Shown here: one piece after another, positions 1 to 64,000 of the stretch
Layout: the number at the start of each line of letters is the position of its first letter
How positions within the stretch are numbered: the stretch's first letter is position 1
NCBI RefSeq assembly: GCF_036231945.1
Contig: NZ_CP109599.1
Span: 5,607,501-5,671,500, forward strand
Length of the DNA: 64,000 nucleotides
From: Streptomyces sp. NBC_01429
GTDB taxonomy: Bacteria; Actinomycetota; Actinomycetes; Streptomycetales; Streptomycetaceae
Direction of reading: 5' to 3'
Made by a program: the position numbers and the translations under genes
The notes under the pieces: model-generated
The model's database searches: none
The model's input: only the letters and a program-made list of their open reading frames with translations
What the model was told of the DNA's origin: nothing

Positions 1-918
1 AGGCGGGTCGAGATCTCGCTCCTGCACACCGTCCACAAGATCGAGGACGCGCCGATCAGCGCCGTCGCGTTCTCCCTGCTCCACCTCGGCCCGCGCCACG
101 ACCCCGACGAACTGATCGCCGAGGCCGTCGAAGCGGCGCGCACCGCCGCCACCGCCGTGGTGGTCGTCGCCACGACGGAGAGCGTCGAGTCCGAGGGCTT
201 CGACCGTGCCAACCTGAAGCTCCCCGGCCGCCAGGACGACCTCGTGCGCGCCGTCGCCGCCGTCAACCCGCGCACGGTCGTGGTCGTCAACACCGGCTCC
301 CCGGTGGAGCTGCCGTGGCGCGAGGACGTGGCCGCCGTGCTGCTCACCTGGTTCCCCGGTCAGGAGGGCGGCGCCGCGCTTGCCGACGTCCTGCTCGGCG
401 CGGCGGAGCCCGGCGGCCGGCTGCCCACCACCTGGCCGGCCGTCCTGGCCGACGTACCGGTCTCGCGCACCACCCCCGCCGACGGCGAACTCCACTACGA
501 CGAGGGCGTGTTCATCGGCTACCGGGCCTGGGAACGGGCGGGCGCCACCCCCGCGTACCCCTTCGGCCACGGACTCGGCTACACCGACTGGGAGTACGAG
601 ACGATCACGGCGACCCCGGAAGAGGTCACCGTACGGCTGCGCAACACCGGCGCCCGCCCCGGCCGCGAGGTCGTGCAGATCTACCTCGCCCCCGTCGCGG
701 ACACCGTCGAACGCCCGGCCCGCTGGCTGGCCGGCTTCGCCTCGGTGGAGGCGGCTCCCGGGGAGAGCGTCGAGGTGCGCGTCCCGCTCCGGCGGCGCGC
801 CTTCGAGATCTGGGACGAGGGCCCCGGCCTCTGGACGCTGATCCCGGGCGACTACGAGGTGCAGGCGGGCCGTTCCGTCGCCGACCGCCGGCTGAGCGGT
901 GTGGTCGAGGCGGTCTGA
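1..918 (+). CDS. Glycoside hydrolase family 3 enzyme, C-terminal part (5' end outside window)
   Basis: The frame is open from the first base, so the start lies to the left. The 305 residues present cover the GH3 C-terminal alpha/beta sandwich (VVVVATTESVESEGFDR, then LPGRQDDLV and VVVNTGSPVELPW), the stretch WFPGQEGGAALADVLLG, and a fibronectin type III-like tail from YPFGHGLGYTDWEYE to the stop. Such enzymes release sugars from the non-reducing end of beta-glucosides or beta-xylosides. The catalytic aspartate lies in the missing N-terminal half, so the substrate cannot be read. The next gene is a convergent aldose 1-epimerase, consistent with a sugar-use neighbourhood. It is not the same gene as the GH3 at 44993-47389. 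Confidence 0.93.
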   Translation, partial: RRVEISLLHTVHKIEDAPISAVAFSLLHLGPRHDPDELIAEAVEAARTAATAVVVVATTESVESEGFDRANLKLPGRQDDLVRAVAAVNPRTVVVVNTGSPVELPWREDVAAVLLTWFPGQEGGAALADVLLGAAEPGGRLPTTWPAVLADVPVSRTTPADGELHYDEGVFIGYRAWERAGATPAYPFGHGLGYTDWEYETITATPEEVTVRLRNTGARPGREVVQIYLAPVADTVERPARWLAGFASVEAAPGESVEVRVPLRRRAFEIWDEGPGLWTLIPGDYEVQAGRSVADRRLSGVVEAV

Positions 919-1030
919 GGCCGAGGCGGTCTGAGGCCGAGGCTGGGTCGAGGCCGTCTGTGGTCGGGGCGGTTCGAACGTACGGCCCCGGGGCGGACCT
1001 GACACCGCTCCGGGGTCGTATGCCGTGTCT

Positions 1031-1050
1031 CGCGGGTCGCGATCCCCGCG
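1031..1050. terminator. Short hairpin between convergent genes
   Basis: CGCGGG (1031-1036) pairs with CCCGCG (1045-1050) around an 8-base loop, directly after the stop of the epimerase gene and downstream of the GH3 gene. There is no T-run. The rest of the gap (919-1030) holds only a duplicated GAGGCGGTCTGAGGCC-type repeat. Confidence 0.4.
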
Positions 1051-2034
1051 TCAGCGCACGCCGAACCCGTACGTGGTCGTGGACCGGAACTCCTCGCCCG
1101 GCCGCAGCACGGTGCTCGGGAAATCCGGCCGGTTGGGGGAGTCGGGGAAGTGCTGGGTCTCCAGCGCGATCCCGGCACCGGCGCCGTACGGCTTCCCGTC
1201 GAAGTGATCGCCGGTGTAGAGCTGGAGCCCCGGCTCGGTGGTGGAGACGGTGAGCACCCGCCCCGACACCGGGTCGTACAGCTCGGCGACGGGCTCGTCC
1301 CCGGCCGTCGCGTCGAGGACGTAGTTGTGGTCGTACCCCGGACCCAGCGGGCGCCGCTCACGGAAGTCGAAGCGCGTGCCGTCGACCGGCGCCGGTTCGC
1401 CGGCCGGCAGGGCGGCGGCGTCCACCGGAGTGATCCGGCCGGCCGCGATCCGCAGCTCGTGCCCGTCCGTCGCGGCGCCGCTGCTCTCGCCGGCCAGATT
1501 CCAGTAGCTGTGGTTCGTCGGGTTGAAGTGCGTCGGGGCGTCCGTCACCGCCCGGTAGTCGATCCGCAGCGCTCCGGACGCGGTCAGCGTGTAGGTGGCC
1601 GAGATCTCCAGCCGGCCGGGGAACCCCTCCTCGCCGTCCGGGCTGACCAGCGACAGCCGTACCCCGTGGTCACCGGCCCGCTCCGCGTCCCAGACCCGCC
1701 GGTCGAAGCCGCGCTCACCGCCGTGCAGGGTGTTCGGCCCCTCGTTGGCCGTCAGCCGGTGCACCACCCCGTCCAGGGTGAAGGCGGCGCCCGCGACGCG
1801 GTTCGCGTACCGGCCGATCAGCGCCCCGAGATAGGGCCCCCGGCCCGCGACGTAATCCTCGGCGTCGGCGAAGCCGAGCACCACATTGGCGGTGGTCCCG
1901 TCCCGTCCCGGCACCTCGGCGGACTGCACGGCACCGCCGTACGTCAGCAGACGCACCCGGGTACCGGCCCGTTCCAGGGTCCAGCGGTGGACGGGCTGAC
2001 CCTCGGCGGTCGCGCCGACGCGTTCCGTGTTCAT
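1051..2034 (-). CDS. galM: Aldose 1-epimerase (mutarotase)
   Basis: A protein of 327 residues, usual for the family. It interconverts alpha and beta anomers of aldohexoses such as galactose or glucose in the cytoplasm. Visible family features are GRYANRVAGAAF near residue 70 (active-site Arg region), NEGPNTLHGGERGFDRRVW (catalytic His region), NPTNHSYWNLAG and, near the end, a Glu in GIALETQHFPDSPN that matches the catalytic base. The start is the ATG at 2034, which begins MNTERVGATAEG. A GTG nine bases upstream is also possible and no clear Shine-Dalgarno is seen. It converges on the GH3 gene, so it may handle sugars released by that enzyme (inference). Confidence 0.92.
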   Translation of the reverse strand: MNTERVGATAEGQPVHRWTLERAGTRVRLLTYGGAVQSAEVPGRDGTTANVVLGFADAEDYVAGRGPYLGALIGRYANRVAGAAFTLDGVVHRLTANEGPNTLHGGERGFDRRVWDAERAGDHGVRLSLVSPDGEEGFPGRLEISATYTLTASGALRIDYRAVTDAPTHFNPTNHSYWNLAGESSGAATDGHELRIAAGRITPVDAAALPAGEPAPVDGTRFDFRERRPLGPGYDHNYVLDATAGDEPVAELYDPVSGRVLTVSTTEPGLQLYTGDHFDGKPYGAGAGIALETQHFPDSPNRPDFPSTVLRPGEEFRSTTTYGFGVR

Positions 2035-2142
2035 GACAGTCACGATCAAGAACTTTACGCCGATGGGGCCGCGTGGAGGGCAAACCGGGGGGCCGGCCCC
2101 GAGGACGGGGCTGATTCCGCCCGGTGACCAGCCAGGGGAGTT

Positions 2143-2270
2143 CGCCCGATCGGCCCGGAGACTTCGCCCGATCGGCCCGGTCACAGCGCCCGATCCGCCT
2201 GGGCAGCAGCCCGGTTACCGCGCCTGATCGGCCTGGGCGGCGGCCCGGTCGCCGCGCCTGATCAGCCCGG
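2143..2270. repeat. Five dispersed copies of a GATC-centred 16-mer
   Basis: Variants of CGCCYGATCNGCCYGG lie at 2143-2158, 2165-2180, 2187-2202, 2221-2236 and 2255-2270. Each has a near-palindromic core GCCYGATCRGCC. The last copy overlaps the stop codon of the SGNH gene. Copies are 22 to 34 bases apart, so this is not a simple tandem array. The rest of 2035-2261 shows no gene. Confidence 0.7.
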
Positions 2271-3212
2271 GTACTTCGCCGCCGTGACATTGCGGTACGC
2301 GATCTCCGCCAGCCGGCCCTGCCCGTCCTTGCTGGGGTGGAACCAGTCCCACTGGCTCAGCTGCTCGCCGGTGAACCGGTAGTCGAAGACCGCCCCGCCG
2401 TCGTACCGGCAGCGCGCGTCCTTCGCGCACACCTCCTTGAGCACCTCGTTGTACGCCACGACCCGCTCGTACACCGTCTCGCGCCGCTGCCGCGCGCCCT
2501 CGCTCATGTCCTGCGCGTCCCTGAGCATCGAGGCGCACAGCCCCAGCTTCCAGATCTGCCGGCCCAGCGGATTGCCGCGCCCGGTGGACCAGAGCCGCTT
2601 GAGGTCCGGCACGCTCGACACGTACACCTGCGCCTTGGGAGCCCCCGCGCGCAACCGGCGCATCGCGGTCTCGAAGGACGCCCGGAAGTCGGCGACCGGC
2701 GTCATCTGGCCGGTGGTCTCCCGGCAGGCGTCATTGGCGCCGGCCATCACCGTCACCAGCTCGGGCTTCTCCTGGGCGGCCAGCTCCATCTGGCCGGGCA
2801 CATCGGCCATCCGGGCGCCGGTCGTCGCGTGGTTCCAGCTGTTCTTCTTCGCGGCGGGAGCGCCGAGGAGCCGCTCGGCGAGGCTGCGTACGCCGGGATC
2901 CGTGCCGGTCGCCCAGGACACCTCCGGGCAGTCGACGAGGACGGCGCAGGCGTCGAAACCCCGGGTGATGGAGTCACCGACCGCGGCCACCGACTCCGGG
3001 CTGCGGTTCCAGGCGGGGGCGGCGGTGTGCTTCTTCGTCGCGTCGGGGGTGGCGGAGCCGGAGGAGTCGCATCCGGCCAGCACCCCGGTCCCGGCGACGA
3101 GGACGGCGGTCAGCGCGGCGGTCGGGGCGGTGAGCCCGGCGCGGGCGCGGGGCCGCGCGCGACGGGTGGTGCGGCGGCGGGGGTCGCGGCTGCGAGGCGG
3201 CCTCTCCGGCAT
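2262..3212 (-). CDS. SGNH/GDSL-family hydrolase, putative lipoprotein
   Basis: 316 residues. The start at 3212 follows a strong GGAGGAGGG site; the longer reading frame upstream is low-complexity. An Arg-rich N-terminus and hydrophobic stretch end in a lipobox LAGC (Cys about 48), so the protein is probably secreted and lipid-anchored. SGNH blocks are in order: AVGDSITRGFD (block I, nucleophile Ser about 81), MAGANDAC (block III) and DWFHPSKDGQ (block V, Asp and His). These enzymes hydrolyse esters of lipids or acylated carbohydrates; the substrate is not readable. Two Cys-containing loops (FDACAVLVDCPE; VCAKDARCRYD) suggest disulfides. It stands alone and is divergent from the DUF3145 gene. 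Confidence 0.88.
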   Translation of the reverse strand: MPERPPRSRDPRRRTTRRARPRARAGLTAPTAALTAVLVAGTGVLAGCDSSGSATPDATKKHTAAPAWNRSPESVAAVGDSITRGFDACAVLVDCPEVSWATGTDPGVRSLAERLLGAPAAKKNSWNHATTGARMADVPGQMELAAQEKPELVTVMAGANDACRETTGQMTPVADFRASFETAMRRLRAGAPKAQVYVSSVPDLKRLWSTGRGNPLGRQIWKLGLCASMLRDAQDMSEGARQRRETVYERVVAYNEVLKEVCAKDARCRYDGGAVFDYRFTGEQLSQWDWFHPSKDGQGRLAEIAYRNVTAAKYPG

Positions 3213-3567
3213 GGTGGTCCCTCCTCCTGCGTTCCGGCTCCTGGTGTTCCGGCTCCCTGGGTGTTCCGGGCGCCTGGTGTTCGAGCGCCTGGCGTTCCGG
3301 TCCCCCGGGCCTTCCGGGGAGGGTTCCGGCATCCGGCGGCGTCCTGCCGAGTGAAAGGTTCGCGGATATCCGCCCCGGGACCGACCGTACGTCACCGCGG
3401 CCACCCCGCCGCACGGTAGCTTTTCCCACGTCGAACCAGAGACACCTGATCCACGGCTCCGGTAAATTACATCACGTCACTTACTGTCCCTTTTGCGGAG
3501 TTTCACTCCCGATGCTGTTTACTGAGGCGCTGGGAAAGGCGAACCTCGTCCCACACTGGAGGTCCCG
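3213..3567. other. Divergent promoter region with imperfect GTTCCGG repeats
   Basis: 3231-3325 contains several degenerate copies of a 16-18 base unit built on GTTCCGGCNCCTGG. Beyond it the sequence becomes AT-rich (about 3455-3525). TTGCGG (3493-3498) followed about 18 bases later by GTTTAC is a possible promoter for the DUF3145 gene, which has its GGAGG site just before 3568. No gene is supported here. Confidence 0.4.
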
Positions 3568-4062
3568 GTGACGACACGTGGAGTTCTGTACGTGCACTCC
3601 GCACCGCGCGCGATGTGCCCGCACGTCGAATGGGCGGTGGCGGGAGTGCTCGGCCTGCGGGTCCAGCTCGACTGGATCCGGCAGCCCGCCTCGCCGGGCA
3701 CCTGGAGAGCCGAGGTCTCCTGGAAGGGCCGGGCGGGCACCGCCTCGAAGCTGGCCTCCGCGCTGCGCGGCTGGCAGATGCTCCGCTTCGAAGTAACCGC
3801 CGAACCCTGCCCGACGGCCGAGGGCGAGCGCTACAGCGCCACCCCTGACCTGGGCATCTTCCACGCCGTCACCGGAATGCACGGCGACATCCTGATCCCC
3901 GAGGACCGGCTGCGCGCTGCCCTGGCCCGTTCCCAGCGGGGCGAGACGCAGCTGGAGGCAGAGGTAGCGAAGCTGCTCGGCAAGCCGTGGGACGACGAGC
4001 TCGAACCGTTCCGCTACGCGGGCGAGGGCGCGCCGGTGCGCTGGCTGCACCAGGTGGTGTAG
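3568..4062 (+). CDS. DUF3145 family protein
   Basis: 164 residues, GTG start preceded by GGAGG at seven bases. The protein matches the actinobacterial DUF3145 family end to end: N-terminal MTTRGVLYVHSAPRAMCPHVEWA, then a WKGRAGTASKLASALRGW core and a C-terminal GKPWDDELEPFRYAGEGAPVRWLHQVV. Family members are highly conserved in Streptomyces and relatives but have no established function. No signal peptide or membrane segment is seen, so it is cytoplasmic. It is transcribed alone. Confidence 0.9.
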   Translation: MTTRGVLYVHSAPRAMCPHVEWAVAGVLGLRVQLDWIRQPASPGTWRAEVSWKGRAGTASKLASALRGWQMLRFEVTAEPCPTAEGERYSATPDLGIFHAVTGMHGDILIPEDRLRAALARSQRGETQLEAEVAKLLGKPWDDELEPFRYAGEGAPVRWLHQVV

Positions 4063-4159
4063 GGCGCGGGGCGGGGTGAAGGGGGAGCCCAAGAGCGCTG
4101 GAGCCGGGTCCCGGGGGCCGGGACCCGGGGTTCGCCGGGCGGGTGACCGGGGCGGGTCC

Positions 4160-4173
4160 TACGGTGGTGGTCA
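4160..4173 (+). promoter_or_regulatory. -10 element for a probably leaderless transcript
   Basis: TACGGT at 4160-4165 lies seven bases before the ATG at 4173. No Shine-Dalgarno is present. This spacing fits a transcript that begins at the start codon. No clear -35 is seen. Confidence 0.45.
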
Positions 4174-5048
4174 TGACTGATCGACCGACTGTGGCCGTGC
4201 TGGGCGCCGGCATCATGGGCGCCGCGATGGCCCGTAACCTCTGCCGCACCGGACACGACGTCCGCGTCTGGAACCGTACCCCCGCCAAGGCCGAAGCCCT
4301 CGCCGCCGACGGCGCGACCCCCGCCGGGACGCCCGCGGAGGCGGTGACCGGCGCCGATGTGATCCTCACCATGCTGTACGACGGTCCGGCCGCCCTGGAA
4401 GCCATGACGGCCGCCTCGCCCGGCCTGCGCCCCGGCGCCGTCTGGCTCCAGTCGACCACGACGGGCGTCGAGGCCCTCGCCCCCCTGGCCGATCTCGCCC
4501 GCCACCACGGCCTGTCCTTCATCGACGCGCCGGTCCTGGGCACCAGGGCCCCGGCCGAGAGCGGCGACCTGCTGATCCTGGCGGCGGGCCCCGAGTCCGC
4601 GCGCGCCCCGCTGGCCTCCGTCCTGGACGCGGTCGGCAACCGTACGGTCTGGCTCTCCGAGGACGGCTCGACGGGCGCCGCCAGCAGGCTGAAGCTCGTC
4701 TGCAACAGCTGGGTCCTGGCCCTCACCAGCGGCGCGGCCGAGGCGATGGCCCTGGCGAAGGGCCTGGACGTCGACCCGCGCCACTTCCTGGACGCGATGG
4801 CGGGCGGCGCGCTGGACTGCGGCTACCTCCACGCCAAGTCCGCCGCGATTCTGGACGCGGACTACACCCCGAGCTTCTCGGTCACCACCGCCGCCAAGGA
4901 CGCCCGCCTCATCGTCGCCGCCGGCGCCGCGGAGGGCGTCCGCCTGGACCTGGCATCAGCCTCCGCGGAACGCTTCCGCCGGGCGGAGGAGCAGGGGCAC
5001 GGGGAGGAGGACATGGCGGCGACGTATTTCGCGAGCTTCGAGGAGTGA
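4173..5048 (+). CDS. NAD(P)-dependent oxidoreductase, 3-hydroxyisobutyrate dehydrogenase family
   Basis: 291 residues. The N-terminal Rossmann fold has VAVLGAGIMGAAMARNL (GxGxMG), followed by VWNRTPAKAEAL, where the Arg after the second strand suggests NADPH preference. FIDAPVLGTRAPAESGDLLILAAG (about 125-150) is the substrate-binding motif and GAASRLKLVCNSWVLA (about 165-180) carries the catalytic Lys. The helical C-terminal domain ends with a region typical of beta-hydroxyacid dehydrogenases. Such enzymes oxidise 3-hydroxy acids or reduce the matching semialdehydes; some members are imine reductases. The exact substrate is unknown. The gene stands alone, with a probably leaderless start. 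Confidence 0.88.
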   Translation: MTDRPTVAVLGAGIMGAAMARNLCRTGHDVRVWNRTPAKAEALAADGATPAGTPAEAVTGADVILTMLYDGPAALEAMTAASPGLRPGAVWLQSTTTGVEALAPLADLARHHGLSFIDAPVLGTRAPAESGDLLILAAGPESARAPLASVLDAVGNRTVWLSEDGSTGAASRLKLVCNSWVLALTSGAAEAMALAKGLDVDPRHFLDAMAGGALDCGYLHAKSAAILDADYTPSFSVTTAAKDARLIVAAGAAEGVRLDLASASAERFRRAEEQGHGEEDMAATYFASFEE

Positions 5049-5084
5049 CGTGGGCGCCTGTGTCCAGGCTTTGGGCCTCGGCGA

Positions 5085-5609
5085 TCAGGAGTAGTCGACC
5101 TCTTCTCCGTCCGGGGCCTGGTAGCACGCTGAGATGACGTTCACAATGAGTTTCGGCTTTCCGTCCTCCCCTTCGCTCTGTTCCCAAAGCTCGACGTTGA
5201 GGCCGAGCTTCTTCTCAGCGTGATCTGCCGTCAACTCAAGCGTTTTGTCGCGGCTTGAATTGGGGCCGTACTGGACGATTTCCCATCCCTCGCCGGGGAG
5301 TTCGCTCTTGAGGCGGCGCATGGCTTTCCCCAGCTCCTCATCGGACGATCCCGTGATACTCCACGGGTGGTACACGGTGAAGAGTCGTCCCGGGTCGGCA
5401 CCTTCGCATGTGGTCACGCCAGGGCCCGGCTCGGAGACCGCTCCCTTCACCGCGATGATGTCGAGGATCCGGCTGGAGGTTTTTTCAGCAGCTGATTTCA
5501 CGTCGTCCACGGCCCGTGTTCCCTCGGGCTTGGGGCTGTTCATGCCGCATCCAGTGAGTGTGAGAGCCAGCGCCACACGGAGTAGTGTGCCGATACCGGG
5601 CCTGTTCAT
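5085..5609 (-). CDS. Putative lipoprotein of unknown function, candidate immunity partner
   Basis: 174 residues. The N-terminus has an Arg, a hydrophobic core and the lipobox LTGC (Cys 21), so it should be exported and lipid-anchored. The mature part is charged and not recognised; it includes SEPGPGVTTCEGADPGR and a second Cys near the C-terminus (VISACYQAPDGEE) that could form a disulfide. Its ATG overlaps the stop of the upstream hydrolase gene by four bases (ATGA), so the two are translationally coupled. Its base composition is clearly lower in G+C than the surroundings: 32 of 60 bases are G or C at 5221-5280. Position and coupling suggest protection from, or work with, the hydrolase (inference). 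Confidence 0.8.
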   Translation of the reverse strand: MNRPGIGTLLRVALALTLTGCGMNSPKPEGTRAVDDVKSAAEKTSSRILDIIAVKGAVSEPGPGVTTCEGADPGRLFTVYHPWSITGSSDEELGKAMRRLKSELPGEGWEIVQYGPNSSRDKTLELTADHAEKKLGLNVELWEQSEGEDGKPKLIVNVISACYQAPDGEEVDYS

Positions 5610-7417
5610 TTGAGTTTCACCTTGCCGTAGGCGCCGACGACAACAGCTGCCTGGTTCTTTAGACTCTCCGAGCCCGGGTTCCAGTAGTCACTGTGCCCGG
5701 ATGTGTTCGTCCCCATCTGATTCGCGCCGAAGATTTCGTCACTGGGGATAATTCCCCTGATCGTCTGCTTGCCCGACGTGTACCCGTCCGGGCCAGACGG
5801 GCGGACGGCGTCGGTCTCCTGTGCGCCACCGTGCCCCCACCGACCGATTTCGGGCACCGGGTCGCCTTCGGCGTCCTCATTCCAAACGTGCCCCTCGGGG
5901 ACGTCCAAATCCGTTGCCCTGCCGACTTGGACGCCCGGACTGCCGGCGAGCACCACGTCGTCGACGTTGAGGTCCCCCTGGCGTGCGGCCGAGCCGATGA
6001 GCGTGGTGCCATAGGAGTGGCCGATGGCTGTGTGATGGCCTCCGGACTCCATGGTGTTCGTGGTGTGGAGGCCACCCATGAACCTGCTGAAGTCCGGCGC
6101 GCCTTCGTTGGCGAAGTGGCTGTCCGGCGAATTCAGGACGATGTTCTGCGGCGCGTCATAGCCGAGCCATGTGACAGTCGAGACATCTCCGGCAGTCATG
6201 GAGTTCGCCTCCCGCCATACTCGGGTCATCCGATTGATGTCCCCCTCGATACCGCTGAGATTCGCCGTTGTGCCCGGCACATACACGGCTGTGTGATCCG
6301 CAGTATCGGGGTTCCCGTTCGCGATGATCGCCCGGCCGTTCCCTTCCGGGCTGAAACCTAGGAGATATGCCTCGGGCATTCCTTTGGCCCCGGTCTGGTC
6401 GAAGCGCTTCTGAATGGAATCCATTCCCTTGAGGGAGGCTTCCAGGTGCGCTTTCCGGTTCTCGTGCTGGTGATGCCAGTCGAGCCATTCGTCCGTGTAT
6501 GCCAACCCATCCAGTCCCAGAGAACGGAACTTCGTGGGCTCCGGGGGGATCGCGGCCAGTTCCAACTGGTACTTGCCACGCGTCACGTCCAGCACCGTCC
6601 GGTTCGCCTCGTCGCGTACCTCGGCCGGTAGGCCGTCCAGGGCGCCCACTTGGGCCGGGAACATGGCGAGGTAGTCGGCCTTCTCCTGGGCCGAGAGGTT
6701 CGTCCACCACTCGGCGTTGTCCTCCGGGCCGCCGTTCTCGGGTGGGGCCGGGATGTCGTTCAGGTAGTGGGAGGCGACGTCGCGGATGTCCTGCATGTCG
6801 TGCGCGGCGTCGGCCCAGTCCGCGTTCGAGACCGTCAGGTCGTCGTCGGCCGTCAGACGGCGCAGGGCCGGTGCCCACTTGCGGTCGGCGGCTGTGGCCT
6901 CCGCCAAAGCCTCGCTGATGAGGTTGGCGCAGGTCTGGGCGTGTCGGAAGTGGGGGTTGGGGTGGAAGGTGCCCGCCTGGCGGGCGATCGCGGAGGCCAC
7001 GTCGTCGGTCAGGCCGCCCGCCGTGCCGCCTTTCGGGCGGTGGCCGTCGGTCTCGTCGCCTGCCGCCGGGTAGCCGACCGAGCCGTCGGGGCCGATGGTG
7101 AACCTTCTGGCAGCGGCGTCCGCGAGGGCCGCGTCCAGTTTTCGCTTGGCCGGCAGGACGTCGGCGGCGAAGGCGCTGAGCCCCGTACTGACCAGACCGC
7201 ATTCGACCTGGATGTAGTGGAAGTTCTTTGTCAGTTCGGCGAGCTGGGCGAGGGCTGCCTCGGCCGCCTCGCCCCTGAGCGATCCGCGCATCGCGGCGGC
7301 GATACCGTTCTCGACCTCGTCCTTGGTCCTGGCGGCCATCGCGCCGGCCGCCCGGTAGCCGTCCGCCGCCTCCTCGTACGCCGAGGGCTTGAGGGAGGTC
7401 AGTGCCGTGAGGTCCAT
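5606..7417 (-). CDS. Two-part protein: helical ESX/LXG-like N-terminus and DUF1023-type alpha/beta hydrolase
   Basis: 603 residues. Residues 1-110 are predicted helical, Ala-rich and without a signal peptide (MDLTALTSLKPSAYEEAADGYRA onward), resembling WXG100/LXG-type export domains. From about residue 330 an alpha/beta hydrolase follows: VYVPGTTANLSG, VTWLGYDAPQN, nucleophile elbow AIGHSYGTTLIGSAA, VVLAGSPGVQVG, NEDAEGDPVPE (acid candidate) and NTSGHSDYWNPGSESL (His candidate), as in DUF1023 hydrolases. Substrate unknown. The N-terminal coding half has ordinary Streptomyces G+C (44 of 60 at 7261-7320), while the C-terminal half is lower, with the change near 6540. It lies nine bases after the small ESX-like gene and overlaps the lipoprotein gene. 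Confidence 0.85.
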   Translation of the reverse strand: MDLTALTSLKPSAYEEAADGYRAAGAMAARTKDEVENGIAAAMRGSLRGEAAEAALAQLAELTKNFHYIQVECGLVSTGLSAFAADVLPAKRKLDAALADAAARRFTIGPDGSVGYPAAGDETDGHRPKGGTAGGLTDDVASAIARQAGTFHPNPHFRHAQTCANLISEALAEATAADRKWAPALRRLTADDDLTVSNADWADAAHDMQDIRDVASHYLNDIPAPPENGGPEDNAEWWTNLSAQEKADYLAMFPAQVGALDGLPAEVRDEANRTVLDVTRGKYQLELAAIPPEPTKFRSLGLDGLAYTDEWLDWHHQHENRKAHLEASLKGMDSIQKRFDQTGAKGMPEAYLLGFSPEGNGRAIIANGNPDTADHTAVYVPGTTANLSGIEGDINRMTRVWREANSMTAGDVSTVTWLGYDAPQNIVLNSPDSHFANEGAPDFSRFMGGLHTTNTMESGGHHTAIGHSYGTTLIGSAARQGDLNVDDVVLAGSPGVQVGRATDLDVPEGHVWNEDAEGDPVPEIGRWGHGGAQETDAVRPSGPDGYTSGKQTIRGIIPSDEIFGANQMGTNTSGHSDYWNPGSESLKNQAAVVVGAYGKVKLK

Positions 7418-7426
7418 CGCCCGGGC

Positions 7427-7885
7427 TCACCGGCCCCCGCCGGAACCGCCCGTGGCGGGAGTGTCCTCGTACGCGATGCCCAGCCGGTCGAAGTCCCGCC
7501 CGACGGCCTTGTCGTCCCCGCGCAGGTCGCTGCCCGCCTTCTTCAACTGCTCCTGGAGTTCGGCCACCCGCCCGGCCACCTTCTCCAGGTAGCCGTCCCA
7601 GGAACGGAAGACCGCGGCCTGGGCCGCCGCGCTCTCCACGCCGCCACCCTTCACGCCGCCGCTTCCCGCGTCAACGGCCCCCGTGCCCAGGGCCTCCTGG
7701 CCCTTCTCCAGTTCGCGCCGGGCTCTGGTGATGCCTCCTTCGAGCCGGCCGACGCCGTTGCCCGCCGCCGTCCACGCCGATCCGGAGGACGTCACGTCGC
7801 CCGAGCCATGCGCACCCACCCCCGCACCCGCACGGACCGCCGCGTCCTGTTTGAGCCGCTCCCACTCCGCCGCAAAAGACGTCAT
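7427..7885 (-). CDS. Small helical protein, WXG100/ESX-like, upstream of hydrolase
   Basis: 152 residues, no signal peptide. It begins MTSFAAEWERLKQDAA and contains AWTAAGNGVGRLEGGI, a WxxxG-like turn, then a long helix with coiled-coil character (GYLEKVAGRVAELQEQLKKAG) and a disordered Gly-rich tail. These features suggest an ESX-type helical hairpin protein or chaperone, but homology is not certain from sequence alone. It is first in a three-gene unit with the hydrolase and the lipoprotein. TAGGGT at 7897-7902 lies 11 bases before the ATG and no Shine-Dalgarno is seen. Confidence 0.75.
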   Translation of the reverse strand: MTSFAAEWERLKQDAAVRAGAGVGAHGSGDVTSSGSAWTAAGNGVGRLEGGITRARRELEKGQEALGTGAVDAGSGGVKGGGVESAAAQAAVFRSWDGYLEKVAGRVAELQEQLKKAGSDLRGDDKAVGRDFDRLGIAYEDTPATGGSGGGR

Positions 7886-7932
7886 GTTCTGGCAACGACC
7901 CTACGTACGCGGGCGTCACGGCGCGTTACGCA

Positions 7933-7970
7933 AAGGCGCCCGGCCGGGGAAGATCCCGGCCGGGCGCCTT
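7933..7970. terminator. Strong terminator after fabF
   Basis: A perfect 16-base-pair stem: AAGGCGCCCGGCCGGG (7933-7948) and its complement (7955-7970), loop GAAGAT. It lies 24 bases past the fabF stop on the same strand and before the start of the 7885 gene, so it separates the two minus-strand units. Confidence 0.85.
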
Positions 7971-7993
7971 CGTGGCGACGGTCTGTCGCGTGC

Positions 7994-9256
7994 TCACACC
8001 GTACGCAGCGCCAGCACCACGTTGTGGCCGCCGAAGCCGAACGAGTTGTTGATCGCCGCGATCGTGCCGCTCGGGAGCGGGCGGGCCTCGCCGCGCACGA
8101 TGTCCGCGTCGACCTCCTCGTCGAGGTCGTCGATGTTGATCGTCGGGGGCGCCACGCGGTGGTACAGCGCGAGGGCCGTCGCGACCGTCTCGATGCCGCC
8201 CGCGCCGCCCAGGAGGTGGCCGGTCATCGACTTCGTGGCCGAGATCGCGACATGGTCGAGGTCGTCGCCCAGGACCCGGCGCAGCGCCTTGATCTCGGCG
8301 ACGTCGCCCTGGGGCGTGGAGGTCGCGTGGGCGTTGAGGTGCGCGACCTCGGCGGGCTTGAGGTCCGACGAGTCCAGCAGGTTCTGCATCGCCTTCGCGA
8401 TCCCGCGGCCGGTGGGCTCGGGCTGGGCGATGTGGTGGGCGTCCGAGGACAGGCCCTGGCCCAGGACCTCGCAGTAGACGCGCGCGCCCCGCTTGGCCGC
8501 GTGTTCGGCGGACTCCAGGACGACGACGCCCGAGCCCTCGCCCATGACGAAGCCGTCGCGTCCCTTGTCGTACGGGCGGGAGGCCTCGGTGGGGTGTTCG
8601 TTGTTCTTGGACATCGCCATCATGTTGGCGAACGCCGCCATGGGCAGCGGGTGGATGGCCGCCTCCGTACCCCCGGCGACGACGACGTCGGCACGGCCGG
8701 TACGGATCATCTCCACGGCGTAGCCGACGGCCTCGGCGCCCGAAGCGCAGGCGGAGACCGGGGTGTGCACGCCCGCCCGGGCGCCCACCTCCAGGCTGAC
8801 GTTGGCGGAGGGGCTGTTGGGCATCAGCATCGGCACGGTGTGCGGGGAGACCCGGCGCTCGCCGCGCTCCTTGAGCACGTCGTACTGGTCGAGCAGGGTC
8901 GTCACGCCGCCGATGCCGGAGGCGATCACGGTCCCGAGCCGGTCCGCGTCGACCGAGGTGTCCTCCCCGGCGCGCGCGGTGAAGCCCGCGTCGGCCCATG
9001 CCTCCCGGGCCGCGATCAGCGCGAACTGCGCCGAGCGGTCCAGCTTGCGGGCGAGCGGACGGGGCAGCACGTCGCCCGGGTCGACAGCCGCGGTGGCGGC
9101 GATACGGACCGGGAGGTTCGCGAAGCGCTCACCCTCCAGGGGGCGTACCCCGGAGCGGCCCGCGAGGAGACCTTCCCAGGTCGAGGCACTGTCGCCACCC
9201 AGCGGTGTGGTTGCGCCGATACCGGTGACGACCACGGTGCGATTGGTCGGGCTCAC
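7994..9256 (-). CDS. fabF: Beta-ketoacyl-ACP synthase II
   Basis: 420 residues, GTG start at 9256 preceded by GGAGAAAG. It performs the chain-elongating Claisen condensation of acyl-enzyme with malonyl-ACP in the cytoplasmic type II fatty-acid pathway. The N-terminus VVVTGIGATTPLGGD is typical of KAS II. The Cys-His-His triad is visible: Cys170 in VSACASG, His310 in NAHATSTPQGD and His347 in KSMTGHLLGGAGG. NNSFGFGGHNVVLALR closes the fold. It is the last gene of fabD-fabH-acpP-fabF, the standard actinomycete order, and is followed by a strong terminator. Confidence 0.97.
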   Translation of the reverse strand: MSPTNRTVVVTGIGATTPLGGDSASTWEGLLAGRSGVRPLEGERFANLPVRIAATAAVDPGDVLPRPLARKLDRSAQFALIAAREAWADAGFTARAGEDTSVDADRLGTVIASGIGGVTTLLDQYDVLKERGERRVSPHTVPMLMPNSPSANVSLEVGARAGVHTPVSACASGAEAVGYAVEMIRTGRADVVVAGGTEAAIHPLPMAAFANMMAMSKNNEHPTEASRPYDKGRDGFVMGEGSGVVVLESAEHAAKRGARVYCEVLGQGLSSDAHHIAQPEPTGRGIAKAMQNLLDSSDLKPAEVAHLNAHATSTPQGDVAEIKALRRVLGDDLDHVAISATKSMTGHLLGGAGGIETVATALALYHRVAPPTINIDDLDEEVDADIVRGEARPLPSGTIAAINNSFGFGGHNVVLALRTV

Positions 9257-9332
9257 TGGAATTCTTTCTCCACGTGTAGAGGGTGCTGAATTTACGGCGC
9301 CACCACCGGGTGGCGTCAGCCGCACTGTCGGG

Positions 9333-9581
9333 TCAGGACTGGTGCTTCGCGATGTAGTCGGCGGCGTCGCCGACCGTCTTCAGGTTCTTGACGTCGTCGT
9401 CCGGGATCTTGACGTCGAAGCGCTCTTCGGCGGCGACGACGACCTCGACCATGGACAGCGAGTCGACGTCCAGGTCGTCGGTGAAGGACTTGTCCAGCTG
9501 GACGTCCTCCGCCGGGATGCCGGCGATCTCGTTGACGATCTCGCCGAGACCCTCGACGATCTGTTCCTGGGTGAAGGCCAT
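9333..9581 (-). CDS. acpP: Acyl carrier protein of fatty-acid synthesis
   Basis: 82 residues, acidic, four-helix ACP. The start at 9581 has AAGGAG upstream; the longer upstream reading frame is not ACP-like. The phosphopantetheine attachment site is Ser41 in DDLDVDSLSMVEVV. It carries growing acyl chains between FabD, FabH and FabF, whose genes flank it, and is 76 bases from fabF. Lower codon bias strength than a polyketide ACP and its place in the fab operon make it the primary-metabolism ACP. Confidence 0.97.
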   Translation of the reverse strand: MAFTQEQIVEGLGEIVNEIAGIPAEDVQLDKSFTDDLDVDSLSMVEVVVAAEERFDVKIPDDDVKNLKTVGDAADYIAKHQS

Positions 9582-9660
9582 GGGGCGCTCCTTTGTAGTA
9601 AGCGGAGGGATATGAGGGTGATAGGGAACAGCGGTTGCGGGCTCCGGAATGATCCGGTGC

Positions 9661-10662
9661 CTAGGGGAGGGTAACGACCGTCGCGGCGTAGACGAGACCC
9701 GCCCCGAAGCCGATGATGAGCGCCGTGTCTCCGCTCTTCGCCTGTCCGGTCGCCAGGAGCCGCTCCATCGCGAGCGGGATCGAGGCGGCCGAGGTGTTGC
9801 CGGTGGTCTCCACGTCACGCGCGACCGTGACGCTCTCCGGCAGCTTCAGAGTCTTCACCATCGAGTCGATGATCCGCATATTGGCCTGATGCGGGATGAA
9901 GACGTCCAGTTCATCCGAGGTGATTCCGGCGACGTCCAGCGCCTGCTGGGCGACCTTCGCCATCTCGAAGACGGCCCAGCGGAAGACCGCCTGGCCTTCC
10001 TGGGTGATGGCCGGAAACTTCTCCGGCCTGCCCTCACGGTAGTCGTCCCACGGCACGGTCTGCTTGATGGTGTCCGACTTGTCACCCTCGGAGCCCCAGA
10101 CCGTGGGGCCGATCATCGGCTCCTTCGCCGGTCCGACGACCACGGCGCCCGCGCCGTCACCGAACAGGAAGGCCGTCGCGCGGTCCTCCGGGTCGGTCAG
10201 GTCCGAGAGCCGCTCCACGCCGATGACCAGGACGTATTCGGCCGAGCCGTCCACGATCATGCCCTTGGCCAGGGTCAGGCCGTAGCCGAAGCCGGCGCAG
10301 GCCGCGGAGATGTCGAACGCGGCGGGCCTGCCCGCGCCGATCCTGTCCGCGATCTCCGTCGCGATGGCCGGAGTCTGCTTGAAGTGCGAGACGGTGGAGA
10401 CGATCACGCCACCGATCTGCTCGGGGGTGATCCCCGCGTCCGCGATCGCCTTGCCGGACGCCTCGGCGGACATCGCGGCGACGGTCTCCTCGGGGGAGGC
10501 CCAGTGGCGGCTGGCGATACCGGAGCGGGAGCGGATCCACTCGTCGGACGAGTCGATCGTTTCCAGGATCACCTCGTTGGGCACGACCCGGGTCGGGCGG
10601 TAGCCGCCCACACCCATGATCCGCGCGTACGGAGCGCCCTTGCTGGGCTTGATCTTCGCCAT
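9661..10662 (-). CDS. fabH: Beta-ketoacyl-ACP synthase III
   Basis: 333 residues. It starts fatty-acid synthesis by condensing an acyl-CoA (in Streptomyces, branched or short straight-chain) with malonyl-ACP. The Cys-His-Asn triad is present: Cys122 in DISAACAGFGYGL, His258 in FIPHQANMRI and Asn289 in ETTGNTSAASIPLA. FGAGLVYAATVV ends the protein. The gene sits 13 bases after fabD with the start ATG at 10662 and is followed by acpP after 79 bases. It belongs to the same transcription unit. Confidence 0.97.
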   Translation of the reverse strand: MAKIKPSKGAPYARIMGVGGYRPTRVVPNEVILETIDSSDEWIRSRSGIASRHWASPEETVAAMSAEASGKAIADAGITPEQIGGVIVSTVSHFKQTPAIATEIADRIGAGRPAAFDISAACAGFGYGLTLAKGMIVDGSAEYVLVIGVERLSDLTDPEDRATAFLFGDGAGAVVVGPAKEPMIGPTVWGSEGDKSDTIKQTVPWDDYREGRPEKFPAITQEGQAVFRWAVFEMAKVAQQALDVAGITSDELDVFIPHQANMRIIDSMVKTLKLPESVTVARDVETTGNTSAASIPLAMERLLATGQAKSGDTALIIGFGAGLVYAATVVTLP

Positions 10663-10675
10663 TGCTCTCTGGCTC

Positions 10676-11617
10676 CTATTCAGCCGTGGAGGAGTGTTCG
10701 GCGATCAGCGCGCGGGCGGCGTCGAGGTCGTCGGGGGTCTTCAGCGCGAGGGTCTTCACTCCCGGCAGCGCGCGCTTGGCGATGCCGGTGAGGGTGCCGC
10801 CGGGGGACAGTTCGAGCACCGCGGTCACGCCCCGTGCCTGGAAGGTCTCCATGCACAGGTCCCAGCGCACCGGGTTGGCGACCTGGCCGACCAGCCGGGT
10901 CACGATCTCGGCCCCGGTGGCGACGGCCCGCCCGTCGCTGTTGGAGACGTACGGTACGAGCGGATCGGCGGCGGAGACGGAGTCCGCGGCGGCTTCGAGC
11001 TGCTCGACGGCGGAGGCCATGTGGTGTGTGTGGAACGCCCCGGCGACCTTGAGCGCGACCACGCGCCGTACGCCCTCCGGCTTGTCCTCGGCCAGCGCGG
11101 CGAGCTGTTCGAGCGTGCCCGCGGCGACGATCTGGCCGGCGCCGTTCACGTTCGCCGGCGTCAGGCCGAGCTTGTCGAGGTGCGCGAGCGTGGTGTCCGG
11201 GTCGCCGCCGAGCAGCGCCGACATACCGGTCTCCGTGACGGCGGCGGCCTCGGCCATCGCCAGTCCGCGCACCCGTACGAGCCGCATCGCGACGTCGTCG
11301 TCCAGCACACCGGCGAGCGCCGTAGCGGCCAGCTCACCGACGCTGTGGCCGGCCGTGACACCGACGTCACGCACGACGTCCGCGGTGGTGGGGAAGAGCT
11401 GACGCGCCGACAGCAGCGCGGCGGCCACCAGCAGCGGCTGGGCGACCGCGGTGTCGCGGATCTCGTCCGCGTCGGCGTCCGTGCCGTAGTGGACCAGGTC
11501 GAGGTCGAGCGCGGCCGACCACGCCCGCAGCCGGGCTTCGGCACCGGGCAGATCGAGCCAGGGAGTCAGGAAGCCGGGCGTCTGAGCGCCTTGGCCGGGA
11601 GCGACGAGTACGAGCAC
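10676..11617 (-). CDS. fabD: Malonyl-CoA:ACP transacylase
   Basis: 313 residues from GTG at 11617, giving VLVLVAPGQGAQTPGF; a second GTG at 11623 is in frame and the AAGAGAGAG site could serve either. The enzyme loads malonate onto AcpP. The GQGAQ motif lies at residues 9-13, the nucleophile Ser92 in TAGHSVGELAA, and the catalytic His196 in AGAFHTHHM. It is first in the fab operon, 83 bases after the convergent-direction regulator fasR (same strand). That gap contains an AT-rich stretch (TTGTCGTACTCC, AACAATTC) that is the likely fabD promoter and FasR target (inference). Confidence 0.95.
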   Translation of the reverse strand: MLVLVAPGQGAQTPGFLTPWLDLPGAEARLRAWSAALDLDLVHYGTDADADEIRDTAVAQPLLVAAALLSARQLFPTTADVVRDVGVTAGHSVGELAATALAGVLDDDVAMRLVRVRGLAMAEAAAVTETGMSALLGGDPDTTLAHLDKLGLTPANVNGAGQIVAAGTLEQLAALAEDKPEGVRRVVALKVAGAFHTHHMASAVEQLEAAADSVSAADPLVPYVSNSDGRAVATGAEIVTRLVGQVANPVRWDLCMETFQARGVTAVLELSPGGTLTGIAKRALPGVKTLALKTPDDLDAARALIAEHSSTAE

Positions 11618-11706
11618 CCTCACACTCTCTCTTGTGGACGGCCCTCGCCGCCCGTGGGGAGGGGAACGAAGAACCGCTGGGGGAATTGTTGGAGTACGAC
11701 AAAAGT

Positions 11707-12894
11707 CTAGGACCGTGGATCGCCGTCGGCCAAGCGTCCCAGGATCAATGCGATCCTCAGTGTGAACGCCGACCTGACGTCGGACGGTGACCACCCGGTG
11801 ACGTCAGTCACACGTCGGAGCCGGTAGCGCACGGTGTTGGGATGTACGAAGAGCATCCGCGCGGCACCCTCCAGACTGCTCGCCTGCTCCAGATAGACAC
11901 TCAGAGTCTCCAGCAGCGCCGACCCCGCCTCTTCCAGCGGTCTGTAGATCTCCTCCACCAACTGCTCGCGCGCGGCAGGGTCGGAGGCGATCGCGCGCTC
12001 CGGCAGGAGATCGTCCGAGAGGACCGGCCGCGGGGCGTCCTGCCAGGCGAAACACGCCTTCAGCCCGGCGGCTGCGGCCTGCGCCGACTTGGTGGCGGCC
12101 AGCAGATCGGGCACGACCGGGCCCGCCACGACGGGACCCGCCGCATAGGGGCCGATCAGGGCCTTGGCGACCTGGAGCGGGTTGTCGCTGCCGCCGGCGA
12201 TCACCACGAGCCGGTTGCCCAGCACCCCCGTGAGCACCTGGAGCTTGGCGTGCCTGGAGGCCCGGCGGATCGCCTCCACCGTCAGCTCGCTGTCCCCGTC
12301 GGGGGCGGTGCCGAGCAGTACGCAGACGTGTTCCGGGGAGTTCCAGCCGAGCGCCGCCGCCCGCGAGATCGTGCCCTCGTCGGCCTCACCGGAGAGCACG
12401 GCGTTGACCACCAGCGACTCCAGCCGGGCGTCCCACGCGCCGCGCGCCTCGGCGGCCTGCGCGTACACCTGGGCGGTCGCGAAGGCGATCTCCCGCGCGT
12501 AGACCAGCAGCGCCTCGCGCAGCACGGCCTCGTCACCCGGGGCGGCGACCTCGCCGACCGCGCTCTCCATTACCTCGATCGAGGTACGCACCATCTCCAC
12601 GGTCTGGCGCAAAGTGATCGCCCGCGTCAGCTCGCGCGGCGCCGTACCGAAGACATCGGTCGAGATGGCCTGCGGGGCTTCCGGATGCCGGAACCACTCG
12701 GTGAACGCGGCGATCCCCGCCTGGGCGACCAGCCCGATCCACGAACGGTTCTCCGGCGGCATCGCGCGGTACCACGGCAGCGTCTCGTCCATGCGGGCGA
12801 TGGCGTCCGCGGCGAGCCGGCCGGAGGACCGCTCCAGCCGCCGCAGTGTCGCGGGATGCGGATGCGGACGGGGTTCGTTCGAGGCTTCTGGCAC
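11707..12894 (-). CDS. fasR: PucR-type regulator of fatty-acid synthesis
   Basis: About 395 residues from the GTG at 12894 (VPEASNEPRPHPHPATLRRLE); an ATG at 12912 in frame is less likely because no purine-rich site precedes it. The N-terminal and central region contains ARMDETLPWYRAMPPENRSWIGLVAQAG, and the C-terminus is a PucR-type helix-turn-helix (LEGAARMLFVHPNTVRYRLRRV, about 335-370). Location directly upstream of fabD on the same strand matches FasR, the known activator of the fab operon in Streptomyces. It is divergent from the pirin gene. Confidence 0.92.
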   Translation of the reverse strand: MPEASNEPRPHPHPATLRRLERSSGRLAADAIARMDETLPWYRAMPPENRSWIGLVAQAGIAAFTEWFRHPEAPQAISTDVFGTAPRELTRAITLRQTVEMVRTSIEVMESAVGEVAAPGDEAVLREALLVYAREIAFATAQVYAQAAEARGAWDARLESLVVNAVLSGEADEGTISRAAALGWNSPEHVCVLLGTAPDGDSELTVEAIRRASRHAKLQVLTGVLGNRLVVIAGGSDNPLQVAKALIGPYAAGPVVAGPVVPDLLAATKSAQAAAAGLKACFAWQDAPRPVLSDDLLPERAIASDPAAREQLVEEIYRPLEEAGSALLETLSVYLEQASSLEGAARMLFVHPNTVRYRLRRVTDVTGWSPSDVRSAFTLRIALILGRLADGDPRS

Positions 12895-12939
12895 GGGACA
12901 AGACTGCCTCATCGTGACAGGAGGGTGCGGGCCCGGGGC

Positions 12940-12952
12940 TACGGTGGGGCTG
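12940..12952 (+). promoter_or_regulatory. -10 element of probably leaderless pirin mRNA
   Basis: TACGGT at 12940-12945 is six bases before the GTG start at 12952, with no clear Shine-Dalgarno. A weak TGACAG at 12915-12920 could be the -35, at an over-long spacing of 19. Confidence 0.45.
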
Positions 12953-13611
12953 TGATTCTCGTACGGCACGCGGCCCAGCGGTACGCCGGGGGCGACCCGG
13001 CGGCAGGCATCGAATCCCTGCACGCCTTCTCCTTCGGGCGGTTCTACGACCCGGACAACCTGCGCTTCGGCGCGCTCCTCGCCTGCAACGAGGAGCGCCT
13101 CGCGCCCGGCGCCGGCTTCGACGAACACCCGCACAGCCAGACCGAGATCGTCACCTGGGTCGTGACGGGCGAGCTGACCCACCGCGACTCGGCGGGACAC
13201 GCCACCGTGGTGCGCGCGGGCGACCTCCAGCGGCTCGGATCGGCCTCCGGGGTACGGCACGTGGAGCGCAACGACGGCCCGGACCCGCTGGTCTTCGTAC
13301 AGATGTGGCTCGCGCCCCTGGAGCCGGGCGGCGAGCCCGCGTACGAGGTCGTGCGGGACGTCGAGGACTCGGTTCCGTACGCCGTGGAGCGGGCCGGGGC
13401 GGTGCTGCGCGTGAGCCGTCCGGGCGCGGGCGAACGCCGCGCCGTGCCCGAGGCGCCGTGCGTGTACGTCCATGTGGTGCGCGGCGGCGTACGGCTCGCG
13501 GAAGAGCCCCTGGGCCCCGGGGACTCGGCCCGGATCACGGACGGGGCGGGGCTGGAGCTGGTCGCGGGCCCGGCGGGCGCCGAAGTGCTGCTCTGGGAGC
13601 TGCCGGGCTGA
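12952..13611 (+). CDS. Pirin family protein
   Basis: 219 residues, GTG start. It is a bicupin with the pirin signature FYDPDNLRFGALLACNEERLAPGAGFDEHPHSQTEIVTWVVTGELTHRDS, which carries the metal-binding His residues (HPHSQTE) and the later GTG-like turn; RHVERNDG follows. Some bacterial pirins oxidise quercetin and others bind metabolic enzymes; no specific role can be read here. The C-terminal cupin is shorter and more divergent (CVYVHVVRGGVRLAEEPLGPGDSARITDG). It is divergent from fasR and converges on the hydrolase gene at 13637. Confidence 0.9.
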   Translation: MILVRHAAQRYAGGDPAAGIESLHAFSFGRFYDPDNLRFGALLACNEERLAPGAGFDEHPHSQTEIVTWVVTGELTHRDSAGHATVVRAGDLQRLGSASGVRHVERNDGPDPLVFVQMWLAPLEPGGEPAYEVVRDVEDSVPYAVERAGAVLRVSRPGAGERRAVPEAPCVYVHVVRGGVRLAEEPLGPGDSARITDGAGLELVAGPAGAEVLLWELPG

Positions 13612-13636
13612 GCGGCGGTTACGGGCCCGGTGGGGG

Positions 13637-14461
13637 TCAGCCCGCGCGCAGCTCCGCCAGCACCGCGTCCGTGAACGGCGGCCACGCCTCGACCGCCCAC
13701 GGCCCGAAGGGCCGGTCGGCCAGCGCCACGCACGCCGCGCCCGCGTCCGGGTCGACCCACAGGAACGTGCCGGACTGGCCGAAGTGCCCGAACGTGTGCG
13801 GCGAGGACGAAACGCCCGTCCAGTGCGGGGACTTGGCGTCCCGGATCTCGAACCCCAGCCCCCAGTCGTTGTTCTTCTGGTGCCCGTAGCCCGGCAGCAC
13901 CCCGGCGAGCCCGGGGTGGACGACGGTCATGGCCTCCAGCACCGTCCGCGCGTCCAGCAGCCGGGGCGCCTGGAGTTCGGCGGCGAACCGGATCAGGTCG
14001 TCCACGGTCGAGACGCCGTCCTTGGCGGGCGAGCCGTCCGTGGCCAGGGAGGTCGCGGCCATGCCCAGCGGTTCGAGCACCGCCTCGCGCAGATAGTCGG
14101 CGAACGGGATCCCGGTCACCTCGGCGACATGCGCGCCGAGCACCTCGAACCCGGCGTTCGAGTAGAGCCTGCGGGTGCCGGGAGCGCCGACGGTGCGGTG
14201 CTCGTCGAAGGCCAGCCCGCTGGTGTGCGCGAGCAGATGCCGGACGGTGGCCCCCTCGGGCCCGGCCGGCTCGTCCAGCTCGACGGCGCCCTCCTCGTAC
14301 GCCACCAGCACCGCGTACGCGGCCAGCGGCTTGGTCACGGAGGCGAGCGGGAACCGTCGCGATGCCGGGCCGTACGATCCGACGACGGTGCCGTCCGCCC
14401 GCACGGCGGCGGCGGCGGCGGTGGGTACGGGCCAGTTCTCGATCATCGTCAGGCTCTGCAT
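13637..14461 (-). CDS. Serine hydrolase of the beta-lactamase (class C/PBP) fold
   Basis: 274 residues, no evident signal peptide, so probably cytoplasmic. The SxxK motif is Ser41-Val-Thr-Lys44 (PLASVTKPLAAYAV) and the YxN motif is Tyr100-Ser-Asn (RRLYSNAGFEVLGAHVAEVTG). HLLAHTSGLAFDE is typical of the esterase/D-aminopeptidase branch of the family, which is also short. A KTG-like third motif is replaced by HFGQSGTFLWVDP. Likely esterase, amidase or peptidase rather than resistance beta-lactamase. It converges on the pirin gene with 25 bases between stops. Confidence 0.88.
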   Translation of the reverse strand: MQSLTMIENWPVPTAAAAAVRADGTVVGSYGPASRRFPLASVTKPLAAYAVLVAYEEGAVELDEPAGPEGATVRHLLAHTSGLAFDEHRTVGAPGTRRLYSNAGFEVLGAHVAEVTGIPFADYLREAVLEPLGMAATSLATDGSPAKDGVSTVDDLIRFAAELQAPRLLDARTVLEAMTVVHPGLAGVLPGYGHQKNNDWGLGFEIRDAKSPHWTGVSSSPHTFGHFGQSGTFLWVDPDAGAACVALADRPFGPWAVEAWPPFTDAVLAELRAG

Positions 14462-14487
14462 GGCGACGAGCCTAACCAGAGCCTCGG

Positions 14488-14556
14488 CTACAGCCTCAGC
14501 CGCATCGCGTCGGGGGCGGGGACGAAGCCCAGCGACGCGTACAGGCCCTCGCCTCC
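14488..14556 (-). pseudogene. C-terminal remnant of a GNAT acetyltransferase
   Basis: The frame ending at the TAG at 14488 reads GLYASLGFVPAPDAMRLRL, which is the usual closing strand-helix-strand of GNAT N-acetyltransferases. Upstream in the same frame the residues are Arg/Gly-rich and not GNAT-like, and a nearby phrase resembling GNAT sequence lies in another frame. No full acetyltransferase is present. It is best read as the tail of a gene deleted up to the MerR promoter. Confidence 0.55.
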
Positions 14557-14670
14557 ACCGACGCGTGCGGGCGGACCAGTTCTTCGGCGTCGGCCGGTAC
14601 GGCGGAACGTGCGAGGCTCATGGGGCAGCACGCCAACCGGCCACGCCACGAAACTCGTGCCCTTTTCGGC

Positions 14671-14709
14671 TTGCTTGGAGTGCACTCCAAGGATTTAGCG
14701 TGGAAGACA
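14671..14709 (+). promoter_or_regulatory. MerR-type promoter and operator
   Basis: TTGCTT (14671-14676) and TAGCGT (14696-14701) form a promoter with a 19-base spacer, the long spacing typical of MerR targets. A perfect 18-base palindrome CTTGGAGTG/CACTCCAAG (14674-14691) fills the spacer. The predicted start of transcription is at or next to the ATG at 14709, so the mRNA is probably leaderless. Confidence 0.8.
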
Positions 14710-15173
14710 TGACGCTGACCGAGAGCAGCCCCGTACTGATGGACGGCGCGCAGTCCTGCGCCTCGCCGCCGCACAGGCATCCGCGCGCCGACGGTGACGA
14801 TCAGTACACGATCAGCGAGGTGGCCGCCCTCACCGGCCTCACCGCGCACACGCTGCGCTGGTACGAGCGCATCGGCCTGATGCCGCACGTCGACAGGTCC
14901 CACACCGGCCAGCGCCGCTTCCGCAACGCGGACCTGGACTGGCTCTCCTTCGTCACCAAGCTGCGGCTGACCGGAATGCCCGTCGCGGACATGGTCCGTT
15001 ACGCCGAGCTGATCCGGGTAGGAGACGAGACGTTCGAGGAGCGCCGGGAGCTGCTGGCGCGGACCCGGCGCGACGTCCTGAACCGGATCGCGGAGCTTCA
15101 GGACACGGTCGCCGTCCTCGACTACAAGATCAGTTTTTACGCGGACGCCCACAAGGCGTCGGAGAGGGTCTGA
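14709..15173 (+). CDS. MerR family transcriptional regulator
   Basis: 154 residues from ATG 14709; a GTG at 14700 is in frame but overlaps the -10. The winged helix-turn-helix is YTISEVAALTGLTAHTLRWYERIGLM (about 36-62), followed by HTGQRRFRNADLDWLSFVTKLRLTGMPVADM. A long dimerisation helix (DETFEERRELLARTRRDVLNRIAEL) ends the protein. It has no Cys cluster in the effector part, so it is not a metal or redox sensor of the SoxR kind. The palindrome in its own promoter and the aldo/keto reductase gene six bases downstream indicate an autoregulated two-gene unit, as seen in other actinomycete MerR-AKR pairs. Confidence 0.9.
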   Translation: MTLTESSPVLMDGAQSCASPPHRHPRADGDDQYTISEVAALTGLTAHTLRWYERIGLMPHVDRSHTGQRRFRNADLDWLSFVTKLRLTGMPVADMVRYAELIRVGDETFEERRELLARTRRDVLNRIAELQDTVAVLDYKISFYADAHKASERV

Positions 15174-15179
15174 ACCCTG

Positions 15180-16208
<1,029 letters not shown>

Positions 16209-16236
16209 CACCCGCGCCCAGCACCACGTCCGGGGG

Positions 16237-17451
16237 TCAGAGGGCCCCCAGCGCGTACACCGCGAAGCCCGCCGCCAGCAGCCCGGCCGCCGCGCGGCGG
16301 GCCCGCGCCGCACGCGTCCCCGCCGCCCACGGGCCGTCGAAGGCGCGGGCGTGGCGCCCGATGAGGACGAGCAGGGCGGCGAAGAGCGGCATCCACGTCA
16401 GCCGGGCCACGATCCAGCCGGGCGAGTCGGGCGCCGTGGTCAGCCCGGTCACCGCGCCGCCCAGCGCGGCCCCGGGCACGGCGGCGGCCAGCATCGCCGT
16501 CTGGTGCCAGCACAGGATCGTCATCGCCGACAGATTGACGACGACCACCGGAGCCCACAGCGCGGGCCGCCGCAGCAGGGCCCCGATCCGGTCGCGGAGC
16601 AGGATCGCCGCACCGCTCTGCGCTGCGGCCAGGGCGAGGACCAGCAGCGACGGCGGATGGGAGTTGGTCCGTACCTCGCCGGGCACCCCGACCATCGACG
16701 CCGGATAGTGGAAGACGGCCAGCAGCGCCGCGAACAGCAGCGCGCCGCCGACGAGCAGGGCGCGCGCCTCGCGCCGGCCGACGCGCCCCTCGCCCCAGGC
16801 GACGCCCAGCTGGTACGCGAACAGCCAGCCCGGCAGGATGTTCACCAGGCTCAGCCAGGACGGTACGTCCTGCGCGTACGGCCCGTACCGCAGGAAGTCC
16901 ACCACCGCGACGCTCCCCAGCAGCGGAGCCGCCGCCCAGACCCCCATCCGCCGCGCGGCGCGCACGCAGTACGGGGTCAGCGCGGTCACCCCCACGTACA
17001 CCCCGACGAACCACAGCGGCTGGATCACCAGCGTCGTGCCGGTCCGCAGCGTGGTGCCGGGCACGCCGAGCGCGTACAGCACCGGGAGCAGCACCGCCCA
17101 GACCGCCGTCACCCCGAGCACCGGCCTGCCCAGCCGCACCAGCCGCTGCCGCAGCCAGGCGCCGGTCGTGGACTTCCGGCGGCGGTACGAGAGCACGGAC
17201 GCGTACCCGCCGACCAGGAAGAAGATCCCCAGCATCTGGAGCACCCAGCTGACCGGCGCGAGGCCGCCGAAGGCGGAGAGCGGGCTCGCGTTGCGCAGCG
17301 CGCCGTCCGCGTCGAGGGTGAAGCCGCCGAGCAGCCAGTGCCCGGTGGGCACGGCGAGCAGCGCGAGGGCGCGCAGACCGTCGATCGCGCGGTCGCGGTG
17401 GGCGGGGGTCCGCGCCTCGATCGCCGCGACGGTCGTGGCGAGCGTCGTCAT
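16237..17451 (-). CDS. Acyltransferase 3 family membrane protein
   Basis: 404 residues with about ten hydrophobic segments. RDRAIDGLRALALLAVPTGHWLLGG near the N-terminus is the acyltransferase 3 signature, with the conserved Arg of RAIDGLR and His of GHW. The stretch GIFFLVGGYASVLSYRRRK follows. Such proteins transfer acyl groups across the membrane to surface polysaccharides, peptidoglycan or lipids. Its ATG overlaps the stop of the upstream hydrolase gene (ATGA), so the two are one operon. The hydrolase may act on the same acylated surface material (inference). Confidence 0.88.
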   Translation of the reverse strand: MTTLATTVAAIEARTPAHRDRAIDGLRALALLAVPTGHWLLGGFTLDADGALRNASPLSAFGGLAPVSWVLQMLGIFFLVGGYASVLSYRRRKSTTGAWLRQRLVRLGRPVLGVTAVWAVLLPVLYALGVPGTTLRTGTTLVIQPLWFVGVYVGVTALTPYCVRAARRMGVWAAAPLLGSVAVVDFLRYGPYAQDVPSWLSLVNILPGWLFAYQLGVAWGEGRVGRREARALLVGGALLFAALLAVFHYPASMVGVPGEVRTNSHPPSLLVLALAAAQSGAAILLRDRIGALLRRPALWAPVVVVNLSAMTILCWHQTAMLAAAVPGAALGGAVTGLTTAPDSPGWIVARLTWMPLFAALLVLIGRHARAFDGPWAAGTRAARARRAAAGLLAAGFAVYALGAL

Positions 17452-18611
17452 CGGACGGTCCTTTCCGTCCGGCCCTCAGCGGTGGCCAGGTTCCGGGCGG
17501 TGGCGCGGTCCTGAGCTTTGGCCCGGCCCTGGTCCATGGCCTGGTCCATGGCCTGACCCATGGCCTGACCCATGGCCCGGCCCTGGGCTATGGCGGCGAA
17601 GGCGCGCAGCGAGTCGGTGCCGGGCGCGAAGTAGCCGGTGTGGCCCTGGGCCAGGGAGGCGGGCACCCGGCGGGCGCCGAAACCGGAACCGGCCGGATCG
17701 GCGCCGTGGCCGAGCCCGGCGAACTCGACGTTCGGGACCTTGGAGATCCAGTCGGATTCGTCCTTGGCCGCCCAGACCCGGGCGCCGGTCCGCAGCCCCG
17801 CCACATCACCGGCGCGCATTCCGGGGGAGCCGAACACCACGATGTCGGAGGCGTTCACCTGGTGGGCCGCGAGCCCGCACACCACCGAGCCGTAGCTGTG
17901 GCAGAACAGCACCGGCTCGTGGGCGCCGACCGCCGCGAGCCCCCGGGTGAAGCGGACCAGCCGCCCGGCCCCCGCCTCCGCGAGATCCCCGGTGGCCGCG
18001 TCGAGCCCCACCCCGACCGGGGTCGTGTAGCCGGTCCAGGCGACCACGGCGGTACGGTCGCCGGTCGCGTCCCGCAGCGACGCGGCCATGCCTGCGGGGG
18101 TGCCGTACGGATCCTTCGCACGGTCGAAGGTCGCCGCGTCGATGTCGGCGCCGGGCACGACGACGGACACATGGCGGGCCGTCTCCAAGTCCCCGTACAC
18201 CTCGGCCACTTGACCGCGCCCCCGGGGATCGAAGGCGAGGATGTGCCGGCCGGGAGCCGCGAGCCGTTCGTGGCGCGGGCTGTGCTCGGCGCGGATCGCC
18301 CGCGCGTTGGCCGCGTACCGGAGGGTGACCGGGGCGCCGTCGAGATTGCCGACGACGAGCGGGTGATGCCTTGCCAGGGAGTCTTTCTGACGCACCGTCA
18401 ATTGCCGGAAGAAGGCGGCCACCTGGCCGGGGGACGCGGTGGCCGGATCGGGCAGCGGCCGGCCGAGAGAGGTGTCGGCGCGCCAGGCCGCGCTGCCGGG
18501 CGGCGGCCCGGTCACCGCCCGCTGCGCGGTGCCGGACGCCCAGCCCGCCGTTCCCGCGACCACGGTCGCCGTCAGCGCGGCGGCGGCCAGGGTCCTTCCG
18601 TAACGGCGCAT
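17448..18611 (-). CDS. Secreted alpha/beta hydrolase, DUF1023 family
   Basis: 387 residues from ATG 18611, which follows GGAAGAGGGAGA. A signal peptide spans about residues 1-30 (RRYGRTLAAAALTATVVAGTAGWA). HHPLVVGNLDGAPVTLRYAANA leads into the hydrolase: VVVPGADIDAATFDR, VAWTGYTTP, nucleophile elbow LFCHSYGSVVCGLAAHQV, VVFGSPGMRAGDV, AAKDESDWI (acid candidate) and GHTGYFAPGTDSL (His candidate). The tail has a four-fold repeat of MGQA/MDQA units. It is paralogous to the gene at 22094. Substrate unknown. The 8-2-8 palindrome at 18709 lies upstream and matches the one before the two-component operon. Confidence 0.9.
   Translation of the reverse strand: MRRYGRTLAAAALTATVVAGTAGWASGTAQRAVTGPPPGSAAWRADTSLGRPLPDPATASPGQVAAFFRQLTVRQKDSLARHHPLVVGNLDGAPVTLRYAANARAIRAEHSPRHERLAAPGRHILAFDPRGRGQVAEVYGDLETARHVSVVVPGADIDAATFDRAKDPYGTPAGMAASLRDATGDRTAVVAWTGYTTPVGVGLDAATGDLAEAGAGRLVRFTRGLAAVGAHEPVLFCHSYGSVVCGLAAHQVNASDIVVFGSPGMRAGDVAGLRTGARVWAAKDESDWISKVPNVEFAGLGHGADPAGSGFGARRVPASLAQGHTGYFAPGTDSLRAFAAIAQGRAMGQAMGQAMDQAMDQGRAKAQDRATARNLATAEGRTERTVR
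17531..17578. repeat. Four tandem 12-base repeats inside the hydrolase gene
   Basis: Units GGTCCATGGCCT (twice) and GACCCATGGCCT/C (twice) in direct tandem encode the (M-D/G-Q-A) repeats of the hydrolase C-terminus. In-frame length suggests copy-number change without frameshift. Confidence 0.9.
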
Positions 18612-18708
18612 ACCCGTCTCCCTCTTCCTGCTCGTTCCATGGGGTGGCGAGGAAGAAGGTAAGGAGAGGGTGTGCGGCCGGGCGTCACCCCGAGAAGCCA
18701 ACTGCCCG

Positions 18709-18726
18709 GTGATACCGGGGTATTAC
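18709..18726. promoter_or_regulatory. Palindrome upstream of hydrolase/acyltransferase operon
   Basis: GTGATACC-GG-GGTATTAC: eight-base arms with one mismatch and a two-base centre, 98 bases before the hydrolase ATG. It has the same layout and nearly the same arms as the site before the two-component genes at 20877-20894. The surrounding gap 18612-18842 has no gene but carries two copies of GGATCCGCCGCGAG. Confidence 0.65.
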
Positions 18727-18842
18727 CGGTAGGGGGCCGGGATCCGCCGCGAGGCCCGTACGAGTGCGGGATCCGCCGCGAGAACCGGTGCCGGTACGAG
18801 ACGAGTACGAGACGGGTGCGGGTACGGGTGGCGGGCGCGGGG

Positions 18843-19526
18843 TCAGGCGGTCGCGTCGCCGGGGGTGACCAGCCCCGACTCGTACGCGAAGATCACCACC
18901 TGCGCCCGGTCGCGCAGGCCGAGCTTGGACAGCACCCGGCCGATATGGGTCTTCACCGTCTGCTCGGCGACCACCAGCCGGTCCGCGATCTCCTGGTTGG
19001 ACAGGCCCCGGGCGATCAGCTCCAGCACCTCCGTCTCGCGCGGCGTCAGCCCGCGCAGCCGCTGCGAGCGCTCCCGGCGCGGGGCCGGGCGCTGCTGGGC
19101 GAAGTCCGCGATCAGCCGCCGGGTCACGGACGGCGCGAGCAGCGCCTCCCCGGCCGCGACGATCCGTACCGCCGCGATCAGATCGGCCGGGGGAGCGTCC
19201 TTGAGCAGAAACCCGGACGCGCCGGCGCGCAGCGCCTCGTACACGTAGTCGTCCACGTCGAAGGTGGTCAGCATCAGCACCTTCGGCAGATGGATCACCC
19301 CGGGCGGCGGGCTCAACAGCGCCCGGGCGGCGGCCAGTCCGTCCATCTCCGGCATCCGGACGTCCATCAGGACCACATCGGGCAGCGTCGAGCGGCTGAC
19401 CTCCACCCCCGCGCGTCCGTCCGGTGCCTCACCGACCACATCGATGTCGGCCTGCGCGGAGAGCAGGGCGGCGAACCCCGCGCGCACCATGGCCTGGTCG
19501 TCGACGATGATCACGCGGATGGTCAA
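18843..19526 (-). CDS. NarL/LuxR-type response regulator
   Basis: 227 residues. The receiver domain has acidic pair Asp9-Asp10 (IIVDDQAMVRAG), phospho-acceptor Asp55 (LMDVRMPEMDG), Thr in LMLTTFDVDDYV and Lys in FLLKDAPP. The LuxR helix-turn-helix is GLTPRETEVLELIARGLSNQEIADRLVVAEQTVKTHIGRVLSKL (about 163-206). Its start overlaps the stop of the histidine kinase gene by four bases, so kinase and regulator are a cognate pair. The hydrolase gene follows on the same strand after 230 bases. Matching palindromes before both operons make it the probable binder of both. Confidence 0.95.
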   Translation of the reverse strand: MTIRVIIVDDQAMVRAGFAALLSAQADIDVVGEAPDGRAGVEVSRSTLPDVVLMDVRMPEMDGLAAARALLSPPPGVIHLPKVLMLTTFDVDDYVYEALRAGASGFLLKDAPPADLIAAVRIVAAGEALLAPSVTRRLIADFAQQRPAPRRERSQRLRGLTPRETEVLELIARGLSNQEIADRLVVAEQTVKTHIGRVLSKLGLRDRAQVVIFAYESGLVTPGDATA

Positions 19527-20815
19527 GGAGCGTCCTTCGGAGCGGTGAGCGGGAGGCGTGCCGCGACCCGGAAACCCCCGTCGGGCAGCGGCCCGGTGTC
19601 CAGCGTGCCGCCCGTCAACCGTACGCGCTCGCGCATCCCCACCAGCCCGTGTCCGGTACCGGACGTCTCCAGCAGCGAACTGCGCCCGACAGCGGCGTCG
19701 TTGACGACCAGCACGGTCAGCCAGCCGTCGTGCGCGAGCACCGACACCCGGGTCCGCGCACCGGCCGCGTGCCGCACCACATTGGCCAGCGCCTCCTGCA
19801 CGATGCGGTACGCGGACAGATCCACGGCGGGCGGTACGGGACCCAGGTCGGCGGGCAGCGACAGCTCGGCCGGCACTCCGGCCCGTAGCGTCGCCTCCAC
19901 CAGCTGCTGGACCCGGCCGAGGCCGGGCTGCGGCGTCCGCTCGCCGTCGGCGCCGTCGCTGCGGAGCACGGCGAGCAGCCGCCGCATCTCCGTCAGGGAC
20001 TCCCGCGCGCTCGCGGCGATCGTGGCGAACTCCTCGCGCGCGGCGTCCGGCAGCCCGTCGATCCGGTAGGCCGCCGAGTCCGCCTGCACAGTGATCACCG
20101 ACATGTGGTGCGCCACCACGTCGTGCAGCTCCCGCGCGATCCGGGTCCGCTCCTCCAGCAGCGTCCGCCGGGCCCGTTCACCCTCGCTGATGGTCTCCTG
20201 CTCGGCCAGCCTGCGCTGCGCGTCGCCGCGCTCGCGCAGGGCGGCGACGACGACGAGGAGGGCCCCGCTGAGGACGGTCAGCAGGATGTGGGTACCGCCG
20301 TCGGCGCCGCCGCCGCCGGGCTGCGCGATGATCTCGAAGAAGGCTCCGGCGAAGCCGGTGGCGAGCCAGACGGCGAGCAGGGTACGGCGCGATTCGCGCA
20401 GCCCCAGGCAGATCATCAGCACCAGGTAGCCGACGATGACCATCGGCGTCCACGGCCAGGGCCGTCCCGCGATTGTGTCCGCGCTCTGGAGCAGGACGCC
20501 CCCGATGACATCGGAGGCGAAGATGATCCACCACGCCTGGAGCGGCCGGGTCACGGCGAGCACCAGCGGCGCGGCCTGGGTGATGGCGAGCGCCCCCGCC
20601 CAGCCGCCGCCGAGCCGGTAGACCTGGCTGAGCACGCTGGCGGTGACCGGCAGCAGCACGACGGCGAACCCGAGGGTGACGACGTACGGTGCGAGGCGCT
20701 GCCACCGCCTGGGCGCGTGCGCGAGGAGCGGCTCGGTGGAGTCGGAGGGTGTCCACAGGGCACCGGCGAGGAGGCGCAGCGTGCCCGGCGGCCTGGCGGG
20801 GGAGGGAGGCGTCAT
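19523..20815 (-). CDS. Sensor histidine kinase (HisKA_3 type)
   Basis: 430 residues. About five to six membrane segments fill residues 40-195, with no large extracellular loop, so it may sense membrane or envelope state. A dimerisation helix follows with the phospho-acceptor His231 in RTRIARELHDVVAHHMSVI. The ATPase domain has an N-box in LANVVRHAAGARTRV and the G-box GTGHGLVGMRERVRLTGG. It phosphorylates the response regulator encoded directly after it. The start at 20815 has no good Shine-Dalgarno, but TAGGCT at 20829-20834 suggests a very short leader. Confidence 0.94.
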   Translation of the reverse strand: MTPPSPARPPGTLRLLAGALWTPSDSTEPLLAHAPRRWQRLAPYVVTLGFAVVLLPVTASVLSQVYRLGGGWAGALAITQAAPLVLAVTRPLQAWWIIFASDVIGGVLLQSADTIAGRPWPWTPMVIVGYLVLMICLGLRESRRTLLAVWLATGFAGAFFEIIAQPGGGGADGGTHILLTVLSGALLVVVAALRERGDAQRRLAEQETISEGERARRTLLEERTRIARELHDVVAHHMSVITVQADSAAYRIDGLPDAAREEFATIAASARESLTEMRRLLAVLRSDGADGERTPQPGLGRVQQLVEATLRAGVPAELSLPADLGPVPPAVDLSAYRIVQEALANVVRHAAGARTRVSVLAHDGWLTVLVVNDAAVGRSSLLETSGTGHGLVGMRERVRLTGGTLDTGPLPDGGFRVAARLPLTAPKDAP

Positions 20816-20851
20816 GACCCGCCCAGCCTAGGCAGCGCCGGACGCCGAAGC

Positions 20852-20894
20852 GTCATACCGGGGACCGGTGGGTGGGGTCATACCCAGGTATGAC
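20852..20894. promoter_or_regulatory. Operator of the two-component operon
   Basis: GTCATACC-CA-GGTATGAC at 20877-20894 is an eight-base perfect inverted repeat with a two-base centre. A second GTCATACC half-site at 20852-20859 lies 25 bases closer to the gene, with a degenerate partner. Both lie just upstream of the probable -10 for the kinase gene, a place suited to activation by a NarL-type regulator. Confidence 0.7.
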
Positions 20895-21023
20895 GCGGGC
20901 GGCCCGGCACCGGGCGGCGGCGGTCACGGGGGGACGCGGTCACGGGCGGAGGCAGCCATGGTGGAAGGTGTCACGGGCGGAGGCGTGCGCCGTGCTGTGC
21001 GCCGAGCCGTGCGCCGGGCACCG

Positions 21024-21974
21024 TCACAGCTCCTCCAGCAGCTCCGCCTTCTTCGCCGTGAACTCCTCGTCCGTCACCAGCCCCGCCTCGTGCAGCTCCC
21101 CGAGGTGCCGGATCGAGTCCGCGACGTCCGCCGGGTCCCGGCGCGCGGCGGCGAGCGCCGGGACCGGGACGGCCGCGCGGCTGCCGGACGTGCCCTGGAC
21201 GGCTTCGAGGACGGCCGCCGCGAACGGCAGCGACTCGTGCACCGGGCCGTAGCCGAGCCCGAAGACGACGGCCGCCGGATCGTGGTCGGCGCGGGCGGCT
21301 CCGTCCGTACCGTGCCGCCCGTCCTGGCCGTGAGTGCGGTCCGTACATTCCGTACGGTCCGTACCGCTCGCGCCGTCGCGTCGCAGCAGCCGCAGGTAGC
21401 CGTCGAAGAGGTCGGGTGAGCGCCACTCGACCCCCTGGAGGTCCGCGACCGGGATGTTCTGGTCGCCCGCCTTCCACTTCGCGGAGGACGCGCCGGTCCA
21501 GAACCAGCGGAACAGCACCCGCTCGCCGTCGAAGGACGCCTTGCCGTCGTACGCCTTGAAGTGCAGCGGAGGCTCGGGCGCGGCCACGAGATAGCGCTCG
21601 GCGGGATCCTCGCGCCGCAGCAGGCGGTCCCGGGACAGCGCCGAGCGCAGCTCGTCCGCGAAGTACGCGGCCAGGGACTCGCGCTCCGCGGGCAGCACCA
21701 GCCGGTACGGATCGACGCTCTCCCTGAGCTGGCCCGCCGCGGCCTCCGCCAGCGGGTCGGCGCCCGCTCTCGGCGCGGCGTGCAGCACCACCGTCCCGCG
21801 TTTCCCGGGAGTGAGCGTCACCGACTCCAGCGCCTGGTGGGGGATACGGCGTTCGCCCCGTGCCCCCAGCGCCTGGAACAGCTTCGGTGTTCTGATCCCC
21901 CGTTCGAAGCGGATGAGCACGGAGTCGCTCTCGAACTCCCAGGTGGCATGGATCCCCGTCAGCACATCACCCAT
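21024..21974 (-). CDS. DUF4429 protein with C-terminal SHOCT domain
   Basis: 316 residues from ATG 21974 (MGDVLTGIHATWEFESDSVLIRFERG). An ATG nine bases upstream is possible, but TACGAT lies seven bases before 21974, suggesting a leaderless start there. Two DUF4429 repeats are visible: RFERGIRTPKLFQALG with TLTPGKRGTVVLHAAP, and ALKAYDGKASFD-like HFKAYDGKASFDGERVLFRWFWTGASSAKW with FGLGYGPVHESLPFA. The C-terminus IRHLGELHEAGLVTDEEFTAKKAELLEEL is a SHOCT segment, often linked to oligomerisation. The function is unknown; no signal peptide. The middle carries a degenerate Asp/Thr-rich insert (GTDRTECTDRTHGQDGRHGTDG). Confidence 0.88.
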   Translation of the reverse strand: MGDVLTGIHATWEFESDSVLIRFERGIRTPKLFQALGARGERRIPHQALESVTLTPGKRGTVVLHAAPRAGADPLAEAAAGQLRESVDPYRLVLPAERESLAAYFADELRSALSRDRLLRREDPAERYLVAAPEPPLHFKAYDGKASFDGERVLFRWFWTGASSAKWKAGDQNIPVADLQGVEWRSPDLFDGYLRLLRRDGASGTDRTECTDRTHGQDGRHGTDGAARADHDPAAVVFGLGYGPVHESLPFAAAVLEAVQGTSGSRAAVPVPALAAARRDPADVADSIRHLGELHEAGLVTDEEFTAKKAELLEEL

Positions 21975-22093
21975 GCGCTTCATCGTAGGCGGCGCGCGCT
22001 GTGGCGTCCCCTGCCCCGGCGCGGGGATTTCTACGCGCGTCAGAGCGGGGGGCCGCCGGTGGGCCGCCGATGGGGCACCGATCGGCCGCCGGT

Positions 22094-23299
22094 TCAGCCC
22101 GCGGCGGTGATGCCGCTCCGGCAGTCAGCGCCGCCATCGGCGCAGCTCACGGCGCGGTACGAGGCGACGCCGATGTCCGCGAAGTTGTCGAGGCTCTCCG
22201 TGCCCGGCTTGAAGTAGCCGGTGTGCCCGACCGCGCCGTATGCCGAGACGACCCGGGCCCCGAAGCCTCTGGCCACCGGGTCGGCGCCGTGTCCGAGGCC
22301 GCCCACCGCGAGATACGGCACGTCCTGGATCCAGTCGTCACCGTCCCGCATGGCCCAGACGTGCGCGGCCGTGCGCAGCTGCGCCGCGTTGCCGACCCGC
22401 ATGCCGGGGCTGCCGGCGACGGCCACGTCGGTGACTCTGGCGGGCAGTGAGTGCGCGGCGACGCCGCACACCACGGAGCCGTAGCTGTGGCAGAAGAGGG
22501 AGACCTCCGACGTGCCCGGCAGCGCGCGGGTGAGCGCGGTGAGCCGTACGGCGCCGTCCTCGGCGAGCTTGCCGATCGCCGCGTCCATGCCGAGCCCGGC
22601 GGGCGAGGTGTAGTCCGCCCAGGCGATGACCGCCGTGGGGGTGCTGGGGGAGACGGCGCGCTCGGCCGCGTACAGCGACTCGGCCATGCCCGCCGGGGCC
22701 GTGTACCAGCCGTCGGACTTCTCGAAGGTCAGGATGTTCGTGTCGACACCGGGCACGACGACCGAGACCCGCTTCGCGCGGTCGAGATCGCCGAGCACCT
22801 CGGCGATCCGGCCGTTGCCCGACGGGTCGAACGAGAGGATCTGCCGGTCGCCGCCGAGCATCGACTCGTAGCGCTGCATGCGCCGGCTCGCCATCAGCCG
22901 GCCGTCGCTCGACAGCCTGCCGTCGTGCGCGCGCTCCTCGTCGGCCTCCCGCGCCTGCATCAGTGCCAGCCGGTTCGCCTGGTAGCGCAGGGTGACCGGG
23001 GCGCCGTTGAGATTGCCGACCACGAGCGGATACTTCGCGGCCAGCCTGGCCTGCTGCGCGGCGTCGAGCGAGGCGAAGAACGCGGCCAACAGCTTCGGCG
23101 GCGCGGTGGGGGACGGCAGGTGGCGTGTGCCTATCCGGCCCTTCTCCCACGCGCTGAGCGCGACTTTCAGCGGCTCGCGCGCGCCGCGGTGGTTCGCCAC
23201 GGCGGTCCAGCCGGTCGTCGTCAGCATCACGAACACCACGGCGAGGGCGAGGACGGCGCGCCAGGCGTTGAGAGTGGGGGATGACTCGAAGGAATTCAC
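22094..23299 (-). CDS. Membrane-anchored alpha/beta hydrolase, DUF1023 family
   Basis: 401 residues. A single hydrophobic segment (RAVLALAVVFVMLTTTGWTAVA, about 14-35) acts as signal or anchor. The body is parallel to the hydrolase at 17448: KYPLVVGNLNGAPVTLRYQANR, VVVPGVDTNILTFEKSDGWY, VIAWADYTSPAGLG, elbow LFCHSYGSVVCGVAAHSL, VAGSPGMRVGNA, RDGDDWIQDVP and GHTGYFKPGTESLDNFA. Four extra features are an insert around SSDGRLMASRRMQRYE and Cys residues in the tail (VSCADGGADCRSG) that may form a disulfide. Substrate unknown. It is a single-gene unit and, unlike the paralog, has no 8-2-8 palindrome upstream. Confidence 0.9.
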   Translation of the reverse strand: MNSFESSPTLNAWRAVLALAVVFVMLTTTGWTAVANHRGAREPLKVALSAWEKGRIGTRHLPSPTAPPKLLAAFFASLDAAQQARLAAKYPLVVGNLNGAPVTLRYQANRLALMQAREADEERAHDGRLSSDGRLMASRRMQRYESMLGGDRQILSFDPSGNGRIAEVLGDLDRAKRVSVVVPGVDTNILTFEKSDGWYTAPAGMAESLYAAERAVSPSTPTAVIAWADYTSPAGLGMDAAIGKLAEDGAVRLTALTRALPGTSEVSLFCHSYGSVVCGVAAHSLPARVTDVAVAGSPGMRVGNAAQLRTAAHVWAMRDGDDWIQDVPYLAVGGLGHGADPVARGFGARVVSAYGAVGHTGYFKPGTESLDNFADIGVASYRAVSCADGGADCRSGITAAG

Positions 23300-23929
23300 T
23301 GCTCACCAGCGTAGAGGGCTTCCCGGGGCCTCCGCGACGAGGGTGAGGGAGATCACCCGTCAGGCGGGATTAAACCGCCGGTAACCTAACCCGCCGTGAA
23401 GCTCCGCTGCACACTCCGGCGTGTCGGAGAGGGGCGCCGACGGGCGGATACGGTCTTCGGGCGGGGCAGGGGCGGGGCAGGGGCGGGCGGTACGGGGGCG
23501 TTCGTACGGCTTACGGAATTTCATCCGAACGGGTCCTGGTCAACCTGTGGGTCTTGTGCTTCCGGAGTGCCTGGGCGGTCGGTCCGTCCCGTGTTCCGCC
23601 GGGTCTCGGCAGAGCCCGCCCCCGAGCCGTAGCGGTAACTCTCGGTAACAGGTCTCCGTGGTGACGGGGACGGCGGCGGTGGCGGTTTCTGTCACTCCGC
23701 TGACGGATCGCGGCGTCCATTCGGACGGGACCGCTCGAAGGGTGCCCGTCCGACGTCAATCAAGGGGTGACCCGACGTCAACCACAGACCGCTCCGAGGG
23801 CCGCCGAAAGGTTCCGGCGGGCCGGTCGCCTATCAGGGTGGAGGGCGGCGCCGGCCCCTTCCGCCGGTGCGGCTTCGCAGGTCAGGGTGGGGATGACCGA
23901 ATTTCGTACGACACGGGGGTTGATCCGAA
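23300..23929. other. 630-base gap without a supported gene
   Basis: Near the hydrolase start lies GGCGG-GATTAAA-CCGCC and a TTAGGTTA half-site (minus strand, about 23386-23393). Further right are duplicated GGTAAC motifs (23636-23651). Reading frames across 23396-23930 are Arg/Gly-rich without family features. The right end should hold the promoter of the I36-like gene, but no consensus is clear. Confidence 0.4.
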
Positions 23930-24358
23930 ATGCGCAGCACCACGTTCATGTCCGGGCTCACGTCCACGCTCACCTCATCGGGTACGGCGAAGGCCGTCGC
24001 CGCCGGGGCGCTCGCCCTCACCGCGCTGTTGCCGCAGCCCGTCGCCGTGGCCGCCGCCCAGGCCGCGCCTCCCCGGCGGGGGGATTGCGCGGCCGGGGAG
24101 CTGTGCCTGTGGGAGCAGGAGGAGTTCAGGGGCGTACGCCGCACCTACGAGCTGTCCGACACCGATATCGACAGCTGCGTACCGCTCCCGGCGGGCGTCA
24201 GCGTCCACTCCCTGGCCAACCGCACCGGGCGGCCCGTGACCACGTACCAGTCCGCCGAGTGCGGGAGCACCGGGCAGTTCGAGACGTACCCGGGCGGGGG
24301 CACCTGGACGCCGCGCTCCCCGTACCGCGTACGGGCCTTCAAGATCTGGGAGAGGTGA
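23930..24358 (+). CDS. Secreted peptidase inhibitor I36 / beta-gamma-crystallin-like protein
   Basis: 142 residues. A signal peptide runs to about residue 46 (VAVAAAQAAPP). The mature domain has CAAGELCLWEQEEFRG with two Cys, then CVPLPAGVSVHSLANRTGRPVTTYQSAECG, the pattern of Streptomyces small secreted I36-like proteins (SMPI family, crystallin fold). Four Cys could make two disulfides. Whether it inhibits a metalloprotease cannot be read from sequence. It converges on aceE, from which it is separated by a strong hairpin. Confidence 0.85.
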   Translation: MRSTTFMSGLTSTLTSSGTAKAVAAGALALTALLPQPVAVAAAQAAPPRRGDCAAGELCLWEQEEFRGVRRTYELSDTDIDSCVPLPAGVSVHSLANRTGRPVTTYQSAECGSTGQFETYPGGGTWTPRSPYRVRAFKIWER

Positions 24359-24368
24359 ACGACGAGAA

Positions 24369-24405
24369 GCGGGGGCGGCCGGCTCCACGAGCCCGCCGCC
24401 CCCGC
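24369..24405. terminator. Bidirectional terminator between I36-like gene and aceE
   Basis: 17-base arms at 24369-24385 and 24389-24405 pair with one mismatch around a CAC loop, between two converging stops. Confidence 0.8.
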
Positions 24406-24450
24406 ACCTCACTCGTCCGGCGCTGTCACGCCTGGTGGAGGACCCTGCGC

Positions 24451-27183
24451 TCAGGCGTCGCCGCCGGCCGCGCCCGGGTGCGCCGCCGACGCGTCGAGCA
24501 GCTGGTAGCGGTCCACCGCCTGCTTCAGCGCCGAGCGGTCGACCCTGCCCTCCCCGGCCAGCTCCGTCAGCACTCCGAGCACGATCGACTGCGCGTCGAT
24601 GTGGAAGTACCTGCGGGCCGCGCCCCGGGTGTCGGCGAAACCGAAACCGTCCGCGCCCAGCGACTGGTACCGCCCCGGGACCCAGCGCGAGATCTGGTCG
24701 GGAACGGAACGCATCCAGTCGGAGACCGCCACGAACGGCCCCTCCGCACCGGAGAGTTTGCGTGTCACGTACGGCACACGCTGCTCCTCCTCCGGGTGCA
24801 GCAGGTTGTGCCGCTCCACGTCCACGGCCTCACGGCGCAGCTCGTTCCAGGACGTCGCCGACCAGACGTCCGCCCTGACGTTCCACTCCTCGGCGAGGAT
24901 CCGCTGCGCCTCGACCGCCCACGGCACGGCCACGCCGGACGCCATGATCTGCGCCGGGATCGAGCCGGCCTCGCCGCGCCGGAAGAGGTGGATGCCCTTG
25001 ACGATGCCGTCCACATCGACGTCGGCGGGCTCCGCCGGGTGCTGGATCGGCTCGTTGTAGACCGTCAGGTAGTAGAAGACGTCCTCGCTGTCGGGCCCGT
25101 ACATCCGGCGCAGACCGTCCTTGACGATGTGCGCGATCTCGAAGCCGTAGGCGGGGTCGTACGCCACACACGCCGGGTTGGTCGAGGCCAGCAGCTGGGA
25201 GTGGCCGTCCGCGTGCTGGAGCCCCTCGCCGGTCAGCGTCGTACGCCCGGCGGTCGCGCCGAGGACGAAGCCGCGCGCGAGCTGGTCGGCCATCTGCCAG
25301 AACTGGTCGCCGGTCCGCTGGAAACCGAACATCGAGTAGAAGACGTACACCGGGATCAGCGGCTCGCCGTGCGTGGCGTACGAGGAGCCCGCCGCGATCA
25401 GCGACGCCGTGCAGCCGGCCTCGGAGATGCCGTCGTGCAGCATCTGCCCGGTCGGGGACTCCTTGTACGCGAGCAGCAGCTCGCGGTCGACGGACTCGTA
25501 CTGCTGGCCCAGCGGGTTGTAGATCTTGGCGCTCGGGAAGAACGAGTCCATCCCGAAGGTGCGGTACTCGTCGGGGGCGATCAGCACGAACCGCCTGCCG
25601 ATCTCCTTGTCCCGCATCAGGTCCTTGAGCAGCCGGACGAACGCCATCGTGGTGGCGATCGACTGCTGCCCCGATCCCTTCCGCACCGCCGCGTACGTCT
25701 TGTCCTCGGGGAGCGTCAGCGGCTTCGCCCGCACCACCCGGGTCGGTACGTACCCGCCCAGCGACTTGCGCCGGTCGTGCATGTACTGGATCTCTTCCGA
25801 GTCCTTGCCGGGGTGGTAGTACGGTGGCGCGCCGTCCTCCAGCTCCCGGTCGGAGATCGGCAGGTGCAGCCGGTCCCGGAAGCCCTTGAGGTCGGCGACC
25901 GTCAGCTTCTTCATCTGGTGGGTCGCGTTGCGGCCCTCGAAGTTCGGCCCGAGGGTCCAGCCCTTGACCGTCTGCGCCAGGATCACGGTCGGCTGGCCCT
26001 TGTGCGCCTTGGCCGCCGCGTATGCCGCGTAGACCTTCTTGTGGTCGTGACCGCCGCGGCCCAGGTGCAGGACCTGGTCGTCGGACATGTTCTCGACCAT
26101 GGCGCGCAGCCGCTGGTCGTCGCCGAAAAAGTGCTCGCGGATATACGCGCCGGTCTCGGTGGCGTACGTCTGGAACTGCCCGTCCGGCGTGGTGTTCAGC
26201 CGGTTGACCAGCACACCGTCGCGGTCCTGTGCGAGCAGCGGGTCCCAGGAGCGGTCCCAGACCAGCTTGATGACGTTCCAGCCGGCGCCCCGGAACTGCG
26301 ACTCCAGCTCCTGGATGATCTTGCCGTTGCCGCGTACCGGGCCGTCGAGGCGCTGGAGGTTGCAGTTCACCACGAAGGTCAGGTTGTCCAGTCCCTCACG
26401 GGCGGCGATGGACAGCTGGCCCAGCGACTCGGGCTCGTCCATCTCGCCGTCGCCGAGGTACGCCCAGACGTGCGAGGCGGAGGTGTCGGCGATGCCGCGC
26501 GCCGTCAGGTAGCGGTTCATCCGCGCCTGGTAGATGGCGCCCAGCGGGCCGAGGCCCATCGAGACCGTCGGGAACTCCCAGAAGTCCGGCATCAGCCGCG
26601 GATGTGGATAGCTGGACAGTCCGTACGGGGCCTTCGACTTCTCCTGGCGGAACGCGTCGAGCTGCGTCTCGCTCAGCCGGTCGAGCAGAAAGGCGCGGGC
26701 GTAGATGCCGGGGGAGGCATGGCCCTGGAAGAAGATCTGGTCGCCGCCGTCGCCGCCGTCCTTGCCCCGGAAGAAGTGGTTGAAGCCCACGTCGTAGAGG
26801 GAGGCGGAGGAGGCGAAGGTGGCGATGTGGCCGCCGACGCCGATCCCGGGACGCTGCGCGCGCGAGACCATCACGGCGGCGTTCCACCGGGTGGCGTTGA
26901 GGACCTTGCGCTCGATCTCCTCGTTGCCGGGGAAGAACGGCTCGTCCTTGGTGGCGATGGTGTTGACGTAGTCCGTACTGCGCATCTCGGGGACGGCGAC
27001 ACGCTTCTCGCGTGCGCGCTCGATCAGCCGGAGCATCAGATAACGGGCGCGCTCACGGCCGCGCTCGTCGACCGCGGCGTCGAGCGAGTCGAGCCATTCC
27101 TGGGTCTCCTCGGGATCGAAGTCCGGGACCTGGCTGGGAAGGCCGCCAATGATGATCGGGTTGCGATCGGATCCGGAAGCCAC
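24451..27183 (-). CDS. aceE: Pyruvate dehydrogenase E1 component, homodimeric
   Basis: 910 residues, the full length for homodimeric E1. GTG start with AAGGAAA upstream. It uses thiamine diphosphate to decarboxylate pyruvate and pass the acetyl group to the E2 lipoyl domain. The ThDP motif runs from GDG (244-246, [11 protein letters not shown]) to NCN (273-275, [12 protein letters not shown]). [22 protein letters not shown] and the C-terminal [13 protein letters not shown] and [16 protein letters not shown] segments fit AceE. E2 and E3 genes are not in this window. It is divergent from the DUF3052 gene. Confidence 0.97.
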
Positions 27184-27646
27184 GCTTTTCCTTCACTGTT
27201 CGGTCGGGGGCGGGGGGGGCGGAGCTGGGGCACGTACGCCGCATCCATCGTGTACCGCGACGACGAGAAACGTCATCTCTACCGAGGGGTAACCCGTGCT
27301 CGCCGGGCAATTCCCGGAAAGATCCCGCCCCCGGCCCATCGGCCGCGCCGGTTCAAATCGCAACCTTACGCCCAACCCGTCCATGCGTTCTGTTCGGTCG
27401 TTCGGGTCTGATTGACGTACCGAAACGGCATAACATGGCAAAGAAGGAGGAAGTGTATGGCCTACGTCACAGCGAGTGGGGTCGAAGTGGCAGGAGATGC
27501 GACGAAGGGGCCCGGATCGTCACTGTTTCGGCGGTCTCGGCAGCCGGGTACTTGCGCGATCCGCTCCGCCCGTGTGGACTACGGCCAATGCCCCGCGTAC
27601 GCGCGCGGCCGAAGCATTTATCCGAAACATGATCAGGAGGCAATCC
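27184..27646. other. Divergent region aceE/DUF3052 with an unexplained ribosome-binding site
   Basis: AAGAAGGAGG at 27441-27450 is followed after six bases by ATG 27457. The frame from there stays open to 27852, but beyond the first 20 residues it is Arg/Gly-rich and overlaps the DUF3052 gene in another frame. A second short frame starts at ATG 27435 and ends at 27632. The rest is promoter: TTGACG at 27412-27417, and an AT-rich stretch 27600-27640 ending in the AGGAGG of the DUF3052 gene. Confidence 0.45.
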
Positions 27647-28084
27647 GTGAGCGCGACCGCGGACCACGCGGAGGAACGGACCAACCTTGCCGCGAGGCTT
27701 GGGTTCGAACCCGGACAGGTGGTCCAGGAGATCGGCTACGACGACGACGTCGAGCAGGAGCTCCGCGAGTCCATCGAGGCCATCATCGGCCAGGAGCTCG
27801 TCGACGAGGACTACGAGGACGTGGCCGACGCCGTCCTGCTCTGGTTCCGTGACGAGGACGGCGACCTTACGGACGCGCTGGTGGACGCCATCGGTTTGAT
27901 CGAGGACGGCGGCGTGATCTGGCTGCTGACGCCGAAGACGGGCCGTGACGGCTACGTCGAACCGAGCGACATCAACGAGGCGTCCCAGACGGCGGGTCTG
28001 TCCCAGACCAAGAGCGTCAGCGTCGCCAAGGACTGGGCCGGCAGCCGGCTCGTCACGCCCAAGGCGGCGAAGTCCAAGCGCTGA
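27647..28084 (+). CDS. DUF3052 family protein
   Basis: 145 residues, GTG start with AGGAGG seven bases upstream. The protein is acidic and conserved in actinomycetes: TNLAARLGFEPGQVVQEIGYDDDVEQELRE near the N-terminus, VADAVLLWFRDEDGDLTDALVDA in the middle and a basic C-terminus with TPKAAKSKR. No function is established for the family. No signal peptide or membrane segment. The gene order aceE / DUF3052 / peroxiredoxin is typical of Streptomyces. It is followed by tandem hairpins at 28153-28237. Confidence 0.9.
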   Translation: MSATADHAEERTNLAARLGFEPGQVVQEIGYDDDVEQELRESIEAIIGQELVDEDYEDVADAVLLWFRDEDGDLTDALVDAIGLIEDGGVIWLLTPKTGRDGYVEPSDINEASQTAGLSQTKSVSVAKDWAGSRLVTPKAAKSKR

Positions 28085-28152
28085 CTCCGAGCGCCGCTAC
28101 GAGCGCGCAAGACGCAGCAGCCCGGGGCCCACGGCCCAGCACGCAGCCTTGA

Positions 28153-28184
28153 GGGCCCCCGCCGATCTCCGTCGGTGGGGGCCC
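28153..28184 (+). terminator. Terminator of the DUF3052 gene
   Basis: GGGCCCCC (28153-28160) pairs with GGGGGCCC (28177-28184), continued inward by one G-T pair and CCGA/TCGG, leaving a six-base loop. It lies 68 bases past the stop. Confidence 0.75.
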
Positions 28185-28185
28185 C

Positions 28186-28237
28186 GTGCTCGACGGCCTG
28201 GTGCACGACTGTGAGCGGGCTCCAGGCCGTCGAGCAC
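28186..28237. repeat. Perfect 16-base inverted repeat before the peroxiredoxin gene
   Basis: GTGCTCGACGGCCTGG at 28186-28201 has its exact complement at 28222-28237, with a 20-base loop. It directly follows the DUF3052 terminator and ends nine bases before TAGGGT (28246-28251), a possible -10 for the peroxiredoxin gene. It can be a second terminator or a control site. Confidence 0.75.
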
Positions 28238-28293
28238 CAGGTCGTTAGGGTGGACGGCGACAGTCGAGCCCGCACCGAGAAGGACGTGCACGC

Positions 28294-28761
28294 ATGGCGA
28301 TCGAGGCCGGCGCCCCCGCCCCCGACTTCACCCTCAAGGACAACCACGGACGGACCGTCCGCCTGTCCGGCCTGCGCACGCCCGGCGAGGCCAGAAACGT
28401 CCTGCTGGTCTTCTACCCCTTCGCCTTCACCGGCGTCTGCACCGGTGAGCTGAGCGCCCTGCGCGACCGGCTGTCCTCGTTCGTCAACGACGACACCCAG
28501 CTGCTCGCCGTCTCCAACGACTCCATCCACACCCTGCGCGTCTTCGGCGAGCAGGAGGGGCTGGAGTACCCGCTGCTGTCGGACTTCTGGCCGCACGGCG
28601 AGGTCTCGCGCGCCTACGGCGTCTTCGACGAGGAGAAGGGGTGCGCGGTGCGCGGGACGTTCCTCATCGACAGGACGGGGACGGTGCGCTGGACCGTCGT
28701 CAACGACCTGCCGGACGCCCGGGACCCGGACGAGTACCTCAAGGCGCTGGCCGCGCTCTGA
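28294..28761 (+). CDS. Peroxiredoxin, AhpE-like
   Basis: 155 residues. It reduces peroxides with a cysteine thiol in the cytoplasm. The peroxidatic Cys49 lies in FYPFAFTGVCTGELSALRD (TxxC). APAPDFTLKDNHGRTVRL is the thioredoxin-fold N-terminus and GTFLIDRTGTVRWTVVNDL a conserved strand pair. A second Cys (EKGCAVRGTF, about residue 115) could form an intramolecular disulfide; AhpE-type enzymes vary on this. It precedes the TerD genes on the same strand with 158 bases between, so it is probably separate but may share the stress response (inference). Confidence 0.92.
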   Translation: MAIEAGAPAPDFTLKDNHGRTVRLSGLRTPGEARNVLLVFYPFAFTGVCTGELSALRDRLSSFVNDDTQLLAVSNDSIHTLRVFGEQEGLEYPLLSDFWPHGEVSRAYGVFDEEKGCAVRGTFLIDRTGTVRWTVVNDLPDARDPDEYLKALAAL

Positions 28762-28919
28762 GCCCCGGAGGCCGCCCTCGCGGGTTCCCGCCCCGTCCGG
28801 CCGTCGAAATCGTGTCGTATCGGGGAACCGGTCACTAGGATCCAGACGTTGATCGAGTGCCAACGCACCAAGGGACGCCCGGCTCGCTCGCCGGCCCCGG
28901 GAAACCATTAGGAGGACTC

Positions 28920-29495
28920 GTGGGAGTCAGTCTCAGCAAGGGCGGAAACGTCTCGCTGACCAAGGCCGCGCCCAACCTGACCGCGGTCACCGTGGGTCTG
29001 GGCTGGGACGCCCGCACGACCACCGGCAGCGACTTCGACCTCGACGCCAGCGCCCTGCTGACGAACACCGAGGGCAAGGTCACCGCCGACGGAAACTTCG
29101 TCTTCTTCAACAACCTCAAGAGCCCCGACGGTTCCGTCGAGCACACCGGTGACAACCTCACGGGTGAGGGCGAAGGCGACGACGAGGCGATCAAGGTCAA
29201 TCTGGCCACGGTCCCCGCCGATGTCGACAAGATCGTCTTCCCCGTCTCCATCTACGAGGCGGAGAGCCGGCAGCAGTCCTTCGGCCAGGTGCGCAACGCC
29301 TACATCCGCGTCGTCAACCAGGCCGACAACAACGAGCTGGCGCGCTACGACCTCACGGAGGACGCCTCGACGGAGACCGCGATGGTCTTCGGCGAGCTGT
29401 ACCGCAACGGGGCGGAGTGGAAGTTCCGCGCGATCGGCCAGGGATACGCCTCGGGCCTGCGCGGCATCGCCCAGGACTTCGGCGTCAACGTCTGA
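28920..29495 (+). CDS. TerD family protein (first copy)
   Basis: 191 residues, GTG start directly after AGGAGG at five bases. The calcium-binding motif of TerD is present in [19 protein letters not shown], followed by [28 protein letters not shown] and [40 protein letters not shown]. TerD proteins bind Ca2+ and are needed for tellurite, phage and chemical stress resistance in known ter systems; in Streptomyces they affect development. It is highly similar to the copy at 29739. An 18-base hairpin follows. Confidence 0.94.
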
Positions 29496-29543
29496 GCCGC
29501 CGAACGGGAGGCCCCGGGCGGTCCGGGGCACTCGTCTTCCGCC

Positions 29544-29584
29544 ATGTGTTCGGCGCCGCACCGTGAGTGCGGCGCCGAACACAT
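29544..29584 (+). terminator. Long hairpin between the two terD genes
   Basis: A perfect 18-base stem (29544-29561 with 29567-29584), loop CGTGA, followed by TTTCG. It should terminate or attenuate transcription after the first terD. Confidence 0.8.
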
Positions 29585-29738
29585 TTCGTACCGCACGCGC
29601 ACCACGCGCACCACACGGATCCCGGTCCGGGACGGAACGCACGAACGGACCGCATGATCAGTCTGGGAACGGGCAGGACGTCAGGCGCGTCTTGACCGTA
29701 CGCACACCACCACATCACCTCGGGGAGGACTCACCATC

Positions 29739-30314
29739 ATGGGCGTCACACTCGCCAAGGGAGGCAATGTCTCCCTCTCCAAGGCCGCGCCGAACCTCAC
29801 CCAGGTGCTGGTCGGGCTCGGCTGGGACGCGCGCTCCACCACCGGAGCCGACTTCGACCTCGACGCCAGCGCGCTGCTCTGCCAGAACGGCCGCGTGATG
29901 GGAGACGAATGGTTCGTCTTCTACAACAATCTGACCAGCCCGGACGGTTCCGTCGAACACACCGGTGACAATCTGACCGGTGAGGGCGAGGGCGACGACG
30001 AGTCGATCATCGTCGATCTCTCCAAGGTCCCGGCCCACTGCGACAAGATCGTTTTCCCGGTCTCGATCCATGACGCCGACAACCGGGGCCAGACATTCGG
30101 GCAGGTCGCCAATGCTTTCATCCGCGTGGTCAACCAGGCGGACGGACAGGAACTCGCGCGGTACGACCTGAGCGAGGACGCCTCCACCGAAACCGCGATG
30201 ATCTTCGGCGAGCTGTACCGCTACGGGGGCGAGTGGAAGTTCCGTGCGGTTGGGCAGGGGTACGCGTCGGGACTGCGGGGCATCGCCCTAGACTTCGGGG
30301 TCAACGTTTCGTAA
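29739..30314 (+). CDS. TerD family protein (second copy)
   Basis: 191 residues, ATG with GGGGAGG upstream. It has the same architecture as the first copy: [23 protein letters not shown] for Ca2+ binding, [28 protein letters not shown], and a C-terminal [36 protein letters not shown] Cys inside the Ca2+ motif region (LLCQNG) distinguishes it from copy one. It is likely cotranscribed with the DUF475 gene 51 bases downstream. Confidence 0.95.
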
Positions 30315-30365
30315 AGCAGTGCTCTGCACGGGGGAAATCCCGTTAATCGCAAAATGGGGTAGCCA

Positions 30366-31505
30366 GTGATCCTGAAAACCTTCGGCTGGTCGTTCGCCAT
30401 CACGGCGCTCGGCCTTGCCTTCGCCGCCTGGCAGTGGGGGTGGCAGGCGTTCGGGATCGTGCTGATCCTGTCGGTCCTGGAGATCTCGCTGTCGTTCGAC
30501 AACGCGGTCGTCAACGCCGGGATCCTGAAGAAGATGAATGCCTTCTGGCAGAAGATCTTCCTCACGGTCGGTGTCCTCATCGCCGTCTTCGGCATGCGAC
30601 TGGTGTTCCCCGTCGTCATCGTGGCCATCAGCGCCAAGGTCGGGCCCATCGAAGCCGTCGAACTGGCGGTGCAGAATCCGGAGCGGTACGAGGACCTCGT
30701 CACCGACGCGCATCCGGCGATCGCCGCCTTCGGTGGCATGTTCCTGCTGATGATCTTCCTGGACTTCATCTTCGAGGACCGGGACATCAAGTGGCTGGGC
30801 TGGCTGGAACGCCCGCTGGCCAAGCTCGGCAAGGTCGACATGCTGTCGGTCTGCGTCGCGCTGATCGTTCTCCTCGTCGCGGCGATGACCTTCGCGACCG
30901 ACGCGCACACCAGTACCGGATACCAGGACAAGTCGGCCACCGTACTGCTCGCCGGCATCGCCGGTCTGATCACGTACCTCGTGGTGGGCGGTCTCTCCGG
31001 CTACTTCGAGGACAAGCTGGAGGAGGACGAGGAGCGGGAGCACGAGGAGGAGGAGAAGGCCAGGGCCGAGGGCAAGAAGGTCACGGCGGTCGGAATGGCG
31101 GGCAAGGCCGCGTTCTTCCTCTTCCTGTACCTCGAAGTCCTCGACGCGTCCTTCTCCTTCGACGGCGTGATCGGCGCCTTCGCCATCACGAACCACATCT
31201 TCTGGATGGCGCTCGGCCTCGGCATCGGCGCGATGTACGTCCGTTCGCTGACGGTCTATCTGGTCCGCGAGGGCACCCTGGACGACTACGTCTACCTGGA
31301 GCACGGCGCGCACTACGCGATCGGCGCGCTGGCCGCGATCCTGCTCATCACCATCGAGCACTCCATCAACGAGATCGTCACGGGTCTGGTCGGCGTCGTT
31401 CTCATCGCCGCCTCCTTCTGGTCCTCCGTGCGCCGCAACAAGGCGCTGGAGGCCGAGGGCGGGGACAAGGATGCGGACGGGGACAAGGCGGCGCTCCACG
31501 TCTGA
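30366..31505 (+). CDS. TerC-like integral membrane protein (DUF475)
   Basis: 379 residues with about nine hydrophobic segments. TerC-type acidic membrane motifs are seen twice: LEISLSFDNAVVNAGIL (about 40-55) and VLDASFSFDGVIGAFAIT (about 255-272), each with conserved Asp/Asn in the membrane. A charged cytoplasmic loop EDKLEEDEEREHEEEEKARAE (about 215-235) separates the two halves. TerC proteins are linked to metal export and to the membrane arm of Ter systems. GTG start at 30366. It follows the second terD gene and belongs with it. Confidence 0.92.
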   Translation: MILKTFGWSFAITALGLAFAAWQWGWQAFGIVLILSVLEISLSFDNAVVNAGILKKMNAFWQKIFLTVGVLIAVFGMRLVFPVVIVAISAKVGPIEAVELAVQNPERYEDLVTDAHPAIAAFGGMFLLMIFLDFIFEDRDIKWLGWLERPLAKLGKVDMLSVCVALIVLLVAAMTFATDAHTSTGYQDKSATVLLAGIAGLITYLVVGGLSGYFEDKLEEDEEREHEEEEKARAEGKKVTAVGMAGKAAFFLFLYLEVLDASFSFDGVIGAFAITNHIFWMALGLGIGAMYVRSLTVYLVREGTLDDYVYLEHGAHYAIGALAAILLITIEHSINEIVTGLVGVVLIAASFWSSVRRNKALEAEGGDKDADGDKAALHV

Positions 31506-31669
31506 GATCATGCGCCGGTGAGCCCTCATATGAGCCGGTCCACCGGGGTGTGATCCGCCGGGGATCCGGGGAACGCTCTCCACGGGGCGGGCAGCGAGGC
31601 GAGAGCCCGCGTCCGCCCCGTGGCTGTGTGCCGGGCAGGGCGAGTTGACGACAGCGAAGGGGTGGGGGC

Positions 31670-32410
31670 ATGGCCTTCTGGGACAACCTGTGGCCAGGGC
31701 AAAAGGCATCGCAATTCGATTCGGGCAACGCGGCGTCCAACTCCATTGAGCTGACCAAGCGGCATCCGACGATCTCGCTGACCAAGCAGGGCGCGGCGAC
31801 CGGCAATCTGCGGGTCAACCTCTCGTGGCAGATGCGTACGTCGGACATCGGGCAGCGGTCGCGGCAGAGCGGCCGGCTGCTGAGCAATCCGCTCAAGCTG
31901 TTCAAGCCGGAGGTCGTCCAGGCGCACACCCAGGGCGTCGTCAACGTGGACCTCGACCTGGGCTGCATGTACGAGCTGACCGACGGCAGCAAGGGCGTGG
32001 TGCAGCCGCTCGGCAACTTCCTCGGCGACCTCAACGGGCCGCCGTACATCAAGGCCAGCGGTGACGACCGGTTCGGCGCGGGCTCGGGGGAGACGATCTA
32101 CGTCAACCTCGACCAGCGGGAGAACATCAAGCGGCTGCTGTTCTTCGTCTACATCTACGACCAGACGCCCGCGTTCGACCGGACGCACGCGCACATCACG
32201 ATGTATCCGAGCAGCGGCCCGCGGATAGAGATCGACCTCGACGAGCACGAGCCGCAGGCCCGCTCCTGCGCGGTGTTCTCGGTGGACAACGTCAAGGGCG
32301 AGCTGGTCGTGCGCCGCGAGGTGAGGTACGTCTACGGCTTCCAGGGCGAGCTGGACCGGCTGTACGGGTGGGGCCTCCAGTGGGGGCGCGGTTTCAAGAC
32401 GAAGACCTGA
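31670..32410 (+). CDS. TerA-like protein of the TerD superfamily
   Basis: 246 residues, GGGGTGGGGGC before the ATG. It starts MAFWDNLWPGQKASQFDSGN and then has ISLTKQGAATGNLRVNLSWQMR, the TerD/TerA strand pattern, DLDLGCMYELTDGSKGVVQPLG and YIYDQTPAFDRTHAHITMYPSSGPRIEIDLDE. This matches TerA-like proteins of actinomycete ter clusters. The canonical TerD DLDASA motif is replaced by DLDLGC, so metal binding may differ. It converges on the Pro-rich TerD gene with 18 bases between stops. Confidence 0.88.
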   Translation: MAFWDNLWPGQKASQFDSGNAASNSIELTKRHPTISLTKQGAATGNLRVNLSWQMRTSDIGQRSRQSGRLLSNPLKLFKPEVVQAHTQGVVNVDLDLGCMYELTDGSKGVVQPLGNFLGDLNGPPYIKASGDDRFGAGSGETIYVNLDQRENIKRLLFFVYIYDQTPAFDRTHAHITMYPSSGPRIEIDLDEHEPQARSCAVFSVDNVKGELVVRREVRYVYGFQGELDRLYGWGLQWGRGFKTKT

Positions 32411-32428
32411 GCGAGGACCGCCGCCCGG

Positions 32429-33292
32429 TCACTGCCGCAGGAACTGCGGCCCCATCGGGGGCAGCCGGAAGTTGGGATCGGGGGCGGGCGCGGCGGCTAC
32501 CGCGGGCTGCGGATAGCCGTACGCGGGCCGCGGCGCCGACACCGGCTGCGGATAGCCGTACGGCGGCGGGGCCGCCGGCAGGGCGGGCTGCGGGTAGCCG
32601 TACCCGGGTCCCGCCGCGGGCAGCGCGGGCGGCAGGTCCGGCGGGGGCGGCGCGACCGCGGCGGCGTCGGGGAGCGGGATGAGGCTGGTGGGGGCGTCGG
32701 CCGAGAAGTCGGCGTCGTCGTCGCTCTCCGCCGGCCTTCCCGACCCCTCCGAGTCGTCCACCGAGATGCCGAACGCCGTGGCCAGCCCGACAAGGCCGGT
32801 CGGATAGCCCTGCCCGACGGCCCGGAACTTCCAGCTGTCCCCGCGCCGGTACAGCTCGCCGCAGATGATCGCGGTCTCCTCGCCGGTCTCCGGCCGCACA
32901 TCGAAGACGGCCAGCGGCTCGCCCTCGGCCGAGCCCGCGTCGTACAGCAGTATCCGCAGGTCGTCCACGTGCTGGAAGCTCGCTCCGTCCGACGAGGCCG
33001 CGAGCACCACCTGGTCGACCGACGGGTCCAGCCCGGTGAGATCGGCCTCGACGGTGTCCGTCAGCGCCTCGCCGACCTGCTTCTTCGGCAGCCGCCTGAC
33101 CAGTCCCGACGGATGGCGCGGCTGGTTGTAGAAGACGAAGTCCTCGTCGGAACGCACCCGGCCCCCGGCTCCGAGCAGCAGGGCGGACGCGTCCACGTCG
33201 GGCACCCCCGGGCCGGGGGTCCAGTGCAGCACGGCACGTACGGCCATGGCGTCGAGCGGGACGTTCGAGCCCTTGAGCATCGCGTGCGTCAT
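32429..33292 (-). CDS. TerD family protein with Pro-rich YGYPQP tail
   Basis: 287 residues from [13 protein letters not shown]; an ATG at 33301 is equally placed for the GGAAGG site. The TerD domain covers about 1-185: [72 protein letters not shown] disordered tail follows with three YGYPQP motifs separated by Pro/Ala spacers and ends [13 protein letters not shown]. Tails of this kind suggest a binding partner or membrane localisation. It is divergent from the aldolase-like gene, sharing an intergenic region with a strong promoter. Confidence 0.9.
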
Positions 33293-33429
33293 ACGAATCA
33301 TCCTGCCTTCCCGGACCCCGCGCGGACAACGTGGGTCCCCCGGGAGGGCGTGGGTCAGGCCCGTGGCCGTGGCTGCCGCAGGGGCGGGATGTGGACGAGT
33401 TACCGGGAATTCACCAACCCGGGGAACTC

Positions 33430-33459
33430 TTGACACCCGCTCGTACGTACTATTACCGG
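33430..33459 (+). promoter_or_regulatory. Promoter of the Ter enzyme operon
   Basis: Consensus -35 TTGACA (33430-33435) with an AT-rich -10 region 15 to 18 bases later (TATTAC or TACCGG, 33451-33459), 43 bases before the ATG at 33502. Confidence 0.65.
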
Positions 33460-33501
33460 CCACCTGACCGATGGGCCATCGAGGCAGCACGGGGGATTGA
33501 A

Positions 33502-34665
33502 ATGCGTCATTTCGGGCATATCCCGCCCACTGTCCGAGAGGGCCTGTTCCATCAGGAGCCGTGCGAGTTCACCGCCGACTCTCCCGCACCGCTGCTCTCC
33601 GCCGCCCTCGGTGCGACGCTCTACAGCCCCGCCACCCGGCCCCGGCTCGCTGACGACGTGCTGAAGCAGACCGAGCGCGGTGTCGTCTCCATGGTCCTCT
33701 GCCTGGAGGACTCCATCCACGACTCCGAGGTGGAGGCCGCCGAGACCAATCTCGTGCGGCAGTTCGCCGACCTCGACGGGCGCGGCGTCCAGACCCCGCT
33801 GCTCTTCATCCGCGTCCGCGAGCCCGAACAGATACCCGATCTGGTGCGCAGGCTCGGGCCCACCGTGCGGCTGCTGTCCGGATTCGTACTCCCCAAGTTC
33901 ACCGAGGAGCGCGGCACCCCCTTCCTGGAGGCCCTCGCGGAGGCCGAGAGCGCCTGCGGGCGCACGCTGTACGCCATGCCGGTGCTCGAATCGCCCGAGC
34001 TGCTCCACCTGGAGACCAGGACCCGCACACTCACCGGCATCGCCTGCGTCGTCGACAAATACCGCGACCGGGTGCTCGCGCTGCGCCTCGGCGTCACCGA
34101 CTTCTGCTCGGCGTACGGCCTGCGCCGCTCGCCCGACATGACCGCGTACGACGTACGGATCGTGGCCGCCGTCATCGCGGACGTCGTCAACGTGCTGGGG
34201 CGCGCCGACGGGTCCGGCTTCACGATCACCGGCCCGGTCTGGGAGTACTTCCGGCTCCAGGAGCGCATGTTCAAACCGCAGCTGCGCCGCAGCCCGTTCC
34301 TGGAGGGCCGCGCGGAGGAGCTGCGGACGAACCTCATCGAGCACGACCTCGACGGGCTGCTGCGCGAGATCGCCCTGGACCGGGCCAACGGCCTCCAGGG
34401 CAAGACCTGCATCCACCCCTCCCACGTGCCGCCCGTGCACGCGCTCTCGGTCGTCAGCCACGAGGAGTTCAGCGACGCCCGGGACATCCTGCGGCCCGAG
34501 CGCGACGGCGGCGGGGTACTGCGCTCCGCGTACACGAACAAGATGAACGAGGTGAAGCCCCACCGCGCCTGGGCCGAGCGCACCCTGCGCCGCGCCGAGG
34601 TGTTCGGCGTCGCGCGCGAGGACGTCGGGTTCGTGGAGCTGCTCACGGCGGGCCTCGGGGAGTGA
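33502..34665 (+). CDS. HpcH/HpaI aldolase / citrate lyase beta-like enzyme of the Ter operon
   Basis: 387 residues. A TIM-barrel C-C lyase fold is indicated by [26 protein letters not shown] (acidic metal ligand), [23 protein letters not shown] and [18 protein letters not shown] (second Glu ligand). [17 protein letters not shown] and [21 protein letters not shown] follow the citrate-lyase beta pattern (HPSQV-like). It should make or break a carbon-carbon bond on a CoA or sugar-like substrate. It is the first gene of an operon with PRTase-StiP and HAD (both with GTGA overlaps), the set proposed in comparative work on Ter systems to make a nucleoside-like metabolite. Confidence 0.88.
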
Positions 34666-37370
34666 CCGCCGGAGAGCGGGCCGGGCGGGCAGAGGTGAGC
34701 GGGGCACATGAGTGGAACGGGTTGACCGCGTCGAAGGAAGAGAAGGAAGAGATCGCCAACATGGTGTGGTCGGGCACATGGGTCGCCGAGCGGCTCGGGA
34801 TCGAACTCGCCGGCGGCGAAGAGCTGCGGGACCTGCTGGGGCTGGCGCTGCGCCGCAACCCCAAGCGGGCGCACCTCCTTGTCTCGAATGTGCTCGGCAA
34901 GCATGTGCCGCAGCGCCCCGAAGTCGTATACGGCACCGGTGTCGCACTCGGCGAGCGCGTGGCGGAGCTGCTGGGCGACGACACGGAGCGCGCGGTGGTG
35001 CTCGGGTACGCGGAGACCGCCACCGGCCTCGGCCACTCGGTCGCCGACGGGGTGCGCCACGCCCCGTACCTCCACTCCACGCGCCGCCCGGTGCCGGGGG
35101 TGGAGCGGGCGGGCGGCTTCGAGGAGTCGCACTCCCACGCGACCTCGCACCTGCTGCTGCCGGAGGACCCCGGGCTGCTCGCCACGGACGGGCCGCTGGT
35201 CCTGGTCGACGACGAGTTCTCCACGGGCAACACCGTGCTCAACACGATCCGCGCGCTGCACGGGCGCTATCCGCGCGCCTGGTACGTGATCGTCGCGCTG
35301 GTCGACATGCGCTCGGTGGCGGATCAGGGGCGGCTCGCGGAGTTCGCCGGGGAGATCGGCGCCCGGGTCGATCTGGTGACGCTCGCCTCCGGGACGGTCC
35401 GGCTGCCGGACGGGGTGCTGGAGAAGGGCCGCGAGCTGGTGGCGGAGCACGAGCGGGGGGAGGGCGCGGGAGCGCCCTCGGGGGTTTCCGTCCCTGCCGG
35501 ATCTGACGGGTCTGCCGTCTCGCCCGCCGCCTCTGGTGGGTCTGACGTGTCTGGCGGGTCTGCCGGGCCTGACGTGTGCCGGGTCGCGCTCGGCTGGCCC
35601 GCCGGGCTCCCCGACGGCGGCAGACACGGCTTCACGCCTGACCACCGGGCCCGGCTGGAGTCCGCGCTGTCCGCCATGGCGGCGGAGATCGCCGCCGGGC
35701 TTGGCGACGGCGTCCGGCGCGTACTGGTGCTGGGCTTCGAGGAGCTGATGTACGCCCCGCTGCGGCTCGCCGAGGCGCTGGAGCGCGGATCGGCGGACAT
35801 CGAGGTGCGGTACTCGACCACGACGCGCTCGCCCGTGCTCGCCGTCGACGACCCCGGATACGCGATACGCAGCCGGCTCGTCTTCCCCGCGCACGACACG
35901 GCGGCCCTCGCCGAGGAGGACCGGGCCGGCGACCGGTACGCGTACAACGTGGCGGGCGGCGGTTTCGACGCCGTCGTGGCCGTCGTCGACTCCCTGGGGG
36001 ACTCTCCCGAGCTGCACGCCCCCGGCGGACTGCTGGCCCGCCTCGGCGCGCACATACCGCGCGTGGTGCTGGCCGTGGTCCCCTCGTACCTCCCGGCGTA
36101 CGCCCTTCCCGGCCCCCGGGAGGCGTCGGACCCCCGGCACCACCACTCCCCGCAGCACCCCCACAGCCCCCAGGAACCCCCCATGCTGCCCGACCCCCTC
36201 CGCGGCCCCGCCTTCTCCTCCTACGCGCCCGACGACGTCGGCTGGCTGCTCCAGGACCTGTCCGACGTGGAACTGGAAGCCCCTACCGAGGAGCGCGAGG
36301 AGGCGATTCAGAGCGGCGGCGCGCACTACGCCGAATCCCTCCCCGTCGAGTACCAGCCCAGCGATCAGTACCAGCGGCTCTTCAAGTCCGCCCTGGACAC
36401 CTCGGCCGCCCGGATCGCCCGCGCCGTCGGCACCGTCACCGAGACCGTGCTCGCCGAGCGGTCGCCCCGGCCCGTGCTGGTGTCGCTGGCTCGCGCCGGT
36501 ACGCCCGTCGGTGTGCTGATGCGCCGCTGGGCGCGGCACCGGCACGGCCTGGACCTGCCGCACTACGCCATCTCCATCGTGCGCGGCCGGGGCATCGACG
36601 CCAACGCCCTGCGCTGGCTCGCCGCCAACCACGACCCCGCCGATGTCGTCTTCGTGGACGGCTGGACCGGCAAGGGGGCCATCACCCGCGAACTGGCCCA
36701 GGCGCTGGCCGAGTTCAACGACGCCCACGGCCTCAGTGGCACCCATGGCACTCGTGGCACCCATGGCTTCGACGCCGAGATCGCGGTCCTCGCCGACCCG
36801 GGCGGCTGCGTACGGACGTACGGCACCCGGGAGGACTTCCTCATCCCCTCCGCCTGCCTCAACTCCACCGTCTCCGGGCTGATTTCCCGTACGGTGCTGC
36901 GCGCCGACCTGGTCGGCCCCGACGACTTCCACGGCGCGAAGCACTATCGCGAACTGGCCGGGGCCGATGTCTCCGGCCACTTCCTGGAGACCGTGGCCGC
37001 CCGCTTCGACGAGGTCGCGGACGCCGTGGACGCCGAGGCCAAGGAGATGCTCGCGGCGGACCGGGCGCCCACCTGGGAGGGCTGGGCGGCCGTCGAGCGG
37101 ATCAGCGAGGAGTACGGCATCCACGATGTGAACCTCGTCAAGCCGGGCGTCGGCGAGACCACGCGCGTGCTGCTGCGGCGCGTCCCCTGGAAGATCCTCG
37201 CCCAGCGCGACGCGGGCGCCGACCTCGACCACGTCCGGCTGCTGGCCGAGCAGCGCGGCGTACCGGTGGAGGAGGTCGACGGCCTCCCGTACACCTGCGT
37301 CGGGCTGATCCACCCGCAGTACACGCGCGGCGCGACGGGCGCGGACGGCAGGGCGGTGGTCGCGCCGTGA
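34662..37370 (+). CDS. Fused phosphoribosyltransferase (TRSP) and StiP-family protein
   Basis: 902 residues in one open frame. The first half (about 1-490) is a phosphoribosyltransferase of the Ter operons: VVYGTGVALGERVAELLG and the PRPP motif PLVLVDDEFSTGNTVLNTIRAL (about 182-203), then a TRSP-type domain with VLVLGFEELMYAPLRLAEAL. A Pro/His-rich linker (about 486-507) leads to the second half from MLPDPLRGPAFSSY (ATG 36183), a StiP-like part: LVSLARAGTPVGVLMRRW, VVFVDGWTGKGAITREL, ADPGGCVRTYGTREDFLIPSACLNSTVSG. These are usually two genes. No stop separates them; an AGGA seven bases before ATG 36183 leaves internal initiation possible. An insert with GTHGTRGTHG-type repeats sits near residue 690. 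Confidence 0.85.
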   Translation: MTAGERAGRAEVSGAHEWNGLTASKEEKEEIANMVWSGTWVAERLGIELAGGEELRDLLGLALRRNPKRAHLLVSNVLGKHVPQRPEVVYGTGVALGERVAELLGDDTERAVVLGYAETATGLGHSVADGVRHAPYLHSTRRPVPGVERAGGFEESHSHATSHLLLPEDPGLLATDGPLVLVDDEFSTGNTVLNTIRALHGRYPRAWYVIVALVDMRSVADQGRLAEFAGEIGARVDLVTLASGTVRLPDGVLEKGRELVAEHERGEGAGAPSGVSVPAGSDGSAVSPAASGGSDVSGGSAGPDVCRVALGWPAGLPDGGRHGFTPDHRARLESALSAMAAEIAAGLGDGVRRVLVLGFEELMYAPLRLAEALERGSADIEVRYSTTTRSPVLAVDDPGYAIRSRLVFPAHDTAALAEEDRAGDRYAYNVAGGGFDAVVAVVDSLGDSPELHAPGGLLARLGAHIPRVVLAVVPSYLPAYALPGPREASDPRHHHSPQHPHSPQEPPMLPDPLRGPAFSSYAPDDVGWLLQDLSDVELEAPTEEREEAIQSGGAHYAESLPVEYQPSDQYQRLFKSALDTSAARIARAVGTVTETVLAERSPRPVLVSLARAGTPVGVLMRRWARHRHGLDLPHYAISIVRGRGIDANALRWLAANHDPADVVFVDGWTGKGAITRELAQALAEFNDAHGLSGTHGTRGTHGFDAEIAVLADPGGCVRTYGTREDFLIPSACLNSTVSGLISRTVLRADLVGPDDFHGAKHYRELAGADVSGHFLETVAARFDEVADAVDAEAKEMLAADRAPTWEGWAAVERISEEYGIHDVNLVKPGVGETTRVLLRRVPWKILAQRDAGADLDHVRLLAEQRGVPVEEVDGLPYTCVGLIHPQYTRGATGADGRAVVAP

Positions 37371-38239
37371 GCACCGCGAGGAGTTCAGCCGTCAGCCCCG
37401 CCACGAGTCCCACTGTCAGCCCCGCCGCGAGTTCCGCCCCCACGCTGGTCGCCAGCGACCTCGACCGCACGCTCATCTACTCGGCCGCCGCGCTTCAGCT
37501 CGCCGTGCCCGACGCCGAGGCGCCCCGGCTGCTCTGCGTCGAGGTGTACGAGAGCAGGCCGCTGTCGTATCTGACGGAGACGGCGGCGGGGCTGCTCGAC
37601 CGGCTGGCCCGTACGACCGTCTTCGTGCCGACGACGACCCGCACGCGCGAGCAGTACGGCCGTATCCATCTGCCGGGCCCGGCGCCGCGGTTCGCGATCT
37701 GCGCCAACGGCGGGCATCTGCTGGTCGACGGGGTGTCCGACCCCGGCTGGCAGCGTACGGTGGCCGCCCGGCTGGCGGAGGAGTGCGCGCCGCTCGCCGA
37801 GGTCCGGGCCCATCTGCTGTCCGCCGCCGACCCCGCGTGGCTGCTCAAGGAGCGGATCGCGGAGGATCTCTTCGCGTATCTGGTGGTCGACCGCGCGCTG
37901 CTGCCGGAGGGCTGGGTGGCGGAGCTGGCCGAGTGGGCGGGGGAGCGCGGCTGGACGGTCTCGCTCCAGGGCCGGAAGATCTACGCCGTACCGCGACCGC
38001 TCACCAAGAGCGCCGCGATGCGCGAGGTGGCCCGCAGGACCGGCGCCGTACGCACGCTGGCGGCCGGTGACTCGCTCCTGGACGCGGATCTGCTGCTGGC
38101 CGCGGACCGGGGATGGCGCCCGGGCCACGGAGAGCTGGCCGACGCCGACTGGAGCGCGCCGCAGGTGGAGGCGCTGCGCGAGACGGGGGTCGCGGCGGGC
38201 GAGGAGATACTGCGGCGGATGGCGGCCGCGGCCGCCTGA
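37367..38239 (+). CDS. HAD family hydrolase of the Ter operon
   Basis: 290 residues, GTG overlapping the previous stop. After a Ser/Ala/Pro-rich leader of about 27 residues comes motif I LVASDLDRTLIYS (nucleophile Asp and Asp+2), motif II VFVPTTTRTREQY, Lys candidates in RPLTKSAAMRE and motif IV LAAGDSLLDADLLLAADRG with its Asp pair. CANGGHLLV is typical of Cof-like HADs. It should remove a phosphate from a phosphorylated metabolite, perhaps the product of the PRTase and aldolase genes before it (inference). Last gene of the operon. Confidence 0.9.
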   Translation: MSTARSSAVSPATSPTVSPAASSAPTLVASDLDRTLIYSAAALQLAVPDAEAPRLLCVEVYESRPLSYLTETAAGLLDRLARTTVFVPTTTRTREQYGRIHLPGPAPRFAICANGGHLLVDGVSDPGWQRTVAARLAEECAPLAEVRAHLLSAADPAWLLKERIAEDLFAYLVVDRALLPEGWVAELAEWAGERGWTVSLQGRKIYAVPRPLTKSAAMREVARRTGAVRTLAAGDSLLDADLLLAADRGWRPGHGELADADWSAPQVEALRETGVAAGEEILRRMAAAAA

Positions 38240-38257
38240 CCGCCGCCGCCAGGACCG

Positions 38258-38479
38258 TCAGCCGCAGCAGCCGCCCCCGCAGCAGCCGCCACCTCCGCCA
38301 CCGGCGGCCGGGGCGGGGGCGCCGCTCTTCGCGGCGCCGCCGACCGCGACGGTGGAGAGCAGCTTCACGGTGTCGTCGTGTCCCTCGGGGCAGGAAGCGG
38401 GCGCCGAGGACTCCGCCATCGGGCGGCTCAGCTCGAAGGTGTCACCACAGGAGCGGCAGCGGTACTCGTAGCGAGGCAT
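38258..38479 (-). CDS. FmdB-type zinc ribbon protein with Cys-rich tail
   Basis: 73 residues. MPRYEYRCRSCGDTFELSRPMAESSAPASCPEGH is the FmdB-like zinc ribbon with three Cys and one His/Cys position. The C-terminus is a flexible Gly-rich run ending CCGGGCCG, adding four Cys. Such tails could bind metal but this is not proven. TAGCCT at 38486-38491 lies six bases before the ATG, so the transcript is probably leaderless. It converges with the HAD gene by 18 bases. Confidence 0.88.
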   Translation of the reverse strand: MPRYEYRCRSCGDTFELSRPMAESSAPASCPEGHDDTVKLLSTVAVGGAAKSGAPAPAAGGGGGGCCGGGCCG

Positions 38480-38503
38480 GCGGTCAGGCTACGGGACAAC
38501 CCC

Positions 38504-39142
38504 TCAGCCGACACCCACCCGGCCGTGGCCGCCCCGTGCCCTGGCGCGCTGTTCGCGGTCGGCCTCTTCCGGGTGGCGGGCGCGCCAGTACGGATTGTCG
38601 TGCGGGAGTCTGCCGCTGACGCGTCCGTACATTCCGAAGAACATCAGCAGCAAACCGACCACGAAGCTGAAGAGGACATTCTGGATGTGGAAGGCGAGGA
38701 AGTTGTAGCTGGTATCCAGCAGCGCGAGATTGACGAATCCGCTGGCGACGAAGAGGACGCCGAGGCCCATGTTCAGGGTCGAGGCCGTATTGCCGCCGAT
38801 CACCATGCCGATGAGGAGCAGCAGCCCGACGCAGATGGACAGCACGCTGAGGGTGCCGTTCGCGTTGAGGCCGGCGACCCGCTGACCGCCGGTGCCGAAG
38901 AAGCCGATCTTGTCGACCAGCCCGAGGATGCCGAAGGCGATCAGGAAGAGCCCCATCAGGCCGGCGCCGATGCGGTAGACCTGGTTGAGGCGGTGGTCGA
39001 GGGGGAGCTGCGAGTCGATCGAGACCCGGCGCCGCGGGCGCCGCTGGTGCCGCTGGTGCCGGGGTTCGTGCAGGTCGTCGCGGTGGGCGTAGGGCGGCGG
39101 ATCGTGCCGTACGACTGCGGGAGGTGTCGCTCGGGTGGCCAT
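38504..39142 (-). CDS. DUF4383 membrane protein
   Basis: 212 residues with four hydrophobic segments: QVYRIGAGLMGLFLIAFGILGLV, NGTLSVLSICVGLLLLIGMVIG, NMGLGVLFVASGFVNLALL and NVLFSFVVGLLLMFFGMYG. This is the DUF4383 pattern common in actinomycete membrane proteins of unknown function. The N-terminal 45 residues are polar and Arg/His-rich, the C-terminus basic. AAGGAGG lies about ten bases before the ATG. Possibly a separate unit from FmdB gene downstream, 24 bases away. Confidence 0.88.
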   Translation of the reverse strand: MATRATPPAVVRHDPPPYAHRDDLHEPRHQRHQRRPRRRVSIDSQLPLDHRLNQVYRIGAGLMGLFLIAFGILGLVDKIGFFGTGGQRVAGLNANGTLSVLSICVGLLLLIGMVIGGNTASTLNMGLGVLFVASGFVNLALLDTSYNFLAFHIQNVLFSFVVGLLLMFFGMYGRVSGRLPHDNPYWRARHPEEADREQRARARGGHGRVGVG

Positions 39143-39326
39143 GGGGGCGGGCCTCCTTGGGCGGGCGATAGAGGTATCGCGTGCGCTTCATCAAGGATCC
39201 GCCCGGTATGACGGGGAGACAAGTCGACAAGGCGGTGCCCGGGGCGTCCGGGGCCGTACGGCCCGGGCCGCGCCCCGGGCCACGGCCCCGACCACCGGCC
39301 CGAGCCGCAGACCGTACCCCGGCCGG

Positions 39327-40721
39327 TCAGCCTCCCGCGCCCCGCTCCTCGCGGATGTCCGAGACGACCCGGGCGGCGGTGTTCCGTACCGCCTCCGTCT
39401 CGGTCAGGAACTGCCAGTAGTCGGGATGGCGGCCCTCCAGCGCGGCGACCGCCCGGTCCAGCCTGCCCACGGAGTCGTCCAGCGGACGGGCGTGCCGGGG
39501 CTCGGGGGTGTGCCGGCCGGTCATGGCCAGGCGCTGGGCGTCCCTGATCGCGAAGCGCGTACGGTCGATCTCCTGCTGCGGGTCCTTCGACACGGCGTTC
39601 AGCCGCCGCAGCCGGTCACCGGCGGCGGACACCGCCTCGTCCGTACCGTTCAGCAGCGCGCGTGCCGTGCTGAGCCGCGAGGTCGCGTCGGCCCAGCGCT
39701 GCTCCTCGCGCGCCTTGCCGGCCTCCTTGAGCTTCTCCTCGGCCTTCCGGACGCTGCTCGCCGCCTGTTCAGGGACCTGCTGGAGGTCCTGCCAGCAGGC
39801 GGCGGTGAAGCGGCGCCGCAGCTCGCTGAGGACCGGGGCGACGGTGCCCGCCCGGGTCGTCAGGGCCTGGGCGCGGGTACGGAGCGACACGAGGCGCCGG
39901 TCGATCTCCTGGGCGCGCTCGGGCAGCCGCGCCGCCTCCGCCCGTACGGCCTCGGCGGCGTGCAGCACCTGCTCGGCGCGCTGGAGCGTCTCCGGCACGC
40001 CGTGCTGTCCGGCGCCCTGGTTGAGCCGGGTGAGTTCGGGGCCGAGGGCGGCGAGCCGGGCGGCGAGATCGTCCGCCCGCAGTCCGGCGCCGCGCACCGC
40101 GTCGAGAGCGTTGCTCGCGGCGAGGAGCGCCGCTCGCGCCCGCTCGACGGCGGGAGCGAGCCGGGCGAGCTGCGTCTCGGCCTTGTCGAGGAGCGGCCCG
40201 AGGCTCTGGGCGAACCGGTCGAGGTCGCCCTTGACCCGGTTCAGCGCGTCCTTGGCCGCCGCCAGCTCGTCGCGCGCCTTCGACGCTGCCGATGCCTCCA
40301 GGTCGTCGCGGTCCAGGTCGTGCGCGTCCACCGCCTCGATGTAGCCGTGGCTGGCCTCGTCGATCCGCTGCCCCAGCGCGGTGAAGTCACCGGCGGCCTT
40401 GCGGGCGGCGGGCGAGCCGTCCACGGCCGTGATCGTCTCTATGGAGATCCGCAGATCGCGCTGGGCCGTGTCCAGCTCGTAGAAGGCCGCCGCCGCCGCG
40501 TCCTTGGCGGCCTGGGCATCGGCCCGCAGGCTCTCGGACCGGCCGCCGAACCAGCGCCGGGTCCCTCCGCCCGCGAAGGCGGCCGGCGCGGAGGCCACCA
40601 GCAGGGGCACCGGGAGCAGCATCAGCGTGAGGACATCCGTGAGGACACCACCCGCGGCACGCGTCTTCGCTCTCGCTCTCACAACCGCCTGCGGCTGCGC
40701 GTGCGCGTGTGTCGCCGTCAC
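39327..40721 (-). CDS. Long coiled-coil protein of unknown function with N-terminal hydrophobic segment
   Basis: 464 residues, GTG start, GAGAGGG just upstream. Residues 25-50 (LTDVLTLMLLPVPLLVASAPAAFA) could be a membrane anchor or signal peptide. The rest is almost entirely alpha-helical with Ala, Glu, Arg and Leu heptads, e.g. RADAQAAKDAAAAAFYELDTAQ and EEKLKEAGKAREEQRWADATSRL, broken by short turns with Asp-Gly. No family recognised. It could be a structural surface or cell-envelope filament. No clear operon partner; the DUF4097-like gene is 75 bases further on the same strand. Confidence 0.75.
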   Translation of the reverse strand: MTATHAHAQPQAVVRARAKTRAAGGVLTDVLTLMLLPVPLLVASAPAAFAGGGTRRWFGGRSESLRADAQAAKDAAAAAFYELDTAQRDLRISIETITAVDGSPAARKAAGDFTALGQRIDEASHGYIEAVDAHDLDRDDLEASAASKARDELAAAKDALNRVKGDLDRFAQSLGPLLDKAETQLARLAPAVERARAALLAASNALDAVRGAGLRADDLAARLAALGPELTRLNQGAGQHGVPETLQRAEQVLHAAEAVRAEAARLPERAQEIDRRLVSLRTRAQALTTRAGTVAPVLSELRRRFTAACWQDLQQVPEQAASSVRKAEEKLKEAGKAREEQRWADATSRLSTARALLNGTDEAVSAAGDRLRRLNAVSKDPQQEIDRTRFAIRDAQRLAMTGRHTPEPRHARPLDDSVGRLDRAVAALEGRHPDYWQFLTETEAVRNTAARVVSDIREERGAGG

Positions 40722-40795
40722 ATCCCTCTCCCGTGCCGAGATCCGTCATGGCCTGGTTCATTCTCCCACCAGGTAGTGACGAACACACGGGCCGG

Positions 40796-41590
40796 TTAGT
40801 TCGCGCTTCGCACAGTGACCTTCCCGTTGTCGGTGCGGGCCTTCACCACGTGGGCGCTGTCCTTGTCGTTCGGCACGTCCACGTCGACGGAGCCGTTGTC
40901 GCTGGACGTCGTCACGGCGTACGAGACGGCCGAGCCGTCCGGGCTGTCCGGGCCGGACCGGGGCAGCTCGATCTCGATCCTGCCGTTGTCGCTGCTGGTG
41001 TCCACGCTGTCGGGCACCTCGGCCAGCCCGAGCCGGATCGCCCCGTTCTCCGTCTTGGCGGTCACGGCCCTGGCGGAGACGCCGCGTGCGGTGATGGAGC
41101 CGTTGTCGCTCCTGAGGTCGAGCGGTCCGCCGGAGTCCTTGACGTTCACCGCGCCGTTGTCCGACGTCACCTTGAGCGCGGTGTCGAATCCGGTCGCGGT
41201 CACCTTCCCGTTGTCCCCGTGCACCGTCACCGCGACCCCGCGCGGCACCTTCACGTCGTGGCGGGAGGAGCAGTCGCTGGCGATTCCGCTGCACTTCACC
41301 TTGAGCGTGAGCGTGTCACCGTCCATCTTCCACACGCCCTTCGGCCCGCTCCCGGCGAACACCCAGCCGTCGATCTGCCGGGACACCTCGACCGACTTCA
41401 CATCGGCGGGTACGAGATCGATCTCCGCGTTGCCGGCCTCGATGGTCAGCGACTTCCCGGCGAGGTCGAACGACTTCTTCTCCACGGGCGCGCCCGACGG
41501 ATCACTCCCGCACCCGCCCATGGTCATCGCGACGATCACTGCCCCGCCCGCCGCGACGAGCGCGCGCGTGCGGTTCCGGCTTCCGGCCAC
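40796..41590 (-). CDS. DUF4097-like surface lipoprotein with beta-repeat
   Basis: 264 residues, GTG start, GGGGGG site. Signal and lipobox MTMGGC (Cys 27) anchor it outside the cell. The mature part has repeats of the kind VHGDNGKVTA, TSDNGAVNVK, RSDNGSITAR, ENGAIRLG, SSDNGRIEI, SSDNGSVDV and RTDNGKVTV, each a beta-strand plus a DNG turn, consistent with a right-handed beta-helix as in DUF4097/DUF4098. No catalytic motif. It is likely a stress or adhesin-like surface protein. It precedes the coiled-coil gene on the same strand. Confidence 0.85.
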   Translation of the reverse strand: MAGSRNRTRALVAAGGAVIVAMTMGGCGSDPSGAPVEKKSFDLAGKSLTIEAGNAEIDLVPADVKSVEVSRQIDGWVFAGSGPKGVWKMDGDTLTLKVKCSGIASDCSSRHDVKVPRGVAVTVHGDNGKVTATGFDTALKVTSDNGAVNVKDSGGPLDLRSDNGSITARGVSARAVTAKTENGAIRLGLAEVPDSVDTSSDNGRIEIELPRSGPDSPDGSAVSYAVTTSSDNGSVDVDVPNDKDSAHVVKARTDNGKVTVRSAN

Positions 41591-41786
41591 GTTGGGGTCC
41601 CCCCGAATGTCCGTACGTGGTGTGCGTACGTGTTGTCCGTGTGCGTTGGCTGTACGTCTTGCCTGCGCGCCTGGTCCGCGCCTGTTCGCTCCTTCACCTT
41701 AGGAACGAAAGCCCCCGGCTCCGATCCGGCCGCCCACCCTCTCCGGGGTAGGGATATCCCCCTCCCCGGGCAGGGCGCGACGCGGT

Positions 41787-41817
41787 TTGCGGCGGGGCCC
41801 CATCCGCCATGTACGCT
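41787..41817 (+). promoter_or_regulatory. Possible promoter of the tRNA gene
   Basis: TTGCGG (41787-41792) and TACGCT (41812-41817), 19 bases apart, 15 bases before the tRNA. The longer stretch 41591-41786 shows no other feature apart from repeated CGTACGTG-like words. Confidence 0.4.
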
Positions 41818-41831
41818 GTTCCCTCATCCAC

Positions 41832-41903
41832 GGGTGCGTAGCTCAGGGGTAGAGCGCTGCTCTTACAAAGCAGATGTCGGCGGTTCGAAACCGTCCGCGC
41901 CCA
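41832..41903 (+). tRNA. tRNA-Val (anticodon UAC)
   Basis: Acceptor GGGTGCG (41832-41838) pairs with CGCGCCC (41896-41902) with one G-U. D-arm GCTC...GAGC, anticodon stem CTGCT/AGCAG with loop CTTACAA (anticodon TAC) and T-arm GGCGG-TTCGAAA-CCGTC are intact. Discriminator is A; CCA is not encoded. 72 bases. It reads GUA and other valine codons. Confidence 0.95.
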
Positions 41904-41921
41904 CAGCGGTAATCAGCAGGC

Positions 41922-41957
41922 GAGAGGCCCCCGACCGGTCATGGTCGGGGGCCTCTC
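41922..41957 (+). terminator. Terminator after tRNA-Val
   Basis: Perfect 15-base stem 41922-41936 / 41943-41957, loop GGTCAT, 19 bases past the tRNA. Confidence 0.85.
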
Positions 41958-42098
41958 TCGATATGTACGTCTCAGCTCAAGGACGTTGCGGGCGGAAGTC
42001 CCCGGCGGGAGGATCAGTGGGCGAGTCGCGATCCTCCGGCCCCCGAGCCGCGCGGATGCCGGTTGGGTGCGCGGGGCCGAGCGGAACTAGGGAGCTGT

Positions 42099-42551
42099 AT
42101 GGGACGGGTACGGGGCCGGGTCCGGGTGCTGGGCGGTGTGCTGGCGGTGGCGCTGGTGTCGGTGGGGTGCGGCGCGTCTGCGGTCGCCGAGGACGACCGG
42201 GATCCCTCGGGCAGGGAGGCGAAGCCGGTGCCGTGCGCGGAGGCCATGGAATTCGCCGACCTGGGTGGACTGCCGGAGGGGGCGAGTGAGGCCACCTGCG
42301 TGACCATGAGCGCGCTGGACACGTACTACGACGTCGGATTCCGCATCCCTCGGGCCGACTTCGACACCTGGCTGGCCGCGGCCCATCCCGGTACGAAGCT
42401 GACCCCGTCCTGTGCCGGCGAGCACGTCGACGCCTGTGCCCAGATCCAGCTGGATCCGCCCGCCGAGGGAGGCGCGGTGGCGATCGACGTGCGTGTGGAG
42501 AACAAGGAGGGGGGCAACGCCCTCGTGCACCTCCGGCCCTTCAACACCTGA
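42099..42551 (+). CDS. Small lipoprotein of unknown function
   Basis: 150 residues from ATG 42099. Arg-rich n-region, hydrophobic core LGGVLAVALVSVGC with Cys 24 in the lipobox. Mature part is acidic with CAEAMEFADLGGLPEGASEATC (disulfide candidate) and a second Cys pair SCAGEHVDAC. No family recognised. It is monocistronic, plus strand, between the tRNA gene and a minus-strand gene. Confidence 0.75.
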   Translation: MGRVRGRVRVLGGVLAVALVSVGCGASAVAEDDRDPSGREAKPVPCAEAMEFADLGGLPEGASEATCVTMSALDTYYDVGFRIPRADFDTWLAAAHPGTKLTPSCAGEHVDACAQIQLDPPAEGGAVAIDVRVENKEGGNALVHLRPFNT

Positions 42552-42617
42552 GCGACCTGGGAGACCCGGGAGACCTGGTCCGCTCGACCCCCGCCGCGGC
42601 GTCGCCCCCCCCTCGCG

Positions 42618-43013
42618 TCAGCCGCCCGCGATCGCCCGCACGCTCTCCTGGGCCGACGCCACCAGCCCGAGCAGCGCCGTCGCGCTGCCCACCAGGGTGC
42701 GGAGCCGTTCCAGGCGGCCGACGATGCGGTCCTGGTCCACCTCGTCCGCCGCGAGTTCCTCCTCGATCGCGTCGGCCTCCTCGCGGGCCTCCGACCGTCG
42801 CCCGGCCGGAAGTTCGGCGTCCGCCAGGAGGCGTCTCAGCTCGCCGACGGCGTCCAGGGCCGCGCGAACGGCCTCGGCATCGGCGGCGCTCGCCGCGCCG
42901 ACCGTGTGGTGGGCGGTCGCCGACGCGTTGCGGCCCGCCGCCAGGGCGCTCCCGCTCACCTGCGCGTGACCGCTCAGTACGATGCCCTCGTTCACCTGCG
43001 GGCCCTCGCCCAT
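42618..43013 (-). CDS. Small protein with helical C-terminus, unknown function
   Basis: 131 residues. An N-terminal Gly/Ala segment (VNEGIVLSGHAQVSGSALAAGRNASATAHHTVGAA) looks like one turn of a beta-helix. The rest is helical (DAVGELRRLLADAELPAG, ADEVDQDRIVGRLERLRTLVGSATALLGLVASAQESVRAI). No signal peptide. It is downstream of the large membrane gene at 43082 on the same strand, 68 bases away, so probably in one operon. Both end or begin with Gly-rich beta-like segments. Confidence 0.7.
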   Translation of the reverse strand: MGEGPQVNEGIVLSGHAQVSGSALAAGRNASATAHHTVGAASAADAEAVRAALDAVGELRRLLADAELPAGRRSEAREEADAIEEELAADEVDQDRIVGRLERLRTLVGSATALLGLVASAQESVRAIAGG

Positions 43014-43081
43014 GGAAAGCTCCCCTCACTTCGTCGTTGTCGCTGGAGTGGTCGCGGAGTGGTCGCCGGAGTCGTCGCGTG

Positions 43082-44878
43082 TCAGCCCGCGCCCGCGCCC
43101 GTACCCGCGCCGCCCCGGCCACCGCCGGCGCCCCCGGCCGGCCCCAGTCCCGTCGCCGTCGCCTTCGCTCCCGGGCCCGCCGCGATGCTGCCGGTCACGG
43201 AACCGCCGTACATCATCACGCCGTTGTTCAGGATCGTCGTCCTGCGCGCGTCGAGGTCGCTCACGTCGAGTTCGTGCTCGGCGAGGAAGTTCATGACCGA
43301 GCCGAGCACCTGCAACTCGACCTGCTTGCCCGCCCTGCTCACATCGACGAGCTGGAAGAAGTTCCGGTACTCGGTGGACGCGGCATCCTCACGCAGGCTG
43401 TTCCGCGCCCCGAAGTCGTAGCGCCTGTCGTGTTCGAGGGCCCAGCGCTCCTCCTTCTCCCAGCGCTCCCGCTGCCGTCCCGCGCCCAGCTCGGCGAGCA
43501 CATGGGGGACGGACGCCAGCAGCACACCGGTCGCCGAGACCGCCGACTCGGCGGCCCGCTGCGCGCCCTCCTCGGCGCTCTCGGAGGTGTGGAGGGAGTC
43601 GGCCACCCGGAACATTTCCCTGACCGGTGCCAGCACCCTGGTGTCGGACTGAAGGTAGAGCGTGCCCCCGTTGACCGAGACCTGTACGAACACGGTGAGG
43701 ACCAGGTCGGTGTCCCAGCTGCGGATCTGGACGCAGAGGCAGTGCCTGACCGGCCCGTCGACGAGCCCGCGCGCCGCGGTGATCCGCTCGTCGGGCAGCC
43801 GGTCGGTGGGGCGCTTTCCGCCGGGCTTACCGCCGCCGGGCCAGATCTCCTCCTGGGGCGCGAGCCGGGTGGTGAGCAGCGCCGAGCCGTGTACGAAGAC
43901 CTTCTCCGAGACCTCCAGGCCGACGATGCCGTCCGCCGAATCCGGCGACTGCGCCCGCAGCTCCGCGAGGTCGGCGCTCAGCCGCTCCACCAGCTCGGAG
44001 GAGCCGAAGGGAACCGGCGGTGGGCGCTGCCCGCTGCCCGGCTTCCAGCCCTCCGGCACCAGCCGGTTCGCGAACGACCAGGAGCTGAACTGCACCCCCG
44101 ACCCGACGAACGGCGAATAGCCGCTGTACGCGACGAAGTTGGAGTGGTCGGCCACGTTCCTCGACGCCCGCCGGTGGGTGGGGCCGAGCTTCTCCCGTAC
44201 GACCTCCCAGGCGGCGACGCGCTGCCGCCAGGTGTAGTACCAGGGGCAGCCGATCAGCAGCAGCAGTCCCAGGATGTACGTGAAGAAGAAGCCGGGCGGC
44301 GACCACAAGTACCGCTGGCCGAGTTGGCCGGCGAAGAACAGCACGACGGCCTGGGCGAGCAGCGGCGCGGCGATGGTCGTGACCGTGGAGCCCTGGGGCT
44401 TGGTCAGGTGGACCCGCCCCGCCGAGGTGCTCTGCGGGTACACACCGCGAGCGCCCGACTTCCGCCGGGACGAGCCGGTCATGATCCCGCCGATGATCCC
44501 CGAGACGAACACGTAGACCACCGTGGTCGCGGGGGAGATGACCAGGGCGAGCACGAACGCCGCGCTCACCCACCGGTCCCGTACGCGCAGATCGCGCAGG
44601 GACGCCTCGGCGTGCTCCCGCACCTCGTCGAGATCCACCCCGTACGACGGGGCGCGCGCCCGGATCCGTTCGAAACGGGTCTCGTCCACCACTCTGCGCG
44701 CGAAGTCCTCGTAGAGGCGCACGCCCGTGCACAGATAGCGCGTGGCGGAATTCCGCTGCTCGGCGGCCCGGACCGGGGCCGCGTCGGCGGGCCGACGCGG
44801 CAGGCCGGGCGCCTGCCCCGGGACGAACGACTCCGAATTCTGCACGTCCTTGCCGCTGTTCATCGGCGATACGCCCAT
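43082..44878 (-). CDS. Large unknown membrane protein
   Basis: 598 residues from ATG 44878 with AGGGGG upstream. Two pairs of hydrophobic segments are visible: WVSAAFVLALVISPATTVVYVFVSGIIGGIM (about 110-140) and LLAQAVVLFFAGQL plus FFFTYILGLLLLIGCPWYYTW (about 190-230). A long soluble part follows with no family assigned: SNFVAYSGYSPFVGSGVQFSSWSF, VHGSALLTTRLAPQEEIWP, LVLTVFVQVSVNGGTLYLQSDTRVLAPV. The extreme C-terminus is Gly/Ala-rich with MMYGGSVTGSIAAGPGAKATATG. It is upstream of the 42618 gene and divergent from nothing. Function unknown. Confidence 0.75.
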   Translation of the reverse strand: MGVSPMNSGKDVQNSESFVPGQAPGLPRRPADAAPVRAAEQRNSATRYLCTGVRLYEDFARRVVDETRFERIRARAPSYGVDLDEVREHAEASLRDLRVRDRWVSAAFVLALVISPATTVVYVFVSGIIGGIMTGSSRRKSGARGVYPQSTSAGRVHLTKPQGSTVTTIAAPLLAQAVVLFFAGQLGQRYLWSPPGFFFTYILGLLLLIGCPWYYTWRQRVAAWEVVREKLGPTHRRASRNVADHSNFVAYSGYSPFVGSGVQFSSWSFANRLVPEGWKPGSGQRPPPVPFGSSELVERLSADLAELRAQSPDSADGIVGLEVSEKVFVHGSALLTTRLAPQEEIWPGGGKPGGKRPTDRLPDERITAARGLVDGPVRHCLCVQIRSWDTDLVLTVFVQVSVNGGTLYLQSDTRVLAPVREMFRVADSLHTSESAEEGAQRAAESAVSATGVLLASVPHVLAELGAGRQRERWEKEERWALEHDRRYDFGARNSLREDAASTEYRNFFQLVDVSRAGKQVELQVLGSVMNFLAEHELDVSDLDARRTTILNNGVMMYGGSVTGSIAAGPGAKATATGLGPAGGAGGGRGGAGTGAGAG

Positions 44879-44992
44879 GCTGTCCCCCTGCTGATCCCTC
44901 CCGTACTGTGACCTGATAACGCCCCCGGGAACAGTCCGGAGATCCGCAACCCCGGGGCGCACAGGAGCACTTGGGGCGCATGAAGAGCGCAG

Positions 44993-47389
44993 TCAGCGGG
45001 AGTGGGGATCGCGCGCGACGGTGAACCGCGCGTGCAGCCTCCTCGTGTGGTCGACCTGCCGTACGGGACCGGTCAGGGTGACGGCGGCGGTGAGCCGTAC
45101 GTCCGTACTGGAGGCCGCCAGCCTCAGTTCCAGCGTGCCCGGTTCGACGATCCGGCGCCCGGCCCGGCCGGTGAAGGAGGCGAGGTCGGCCGGGACGCTC
45201 ACCGCGATCCGGGCCCGCTCGTCGGGGGCCAGCGGCAGCCGCAGATAGCCGATCAGGCGCTGGACCGGCTGCACGACCGAGGCGACGGGGTCGTGCAGAT
45301 AGAGCTGGACGACTTCGGTGCCCGCCCGGTGGCCCGTGTTGCGGACGGTGAAGGAGAGTTCCACCGTGCCGTCCGTGCCCGCGCTCCCGTCCGCCGTCAG
45401 CTCCGACCAGGTGAAGGACGTGTACGACAGCCCGTGCCCGAAGGCGAAGTCGGGCGTGGGGTCGATGTTGGAGACGTCGTTGGCCCGGGCCAGCGGAGCG
45501 GCCAGATACGTGGACGGCTGGGTGCCCGCCAGCCGGGGGACGCTCACCGGGAGCCGGCCCGAGGGTTCGACGCGGCCGCTGAGCACCCGCGCCAGGGCCG
45601 GGGCGCCCTCCTGGCCGGGGAAGAAGGACTGCACGACGGCTGCCGCCCGGGTGGCGGCCGGACCCAGCGCGTACGGACGCCCGGCCAGCAGGGTCACCAC
45701 CAGCGGAGTGCCGGTCTCGCTCGCCGTGTCGAGCAGCGTGTTCAGCAACTGGCCCTGGGCGCCGGGAAGTTCCATGCTCTGCGCGTCACAGCCCTCCCCG
45801 CTGGTGCCGCGCCCGAAGAGGCCCGCGCGGTCGCCGAGGGCGGCGATCACGATGTCCGCGTCACGGGCCACCCGTACCGCCTCGGCGAAGCCGTCCGTAC
45901 CACCGGTGTCGATGCCCGTACCGGCCACCGACACCACCTCCGCGCCCGGGAACTCGGCCGCCAACGCCTCGTGCAGTGTGGGAAGTTCGATGCCCACGGG
46001 AGTGGCGGGGTGCTGGGAGCCGACGTGGACGGGGAAGGAGTAGCAGCCGAGCACCGCCGTGGGGGTGCCCGCCTGCGGGCCGATCACCGCGATCCTGGCC
46101 GGGCCGCCCGCCAGCGGCAGCGTCCCGTCGTTGCGCAGCAGGATCACCGAGCGCTCGGCGAGACGGCGGGAGATGTCCCGGTGCGCGCGGGAGTCCAGCG
46201 AGACGGTGCCGCGCAGCGCGGCCGTGTCGTCGGTGTCCTTGCCGGCGAGGGCCGTCGGGCGCGGCGTCCACTCCGGGTCGAGCAGCCCGAGCCCGGCCTT
46301 CTGGGTCAGCACGCGGCGCAGCGCCCGGTCGATCGTCCCGGTCGGCAGCCGCCCGGCGGCCACCGCCTCGCGCAGCGGCTCCCCGAAGGTCTTGACGGTC
46401 GGCAGCTCCACGTCCACGCCCGCGCCGAGCGCCGCCGAGGCCGCCTCGCCCCAGTCGGCCGCCACCCCGTGCAGGGTCTTCAGGAAGCCGATCCCGAAGT
46501 AGTCGGCGACCACGGTGCCCTCGAAGCCCCAGACGTCCCGCAGCAGTCCGGTCAGCAGCTCGTCGCTGGCCGCGCACGGCACGCCGTCGATGTCGTTGTA
46601 CGCGTGCATCACCGACCGTACGCCGCTCTCCCGCACCGCCATCTCGAACGCCGGCAGGATGACATCGGCCAGCTCTCTGGCGCCCATGCTCACCGGCGCG
46701 AGATTGCGGGCGCCGCGCGAGGCGGAGTACCCGGCGAAGTGTTTGAGCGTCGCCACGATCCCGGCGGCCTCCAGGCCCTGGACATAGGCCGTGGCGATCG
46801 TCCCCACCAGATAGGGATCCTCGCCGATGGTCTCCTCGACCCGCCCCCAGCGCGCGTCGCGCACCACGTCGAGCACGGGGGCCAGCCCCTGGTGCAGCCC
46901 CACCGACCGCATGTCGCGGCCGATCGCGCCCGCCATCTCCCGCACCAGCCCGGGATCGAAGGCGGCGCCCCAGGACAGCGGGACGGGGTACGTGGTCGCT
47001 CCCCACGCCGCGAAGCCCGCGAGGCACTCGTCGTGGGCCATCGCCGGGATCCCGAAGCGGCTCGCCGCGACGATGCGTTCCTGCGTACGCATCAGGGACA
47101 GCGCGCCCAGCGCCGGATCGACGGGCACCGTACCGAACGGGCGGGTCAACTGGCCCAGTCCGTGGGGGAGAAGCTCGTCCAGCGTGGGCGGCGCCTCCAT
47201 CTCGTGCTGGTGCGGGGCGACTTCGGCACCGTCGGCGGACGCGCCGGCCCACAGTCCGTACAGCTGGGCGAGCTTCTCCTCCGTGGTCATGGCGGAGATC
47301 AGTTCCTCGACGCGCCGGGCCCGTGCGGCGGCGGTGCTGCCGGTCGGCGCGGTGGTGGTGCTGGTGGTGGTGCTTGTTCGGGTGCTCAT
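44993..47389 (-). CDS. Glycoside hydrolase family 3 enzyme of the importer operon (beta-glucosidase/beta-xylosidase type)
   Basis: 798 residues from ATG 47389; a GTG at 47401 overlapping the permease stop is possible and has GGAGG but too close. GH3 N-terminal barrel: ARRVEELISAMTTEEKLAQL, TLKHFAGYSASRGARN, MHAYNDIDGVPC and the nucleophile region GTVVADYFGIGFLK. The C-terminal sandwich has RIAVIGPQAGTPTAVLG and VTLLAGRPYALGP, then a fibronectin type III-like tail. No signal peptide, so it acts on imported oligosaccharides inside the cell. Gene order SBP-permease-permease-GH3 with LacI resembles bxlEFGA-type xylo-oligosaccharide operons, but xylan specificity is only inferred. Confidence 0.92.
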   Translation of the reverse strand: MSTRTSTTTSTTTAPTGSTAAARARRVEELISAMTTEEKLAQLYGLWAGASADGAEVAPHQHEMEAPPTLDELLPHGLGQLTRPFGTVPVDPALGALSLMRTQERIVAASRFGIPAMAHDECLAGFAAWGATTYPVPLSWGAAFDPGLVREMAGAIGRDMRSVGLHQGLAPVLDVVRDARWGRVEETIGEDPYLVGTIATAYVQGLEAAGIVATLKHFAGYSASRGARNLAPVSMGARELADVILPAFEMAVRESGVRSVMHAYNDIDGVPCAASDELLTGLLRDVWGFEGTVVADYFGIGFLKTLHGVAADWGEAASAALGAGVDVELPTVKTFGEPLREAVAAGRLPTGTIDRALRRVLTQKAGLGLLDPEWTPRPTALAGKDTDDTAALRGTVSLDSRAHRDISRRLAERSVILLRNDGTLPLAGGPARIAVIGPQAGTPTAVLGCYSFPVHVGSQHPATPVGIELPTLHEALAAEFPGAEVVSVAGTGIDTGGTDGFAEAVRVARDADIVIAALGDRAGLFGRGTSGEGCDAQSMELPGAQGQLLNTLLDTASETGTPLVVTLLAGRPYALGPAATRAAAVVQSFFPGQEGAPALARVLSGRVEPSGRLPVSVPRLAGTQPSTYLAAPLARANDVSNIDPTPDFAFGHGLSYTSFTWSELTADGSAGTDGTVELSFTVRNTGHRAGTEVVQLYLHDPVASVVQPVQRLIGYLRLPLAPDERARIAVSVPADLASFTGRAGRRIVEPGTLELRLAASSTDVRLTAAVTLTGPVRQVDHTRRLHARFTVARDPHSR

Positions 47390-47397
47390 GTGGGCGA

Positions 47398-48297
47398 TCA
47401 CTTTCCTCCGACCCCCATGAGCCCCTGGACCAGGGCACGGCGGGCGAACAGGTAGACGAGCAGGACGGGCACCGTGGACAGGACCACGGCCGCCAGCAGA
47501 CCGGGGATGTCGATCCCGTGCTCGGTCTGGAAGTTGTACAGCCCGAGGGTGAGCACCTTGGTCTCCTCGGACTGGGTGAGCACGAGCGGGAACAGGAAGC
47601 CGTTCCACGCCTGGAGCGCGGAGAACACCACGATGGTCGCCAGCCCGCCCCGGGACAGCGGGACGACGAGCTGGAAGAAGACGCGGCGGGTGGTGGCGCC
47701 GTCGATGGCCATGGCCTCGAACAGCTCGCCGGTGATGTCGCGCATGGTGCCGGTGAGGATGAGCGCGCAGACGGGCAGACAGAACGCGGCCGTCGGCAGG
47801 ATGACGCCGATGAGGTTGTCGTAGAGCCCGGCCTTGCTGATCACGTAGAACATCGGGACGATCACGGCCTGGGCCGGGATCGCCAGCCCCAGCAGAAAGA
47901 GCCGGAAGATCCGGACACTGCCCCGGCTCCGGCTCCGGACGATCGAGAAGGCCAGCGGCGGGACGAGCAGCAGCACGATCCCGACCACACTGGCGGTGAC
48001 GATCAGGGTGTTGAGGAAGTAGAGGCCGAAGCCGTTGGAGAAGTCCTGCGTGTAGTTGGAGAGCGAGAAGGACCGGGGCAACGAGAGCGGCCCGTTCGTG
48101 CTGTACTCGATACGGCTCTGGACGGTCGCGCCGAGCATCACGTACAGCGGGAACGCGACCAGGCCGAGCCAGAGCAGGGCACCGAGCCCCGCGAGATAGT
48201 TGGGCCGCCCCTTCGTGACGGACCGCCTCTTCGTGTTCGTCGCGGACCGCCTCTCCGTGGCCGGCCCGGCCTCGGGAGCGGGCGTACGGCGCGTCAC
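47398..48297 (-). CDS. Carbohydrate ABC transporter permease (MalG-type)
   Basis: 299 residues, GTG overlapping the stop of the preceding permease (GTGA). About six membrane segments; the cytoplasmic EAA loop that contacts the ATPase is ELFEAMAIDGATTRRVFFQLVVPLSRGGLATIVVF. The N-terminal 30 residues are basic and repetitive (RRSATNTKRRSVTK). It forms the channel with the other permease. The ATPase gene is absent here; Streptomyces often uses a shared MsiK-type ATPase for such importers. Confidence 0.93.
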   Translation of the reverse strand: MTRRTPAPEAGPATERRSATNTKRRSVTKGRPNYLAGLGALLWLGLVAFPLYVMLGATVQSRIEYSTNGPLSLPRSFSLSNYTQDFSNGFGLYFLNTLIVTASVVGIVLLLVPPLAFSIVRSRSRGSVRIFRLFLLGLAIPAQAVIVPMFYVISKAGLYDNLIGVILPTAAFCLPVCALILTGTMRDITGELFEAMAIDGATTRRVFFQLVVPLSRGGLATIVVFSALQAWNGFLFPLVLTQSEETKVLTLGLYNFQTEHGIDIPGLLAAVVLSTVPVLLVYLFARRALVQGLMGVGGK

Positions 48298-49241
48298 ATG
48301 CCCTCCTTCGTGCCGGCCATCTTGTCGTAGCCCGAGATCCGCACCACGATCAGCGAGATGACCGTGGCCACCACGACCAGCAGCAGCGCGATGGCCGCGC
48401 CCTGGCCGAAGTCGAACTCCCTGAAGGCCTTCTGGTACATGTAGTAGGCGCTGATGCTGGTGTCCGTACCGGGGCCGCCCTGCGTCAGGATCAGTACGGT
48501 GTCGAAGGTGGTGAGCCCGCCGACCACCATGAGGATCACCGACGTGATGACCGAGTTGCGCAGCTGCGGCAGCGTGATGTGGAAGAACCGCCGCACCCGG
48601 CCCGCCCCGTCGATCGCCGCCGCCTGGTAGAGCACCTCGGGGATCGCGCGCGCCGCGCCCTGGTAGATCAGCGCGTGGAACGGGGTGAACTGCCAGGTCG
48701 CCACCAGGACGAGCACCGAGATCGCCCCGGTGCGCGAGCCCAGCAGATTGCCGTCCCCGAAGAGCCAGCGCGCCTGCGCCGGCACCCCGAAGTTGGGGTC
48801 GAGCAGCGCCCGCCACAGCACGGAGACGGCCGTGGCGGACAGCAGCAGGGGGACGAAGAAGACCGCCGACAGCACGGCCCGGTTGCGCTGCCGGCCGGCC
48901 GCCCAGACCCCGAGCAGGATGGCCAGGGGCGTCTGGGTGACCACGCCCAGACCGGTGAGCAGCACACTGAGCCAGAGACTCTTGATCATCACCGGGTCGT
49001 GGAGCAGCCCGGACCAGTTGTCGAGGCCCGCGAACCGGGGCGCCTCAAGGCCGTTCCAGCTCGCGAAGGACAACACGGCGACGAGTACGAGCGGGACGAT
49101 CGCGAACAGGGTGAAGAACAGCGCGGCGGGCAGGGCCCAGCCGATCCCCGGGCGGGCGACCGTATGGGCGGAGGGGCCCCGGCCCGTCCGGGGGCGCTGC
49201 CGCTGCCGTTCGCCTTCCACCGGAGTGGTGAGAACAACCAT
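48294..49241 (-). CDS. Carbohydrate ABC transporter permease (MalF-type)
   Basis: 315 residues from ATG 49241, with a GTG at 49259 also in frame. Six hydrophobic segments, with the first at ALPAALFFTLFAIVPLVLVAVLSF. The EAA loop is EVLYQAAAIDGAGRVRRFFHITLPQLRNSVIT. LTQGGPGTDTSISAYYMYQKAF is typical for sugar permeases. It is directly after the substrate-binding protein gene (stop 49256) and translationally coupled to the next permease. Confidence 0.93.
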   Translation of the reverse strand: MVVLTTPVEGERQRQRPRTGRGPSAHTVARPGIGWALPAALFFTLFAIVPLVLVAVLSFASWNGLEAPRFAGLDNWSGLLHDPVMIKSLWLSVLLTGLGVVTQTPLAILLGVWAAGRQRNRAVLSAVFFVPLLLSATAVSVLWRALLDPNFGVPAQARWLFGDGNLLGSRTGAISVLVLVATWQFTPFHALIYQGAARAIPEVLYQAAAIDGAGRVRRFFHITLPQLRNSVITSVILMVVGGLTTFDTVLILTQGGPGTDTSISAYYMYQKAFREFDFGQGAAIALLLVVVATVISLIVVRISGYDKMAGTKEGM

Positions 49242-49255
49242 GGCGGACGTCACTC

Positions 49256-50554
49256 TCACTCGGTGGACAGGGCCTGCATGGCCTTGATGAAGGCGTCCGC
49301 GTCGATGGAGCCGTTGAAGAACTGCTGGATGGCCTGCATCATCGGGGCGCTGGCGCCCGGCGGGTACGCCTGGTCCCAGGACAGCTGGAACGAGGTGGCC
49401 TTGTCGACCAGGTCGAACTGGTACTTCAGGTAGTCCGGGTTGTCGGCCGAGTCCAGGAACTTCACGGTGTTGGTCGTGGTGGGCAGGTTGCCGATGGCCA
49501 GCTGCGCCTTGACGAACTCGTCGGAGTACATGAGCTTGAGGAACTCGCCGATCGCGTCCGCGTGCTTGGTCTTCTTCAGCACCGAGTAGAAGTTGTTCGT
49601 GTTCCCGACGATGTCGGCCGGATCGCCCTTGCCCCCCTCGACGTTGGGGAAGCCGGTGTAGCCGAGGTCCTTCGCCGCGAAGTCGGGGTTGAGTTCCCGC
49701 TGCGTGGAGTACGCCCAGGACCCCATCAGCTCGAATCCGGCCTTGCCGGTGCTGAGCAGTGCGGGGGAGCCGTTGTCGGTGTACTTCACCGAGTCGTAGT
49801 TGGTGCCGAACGCGCCCGCGTCGACCAGCTCCTTGAGCGTGCTCAGCGCCTTCCTGCTCTCCGCGCTCTCCCAGGCCGCCTTGTCGCCCGCGATCGCCTT
49901 CTTGAACAGGTCGGGACCGGCCACCCGGTCGTACAGGTACTCGAACCACATCAGCGTCGGCCACTTGTCGGCGCCGCCCAGCGCGATCGGGGTGACGCCC
50001 TTGGCCTTGAGCTTCTTCACCGCGTCGAGCAGTTCGTCCCAGGTCTTCGGTGTCGTCGCCCCGGCGTCCGCGAGCACCTTCTTGTTGTTGAACAGCAGGA
50101 CGGGCTGGGTGCCGCGCATCGGGACGCCGTACGCCTTCCCGTCCACCACAGCCGTGTTGAAGACGGACGGCAGGAACTTCGACTTCAGCTCCGGGTTCTT
50201 GGCTATCAGGTCGTCGAGCGGCAGCAGCAGGTTCGCCTTGACGAACGGCTGGATGGAGCCGCCGCCCCAGTTGAAGAAGACGTCGGGCGCCTGCGGGGTG
50301 GAGATGGTCGTCTGGAGCTTCTTCTGGTAGTCGGCCCCGGGGACGGTGTCCAGGACCGCCTTGACCTTGGAGGTCTTGTTGAAGGTCTCGACGATCCGCT
50401 TCTCCACCTTGTTCGTGGCGTCGCCGTAGACCAGTACGTGGAACTCCCCGTCCCCACCCGAGGAGCTGCCGCCACCGCCGCAGGCCGCCAGGCTCAGCCC
50501 GAGGGCGAGCGTGACGCCGGCGGCGACAGTTCGAGAAAACCGTGCACGAATCAT
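49256..50554 (-). CDS. Sugar-binding lipoprotein of ABC importer
   Basis: 432 residues. Lipobox LAAC (Cys 25), followed by a Gly/Ser linker and an SBP_bac_1 domain: FHVLVYGDATNKVEKRIVETFNKTSKVKAVLDTVPG, APDVFFNWGGGSIQPFV and PTLMWFEYLYDRVAGPDLF. It binds an oligosaccharide outside the membrane and hands it to the permeases. First gene of the importer operon, with GAGAGG before ATG 50554. Its promoter region carries several LacI-type operators (50570-50639). Confidence 0.95.
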   Translation of the reverse strand: MIRARFSRTVAAGVTLALGLSLAACGGGGSSSGGDGEFHVLVYGDATNKVEKRIVETFNKTSKVKAVLDTVPGADYQKKLQTTISTPQAPDVFFNWGGGSIQPFVKANLLLPLDDLIAKNPELKSKFLPSVFNTAVVDGKAYGVPMRGTQPVLLFNNKKVLADAGATTPKTWDELLDAVKKLKAKGVTPIALGGADKWPTLMWFEYLYDRVAGPDLFKKAIAGDKAAWESAESRKALSTLKELVDAGAFGTNYDSVKYTDNGSPALLSTGKAGFELMGSWAYSTQRELNPDFAAKDLGYTGFPNVEGGKGDPADIVGNTNNFYSVLKKTKHADAIGEFLKLMYSDEFVKAQLAIGNLPTTTNTVKFLDSADNPDYLKYQFDLVDKATSFQLSWDQAYPPGASAPMMQAIQQFFNGSIDADAFIKAMQALSTE

Positions 50555-50569
50555 CTTCGATCGACCTCT

Positions 50570-50639
50570 CGAAAGTATCGGCATCATTGCCGAAAGTATC
50601 TGGCGAGTGACCGTAGGACTCTCCCTCCGAGCGGTCAAC
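50570..50639 (-). promoter_or_regulatory. Promoter and operators of the sugar importer operon
   Basis: Minus-strand -35 TTGACC (50634-50639) and -10 TACGGT (50611-50616) with a 17-base spacer. Downstream of the -10 are two direct repeats of GATACTTTCG (minus strand; 50591-50600 and 50570-50579), 21 bases apart, and an inverted TCGGCA-TCAT-TGCCGA between them. This placement would block RNA polymerase when the LacI repressor binds. Confidence 0.75.
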
Positions 50640-50671
50640 AGTGCGGTCGTCGCGCTGCCAAACCGTTACCG

Positions 50672-50709
50672 ACTTTCGGCGGACATCCAGGGCGCCTATC
50701 CTTCAGCCC
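50672..50709 (+). promoter_or_regulatory. LacI autoregulated, leaderless promoter
   Basis: The word ACTTTCGGC at 50672-50680 is identical to part of the importer operator. It overlaps a -35 TTTCGG (50674-50679). The -10 TATCCT (50697-50702) is 17 bases on and seven bases before the ATG at 50710, so the mRNA likely has no leader. Confidence 0.65.
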
Positions 50710-51768
50710 ATGCGTGATGAGACGAGTGCGGGCCGGGTCACCCTGGCCCAGGTGGCTTCGCAGGCAGGGGTATCTCTTTCGACAGTTTCGAAAGTCCTCA
50801 ACGGGCGTCCCGATGTCTCCGCGCCGACCCGGGTCAAGGTCGAGGAGCTGCTCGACACCCACGGCTACCGCCGCTCCACGCCCGCCGCCCCCGAGGCGCC
50901 GCTCATCGAGATCGTCTTCCACGAGCTGGACAGCACCTGGTCGATGGAGCTGATCCGGGGCGTCCAGAACGTCGCGAAGGAGACCGGCCTCAGCGTCGTC
51001 CTCACCGAGACCGGCACCCGGCACTCCCCGGGGGCCGACTGGGTCGAGGGCGTTCTGCGCCGCCGTCCGCTCGGTGTGGTCCTCGTCTTCTCCACGCTCC
51101 CCGACGACCTCAAGAAGAAGCTCTGGTCGCGCGCCATCCCGTTCGTCATCATCGACCCGGCGGGCGACCCGGAACCCGACGTGCCGTCCGTCGGCTCCGC
51201 CAACTGGGCCGGCGGGCTCGCCGCCACCCGCCACCTCATCGAACTCGGCCACCGCAGAGTCGCCGTCATCACCGGCCCCGAGGACATGCTCTGCTCGCTG
51301 GCCCGGCTGGACGGCTTCCGCTCGGCCATGGGCATGGCGGGCCTGGAGACCGACCCGGCGCTGGTGCGCTTCGGCGACTTCCACGTACGGTCCGGCCACG
51401 CCCACGCCATGGAACTCCTGCGGGCCGACGACCGCCCGACCGCCGTCTTCGCGGGCAGCGACCTCCAGGCGCTGGGCGTCCTGGAGGCGGCCCGCGTGCT
51501 GGGGCTGCGCATCCCGGAGGACCTCTCGGTCGTCGGATACGACGACATCCCCCTCGCCCAGTGGTCCAGCCCCGCCCTCACCACCGTCCACCAGCCCCTC
51601 GTCGAGATGGCCGAGGAGGCCGCCCGGATGCTGCTGCGGCTGCGCCGGGAGGACCGCTCCGACCACGCCGACCGGGCCGAACAGGCCGACACCCGGATCG
51701 AGTTCGGCACCCGACTGGTCGTCAGGGACAGTACGGCGCGGCCGGCGGCGGGCGGGGCCGCGCGGTAG
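50710..51768 (+). CDS. LacI family repressor of the sugar importer
   Basis: 352 residues from ATG 50710. The helix-turn-helix is VTLAQVASQAGVSLSTVSKVLNGRPDVSAPTRVKV (about 11-45). The sugar-binding domain has HELDSTWSMELIRGVQNVAKETG, the LGHRRVAVITGPEDM motif and VVGYDDIPLAQWSSPALTTVHQP near the end. It is divergent from the importer operon and should release its operators on binding an imported sugar. It has no promoter far upstream; the -10 sits at the start codon. The DNA for its helix-turn-helix holds a further inverted CTTTCG/CGAAAG. Confidence 0.93.
   Translation: MRDETSAGRVTLAQVASQAGVSLSTVSKVLNGRPDVSAPTRVKVEELLDTHGYRRSTPAAPEAPLIEIVFHELDSTWSMELIRGVQNVAKETGLSVVLTETGTRHSPGADWVEGVLRRRPLGVVLVFSTLPDDLKKKLWSRAIPFVIIDPAGDPEPDVPSVGSANWAGGLAATRHLIELGHRRVAVITGPEDMLCSLARLDGFRSAMGMAGLETDPALVRFGDFHVRSGHAHAMELLRADDRPTAVFAGSDLQALGVLEAARVLGLRIPEDLSVVGYDDIPLAQWSSPALTTVHQPLVEMAEEAARMLLRLRREDRSDHADRAEQADTRIEFGTRLVVRDSTARPAAGGAAR
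50776..50794. promoter_or_regulatory. Intragenic operator-like inverted repeat in the LacI gene
   Basis: CTTTCG-N7-CGAAAG at 50776-50794, in the codons for SLSTVSKV. The codons used (aca, gtt, aaa) are rare for this genome, consistent with selection on DNA sequence as well as protein. Confidence 0.5.
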
Positions 51769-52109
51769 GGCCGGCCGTTCGTCAACATTAGCCAAAGGAA
51801 CGTCCGGGGTCAGGTGGAGACGGACGGTGCGTGAAGAAGGACGCGCCGTCACCCGGCGTGATGTTTATCCGCGTGACGGGCGCTTGGCGTGTACAGATAA
51901 AGACGCGACGGTGTGCGTCGTCGCTCACGTCGAGTGATCTTGCCCCTCGTGTGCGGTGACGGGTGGGTGGCGAAAGGGTTTTCCTCCGACCGGTTCACGG
52001 TCTGCCTTCTGATCGATCGCGGGGTCTGCCCACCTCGTGGCACGGGGGGGGAGAGACTGGGCACGAGTTCCCCCGACGCGTAGCGCGTCCCCTGCGGCAC
52101 ACTGGAGGC
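51769..52109. other. 340-base gap after LacI
   Basis: No gene seen. It holds TTTATC/GATAAA arms 26 bases apart (51864-51869, 51896-51901), several CGTGACG/CGTCAC words and an AT-rich stretch to about 51960. No consensus promoter for the next gene is clear. Confidence 0.4.
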
Positions 52110-52340
52110 ATGTGCCGCAGTATCAAGACCCTCCGGCCGCCCGTCCTCCCCGAAGAGGCCACCGAGGAGGACATCCGGGCCGCCGCGCTTCAGTACGTAC
52201 GCAAGGTCTCCGGCTTCCGGGCGCCCGCCGCGCACAACCGGGAGGTGTTCGAGCGGGCCGTGGACGAGATCGCAGCGGCGACCGCGCGGCTGCTGGACGG
52301 GATCGAGGTGCGGGGTGCGCGGGGCGGGTCAGGCGGGTGA
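52110..52340 (+). CDS. DUF2277 family protein
   Basis: 76 residues. MCRSIKTLRPPVLPEEATEEDIRAAALQYVRKVSGFRAPAAHNREVFERAV is the DUF2277 pattern, with its conserved MCR start and the helical body. Function unknown. GGAGG is only one base before the ATG, an unusually tight spacing. The last ten residues overlap the end of the DedA-like gene on the other strand. Confidence 0.85.
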   Translation: MCRSIKTLRPPVLPEEATEEDIRAAALQYVRKVSGFRAPAAHNREVFERAVDEIAAATARLLDGIEVRGARGGSGG

Positions 52341-52976
52341 GGCCGTCGGGCCGCTCGGGCGGCGGATGAAGTAGGCCGCCAGGGAGCCCGCGGCGAAGAG
52401 GGCCAGTACGGATATGGCCGTGCCGAACCAGGTCGCGCCCAGCCACTGGCCGCCGAGGTAGCCGAGACCCGCGCTGTAGCCCGTCCAGGCCACGGCGGCC
52501 AGCGCCGACCAGGGCAGGAACTCCTTCACCTTGCGGTGGGCCACGCCCGCGCTCAGGGAGACCACCGAGCGGCCGGCCGGGGCGAAGCGGGCGAGGACGA
52601 CCAGGGCGCCGCCTCCGCCGCTGAGGGCGCTGCCGAGTCGTTCCTGCGCGGTGGTCAGCCGACGTGAGCGCGCGATGGTGCGCGCGACGCGGCCGTCCCT
52701 GCGCCGGGCCAGCCGGAAGGCGACCAGGTCACCGAGGACGGAGGCGATGAACGCGCACAGCATCACCAGGAGCAGCGAGGGCACTTCCTGCGGCACCTGA
52801 GCGACCTTGCCGGCCGCGCCCGCGACGGTGGTCGATCCCGCGGCGGCGGCCGTGGCCGCCGTGATGACCAGGACGCCGCTGGGCAGCAGGGGGAGGAATA
52901 CGTCGAGCAGGACGGAGAGGGCGACGACGGCGTAGATCCATGGGCTGCCGGTCAGCGACCCCAGACTCTCCAACAC
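52329..52976 (-). CDS. DedA/VTT family membrane protein
   Basis: 215 residues from GTG 52976 with GGAAG upstream; an in-frame ATG at 53021 is less likely. Membrane segments include ALSVLLDVFLPLLPSGVLVITAATAAAA, SLLLVMLCAFIASVLGDLVAFRLARR (amphipathic, with conserved Gly-Asp) and FAPAGRSVVSLSAGVAHRKVKEFLPWSALAAVAWTGYSAGLGYLGG, the DedA core with its conserved Arg and Pro. The family is linked to lipid scrambling and drug resistance. Monocistronic. Its stop overlaps the DUF2277 gene on the other strand. Confidence 0.88.
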   Translation of the reverse strand: MLESLGSLTGSPWIYAVVALSVLLDVFLPLLPSGVLVITAATAAAAGSTTVAGAAGKVAQVPQEVPSLLLVMLCAFIASVLGDLVAFRLARRRDGRVARTIARSRRLTTAQERLGSALSGGGGALVVLARFAPAGRSVVSLSAGVAHRKVKEFLPWSALAAVAWTGYSAGLGYLGGQWLGATWFGTAISVLALFAAGSLAAYFIRRPSGPTASPA

Positions 52977-53114
52977 CTCTGCACTTCCCGCCCGTTCGTC
53001 CCGTTGACAGCGCCTGGCCATCGCAGGGGAGCGGCAGTGGCGGCTGCAACCATACAGCGTACGCGTGTGCGGTACGGAGGATTTGGCCGGGGCACGACAC
53101 GGCGGTACGGACGG

Positions 53115-53153
53115 CGATCGCCCGGCTCTCAGCGGGGGAGAGCCGGGCGATCG
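53115..53153 (-). terminator. Terminator of the doxX gene
   Basis: Perfect 16-base stem 53115-53130 / 53138-53153 with a seven-base loop, 13 bases past the doxX stop on the minus strand. Confidence 0.85.
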
Positions 53154-53166
53154 TACGCGGTGGCCG

Positions 53167-53610
53167 CTACGCGGAGACGGTCTCGCGGTCGTCCCGTACC
53201 TCCGGTGCCTCCTGCGCGGAGGCGCGCGAGGAGAACAGCTGGTCGAGGGCGAGCGCCCCCGGGCCGGTGAAGACGATCAGCAGGAACGCCCAGCAGAACA
53301 TGACGGACAGCTCGCCGCTGTTCTCTATGGGGAAGAGGCCGTTCTCCTGGTGCACGGTGAAGTAGGCGTACGCCATCGAGCCGGAGCTGATCAGCGCGGC
53401 CACCCGGGTGCCGAGGCCGAGCATGATGAGCGCACCGCCGACCAGTTCGATGACGGCCGCGTACCAGCCCGGCCAAGTGCCGCCGGACACCGCTTCCTTG
53501 CCGAAGTAGCCGAAGAGCGAGGATGCTCCGTGGCAGACGAAGAGCAGACCGGTGACGATGCGGAACAGACCGAGCGCGTAGGGCTGGGCCTGCTGGAGAC
53601 GTGTGTGCAT
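53167..53610 (-). CDS. DoxX family membrane protein
   Basis: 147 residues with AAGGAG upstream of ATG 53610. Four membrane segments: ALGLFRIVTGLLFVCHGASSLFG, WYAAVIELVGGALIMLGLGTRVAALI, AYFTVHQENGLFPIENSGELSVMFCWAFLLIVFTG and a final helix. DoxX proteins are often associated with thiosulfate or redox membrane systems; the exact role is unknown. The promoter region carries an iron-box-like palindrome (53667-53680), suggesting control by a DtxR/IdeR-type (DmdR) repressor. Confidence 0.9.
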   Translation of the reverse strand: MHTRLQQAQPYALGLFRIVTGLLFVCHGASSLFGYFGKEAVSGGTWPGWYAAVIELVGGALIMLGLGTRVAALISSGSMAYAYFTVHQENGLFPIENSGELSVMFCWAFLLIVFTGPGALALDQLFSSRASAQEAPEVRDDRETVSA

Positions 53611-53663
53611 GGGGGGTTGTACTCCTTCGATCAGGGGCGGACCGACGAGAAGCTCCGCCCCCA

Positions 53664-53693
53664 ACGTTAGGCGTGCCTAATCAATGCTTGCAA
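53664..53693 (-). promoter_or_regulatory. doxX promoter with iron-box-like operator
   Basis: Minus-strand -35 TTGCAA (53688-53693), 18-base spacer, -10 TAACGT (53664-53669). The inverted repeat TTAGGC-AC-GCCTAA (53667-53680) overlaps the spacer end and -10. It resembles the core of actinomycete iron boxes. The region overlaps the final codons and stop of the FAD-protein gene. Confidence 0.55.
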
Positions 53694-55833
53694 GTTCAAC
53701 ATTTTGTCGGGGATCAATTCGCGTCGTCCGTTCCGCTTCCCCCGCCGCCCACGTTCGCAGTCCGGCACGCGCCACCGCGTCGGTGTCCGACAACATCACC
53801 GAGTCGACTCCGGGCCGCGCACCTGCGGCGGTCACCCAGTGCACTCCCTCCGTCGGCACGCCGATGGCGAACCTCCTTGAGTGCGGCCTGCCTTGACGGT
53901 CTATCAGGTAATAGGGGCGGTGCGTTACATCCAGCCCGCCGGTCTCGTAACCATCAAGTACATGCGGTCGGCACTGCCCGGTCTTGAGCAGTCGCGACAG
54001 CAACGGGTCGCAGCTGCGCCGCAGATCCGGTTCCGGCAGCCTGGCCTCCACCAGCGTCGTCGCCCGCACCGACGACCCCGGCACGTCGGGGGATTCGGCG
54101 GTGAACACACCGTCCTGGGCCCGTACGGTCGTCCTCGGGCCGATCACCTCCAGCACCCCGGCCTCGATCAGGGCGGCCATCTCCTCGATGCGGCGGCGCG
54201 GCGGCCCGATGGAGAGGAATGCGTTCAACGGCGTGTACCAGCGGTCGAGATGGTCGCGCCGGGAGGTGCCGGAGAGCCCGGAGTGGTCCACGATCTGCCG
54301 CAGTTCGTTGCGCAGATCGCGCAGCACGTCGAGGGCCGCCTTGACCGGGCCCGCCAGATTGCCGAGCACGGCGTGGGCGGCGTCCTCGCGCAGATGGGCC
54401 AGCAGCCAGGCGCGATGGTCGGCCGGGTCGCGGAAGGTCTCCGTGCCGTACGGCCGTGAGATCCGCTCCCACGACCAGCGGTCCGCCGCCGCGATGCCCG
54501 CGTCGTCGAGGACGGCGGCCTCCTGCGGGCTGCCGTGCGGCGCCGCGAGGAAGCGGTCGAGGAAGGGGGCGAGGAAGCACGCGTGCCCGGCCGCCGGTAC
54601 GGAGGTGTGGCCGGGGGTGCCGGGGGTGTGGCCGGTGGCCCCGGAGGCGTGGCCGGTGGTCCCGGAGGGGCTCGCGCGCAGGTGCGCGGTGTAGAACACC
54701 GCCTCCACCTCCTTGGCGACCAGCGGCCATATCTCCCGCAGGAAGTCCGGCGCGTCACCCTCGTCCGCCCGCTTGCGGAACACCGCGATCACGTCCGGCG
54801 TCAGTACCAGCGGCTCGTGCCGCCCCGACGGCCCCTTCGCGTTGTCCCCGCGCGCCTGGTACGGCACCCCGCGCCGCGACCCCGCGTACAACTGCGGCTC
54901 CCGCCCCGACGGGTGGTATACGAGCACGCCCTCGGCGTCACGGGTGAACAGGCCACCGCGCCCCGCCGTCAGGAGCGCCATGTGATCGAAGAAATTCAGC
55001 CCGAGCCCGCGCAGCAGCACCGGCTCCCCGGCGGCGACGGCGGAGAGATCGACATCGGCCGGATTGGCGGGCGGCAGATAGCGCAGCCGGTGGCGCGCGG
55101 CGTACTCCGCCAGGGTCGCCTGGGTCTGGCCGGAAACCACCGGTAGATGGCCCTGCGCGAGGACAACGGCGCGGAGGCCGGAAATCGTCGTGCCATTGTC
55201 GAGGGTGAGTGTCTGGGTGGGATGGTGCGCGGCGGACGAGGGGGACTCTTCGCACGAATCGCCCGCGCCGCGCGCGGACCGCGCCGCCGGTGTGCCGGGT
55301 ACGGGCCGCTCGGCGTCGTCATCCAGTCGTACCGCCAGCGCCCGGTGCACCTCGACCGTCACATTCTCCGGCGCCCCCTCCACCGTCCTGCGGAAGGCCC
55401 ACTCCAGATAGCGGCCGTACGCGGCGCGGGTGGGGTAGTCGTCCGGGCCGAGGCGCTCGGCGGGGCGGGCCGCCGCCCACTCGTACAGGCTCGGCCCCGG
55501 ACGTATCGGCCCCTCGCACGTCACGCTCTCGTCGGTGAAGACGGTCACCTGTGAGGCCACCGTGTTCATCAGCAGCTCGGGCGACTGGTCGGTGCGCCAG
55601 ACGCGGCCCGCGCCGGGGGGAGCCGGGTCTATGAGATGCACGGTGAGCGGTATGTCCGGCGCCAGTTCGGGCACGGACGCGCAGAGTCTTTCGAGGACCG
55701 AGGTGCCGCGGGGGCCGGCGCCGACGACGGCGATCGAGTGGGGCGGAGACTGCCGTGCAGCGAACAAAGCTGTGACTCCCGGGGCATGGGGGTACGGGAA
55801 GCGGATGGTCCGCTCATCATGCCGTTGGTGCAC
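53677..55833 (-). CDS. FAD/NAD(P)-binding protein
   Basis: 718 residues, GTG start with AAGGG 12 bases upstream. A Rossmann motif SIAVVGAGPRGTSVLERL (about 33-50) and a TDQSPELLMNT region match the FAD-NAD(P)-binding family (PF13454). The central part carries LRGLGLNFFDHMALLTAGRGG and an Ala/Thr/Gly-rich low-complexity insert (TGHASGATGHTPGTPGHTS). The C-terminus has DVTHRPYYLIDRQGRPHSRRFAIGVPTEGVHWVTAAGARPG. No partner or substrate identified; possibly a monooxygenase-related enzyme. Its end overlaps the doxX promoter, with atypical codons there. Confidence 0.8.
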   Translation of the reverse strand: MHQRHDERTIRFPYPHAPGVTALFAARQSPPHSIAVVGAGPRGTSVLERLCASVPELAPDIPLTVHLIDPAPPGAGRVWRTDQSPELLMNTVASQVTVFTDESVTCEGPIRPGPSLYEWAAARPAERLGPDDYPTRAAYGRYLEWAFRRTVEGAPENVTVEVHRALAVRLDDDAERPVPGTPAARSARGAGDSCEESPSSAAHHPTQTLTLDNGTTISGLRAVVLAQGHLPVVSGQTQATLAEYAARHRLRYLPPANPADVDLSAVAAGEPVLLRGLGLNFFDHMALLTAGRGGLFTRDAEGVLVYHPSGREPQLYAGSRRGVPYQARGDNAKGPSGRHEPLVLTPDVIAVFRKRADEGDAPDFLREIWPLVAKEVEAVFYTAHLRASPSGTTGHASGATGHTPGTPGHTSVPAAGHACFLAPFLDRFLAAPHGSPQEAAVLDDAGIAAADRWSWERISRPYGTETFRDPADHRAWLLAHLREDAAHAVLGNLAGPVKAALDVLRDLRNELRQIVDHSGLSGTSRRDHLDRWYTPLNAFLSIGPPRRRIEEMAALIEAGVLEVIGPRTTVRAQDGVFTAESPDVPGSSVRATTLVEARLPEPDLRRSCDPLLSRLLKTGQCRPHVLDGYETGGLDVTHRPYYLIDRQGRPHSRRFAIGVPTEGVHWVTAAGARPGVDSVMLSDTDAVARAGLRTWAAGEAERTTRIDPRQNVELASID

Positions 55834-55987
55834 CAGGAGTTCGAACCCTTGGGGGAAGGATCACGCGGTGTGGGAATGATCACCCGAGGGTGGAGTCGCC
55901 GGGGTGGCGGGGGTCTCTGCTGTACAGTGCCCCGCTTCGTGACGCTTGGTGCCCTCCGCGGGCGTGACGGAACGCCTACGGAGGGCT

Positions 55988-56090
55988 GTGGGGGGTGGTG
56001 GGTGGAGGGATGAGGTGGAGGAATGGTGGAGGGGGAGTGGTTGGAGGAGTGGGTGGGGGAGCGCGGGGAGGGGCGAGTGGAGGGGAGGCG
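55988..56090. repeat. G-rich GGA/GGT stretch
   Basis: About 100 bases of near-uninterrupted GGT/GGA words on the plus strand, with repeated runs of three to five G. It lies between the FAD-protein start and the HNH gene end, both on the minus strand. G-quadruplex formation is possible. Confidence 0.6.
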
Positions 56091-56092
56091 GA

Positions 56093-56746
56093 TCAGCAGC
56101 CGCTGAGCGCGCTGGTGAGCGCGGTCTTCTCTGCCGAGTCGACGGTCAGCTTGTAGTAGTACTTGACCTGCACCCAGGCCCGTACGTACGTGCACTGGTA
56201 GGCGGTGCGCGTCGGCAGCCACTTCGCCGGGTCGCTGTCGCCCTTCGACCGGTTGGAGCTGGCGGAGACGGCGATGAGCTGGGGGCGGGTCAGGTCGTTG
56301 GCGAACGCCTGGCGCTGGGCGGTGGTCCAGCTGCTGGCGCCGGAACGCCACGCCTCGGCGAGCGGCACCATGTGGTCGATGTCGAAGCTGGACGAGCTGG
56401 TCGTGGTGGCGCCGTCGTACTCCGAGTACCAGTTGCCGCTGACGGCCGCGCAGGCGGAGTCCTGCACCACGTTCGTGCCGTCGCGCTTCAGGACGACCTC
56501 ACGGGTGTTGCAGGTGCCCGACTGGGTGATCCAGTGCGGGAACAGATCGCGGCTGTAACCGCTGGTGGAACCTTCCGCCTGCACGGTGAGCGTGCCGAGG
56601 TAGGTACGGGCCGTGGACGCGGCGACCGGCGTCGGCATGGCGGCCTGGGCGGCGGGGGCGACGACCAGGGTGGCGACGAGCGCGAGGGCCGCCGTGAGGA
56701 GGAGGGTGACGAAGCGAGGCATTCGACGCGCGTAGACACGTGACAT
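56093..56746 (-). CDS. Secreted HNH nuclease (GmrSD-C/DUF1524-like)
   Basis: 217 residues from ATG 56746 with AAGGGAG upstream. Signal peptide to about residue 36 (VVAPAAQAA). HNH-like motif FDIDHMVPLAEAWRSGAS (His and Asp ligands), preceded by CNTREVVLKRDGTNVV and followed by NDLTRPQLIAVSASSNRSKGDSDPAKWLPTRTAYQCTYVRAW, where the Asn and Lys fit the HNH turn. Two Cys pairs may form disulfides. A secreted, single-domain HNH nuclease is a common Streptomyces product, perhaps for nutrient or defence use. Monocistronic. Confidence 0.9.
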   Translation of the reverse strand: MSRVYARRMPRFVTLLLTAALALVATLVVAPAAQAAMPTPVAASTARTYLGTLTVQAEGSTSGYSRDLFPHWITQSGTCNTREVVLKRDGTNVVQDSACAAVSGNWYSEYDGATTTSSSSFDIDHMVPLAEAWRSGASSWTTAQRQAFANDLTRPQLIAVSASSNRSKGDSDPAKWLPTRTAYQCTYVRAWVQVKYYYKLTVDSAEKTALTSALSGC

Positions 56747-57196
56747 GCGAACTCCCTTGGAGTGGGGGGAACCTGACATGGCGGTGTGGTGCGGAGTGGG
56801 GCCGTGCGGTGCTCTCGGCCCGGCCGCCATCGTGAGGGCGGTGGGTTTCCGGGGGATGGGCGCCAGGTAACAGCGTGGCGACATGTTCACGTCACATCAA
56901 GGGGTAATGGGTGTCCGGGACTTCCTGATGGGTGAGCAATTGGCGCTTATCCGGGCAAGGTTGGCGCGTGGGCGCGGGAGGGTGCGCCAGGGCGCGAGGG
57001 GATGCGCCGGTGGTTCCGGTGGTCCGTGCCGCTTCCGCGCCGGTTCCGCGCCTGGGTTCGGGCGGGGGTTCGCGCCTGGGTTCGGGTCGGAGGTCGGGCC
57101 GAGTTCCGCGCCGTGTTCCGCGCCGGGTTCCGGGCGTACGGGAAGCGGGCGTGGCCGGTCGCCGGACAACTGCCGCCTACCGCCTAAAGTGGGCCC
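56747..57196. other. 450-base intergenic region with GGTTCG repeats
   Basis: No gene is supported. From about 57000 to 57150 there are repeated units around CGCCGGGTTCGGG/CGCCTGGGTTCGGG and TTCCGCGCCG. The reading frame across them is low-complexity. The left part is AT-richer and should contain the HNH gene promoter. Confidence 0.4.
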
Positions 57197-57934
57197 GTGC
57201 TGCTGCGGGTCGATATCACGTTCGGGGTCGTACTCGGCCTGCTGCTGGTCGCCGCCGTGACCGTCGCCGCGCTCGCGCATCTCGGGCGGGGCCGGGAGAT
57301 GGCCGTCGCCGGGGTGCGGGCCGCGCTGCAACTCGGCGCGGTCTCGCTGGTGATCGGGTGGGTGATCGGCTCCGTACCGCCGCTGCTCGGGTTCATCGCC
57401 CTGATGTACGCCGTCGCCGTACGGACCGCCGGGCGGCGCGTCACCCCGAACCGCACCTGGTGGTGGGCGGCCGTGCCCATCGCGGCGGGGGTGGCGCCGG
57501 TGATGGCCGCCCTGCTGCTCACCGGCGTCGTGCCGGCCAAGGGCATCGCGGTGATCCCCACCACCGGCATCCTCATCGGCGGCGCGCTCACCGCGACCGT
57601 ACTGAGCGGCCGCCGCGCCCTGGACGAACTGCACGCGCGCCGGGGCGAGGTCGAGGCCGGGATGGCGCTGGGGCTGCTGGACCGCGACGCCCGGATGGAG
57701 GTGGCCAGGCCCGCCGCGTCGGACGCGCTGCTGCCGGGGCTCGACCAGACCAGGACGGTGGGGCTCGTGACGCTGCCGGGGGCGTTCGTGGGGATGCTGC
57801 TGGGCGGCGCGTCACCGGTGCTGGCGGGCGCGGTGCAACTGTTCGTGCTGGTGGCGCTGATGGCGGTGCAGGCGGTGGCGGTGAGCGTGGTGCTGGAGCT
57901 GGTGACGCGGGGACGGCTGCACCGCGAGGAGTGA
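57197..57934 (+). CDS. FetB-like (UPF0014) ABC permease
   Basis: 245 residues with about six membrane segments and an N-terminal GVVLGLLLVAAVTVAALAHLG. Features of the FetB/YbbM family: VAGVRAALQLGAVSLVIGWVIG, GFIALMYAVAVRTAGRRVTPN, IPTTGILIGGALTATVLSGRRALDEL and LPGLDQTRTVGLVTLPGAFVGMLLGGASPV. FetAB exports iron; the ATPase gene is not beside it here. GTG start. Followed by a convergent HAD gene 39 bases away. Confidence 0.85.
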   Translation: MLLRVDITFGVVLGLLLVAAVTVAALAHLGRGREMAVAGVRAALQLGAVSLVIGWVIGSVPPLLGFIALMYAVAVRTAGRRVTPNRTWWWAAVPIAAGVAPVMAALLLTGVVPAKGIAVIPTTGILIGGALTATVLSGRRALDELHARRGEVEAGMALGLLDRDARMEVARPAASDALLPGLDQTRTVGLVTLPGAFVGMLLGGASPVLAGAVQLFVLVALMAVQAVAVSVVLELVTRGRLHREE

Positions 57935-57973
57935 CCGCGAGGGGTGGCCGTGAGGGGCGTTCCCGCCCCGCCC

Positions 57974-58627
57974 TCAGGCGGCCACGACGTGCAGCGCGAT
58001 GCCGCCCGCCGGCAGGGCTTCCACGCGCAGGTGCGTGAGATCCGGTACGTGTACGTCCGGGGCCATCGCCGCCGCGCGCGGTCCCACGCCCACCACCCGC
58101 ATTCCCGCCGCCCGCGCGGCCAGGATCCCCGCCTCGGAGTCCTCGAAGACCACGCAGTCCCGCGGCTCGATGCCCAGCGTGGCGGCGCCGAGCAGGAAGC
58201 CCTCCGGGTCGGGCTTGCTCGCGGTGACGTCCTCCGCGGTGACCCGGATCTTCGGCATGGGGAGTGCCGCCGCGCCCATCCGGGCCTCGGCCAGCTCGAC
58301 GTCGGCCGAGGTGACCAGCGCGTGCGGGAGGTCCGCCACGGCCGCCAGGAAGCCGGGGGCGCCGGGGATCGGGACCACGCCGTCGGTGTCGGCGGTCTCC
58401 TCGGCGAGCATGGCGCGGTTGTCGGCGAAGTTCAGCTCCATGGGCCGCTCCGGGAGCAGTACGGCCATCGTGGCGTACCCCTGCCGGCCGTGCACGACCT
58501 TGAGCGCCTCTTCCGGATCCAGTCCGTGCGCACTCGCCCAGCGCCGCCAGCAGCGCTCCACGGAGGCGTCGGAATTGACGAGCGTGCCGTCCATGTCCAG
58601 CAGAAGCGCGCGGGCGGTCAGGGGCAT
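57974..58627 (-). CDS. HAD-IA sugar-phosphatase-like hydrolase
   Basis: 217 residues from ATG 58627 with GGAG upstream. Motif I LLLDMDGTLVNSDASVE (Asp nucleophile), motif II LVTSADVELAEAR, Lys in ASKPDPEGFLLGAATLG and motif IV VVFEDSEAGILAARAAG. This is the phosphoglycolate/2-deoxy-sugar phosphatase-like group. Substrate unknown. The promoter region has the perfect -10 TATAAT and an AT-rich palindrome at 58723-58745, unusual in this genome. Confidence 0.9.
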   Translation of the reverse strand: MPLTARALLLDMDGTLVNSDASVERCWRRWASAHGLDPEEALKVVHGRQGYATMAVLLPERPMELNFADNRAMLAEETADTDGVVPIPGAPGFLAAVADLPHALVTSADVELAEARMGAAALPMPKIRVTAEDVTASKPDPEGFLLGAATLGIEPRDCVVFEDSEAGILAARAAGMRVVGVGPRAAAMAPDVHVPDLTHLRVEALPAGGIALHVVAA

Positions 58628-58722
58628 GGCTGGACTCCAGGGAGCGGGAGCGGCGGACCGCGCGGGGCGCGAGGCGGAACCAAGTGGCCCCGCCCGTCGG
58701 TCAGGGTGAACGGGCGGAACCA

Positions 58723-58745
58723 CTTTGTTTCCACATTATACAAAG
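58723..58745 (-). promoter_or_regulatory. AT-rich promoter palindrome of the HAD gene
   Basis: CTTTGT-N11-ACAAAG (58723-58728, 58740-58745) with consensus TATAAT on the minus strand at 58735-58740. About 100 bases upstream of the HAD start. A -35 is not clear. Confidence 0.55.
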
Positions 58746-58749
58746 CGGC

Positions 58750-59769
58750 TCAGGTGCGGCCGGACCCGGGGCCCTGCTGTCCGCCCCGGCGCGCGTCCTG
58801 GCCCTGGCTCTGACTCTGGCCCTGGTTCTGGCCCTGGCTCTGTTCCTGCTCCGTCTCCGCCTCCAGGGCGCGCCGCGTGGCCGGGCCGTACTCGCCCAGG
58901 GTGTCGCCGCTGAGCTGCCGGGACCACTGGTAGACACGTACGGCGCTCTCCAGGTTCTGGTCGTACTGCCCGGTGGCCTCCCCGGTGAACAGCCACAGCC
59001 GCGTCAGCCGCTGCTGGAGGCCCGTGACCTCGGGCCCCGAGTCCCCGACCCGCAGGGTGGTGGTCTCCTCCACCGGAGCGGACTGCGGCGCGCCGGTGTC
59101 CGTCGCCGCTGGGGCGGCGGGTGCGGCGGACGCCTTGCCCGTGACGGAGGAGGAGGGGGAGGGGCGGGGCGCCGGGGAGGCGTCCGGGGCGTCCGCCGTC
59201 GTGCCCGAGGCCGGCGCCGAGACCGATGTGCCCGGCGCCGTACCGTCGCCCGGCGCGCCGGCCGTGCCGGGCGACGGTACGGCCGTGGGCGACGAGCCGC
59301 CCGGCTCCTTGTCGTCCCCCGACGGCAGCCAGGTGCTCGTCTCCTCCGGCGGAGCCACCCACTCCTCCCGGCCGTCCCCCGAGAACAGCCCCACGGCCAC
59401 CGCGGCCACCGCGATCACCACGACCGCAGCGCCGATCGCGACCGCCCTGAGCGGTGCCCGGCTGGGCGGCGGCGTGTGCAGATCGGGGGCCGGGGGCTTG
59501 GCGGAGACACCGCGCCTCTCCGGGCCGAGGAGCGGCAGCGGGCCCGTGGCGCGGAACGCCTTGGGCACCGGCCTGCCGCTGTCCCGGCCCTCGTCCACGG
59601 GCAGCTGTACGTAAGGCCGGACGCGCAGCGGATCGAAGTCCTCCGTCGCCGCGGCCTGCGCGGAGCGCTCGGCCCGCAACGACCGCGCCGCGCGCTCCGC
59701 GCAGTCGCAGCCGGGTCCGCCCTCCGCGGCCGCTGGCGCACCGCATGCGGAACAGAGCTGTCCGGTCAC
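58750..59769 (-). CDS. Zinc-ribbon/PG-binding membrane protein
   Basis: 339 residues from GTG 59769 with GGGGAGGGGA upstream. A short N-terminal ribbon LCSACGAPAAAEGGPGCDC, a basic Pro-rich segment, then one membrane helix (PLRAVAIGAAVVVIAVAAVAVGLF, about 108-131), a Ser/Pro/Ala linker, and a peptidoglycan-binding domain TLRVGDSGPEVTGLQQRLTRLWLFTGEATGQYDQNLESAVRVYQWSRQL (about 240-290). The tail is Gln-rich (QEQSQGQNQGQSQSQ). It could tether a cytoplasmic ribbon to the cell wall. Function unknown. Confidence 0.8.
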   Translation of the reverse strand: MTGQLCSACGAPAAAEGGPGCDCAERAARSLRAERSAQAAATEDFDPLRVRPYVQLPVDEGRDSGRPVPKAFRATGPLPLLGPERRGVSAKPPAPDLHTPPPSRAPLRAVAIGAAVVVIAVAAVAVGLFSGDGREEWVAPPEETSTWLPSGDDKEPGGSSPTAVPSPGTAGAPGDGTAPGTSVSAPASGTTADAPDASPAPRPSPSSSVTGKASAAPAAPAATDTGAPQSAPVEETTTLRVGDSGPEVTGLQQRLTRLWLFTGEATGQYDQNLESAVRVYQWSRQLSGDTLGEYGPATRRALEAETEQEQSQGQNQGQSQSQGQDARRGGQQGPGSGRT

Positions 59770-59886
59770 CGTGGGTCCCCTCCCCTTGGGCTGCCGACGA
59801 TTATGCAGTGCGTGTTCGTGCCACGTACGCACGTCCGGCCATCTCCGGCCCCGCGCGGCCCCGCCCGCAGCAGCCCATGAGCCCCG

Positions 59887-59971
59887 CCCACGACAGGCCG
59901 CGCGCCGCGCCCCACGACAGCCCGCGCGCCGCGCCCCACGACAGCCCGCGCGCCGCGCCGCTCGACAGGCC
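59887..59971. repeat. 24-base tandem repeat, three and a half copies
   Basis: Units CCCACGACAGNCCGCGCGCCGCGC at 59887-59910, 59911-59934 and 59935-59958, then a partial copy to 59971. No gene is here; the MFS gene begins at 60084. Confidence 0.9.
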
Positions 59972-60083
59972 ATAACCCGGCGCAGCGGCCAGGATGGAAT
60001 CCGGCGGACCCGAGGAGACGTCCCGCGGCTCGGCAGGCGAGCGACGCCGACGTCCCGTGGCTCCAGGAAGCGAGCGATGCCCG

Positions 60084-62144
60084 ATGGCTCAGGACGTGAG
60101 CACCCCGGAAACGAGCCCGGCCCCCGGGGAGGGCCACCAGCCGCGCACCGTACTCGTCGCCATCGGCGCGCTGCTGTTGGGCATGCTCCTCGCCGCACTG
60201 GATCAGACGATCGTCTCCACCGCCCTGCCGACCATCGTCAGCGACCTCGGCGGGCTCGACCATCTCTCCTGGGTCGTCACCGCCTATCTGCTCGCCTCGA
60301 CCGCCGCCACCCCCCTCTGGGGCAAACTCGGCGACCAGTACGGCCGCAAAAAGCTCTTCCAGACCGCGATCGTCATCTTCCTCATCGGCTCCGCCCTCTG
60401 CGGCCTCTCCCAGAACATGGCCCAGCTCATCGGCTTCCGCGCGCTCCAGGGCCTCGGCGGCGGCGGGCTGATCGTGCTGTCGATGGCGATCGTCGGCGAC
60501 CTCGTACCGCCGCGCGAACGCGGCAAGTACCAGGGCCTGTTCGGCGCCGTCTTCGGCACGACGAGCGTCCTCGGCCCGCTGCTCGGCGGCTTCTTCACCC
60601 AGCAGCTCAGCTGGCGCTGGGTCTTCTACATCAACCTGCCCGTCGGCGTCGTCGCCCTCCTCGTCATCGCCGCCGTCCTGCACATCCCGGTGCACAGGGC
60701 CAAGCACACCATCGACTACCTCGGTACGTTCCTGATCGCGTCCGTCGCCGTCTGCCTGGTGCTGGTCGCCTCGCTCGGCGGCACCACCTGGCCCTGGGGC
60801 TCCGCCCGCATCATCGGCCTCGCGCTCCTCGGCCTCGTCCTGCTCGCGGTCTTCATCCACGTCGAGCGGCGCGCCGTCGAGCCCGTACTGCCGCTGCGCC
60901 TCTTCCGCATCAGGACCTTCACCCTCGTCGCGGTCATCAGCTTCATCGTCGGCTTCGCGATGTTCGGCGCGATGACCTATCTGCCGACCTTCCTCCAGGT
61001 CGTCCAGGGCGTCACCCCCACCATGTCCGGCGTGCATCTGCTGCCCATGGTGCTCGGACTGCTGATCACCTCCACACTGTCCGGGCAGATCGTCAGCCGC
61101 ACCGGACGCTGGAAGGTGTTCCCGATCCTGGGCACCGGCATCACCGCCCTCGGGCTGCTGCTGCTCCACCACCTCACCGAGTTCAGCGGTACGTGGCTGA
61201 TGAGCGCCTACTTCTTCGTCTTCGGCGCCGGACTCGGCCTGGTCATGCAGGTCCTGGTGCTGGTCGTGCAGAACGCCGTCAACTACCGGGACCTCGGCGT
61301 CGCCACCTCCGGCGCGACCTTCTTCCGCTCGATCGGCGCGTCCTTCGGCGTCGCCGTCTTCGGCACGATCTTCGCCAATCTGCTCAGGGACAAGCTCACG
61401 GACGCCCTCGCGGGCAGGGCGCTGCCGCCGGGCGTGGACGTCGGCCGGCTCTCCGCCGACCCGCAGTCCCTGGGCGGCCTGCCGGCCTCGCTGCGGGCGC
61501 CCGTACTGCACGCGTACGCGACCTCCATCACCGACGTCTTCCTGTACGGCGTGCCGGTGGTGCTGGTGGCGTTCGTGGTGGCGTGGTTCCTCAAGGAGGA
61601 CAAGCTGCGCGGCTCGGTGACCGCGCCGGAGATCACCGAGACGCTCGCCTCCAACCCGGTGGAGCGCTCCTCGCACGACGAGGTGGCACGCGCCCTGTCC
61701 GTCCTCGGCACCCGCGAGGGCCGGCGGCGGATCTACGAGAAGATCACCGCGAAGGCGGGGTACGACCTGCTCCCGGCGGCCAGTTGGCTGCTGCTGCGGG
61801 TACGGCGGTACGGCGTCGTGCAGCCCGCCGAGCTGGCCGAGGCGGGCCCCGTACCGCTGGAGTCCGTCACGTCGGCGTCCCGGCAGCTGGAGGAGCGCGG
61901 GTTGGTGGAGCGCGCGGGGGTGGAGCTGCGGCTCAGCGAGCGGGGCGCGCGGGTGGCGCAGGTGCTGGCGCAGGCGCGGGAGGAGTCGCTCGCTGAGCTG
62001 CTGGGGGACTGGTGGGGGCCGGACAGGCCGACCGATCTGGTGCGGCTGGTGCACGAGCTGAACAGCGAGCTGTGCGGCTCCGAGAGTGAACGCCCGAACG
62101 GGGTGGAGGCGCCGCGGGACCACGTCGCCCACGTCGAGGAGTGA
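60084..62144 (+). CDS. DHA2-type drug exporter with fused MarR-like C-terminal domain
   Basis: 686 residues from ATG 60084. Residues 1 to about 505 are a 14-segment DHA2 antiporter: LLGMLLAALDQTIVSTALPTIVSDLGG (motif A-like), LWGKLGDQYGRKKLFQTAIV, LIGFRALQGLGGGGLIVL, TSVLGPLLGGFF and FAMFGAMTYLPTFLQVVQG. The last ~150 residues hold a winged-helix domain: RRRIYEKITAKAGYDLLPAASWLLLRVRR, SVTSASRQLEERGLVERAGVELRLSERGARVAQVLAQAREESLAELLG. Such MDR-MFS/MarR fusions occur in Streptomyces and probably adjust export by DNA binding. No good Shine-Dalgarno. It is upstream of two unknown genes. Confidence 0.9.
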   Translation: MAQDVSTPETSPAPGEGHQPRTVLVAIGALLLGMLLAALDQTIVSTALPTIVSDLGGLDHLSWVVTAYLLASTAATPLWGKLGDQYGRKKLFQTAIVIFLIGSALCGLSQNMAQLIGFRALQGLGGGGLIVLSMAIVGDLVPPRERGKYQGLFGAVFGTTSVLGPLLGGFFTQQLSWRWVFYINLPVGVVALLVIAAVLHIPVHRAKHTIDYLGTFLIASVAVCLVLVASLGGTTWPWGSARIIGLALLGLVLLAVFIHVERRAVEPVLPLRLFRIRTFTLVAVISFIVGFAMFGAMTYLPTFLQVVQGVTPTMSGVHLLPMVLGLLITSTLSGQIVSRTGRWKVFPILGTGITALGLLLLHHLTEFSGTWLMSAYFFVFGAGLGLVMQVLVLVVQNAVNYRDLGVATSGATFFRSIGASFGVAVFGTIFANLLRDKLTDALAGRALPPGVDVGRLSADPQSLGGLPASLRAPVLHAYATSITDVFLYGVPVVLVAFVVAWFLKEDKLRGSVTAPEITETLASNPVERSSHDEVARALSVLGTREGRRRIYEKITAKAGYDLLPAASWLLLRVRRYGVVQPAELAEAGPVPLESVTSASRQLEERGLVERAGVELRLSERGARVAQVLAQAREESLAELLGDWWGPDRPTDLVRLVHELNSELCGSESERPNGVEAPRDHVAHVEE

Positions 62145-62152
62145 ACCTGCGG

Positions 62153-62217
62153 GGTGACCCGGCGGGGTGACGCGGTGAGGTGACGCGGTGAGGTGACGCG
62201 GCGAGGCGACGCGGCGA
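62153..62217. repeat. 13-base tandem repeat, five copies
   Basis: Units near GGTGACGCGGTGA at 62153, 62166, 62179, 62192 and 62205, with minor changes. Directly after the MFS stop. Confidence 0.9.
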
Positions 62218-62374
62218 GGTGGGCCCGGTGGCCCCCTCCTGGCGGTCCGGATGCTCAACAGGCTTTTCCGCAGGGCTGTTTGGCCGGCGGATTCGGGGCA
62301 ACCCGACTCGGTGAACGACCCCATACGCCCCGAGCGCGGGAGCCCGGACCCGAGTACGAGCCAGGAAGGCAGAC

Positions 62375-63076
62375 ATGTCCACAGTTCTGATCGTCGTCGC
62401 TCTCATCGTGGCGTTCGTGATCATCGTGGCCGCGGTCCTCTACACAGGACCCGGCAAAGGAAGCGGATTCGGCGGGCGCGGCGGACTGAAGCGCCGCTTC
62501 GGCCCCGAGTACGACCGTGTCGTCGACCGGCACGACGGCGACACCAAGGCCGCCGAGCGGGAGCTGACGGAACGGGTCAAGCGACACGGCGAGTTGCGGC
62601 CCCGGTCCCTCTCCGAGGAGCGGCGCGAGCAGTACGTGGCCCACTGGGCCGGTCTCCAGGAACGCTTCGTCGACTCGCCCCGGGAGGCGGTGACGGAGGC
62701 GGACCGGCTGGTGGCCCGGCTCGCGGAGGAATGCGGCTACCCCGCCGGCACGCGGTACGACGACCAGGTCGAGGCCCTGTCCGTGCACCACGCCCACCAG
62801 GTGGAGGGCTACCGCAGGGTGCACGAGGCGTTCTCGCCGGACGGCGCGGACGCGGATGCGGACGGTGCGGGTACGGACACGGGTACCGGTACGGGTACGG
62901 GTACGGGCGGAGCCGCGACCACCGAGGAACTGCGCGAGGCGATGGTCGGCGCGCGCGAACTTTTCGAGCAACTGATCCTGGCCCGACCGGAGAAGAGCGG
63001 CAGCGACAGCGACCGCCCCCGGGACACCGGCCGGGACAAGACCTTTTCACTACGGCCCAAAGGGAGTGGTGTGTGA
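62375..63076 (+). CDS. Unknown membrane-anchored protein with charged soluble part
   Basis: 233 residues, AGGAAGG upstream. One N-terminal membrane segment VLIVVALIVAFVIIVAAVLY is followed by a Gly-rich stretch and a helical charged domain (YDRVVDRHDGDTKAAERELTERVKRHGEL). A disordered Asp/Gly/Thr repeat (AGTDTGTGTGTGTGG) precedes a final helix. Function unknown. TGATG overlap with the next gene shows coupling. Confidence 0.75.
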   Translation: MSTVLIVVALIVAFVIIVAAVLYTGPGKGSGFGGRGGLKRRFGPEYDRVVDRHDGDTKAAERELTERVKRHGELRPRSLSEERREQYVAHWAGLQERFVDSPREAVTEADRLVARLAEECGYPAGTRYDDQVEALSVHHAHQVEGYRRVHEAFSPDGADADADGAGTDTGTGTGTGTGGAATTEELREAMVGARELFEQLILARPEKSGSDSDRPRDTGRDKTFSLRPKGSGV

Positions 63077-63726
63077 TGACGTACGAAGCGAAGAGCGAGC
63101 CCAGGAAGACCGTCGCGTCCACCGAGGCCGGGACGACAGAGGCCGAGGCTGAGGCCGGGAAGGGAACCGGAACCGGAACCGACGGGACCAGGTCGACCGC
63201 GCTCGGCGGGAGCGGGAGCGGGGGCACGGGCGGGGGCGGAGGCGGCCAGGAGCCCGGGGACGCCACGCGGGTGATCGGGAAGCGGGACGCGGCGGACCCG
63301 GTGAAGCCGTTCCGTACCGCCGAAGCGGCCAGGCCCGGCCGTGTCGCCGACGCCGGTGACATCGCTGACGCCGGTACCAACGCTGTCGGCGGCGACAGCG
63401 CGTCCACCGCTCAGCCCCACACCGACAGCTCCGCCCGACTCATCCCCCAGGGCGAGAGCGACCGGCTCGCGGAGCGTCTCCAGAACGCGCTGAGCACCTT
63501 CGTCGACGGGCCGCGGCACTCCGTCGAGGAGGCCGCCGACGTACTGGAGGAGGCCGCCGGGCAGTTGACGAAGGCGCTCGCGGACCGGCCGCGTTCACTG
63601 CGCGCGGGCTGGGACGGCCCCGGCGACGGGGCAGGGAACGGCGCGGCGGACGGCTCCCACACGGAGGAACTGCGGCTCGCCCTCCAGAGCTACCGCGAGA
63701 TGACGGAACGGCTGCTGCGCGTCTGA
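63076..63726 (+). CDS. Unknown protein, partner of the 62375 gene
   Basis: 216 residues. A Thr/Glu/Gly-rich disordered N-terminus (TEAGTTEAEAEAGKGTGTGTDG) leads to a helical C-terminal domain: SDRLAERLQNALSTFVDGPRHSVEEAADVLEEAAGQLTKAL and EELRLALQSYREMTERLLRV. No signal peptide. Overlap with the upstream stop suggests the two proteins work together. Function unknown. Confidence 0.75.
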   Translation: MTYEAKSEPRKTVASTEAGTTEAEAEAGKGTGTGTDGTRSTALGGSGSGGTGGGGGGQEPGDATRVIGKRDAADPVKPFRTAEAARPGRVADAGDIADAGTNAVGGDSASTAQPHTDSSARLIPQGESDRLAERLQNALSTFVDGPRHSVEEAADVLEEAAGQLTKALADRPRSLRAGWDGPGDGAGNGAADGSHTEELRLALQSYREMTERLLRV

Positions 63727-63787
63727 CCTGACACGATCCGGCCGGACTTGATCCGACCGGACCCGACCCGACCTGCCGCGGCGACGG

Positions 63788-63823
63788 CGTACGGAGCTAC
63801 CGGACCACCCGTAGCTCCGTACG
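63788..63823. terminator. Bidirectional terminator
   Basis: CGTACGGAGCTAC (63788-63800) pairs with GTAGCTCCGTACG (63811-63823) around a ten-base loop, between the converging unknown gene and the partial methyltransferase gene. Confidence 0.75.
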
Positions 63824-63844
63824 TGTGTGCGCGGCGGCGCCCGG

Positions 63845-64000
63845 TCAGCCGAGTACGCGCACGAGGGCGAAGCCGTCGTACCCCTTGGTGCCCACCGTCT
63901 GCACCGCCGTCGCCGACAGCAGCGGATTCGCCGCGATCCGCTCGATCATGCGGCGGGTGCCCAGCACGGCGGGGCTGGTGCTGTCCGGATCCGCGATCCC
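63845..64000 (-). CDS. Probable class I methyltransferase, C-terminal fragment (5' end outside window)
   Basis: 52 codons to a TGA at 63845, open to the right edge. The residues LGTRRMIERIAANPLLSATAVQTVGTKGYDGFALVRVLG fit the last strand-helix of O-methyltransferase-like class I enzymes. The SAM-binding motif is outside, so the substrate cannot be inferred. Confidence 0.6.
   Translation of the reverse strand, partial: GIADPDSTSPAVLGTRRMIERIAANPLLSATAVQTVGTKGYDGFALVRVLG

What the first reader, a model, noticed from the sequence alone, without database searches (positions are those of the whole stretch)
5085..7885. Effector-like cassette: ESX-like gene, two-part hydrolase, coupled lipoprotein, with an internal G+C break
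The hydrolase has an export-like helical N-terminus without signal peptide and a DUF1023 catalytic C-terminus. G+C falls from 44/60 at 7261-7320 to 32/60 at 5221-5280, with the change inside the hydrolase near 6540, as in polymorphic toxins whose C-terminus is exchanged. The lipoprotein downstream is of the same low G+C and is translationally coupled, the place of an immunity gene. The hydrolase may be a type VII-like secreted effector.
Basis: partly seen in the sequence, partly recalled or inferred. Interest (0 to 1): 0.65.

Follow-up and report, generated by a model that had tools for sequence, protein, structure and literature searches.

The report
Type VII toxin cassette in Streptomyces
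Three neighbouring Streptomyces genes look like a mobile weapon cassette: a lipase-like protein built for export by the type VII secretion system, its small export partner, and a membrane lipoprotein that probably protects the producer; the killing end and the lipoprotein have been swapped between strains as one block.

Summary
The cassette is U (7427-7885, helical, ESX-like), H (5606-7417, WXG-like hairpin plus a DUF1023/PF06259 hydrolase) and D (5085-5609, lipoprotein, ATGA overlap with H). Among 110 homologous Streptomyces loci, D follows H in all and U precedes it in 109. The cassette is patchy, multicopy, and absent from the same fabF site in the closest relative. In 21 of the 110 loci it lies beside type VII genes; in some it sits between eccC and esxBA, where this genome carries a different U-toxin-lipoprotein triad. 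H is a mosaic: U co-varies with H 1-280 (r 0.88) and H 340-603 with D (0.85), but the two halves of H correlate at only 0.39 and each rejects the other's tree. The GC3 step (codon 297, position 6526) falls at this junction and recurs in homologues. One plasmid homologue keeps the H N-block but carries a Tox-REase-2 nuclease tip. Most likely this is an antibacterial T7SS effector (envelope esterase or lipase) with a lipoprotein immunity protein. It works like staphylococcal TslA-TilA but is not a member of that family. Toxicity, export and substrate are inferred, not shown.

The parts
7427..7885 (-). U: 152-aa small helical ESX-like partner ('DEWEQLK' family), upstream of H
   Evidence: U-family HMM (A2) finds it upstream of H in 109/110 loci; invariant W38 and W96; only weak similarity to WXG100/ESAT-6; paralogues sit between eccC and other WXG toxins
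5606..7417 (-). H: 603-aa effector, export N-block plus DUF1023 alpha/beta-hydrolase
   Evidence: PF06259 E 4.9e-33; AF2 model pLDDT 92.3; 110 full-length homologues
6548..7417 (-). H residues 1-290: export block; hairpin helices 11-46 and 50-103 around a conserved LxG turn, then a second helical region
   Evidence: secondary structure; co-varies with U r 0.88; homologous to N-termini of other U-linked WXG toxins, hhalign E 4e-10; G49 invariant in 108
6383..6550 (-). H residues 290-345: junction between the two exchange blocks, containing the GC3 change-point (6526)
   Evidence: least conserved part of H; correlation with U and D switches here; change-point
5849..6349 (-). Abhydrolase_8 (PF06259) domain, residues 357-523
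   Evidence: secondary structure
6014..6016 (-). Ser468, predicted nucleophile in GHSYG
   Evidence: invariant in 108/108; follows strand 461-467
5861..5863 (-). Asp519, predicted catalytic acid
   Evidence: 107/108; after strand 511-514; role inferred
5693..5695 (-). His575, predicted catalytic base
   Evidence: invariant in 108/108; role inferred from position after the last strands
5085..5609 (-). D: 174-aa lipoprotein, probable immunity protein, translationally coupled to H
   Evidence: lipobox LTGC; lipobox Cys in 107/108, two further conserved Cys in 105/108; 110/110 loci; co-varies with the hydrolase block r 0.85; AF2 pLDDT 87.6
7929..7972 (-). Strong hairpin after fabF, separating the cassette from the fatty-acid synthase operon
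   Evidence: fold -47.8 kcal/mol, z -6.0; no long T run, so the consensus scan did not list it

Best explanation
The cassette encodes an antibacterial effector of the Streptomyces type VII (ESX, T7SSa) secretion system, with its own export partner and immunity protein. Proposed working: U pairs with the WXG-like hairpin of H to form the export signal read by EccC. H is exported. Its DUF1023 alpha/beta-hydrolase (Ser468-Asp519-His575) then attacks an ester, probably a lipid or another envelope component, outside the cytoplasm of neighbouring cells. D is a lipoprotein displayed on the outer face of the membrane; it binds the hydrolase domain and protects the producer and its kin. Shown here: gene order, co-conservation, ESX linkage, mosaic exchange of the hydrolase-plus-lipoprotein block, hydrolase fold and conserved catalytic residues. 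Inferred: export by T7SS, U-H pairing, toxicity, substrate, and neutralisation by D.
For: Triad conserved in 109-110 of 110 loci that have varied neighbours. T7SS genes within the flanks at 21 of 110 loci; in L035, L041, L047, L088 and L090 the order is eccC-U-H-D-(esx pair, mycosin), against roughly 0.5 of 80 loci expected by chance (own estimate). This genome has a complete ESX locus in which a different U-toxin-lipoprotein triad fills that slot. The H N-block is homologous to the WXG N-termini of those other toxins (hhalign probability 96.7, E 4e-10). Two co-inherited blocks, U+H(1-280) and H(340-603)+D, with mutual rejection of trees. Orphan H C-terminal tails followed by extra D genes at L040 and L075, and tandem D genes at L027, L043 and L112. 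N-block fused to a Tox-REase-2 nuclease with a soluble downstream protein in S. decoyicus. Patchy and multicopy in the genus; empty site in the closest relative and another U-WXG cassette at the same fabF site in G029. Same EspC/WXG100 partner-hydrolase-lipoprotein order on a Mycolicibacterium plasmid. Precedents: TslA-TilA (PMC10730906) and T7SS-linked toxins with a targeting factor upstream and immunity downstream in actinobacteria (PMC12691689).
Against: No experiment shows export, toxicity or protection. U and the H hairpin score only weakly against WXG100 models. This copy lies about 3.7 Mb from its genome's ESX locus. The C-terminus is nearly always the same hydrolase family, so diversity is allelic rather than of many toxin types; in the sampled genomes carrying Tox-REase-2 the H N-block was not found. 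Obligate pairing and co-variation with D would also fit an activator or chaperone.
Confidence: 0.7

Rival explanations
1. H is a T7SS-exported envelope hydrolase and D is its dedicated activator, foldase or membrane anchor rather than an immunity protein, comparable in logic to lipase-specific foldases.
For: D is present at 110/110 loci and co-varies with the hydrolase block, as expected of any obligate partner; translational coupling.
Against: Extra or orphan D genes, some beside only a C-terminal remnant of H; tandem lipoproteins in a distant locus, L233; in the S. decoyicus relative the nuclease tip comes with a soluble downstream protein instead of a lipoprotein; patchy accessory distribution.
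Confidence: 0.15
2. H is exported by T7SS but serves the producer's own development or wall and lipid remodelling, or acts on eukaryotic neighbours, not bacterial competitors.
For: Streptomyces T7SS has been linked to development (general knowledge). DUF1023 also occurs in two Sec-type or membrane proteins of this window that look conserved in the genus.
Against: Accessory, multicopy, recombining cassettes with paired lipoproteins are unusual for housekeeping enzymes.
Confidence: 0.1
3. The blocks reflect different constraints on two domains, and the low G+C of the C-half is a composition effect with no exchange.
For: Low GC3 recurs across the family.
Against: Different constraints change rates, not topologies: N and C trees reject each other (AU p 7e-10 and 0.003, 1000 replicates). 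Pairs such as L033/L069 share N 0.80 and U 0.80 but C 0.35 and D 0.21, while L018/L100 share C 0.76 with N 0.41.
Confidence: 0.05

Closest known systems
TslA-TilA-TlaA of Staphylococcus and Listeria (T7SSb lipase toxin; PMC10730906)
   Same: Lipase-type effector of a T7SS, small helical partner gene(s), lipoprotein immunity outside the membrane
   Different: TslA has the lipase at the N-terminus and the helical domain at the C-terminus; DUF576 lipoproteins; Bacillota T7SSb. Here the order is canonical, the hydrolase is DUF1023 and the host is an actinobacterium with T7SSa
LXG/WXG polymorphic toxins and Tox-ABhydrolase3 (PMC3482391)
   Same: Helical N-terminal export domain, exchangeable C-terminal tip, adjacent immunity gene; an alpha/beta-hydrolase tip with GHSxG was already predicted on WXG toxins
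   Different: Tox-ABhydrolase3 was related there to 1lgy-type lipases and paired with Imm66/Imm69; a full-text search for DUF1023 did not return that paper. The lipoprotein partner differs
T7SS-linked exported alarmone synthetases of Streptomyces and Amycolatopsis (PMC12691689)
   Same: Actinobacterial T7SS effectors with a targeting factor upstream and an immunity gene downstream
   Different: Different toxin domain; lipoproteins are not mentioned in that paper
DUF1023 / Abhydrolase_8 (PF06259)
   Same: The catalytic domain is a member; fold predicted in 2005 (Zheng et al., cited in PMC11878206)
   Different: No function as a secreted effector was found in the papers searched

Membership tests
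PF06259 Abhydrolase_8 (DUF1023) | Profile match above the curated cut-off | tested here: met
   114.7 bits vs 20.5
PF06259 Abhydrolase_8 (DUF1023) | Serine hydrolase motif and catalytic residues | tested here: met
   GHSYG with S468 and H575 in 108/108, D519 in 107/108; activity not tested
T7SS polymorphic (WXG/LXG) toxin | N-terminal helical hairpin with W/LxG turn and no signal peptide | tested here: met
   Helices 11-46 and 50-103 with LxG turn; homology to WXG N-termini; direct WXG100 profile hit weak (E 0.012)
T7SS polymorphic (WXG/LXG) toxin | Small helical partner gene and linkage to T7SS genes | tested here: met
   U at 109/110 loci; T7SS genes beside 21/110 loci
T7SS polymorphic (WXG/LXG) toxin | C-terminal tip exchanged together with the immunity gene | tested here: met
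   nuclease tip in S. decoyicus
T7SS polymorphic (WXG/LXG) toxin | T7SS-dependent secretion, toxicity and neutralisation by immunity | not testable with these tools
   Needs experiments
WXG100 family (for U) | About 100 aa, WxG motif, profile above cut-off | tested here: not met
   152 aa; TIGR03930 13.3 bits vs 44.85, no Pfam hit, ESAT-6 in PDB E 0.15
TslA family (T7SSb reverse lipase) | Lipase first, helical domain last | tested here: not met
   Order reversed in H
TslA family (T7SSb reverse lipase) | DUF576 immunity lipoprotein | tested here: not met
   D matches no Pfam family at E<=0.1

The most novel reading that the evidence does not exclude
DUF1023 is a widespread toxin tip of actinobacterial type VII systems, and the lipoproteins encoded beside it, in mycobacteria too, are immunity proteins. 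A large set of 'hypothetical lipoproteins' would then be part of an interbacterial conflict system running on T7SSa, which is mainly known for host interaction.
Probability: 0.35. Interest if true: 0.8.

Novelty: new variant of a known kind. Interest (0 to 1): 0.62.

Why it matters
It gives a testable function to a domain of unknown function, to an unnamed lipoprotein family and to an unnamed small partner family that together recur across hundreds of Streptomyces loci. It also points to an antibacterial role for the actinobacterial T7SS, whose function in Streptomyces is poorly understood. The co-inherited hydrolase-lipoprotein block names the interacting pair to test. The slot between eccC and esxBA gives a simple rule for finding further effectors.

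Tried and rejected
Sequence searches of H, U and D against solved structures gave no significant relative. The fold search of H found only generic alpha/beta-hydrolases, and that of D only weak matches (SciW, DcrB, LpqN, TplEi; best E 0.003), so no substrate or immunity fold is claimed. A conserved C-terminal YxxxD/E signal in U was looked for and is not conserved. The idea that a strain-specific import of a low-G+C tip explains the step was rejected, because the step recurs in the family. Tox-REase-2 loci in 150 Streptomyces genomes do not carry the H N-block, so nuclease replacement is rare. D is not detectably homologous to the lipoproteins of the other U-linked toxins; only the signal peptide aligns. 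A repeat genus search added nothing new. The promoter and terminator scan was uninformative.

Full report
What is there. The window is Streptomyces DNA (position 5607501-5671500 of an 8.08-Mb chromosome). Next to the fatty-acid synthase genes fabD-fabH-acpP-fabF, on the same strand, lie three genes: U (7427-7885), H (5606-7417) and D (5085-5609). U and H are 9 bp apart, and H and D overlap by ATGA. A strong hairpin (z -6.0) separates fabF from U. H has a PF06259/DUF1023 hydrolase at residues 357-523. D has a lipobox.

The cassette is a unit. In 150 Streptomyces genomes, H relatives are patchy and often multicopy. From the top 30 loci and 80 named loci with 8-kb flanks, a D homologue follows H in 110/110 and a U homologue precedes it in 109/110, in varied genomic surroundings. 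Eight loci carry more than one D match. Some carry only the last 50-70 residues of an H followed by another D: L040 at 10428-11242 and L075 at 13460-14358 on the minus strand. These are the remnants expected of displaced effector-immunity tips. In the closest relative sampled (FabF 91% identical) the site is empty: fabF, oxidoreductase and DUF3145 are adjacent with about 100 bp between the first two. In another species (G029) the same fabF site holds a different U plus WXG-toxin cassette.

Link to type VII secretion. This genome has a full ESX locus at about 1.905-1.926 Mb: eccC, a U paralogue, a 748-aa WXG-type protein, a lipoprotein, a WXG100 pair and a mycosin, with eccB- and eccD-like genes beyond. 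The slot between eccC and the esx pair is thus already filled by a U-toxin-lipoprotein triad of another type. With these proteins as queries, 15 of the 80 long loci and 6 of the 30 short ones have EccC, EccB, EccD or mycosin genes next to the H triad. In L035, L041, L047, L088 and L090 the H triad sits directly after eccC, in the same slot. By my estimate chance would give about 0.5 of 80. U paralogues elsewhere in the genus precede 485-803-aa WXG proteins, mostly followed by lipoproteins. The H N-block is homologous to the N-termini of those proteins (hhalign E 4e-10 over residues 1-208). The AlphaFold model of H (pLDDT 92) starts with a hairpin of two long helices around an LxG turn, as in WXG100 substrates.

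Mosaic structure. On 100 non-redundant loci, pairwise distances show two blocks. U correlates with H 1-280 at 0.88 and H 340-603 correlates with D at 0.85. The two parts of H correlate at only 0.39 (bootstrap 0.29-0.51). In a sliding window the correlation switches between residues about 240 and 360. Trees of the pieces agree within blocks and contradict each other between blocks. The N alignment rejects the C tree, and the reverse (delta logL 3494 and 3199; 1000 replicates, so the AU p-values are rough). For the window's own cassette, the nearest relative of the N-block is L107 (N 0.70, C 0.50), while that of the C-block is L005 (C 0.72, N 0.54). The GC3 change-point of H is codon 297, window 6526 (p<=0.001). 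Among homologues with a clear step it is always downward, with median position 300. So the composition break marks a genuine exchange boundary. It recurs in the family and is not a recent import in this strain. The cause of the low G+C is not established.

A real tip swap. On a Streptomyces decoyicus plasmid, a 428-aa protein keeps the H N-block (profile positions 4-290, E 7e-42) and the first strands of the hydrolase, then ends in Tox-REase-2 (E 2.2e-9). The gene downstream encodes a 125-aa protein without a signal peptide. A cytoplasmic nuclease with a soluble neighbour, against a hydrolase with a lipoprotein neighbour, is what one expects if the downstream gene is immunity and acts where the toxin acts. 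Such swaps are rare in the genus sample. On a Mycolicibacterium plasmid an EspC-like gene precedes a WXG100-plus-Abhydrolase_8 protein and a lipoprotein. Other distant class members also carry one to three lipoproteins after the hydrolase (L231-L233, L237, L238).

How it most likely works. U and the H hairpin form the export signal for EccC; the hydrolase acts outside the cytoplasm; D, anchored outside the membrane, neutralises it. Ser468, Asp519 and His575 are placed as a catalytic triad by motif, position after strands and conservation; their geometry was not measured. The main rival is that D is an activator or foldase. Co-variation does not exclude this, but orphan D genes, tandem D genes and the tip swap argue for immunity.

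Limits. Homologous loci were chosen by similarity to H, so distant forms are under-sampled, and related loci are not independent. Toxicity, secretion, substrate and neutralisation are untested. The papers searched are open-access only, so earlier descriptions may have been missed.

Noticed in passing
L164/L165, G000:C1:1905134-1926390 (outside the window): Complete ESX locus of this genome; between eccC and the esx pair lies another U-toxin-lipoprotein triad (about 1909304-1912373) whose 748-aa toxin-like protein has no Pfam hit and whose lipoprotein gene is unusually low in G+C.
   Followed up: partly
L167, G000:C1:around 3934633: Apparent remnant of a third U-linked cassette: partial U match (80-135), a short ORF with a WSGVNA stretch, and a lipoprotein gene resembling that of the ESX locus.
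   Followed up: partly
window 17448-18701 and 22094-23299 (-): The only two other PF06259 proteins of the genome lie within 17 kb of H; both have an N-terminal signal or membrane segment, and 400-aa relatives occur in many Streptomyces genomes.
   Followed up: partly
L245:5236-7253 (S. decoyicus plasmid NZ_CP108348.1): ESX-like small protein, H N-block fused to a Tox-REase-2 nuclease, and a soluble 125-aa neighbour: a tip swap on the same export block.
   Followed up: yes
L227:1664-5123: In G029 the fabF-DUF3145 gap carries a different U plus 485-aa WXG protein and two further genes, so this site may be a repeated landing place for T7SS cassettes.
   Followed up: partly
L144-L163: A large family of 485-803-aa WXG proteins with mostly unidentified C-termini, each preceded by U and mostly followed by a lipoprotein; their toxin domains are unknown.
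   Followed up: partly
L052:7991-9779 and L071:194-698: Copies with an interrupted H (stop at about residue 68) or split U, suggesting decay of some cassettes.
   Followed up: no

Follow-up and report, generated by a model that had tools for sequence, protein, structure and literature searches.

From sequence comparison we consider it likely that bxlR, a LacI-family repressor gene of Streptomyces sp. NBC_01429, carries a predicted operator for its own product (Oi) in the codons of the recognition helix, that selection on synonymous positions would preserve this site, and that repression of the importer operon and of bxlR itself would most likely involve a loop between Oi and the upstream boxes O1/O1'. 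The window, that is, the whole stretch of 64,000 nucleotides analysed, spans positions 5607501-5671500 of the 8.08-Mb genome. The original prediction described a LacI regulon with operators on both promoters and inside the LacI gene; comparison supports the operators at the importer promoter and inside the gene well, but not the one on the bxlR -35 element.

The bxl locus and its upstream boxes

Gene order and protein families identify the locus as a probable Streptomyces-type xylobiose-uptake cluster, bxlEFG-bxlA, divergent from a gene for a LacI-family repressor, bxlR, which adjoins it as in a BxlR-type regulon. The repressor (352 amino acids; 50710..51768, plus strand) has Pfam LacI and periplasmic-binding-protein-like domains in its translation, and its nearest relatives are from Streptomyces, with Streptomyces corynorhini at 96% identity. 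The importer and GH3 genes run on the minus strand from 50554 down to 44993. They encode a bxlE-like sugar-binding protein (49256..50554; Pfam SBP_bac_1), bxlF-like and bxlG-like permeases (48298..49241 and 47398..48300), which match sugar ABC permease families with scores below the curated cut-offs, and a bxlA-like GH3 beta-xylosidase (44993..47386). The GH3 enzyme has Pfam GH3 domains and passes NF052329, a beta-xylosidase/alpha-L-arabinosidase family, with 1143 bits against a cut-off of 1050.

The available parts of two papers describe a BxlR regulon for Streptomyces, in S. thermoviolaceus, S. lividans and SirexAA-E (PMC4743123, PMC12772271). The naming of the bxl genes follows PMC12772271, and we named the regulator BxlR because of the gene set and the published S. 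thermoviolaceus system (PMC4743123). As given in these parts, the BxlR box is CGAAACTTTCG, a xylanase promoter used for protein production is a BxlR target (PMC4743123), and CGAANNTTTCG lies upstream of one bxlR homologue and two xylanase genes (PMC12772271).

A box of this kind, O1 (CGAAAGTATCG, 50570..50580), lies in the leader of the importer operon, with one mismatch to CGAAASTTTCG and a core that is invariant in a 15-sequence alignment. A weaker box, O1' (CGAAAGTATCT, 50591..50601, reading GATACTTTCG on the minus strand), has two mismatches, is located near the likely bxlE transcription start at 21 bp from O1, and has a CCGAAA that is invariant in the same 15 sequences. The probable bxlE promoter (50610..50638, minus strand) was read by eye as TTGACC (50638-50633), 17 nt and TACGGT (50615-50610), both elements of which recur among aligned relatives. 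O1 and O1' are thus the repeats that had been predicted past the importer -10, at or just past the likely transcription start. A probable bxlR -10, TATCCT (50697..50702, plus strand), also read by eye, lies about 8 bp before the ATG, and its TATC is invariant in the 15-sequence alignment. A strict sigma-70 scan of 50540-50830 found no promoter.

The operator that had been proposed to overlap the bxlR -35 (ACTTTCGGC) was rejected as a conserved site, given that the CGACTTTCGG form at 50670-50679 is absent from all 14 aligned close relatives, the nearest included. Next to it, element X (AAACCGTTAC, 50660..50669) is conserved: 72 of 145 loci have it with at most one mismatch. Its distance is 89-94 or 102-103 bp to O1 and mostly 107-111 or 116-121 bp to Oi, and the distance to the bxlR -10 is not fixed.

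Upstream boxes vary among relatives. At nine Streptomyces loci (L018, L019, L026, L028, L030, L031, L035, L040 and L041) they are weak (CGAAACTTTTT, CGAAACTTCCT) or there is none within two mismatches; these loci retain the exact CGACAGTTTCG in bxlR, so that no other BxlR site at these loci would be as good as Oi. In all four Oerskovia loci and some Arthrobacter-type loci, a box occurs about 100 bp (105 in Oerskovia) before the helix codons, and a site like the one proposed at the bxlR -35 therefore does occur elsewhere.

In the genome, CGAAASTTTCG with at most one mismatch is found in 28 places, two of which are 210 bp apart at this locus, which is more than chance. Among the 26 boxes outside the window, for two of which the downstream protein was run against Pfam and the other 24 of which were judged by position, eight fall inside a long GC3-rich frame. 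One of them, CGAAACTTCCG (one mismatch; L141 3996-4006), is 41 bp upstream of the gene for a GH10 xylanase with CBM2, as expected for a BxlR regulon. The only exact CGAAAGTTTCG of the genome (L081 1501-1511) is 147 bp upstream of a gene for an alginate-lyase-like protein (PF05426), which would be an unexpected BxlR target, if true. A second copy of CGACAGTTTCG in a TetR-like reading frame is presumably due to chance.

Codon constraint at the intragenic site

Oi (CGACAGTTTCG, 50780..50790) covers +71 to +81 of the bxlR coding sequence, where codons 24-27, TCG ACA GTT TCG, encode Ser Thr Val Ser. We take these codons, from comparison with LacI, to be those of the recognition helix. Among the synonyms available for this peptide, those used come as close as possible to CGAAAGTTTCG (10 of 11 bases), and the sole mismatch is the C at position 4, which the Thr codon imposes. 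The rarity that had been noted for three triplets of the helix-turn-helix is confirmed: ACA, GTT and AAA account for 2.4%, 2.0% and 3.4% of their own synonyms in five genes of the cluster, site included.

Orthologues were sought with peptides that do not touch the helix, and the best 80 of 128 relatives were taken, giving with the window 71 sequences from Streptomyces or Actinacidiphila and 10 others (4 Oerskovia, 6 Arthrobacter-type). In the 71 Streptomycetaceae orthologues, codon 24 is TCG in 43, CCG in 26 and GCG in 2 (Ser, Pro and Ala), that is, NCG in every case, and codon 27 is TCG in all 71. Codon 25 is ACA in 64 and ACG in 7, and codon 26 is GTT in 69 and GTG in 2. When third-base changes are counted on a protein tree of these 71 sequences, codons 24, 27 and 26 (0, 0 and 1 changes) are the lowest three among 193 fourfold columns, for which the median is 14; this ranking uses the window and the helix-independent relatives, and one that includes L148-L187 and L188-L247 is biased. 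Four other columns share the 5 changes of codon 25. At codon 24 the residue switched three times on the same tree and the codon always ended in CG; bases are therefore kept where the residue is not. Absence of codon conservation was to have counted against the site, and the comparison instead favours an operator at codons 24-27.

Synonymous conservation and the controls below indicate that this operator-like stretch of coding DNA is conserved beyond the need of the protein, and in Streptomyces-type bacteria strong selection at otherwise synonymous positions appears to maintain CGACAGTTTCG. The conserved unit is shorter than the predicted repeat and offset from it. The inverted repeat CTTTCG-N7-CGAAAG is present at 50776-50794 in the helix-turn-helix codons, but the 19-bp repeat was rejected as the operator, as codon 23 CTT and codon 28 AAA occur together in 12 of the 86 genes of the window's group (group A) and conservation of the inner 11-mer is much wider.

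A general habit of LacI genes was rejected for this genome. Its 41 other LacI loci include 37 in which the helix was placed by script, 31 of them with a good score (leaving 10 loci without confident placement), and ACA GTT TCG occurs in none of the 31; a stricter regular expression placed 22 other LacI loci, again none with ACA GTT TCG. Across the genus, a pattern that allows any synonym of TVSKVLNG after NCG matched in 178 of 295 genomes, and among the matches listed nine lack GTT, by reading. A scan of 296 genomes of the class gave 47 peptide-pattern matches, 17 in the genus and 30 outside. Those in the genus have GTT in 17 of 17 and ACA or ACT in 16 of 17, whereas GTT, ACA and ACT occur in 0 of the 30 outside, which are peptide matches and not necessarily BxlR orthologues. 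The helix codons of the four Oerskovia relatives are ACC GTG TCC, and those of the six Arthrobacter-type relatives vary. Five of these six (L074-L076, L078 and L080) share CGAAAGTTGAG, also coding and 54 bp downstream of the Oi position, which may reflect simple conservation of the coding sequence or another kind of half-box within the gene.

Many of the sampled genomes also encode paralogues, which form a group that shares about 58-61% identity with the BxlR of the window; their genes often adjoin importer or GH3 genes. Here, O1 is CGAATGTTTCG and the internal site is mostly CGACTGTTTCG. At position 5, the paralogues have T in 93% of 58 O1 boxes and 47 of 58 Oi, and group A has A in 61 of 61 O1 and 76 of 86 Oi; the patterns by which these loci were collected favour sites of this kind. 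Judging from these counts, the Thr codon of Oi thus tends to agree at this letter with the operator of its own lineage. ACA in 11 of the 58 paralogues is an exception, as are mixed pairs, with a T-type O1 and an A-type Oi at 9 loci and the reverse at 4. The position-5 contrast between the groups may be a single ancestral event.

Operator spacing and the helical repeat

O1 and Oi are 210 bp apart in the window. O1 is found within one mismatch of CGAANNTTTCG at 85 of 111 Streptomycetaceae loci. In this and the other spacing and position-5 counts some genomes may enter twice, through the named and the unnamed locus collections; for the set of 181 records, 26 exact duplicates were removed. The two operators are not both present at every locus: 26 of the 111 are without a good O1, 24 of these keep the exact Oi, and a strong O1 partner is therefore not always available.

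At the 85 loci the spacing clusters at 167, 178-180, 187-188, 197-204, 209-211 and 219-222 bp, with further values of 207, 215, 244, 246 and 279 bp; the spacing and position-5 results draw on biased loci, of which L148-L187 were hand-picked from a list of matches to an NCG-fixing pattern and L188-L247 come from patterns that require exact boxes at both ends. Loci that are off phase with an intact Oi have 173, 204, 214, 244, 246 and 279 bp. Gap-pattern scans of 295 genomes gave 54 matches for spacings of 165-195 bp and 57 for 196-226 bp. As with the paralogue loci, these later spacing data come from patterns demanding intact or near-intact sites, and 103 of the 111 gap-scan spacings fall within 2 bp of a 10.7-bp comb that was fitted to the same data. 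The eight off the comb are 173, 197 (five times), 202 and 214 bp.

The 24 distinct spacings of 160-226 bp with an intact Oi have a periodicity at 10-11.5 bp when compared with random distinct integers (permutation p 0.00015, with neighbouring values that are not independent), and a Rayleigh test on all 25 unique spacings gives only p ~0.06 at 10.5 bp. Of the 31 steps of at least 3 bp inferred on the protein tree, 22 deviate by no more than 1.5 bp from a multiple of 10.5 bp (expected 35%, p 4e-5); these events depend on the tree, in which the outgroup is non-monophyletic, and include L243 at 289 bp, where ties went to the more distant box and the gap scan gives 197. Repeated 21-bp steps may stem partly from tree error or gene transfer.

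The two lineages differ in where length changes. In the paralogous group, 47 of 54 loci have 91-92 bp between O1 and the ATG, and length changes in the stretch from the ATG to the helix, which comprises 25, 27, 32, 35, 36, 39, 42, 43 or 62 codons. Among these in-frame changes in coding length, phase is held to within 1.5 bp in 11 of 13 steps (null 43%, p 0.003). In the window's group, length changes upstream of the ATG instead, and in L012-L014 an insertion and a deletion offset each other such that 210 bp is retained. Phase is thus preserved in two different ways, which suggests that O1 and Oi are the parts that are linked. Where Oi is degraded (CGACGGTTTCG; eight loci), the spacings are 200, 200, 201, 202, 203, 207, 207 and 215 bp, a hint, from few loci, of relaxed phase.

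With these exceptions and with biased sampling, the helical phasing expected of a two-operator loop is found. The DNA looping that had been suggested between promoter and gene is plausible because the spacing tracks the DNA helix in most sampled loci, but it has to be read with the loci that are without a good O1. The phased spacing, with most clusters separated by roughly one helical turn, favours co-operation of O1 and Oi, probably in a loop round both divergent promoters. We put forward more tentatively, as a possibility somewhat short of an even call, that two paralogous BxlR lineages across Streptomycetaceae encode their own operator in the helix codons, and that in one of them the coding length before the helix changes mainly by about 3.5 codons (10.5 bp), so that the DNA helical repeat would set the size of the N-terminal tail in a way that maintains a repression loop.

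Proposed mechanism, alternatives and known systems

Sites, codon constraint and helical spacing in most sampled loci were computed, and from them we infer BxlR binding, looping, the inducer and the direction of regulation as follows. Without inducer (xylobiose, according to published work on relatives), BxlR dimers would occupy O1/O1' over the start region of the importer operon and also Oi, about 70 bp inside bxlR, with both complexes on the same face of the DNA. A loop of about 200 bp (19-20 helical turns) would then most likely enclose both divergent promoters and lead to joint repression of the importer operon and bxlR. Oi may additionally block the bxlR transcript directly, and at loci with a weak O1 it may act alone. 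BxlR is without an obvious LacI-type tetramer helix, as the Pfam match stops at residue 342 of 352 and alignments to LacI structures stop at 313, and a loop like that of GalR and HU is for this reason the nearer model.

The most direct competitor accepts Oi as a real BxlR operator that acts alone, as an autoregulatory roadblock in bxlR with no loop to O1. The location of Oi, about 70 bp past the start codon, would suit a roadblock, as would the exact Oi at 24 of the 26 loci without O1 within one mismatch. However, the phasing of O1 and Oi, including the compensating upstream indels of L012-L014, would be unexpected for independent sites, and we regard the roadblock on its own as rather unlikely.

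The loop reading also has to be set against explanations in which Oi is no BxlR site. Codons 24-27 could be constrained by RNA structure, translational pausing or another DNA-binding protein, and the conserved element X suggests that other proteins may act in the region. Such constraint is improbable, given that the constrained bases are those that form the BxlR box, that codon 24 retains CG across three amino acids, and that the Thr codon tends to match the O1 letter of its paralogue. Chance would require that the conserved TVSK peptide of LacI proteins resembles the operator and that shared ancestry kept the codons; the peptide does set 7 of the 11 bases, and a near match takes just four synonymous choices. 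Other fourfold columns in the same genes and on the same tree changed many times, however, and both the other LacI genes of the genome and same-peptide genes outside Streptomyces use other, GC-ending codons, which makes chance very improbable indeed.

The proposed BxlR operator arrangement has counterparts in Escherichia coli. In the gal operon, GalR dimers bind an upstream operator (OE) and an intragenic operator (OI) and close a loop round the promoters. LacI-family dimers, the pair of upstream and intragenic operators and a promoter-enclosing loop are thus shared, although in bxl the loop is a proposal; unlike Oi, OI lies in a target gene, galE, rather than in the repressor gene, and the spacing is about 114 bp. 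E. coli purR is autoregulated through a second operator inside purR, and so resembles bxlR in having a LacI-family operator in the coding part of the repressor's own gene. It differs in that we know of no overlap with recognition-helix codons and in having no series of helical spacings.

Two more LacI-family operators within coding sequence in E. coli, lac O2 in lacZ and a purB site bound by PurR, are located in target genes, unlike Oi. A survey names such sites, and in its available part fewer than 1% of LacI-family sites lie in coding regions (PMC4052901). The described Streptomyces BxlR regulon is alike in gene set, LacI-type regulator and box (CGAAACTTTCG or CGAANNTTTCG); a site inside bxlR is not mentioned in the available parts of PMC4743123 and PMC12772271. 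A literature search that ran outside most subscription journals and the original S. thermoviolaceus paper, which could mention it, returned no title on an operator inside bxlR and, within the same scope, none on a recognition-helix-codon operator held through two paralogous lineages with helical spacing. Coding operators of the LacI family, rare as they are, and an operator within a repressor gene (purR) are already known, and the predicted overlap with recognition-helix codons is apparently new.

If the proposed loop is correct, DNA binding and not the protein would dictate codon choice and perhaps the length of a protein tail. Because Oi can be abolished by silent changes that leave the repressor unaltered, the loop model is directly testable in Streptomyces. 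In the available part of one survey of the LacI family, coding positions were covered only to +50 (PMC2978694), short of Oi at +71 to +81; operator surveys limited to intergenic DNA can thus miss such sites.
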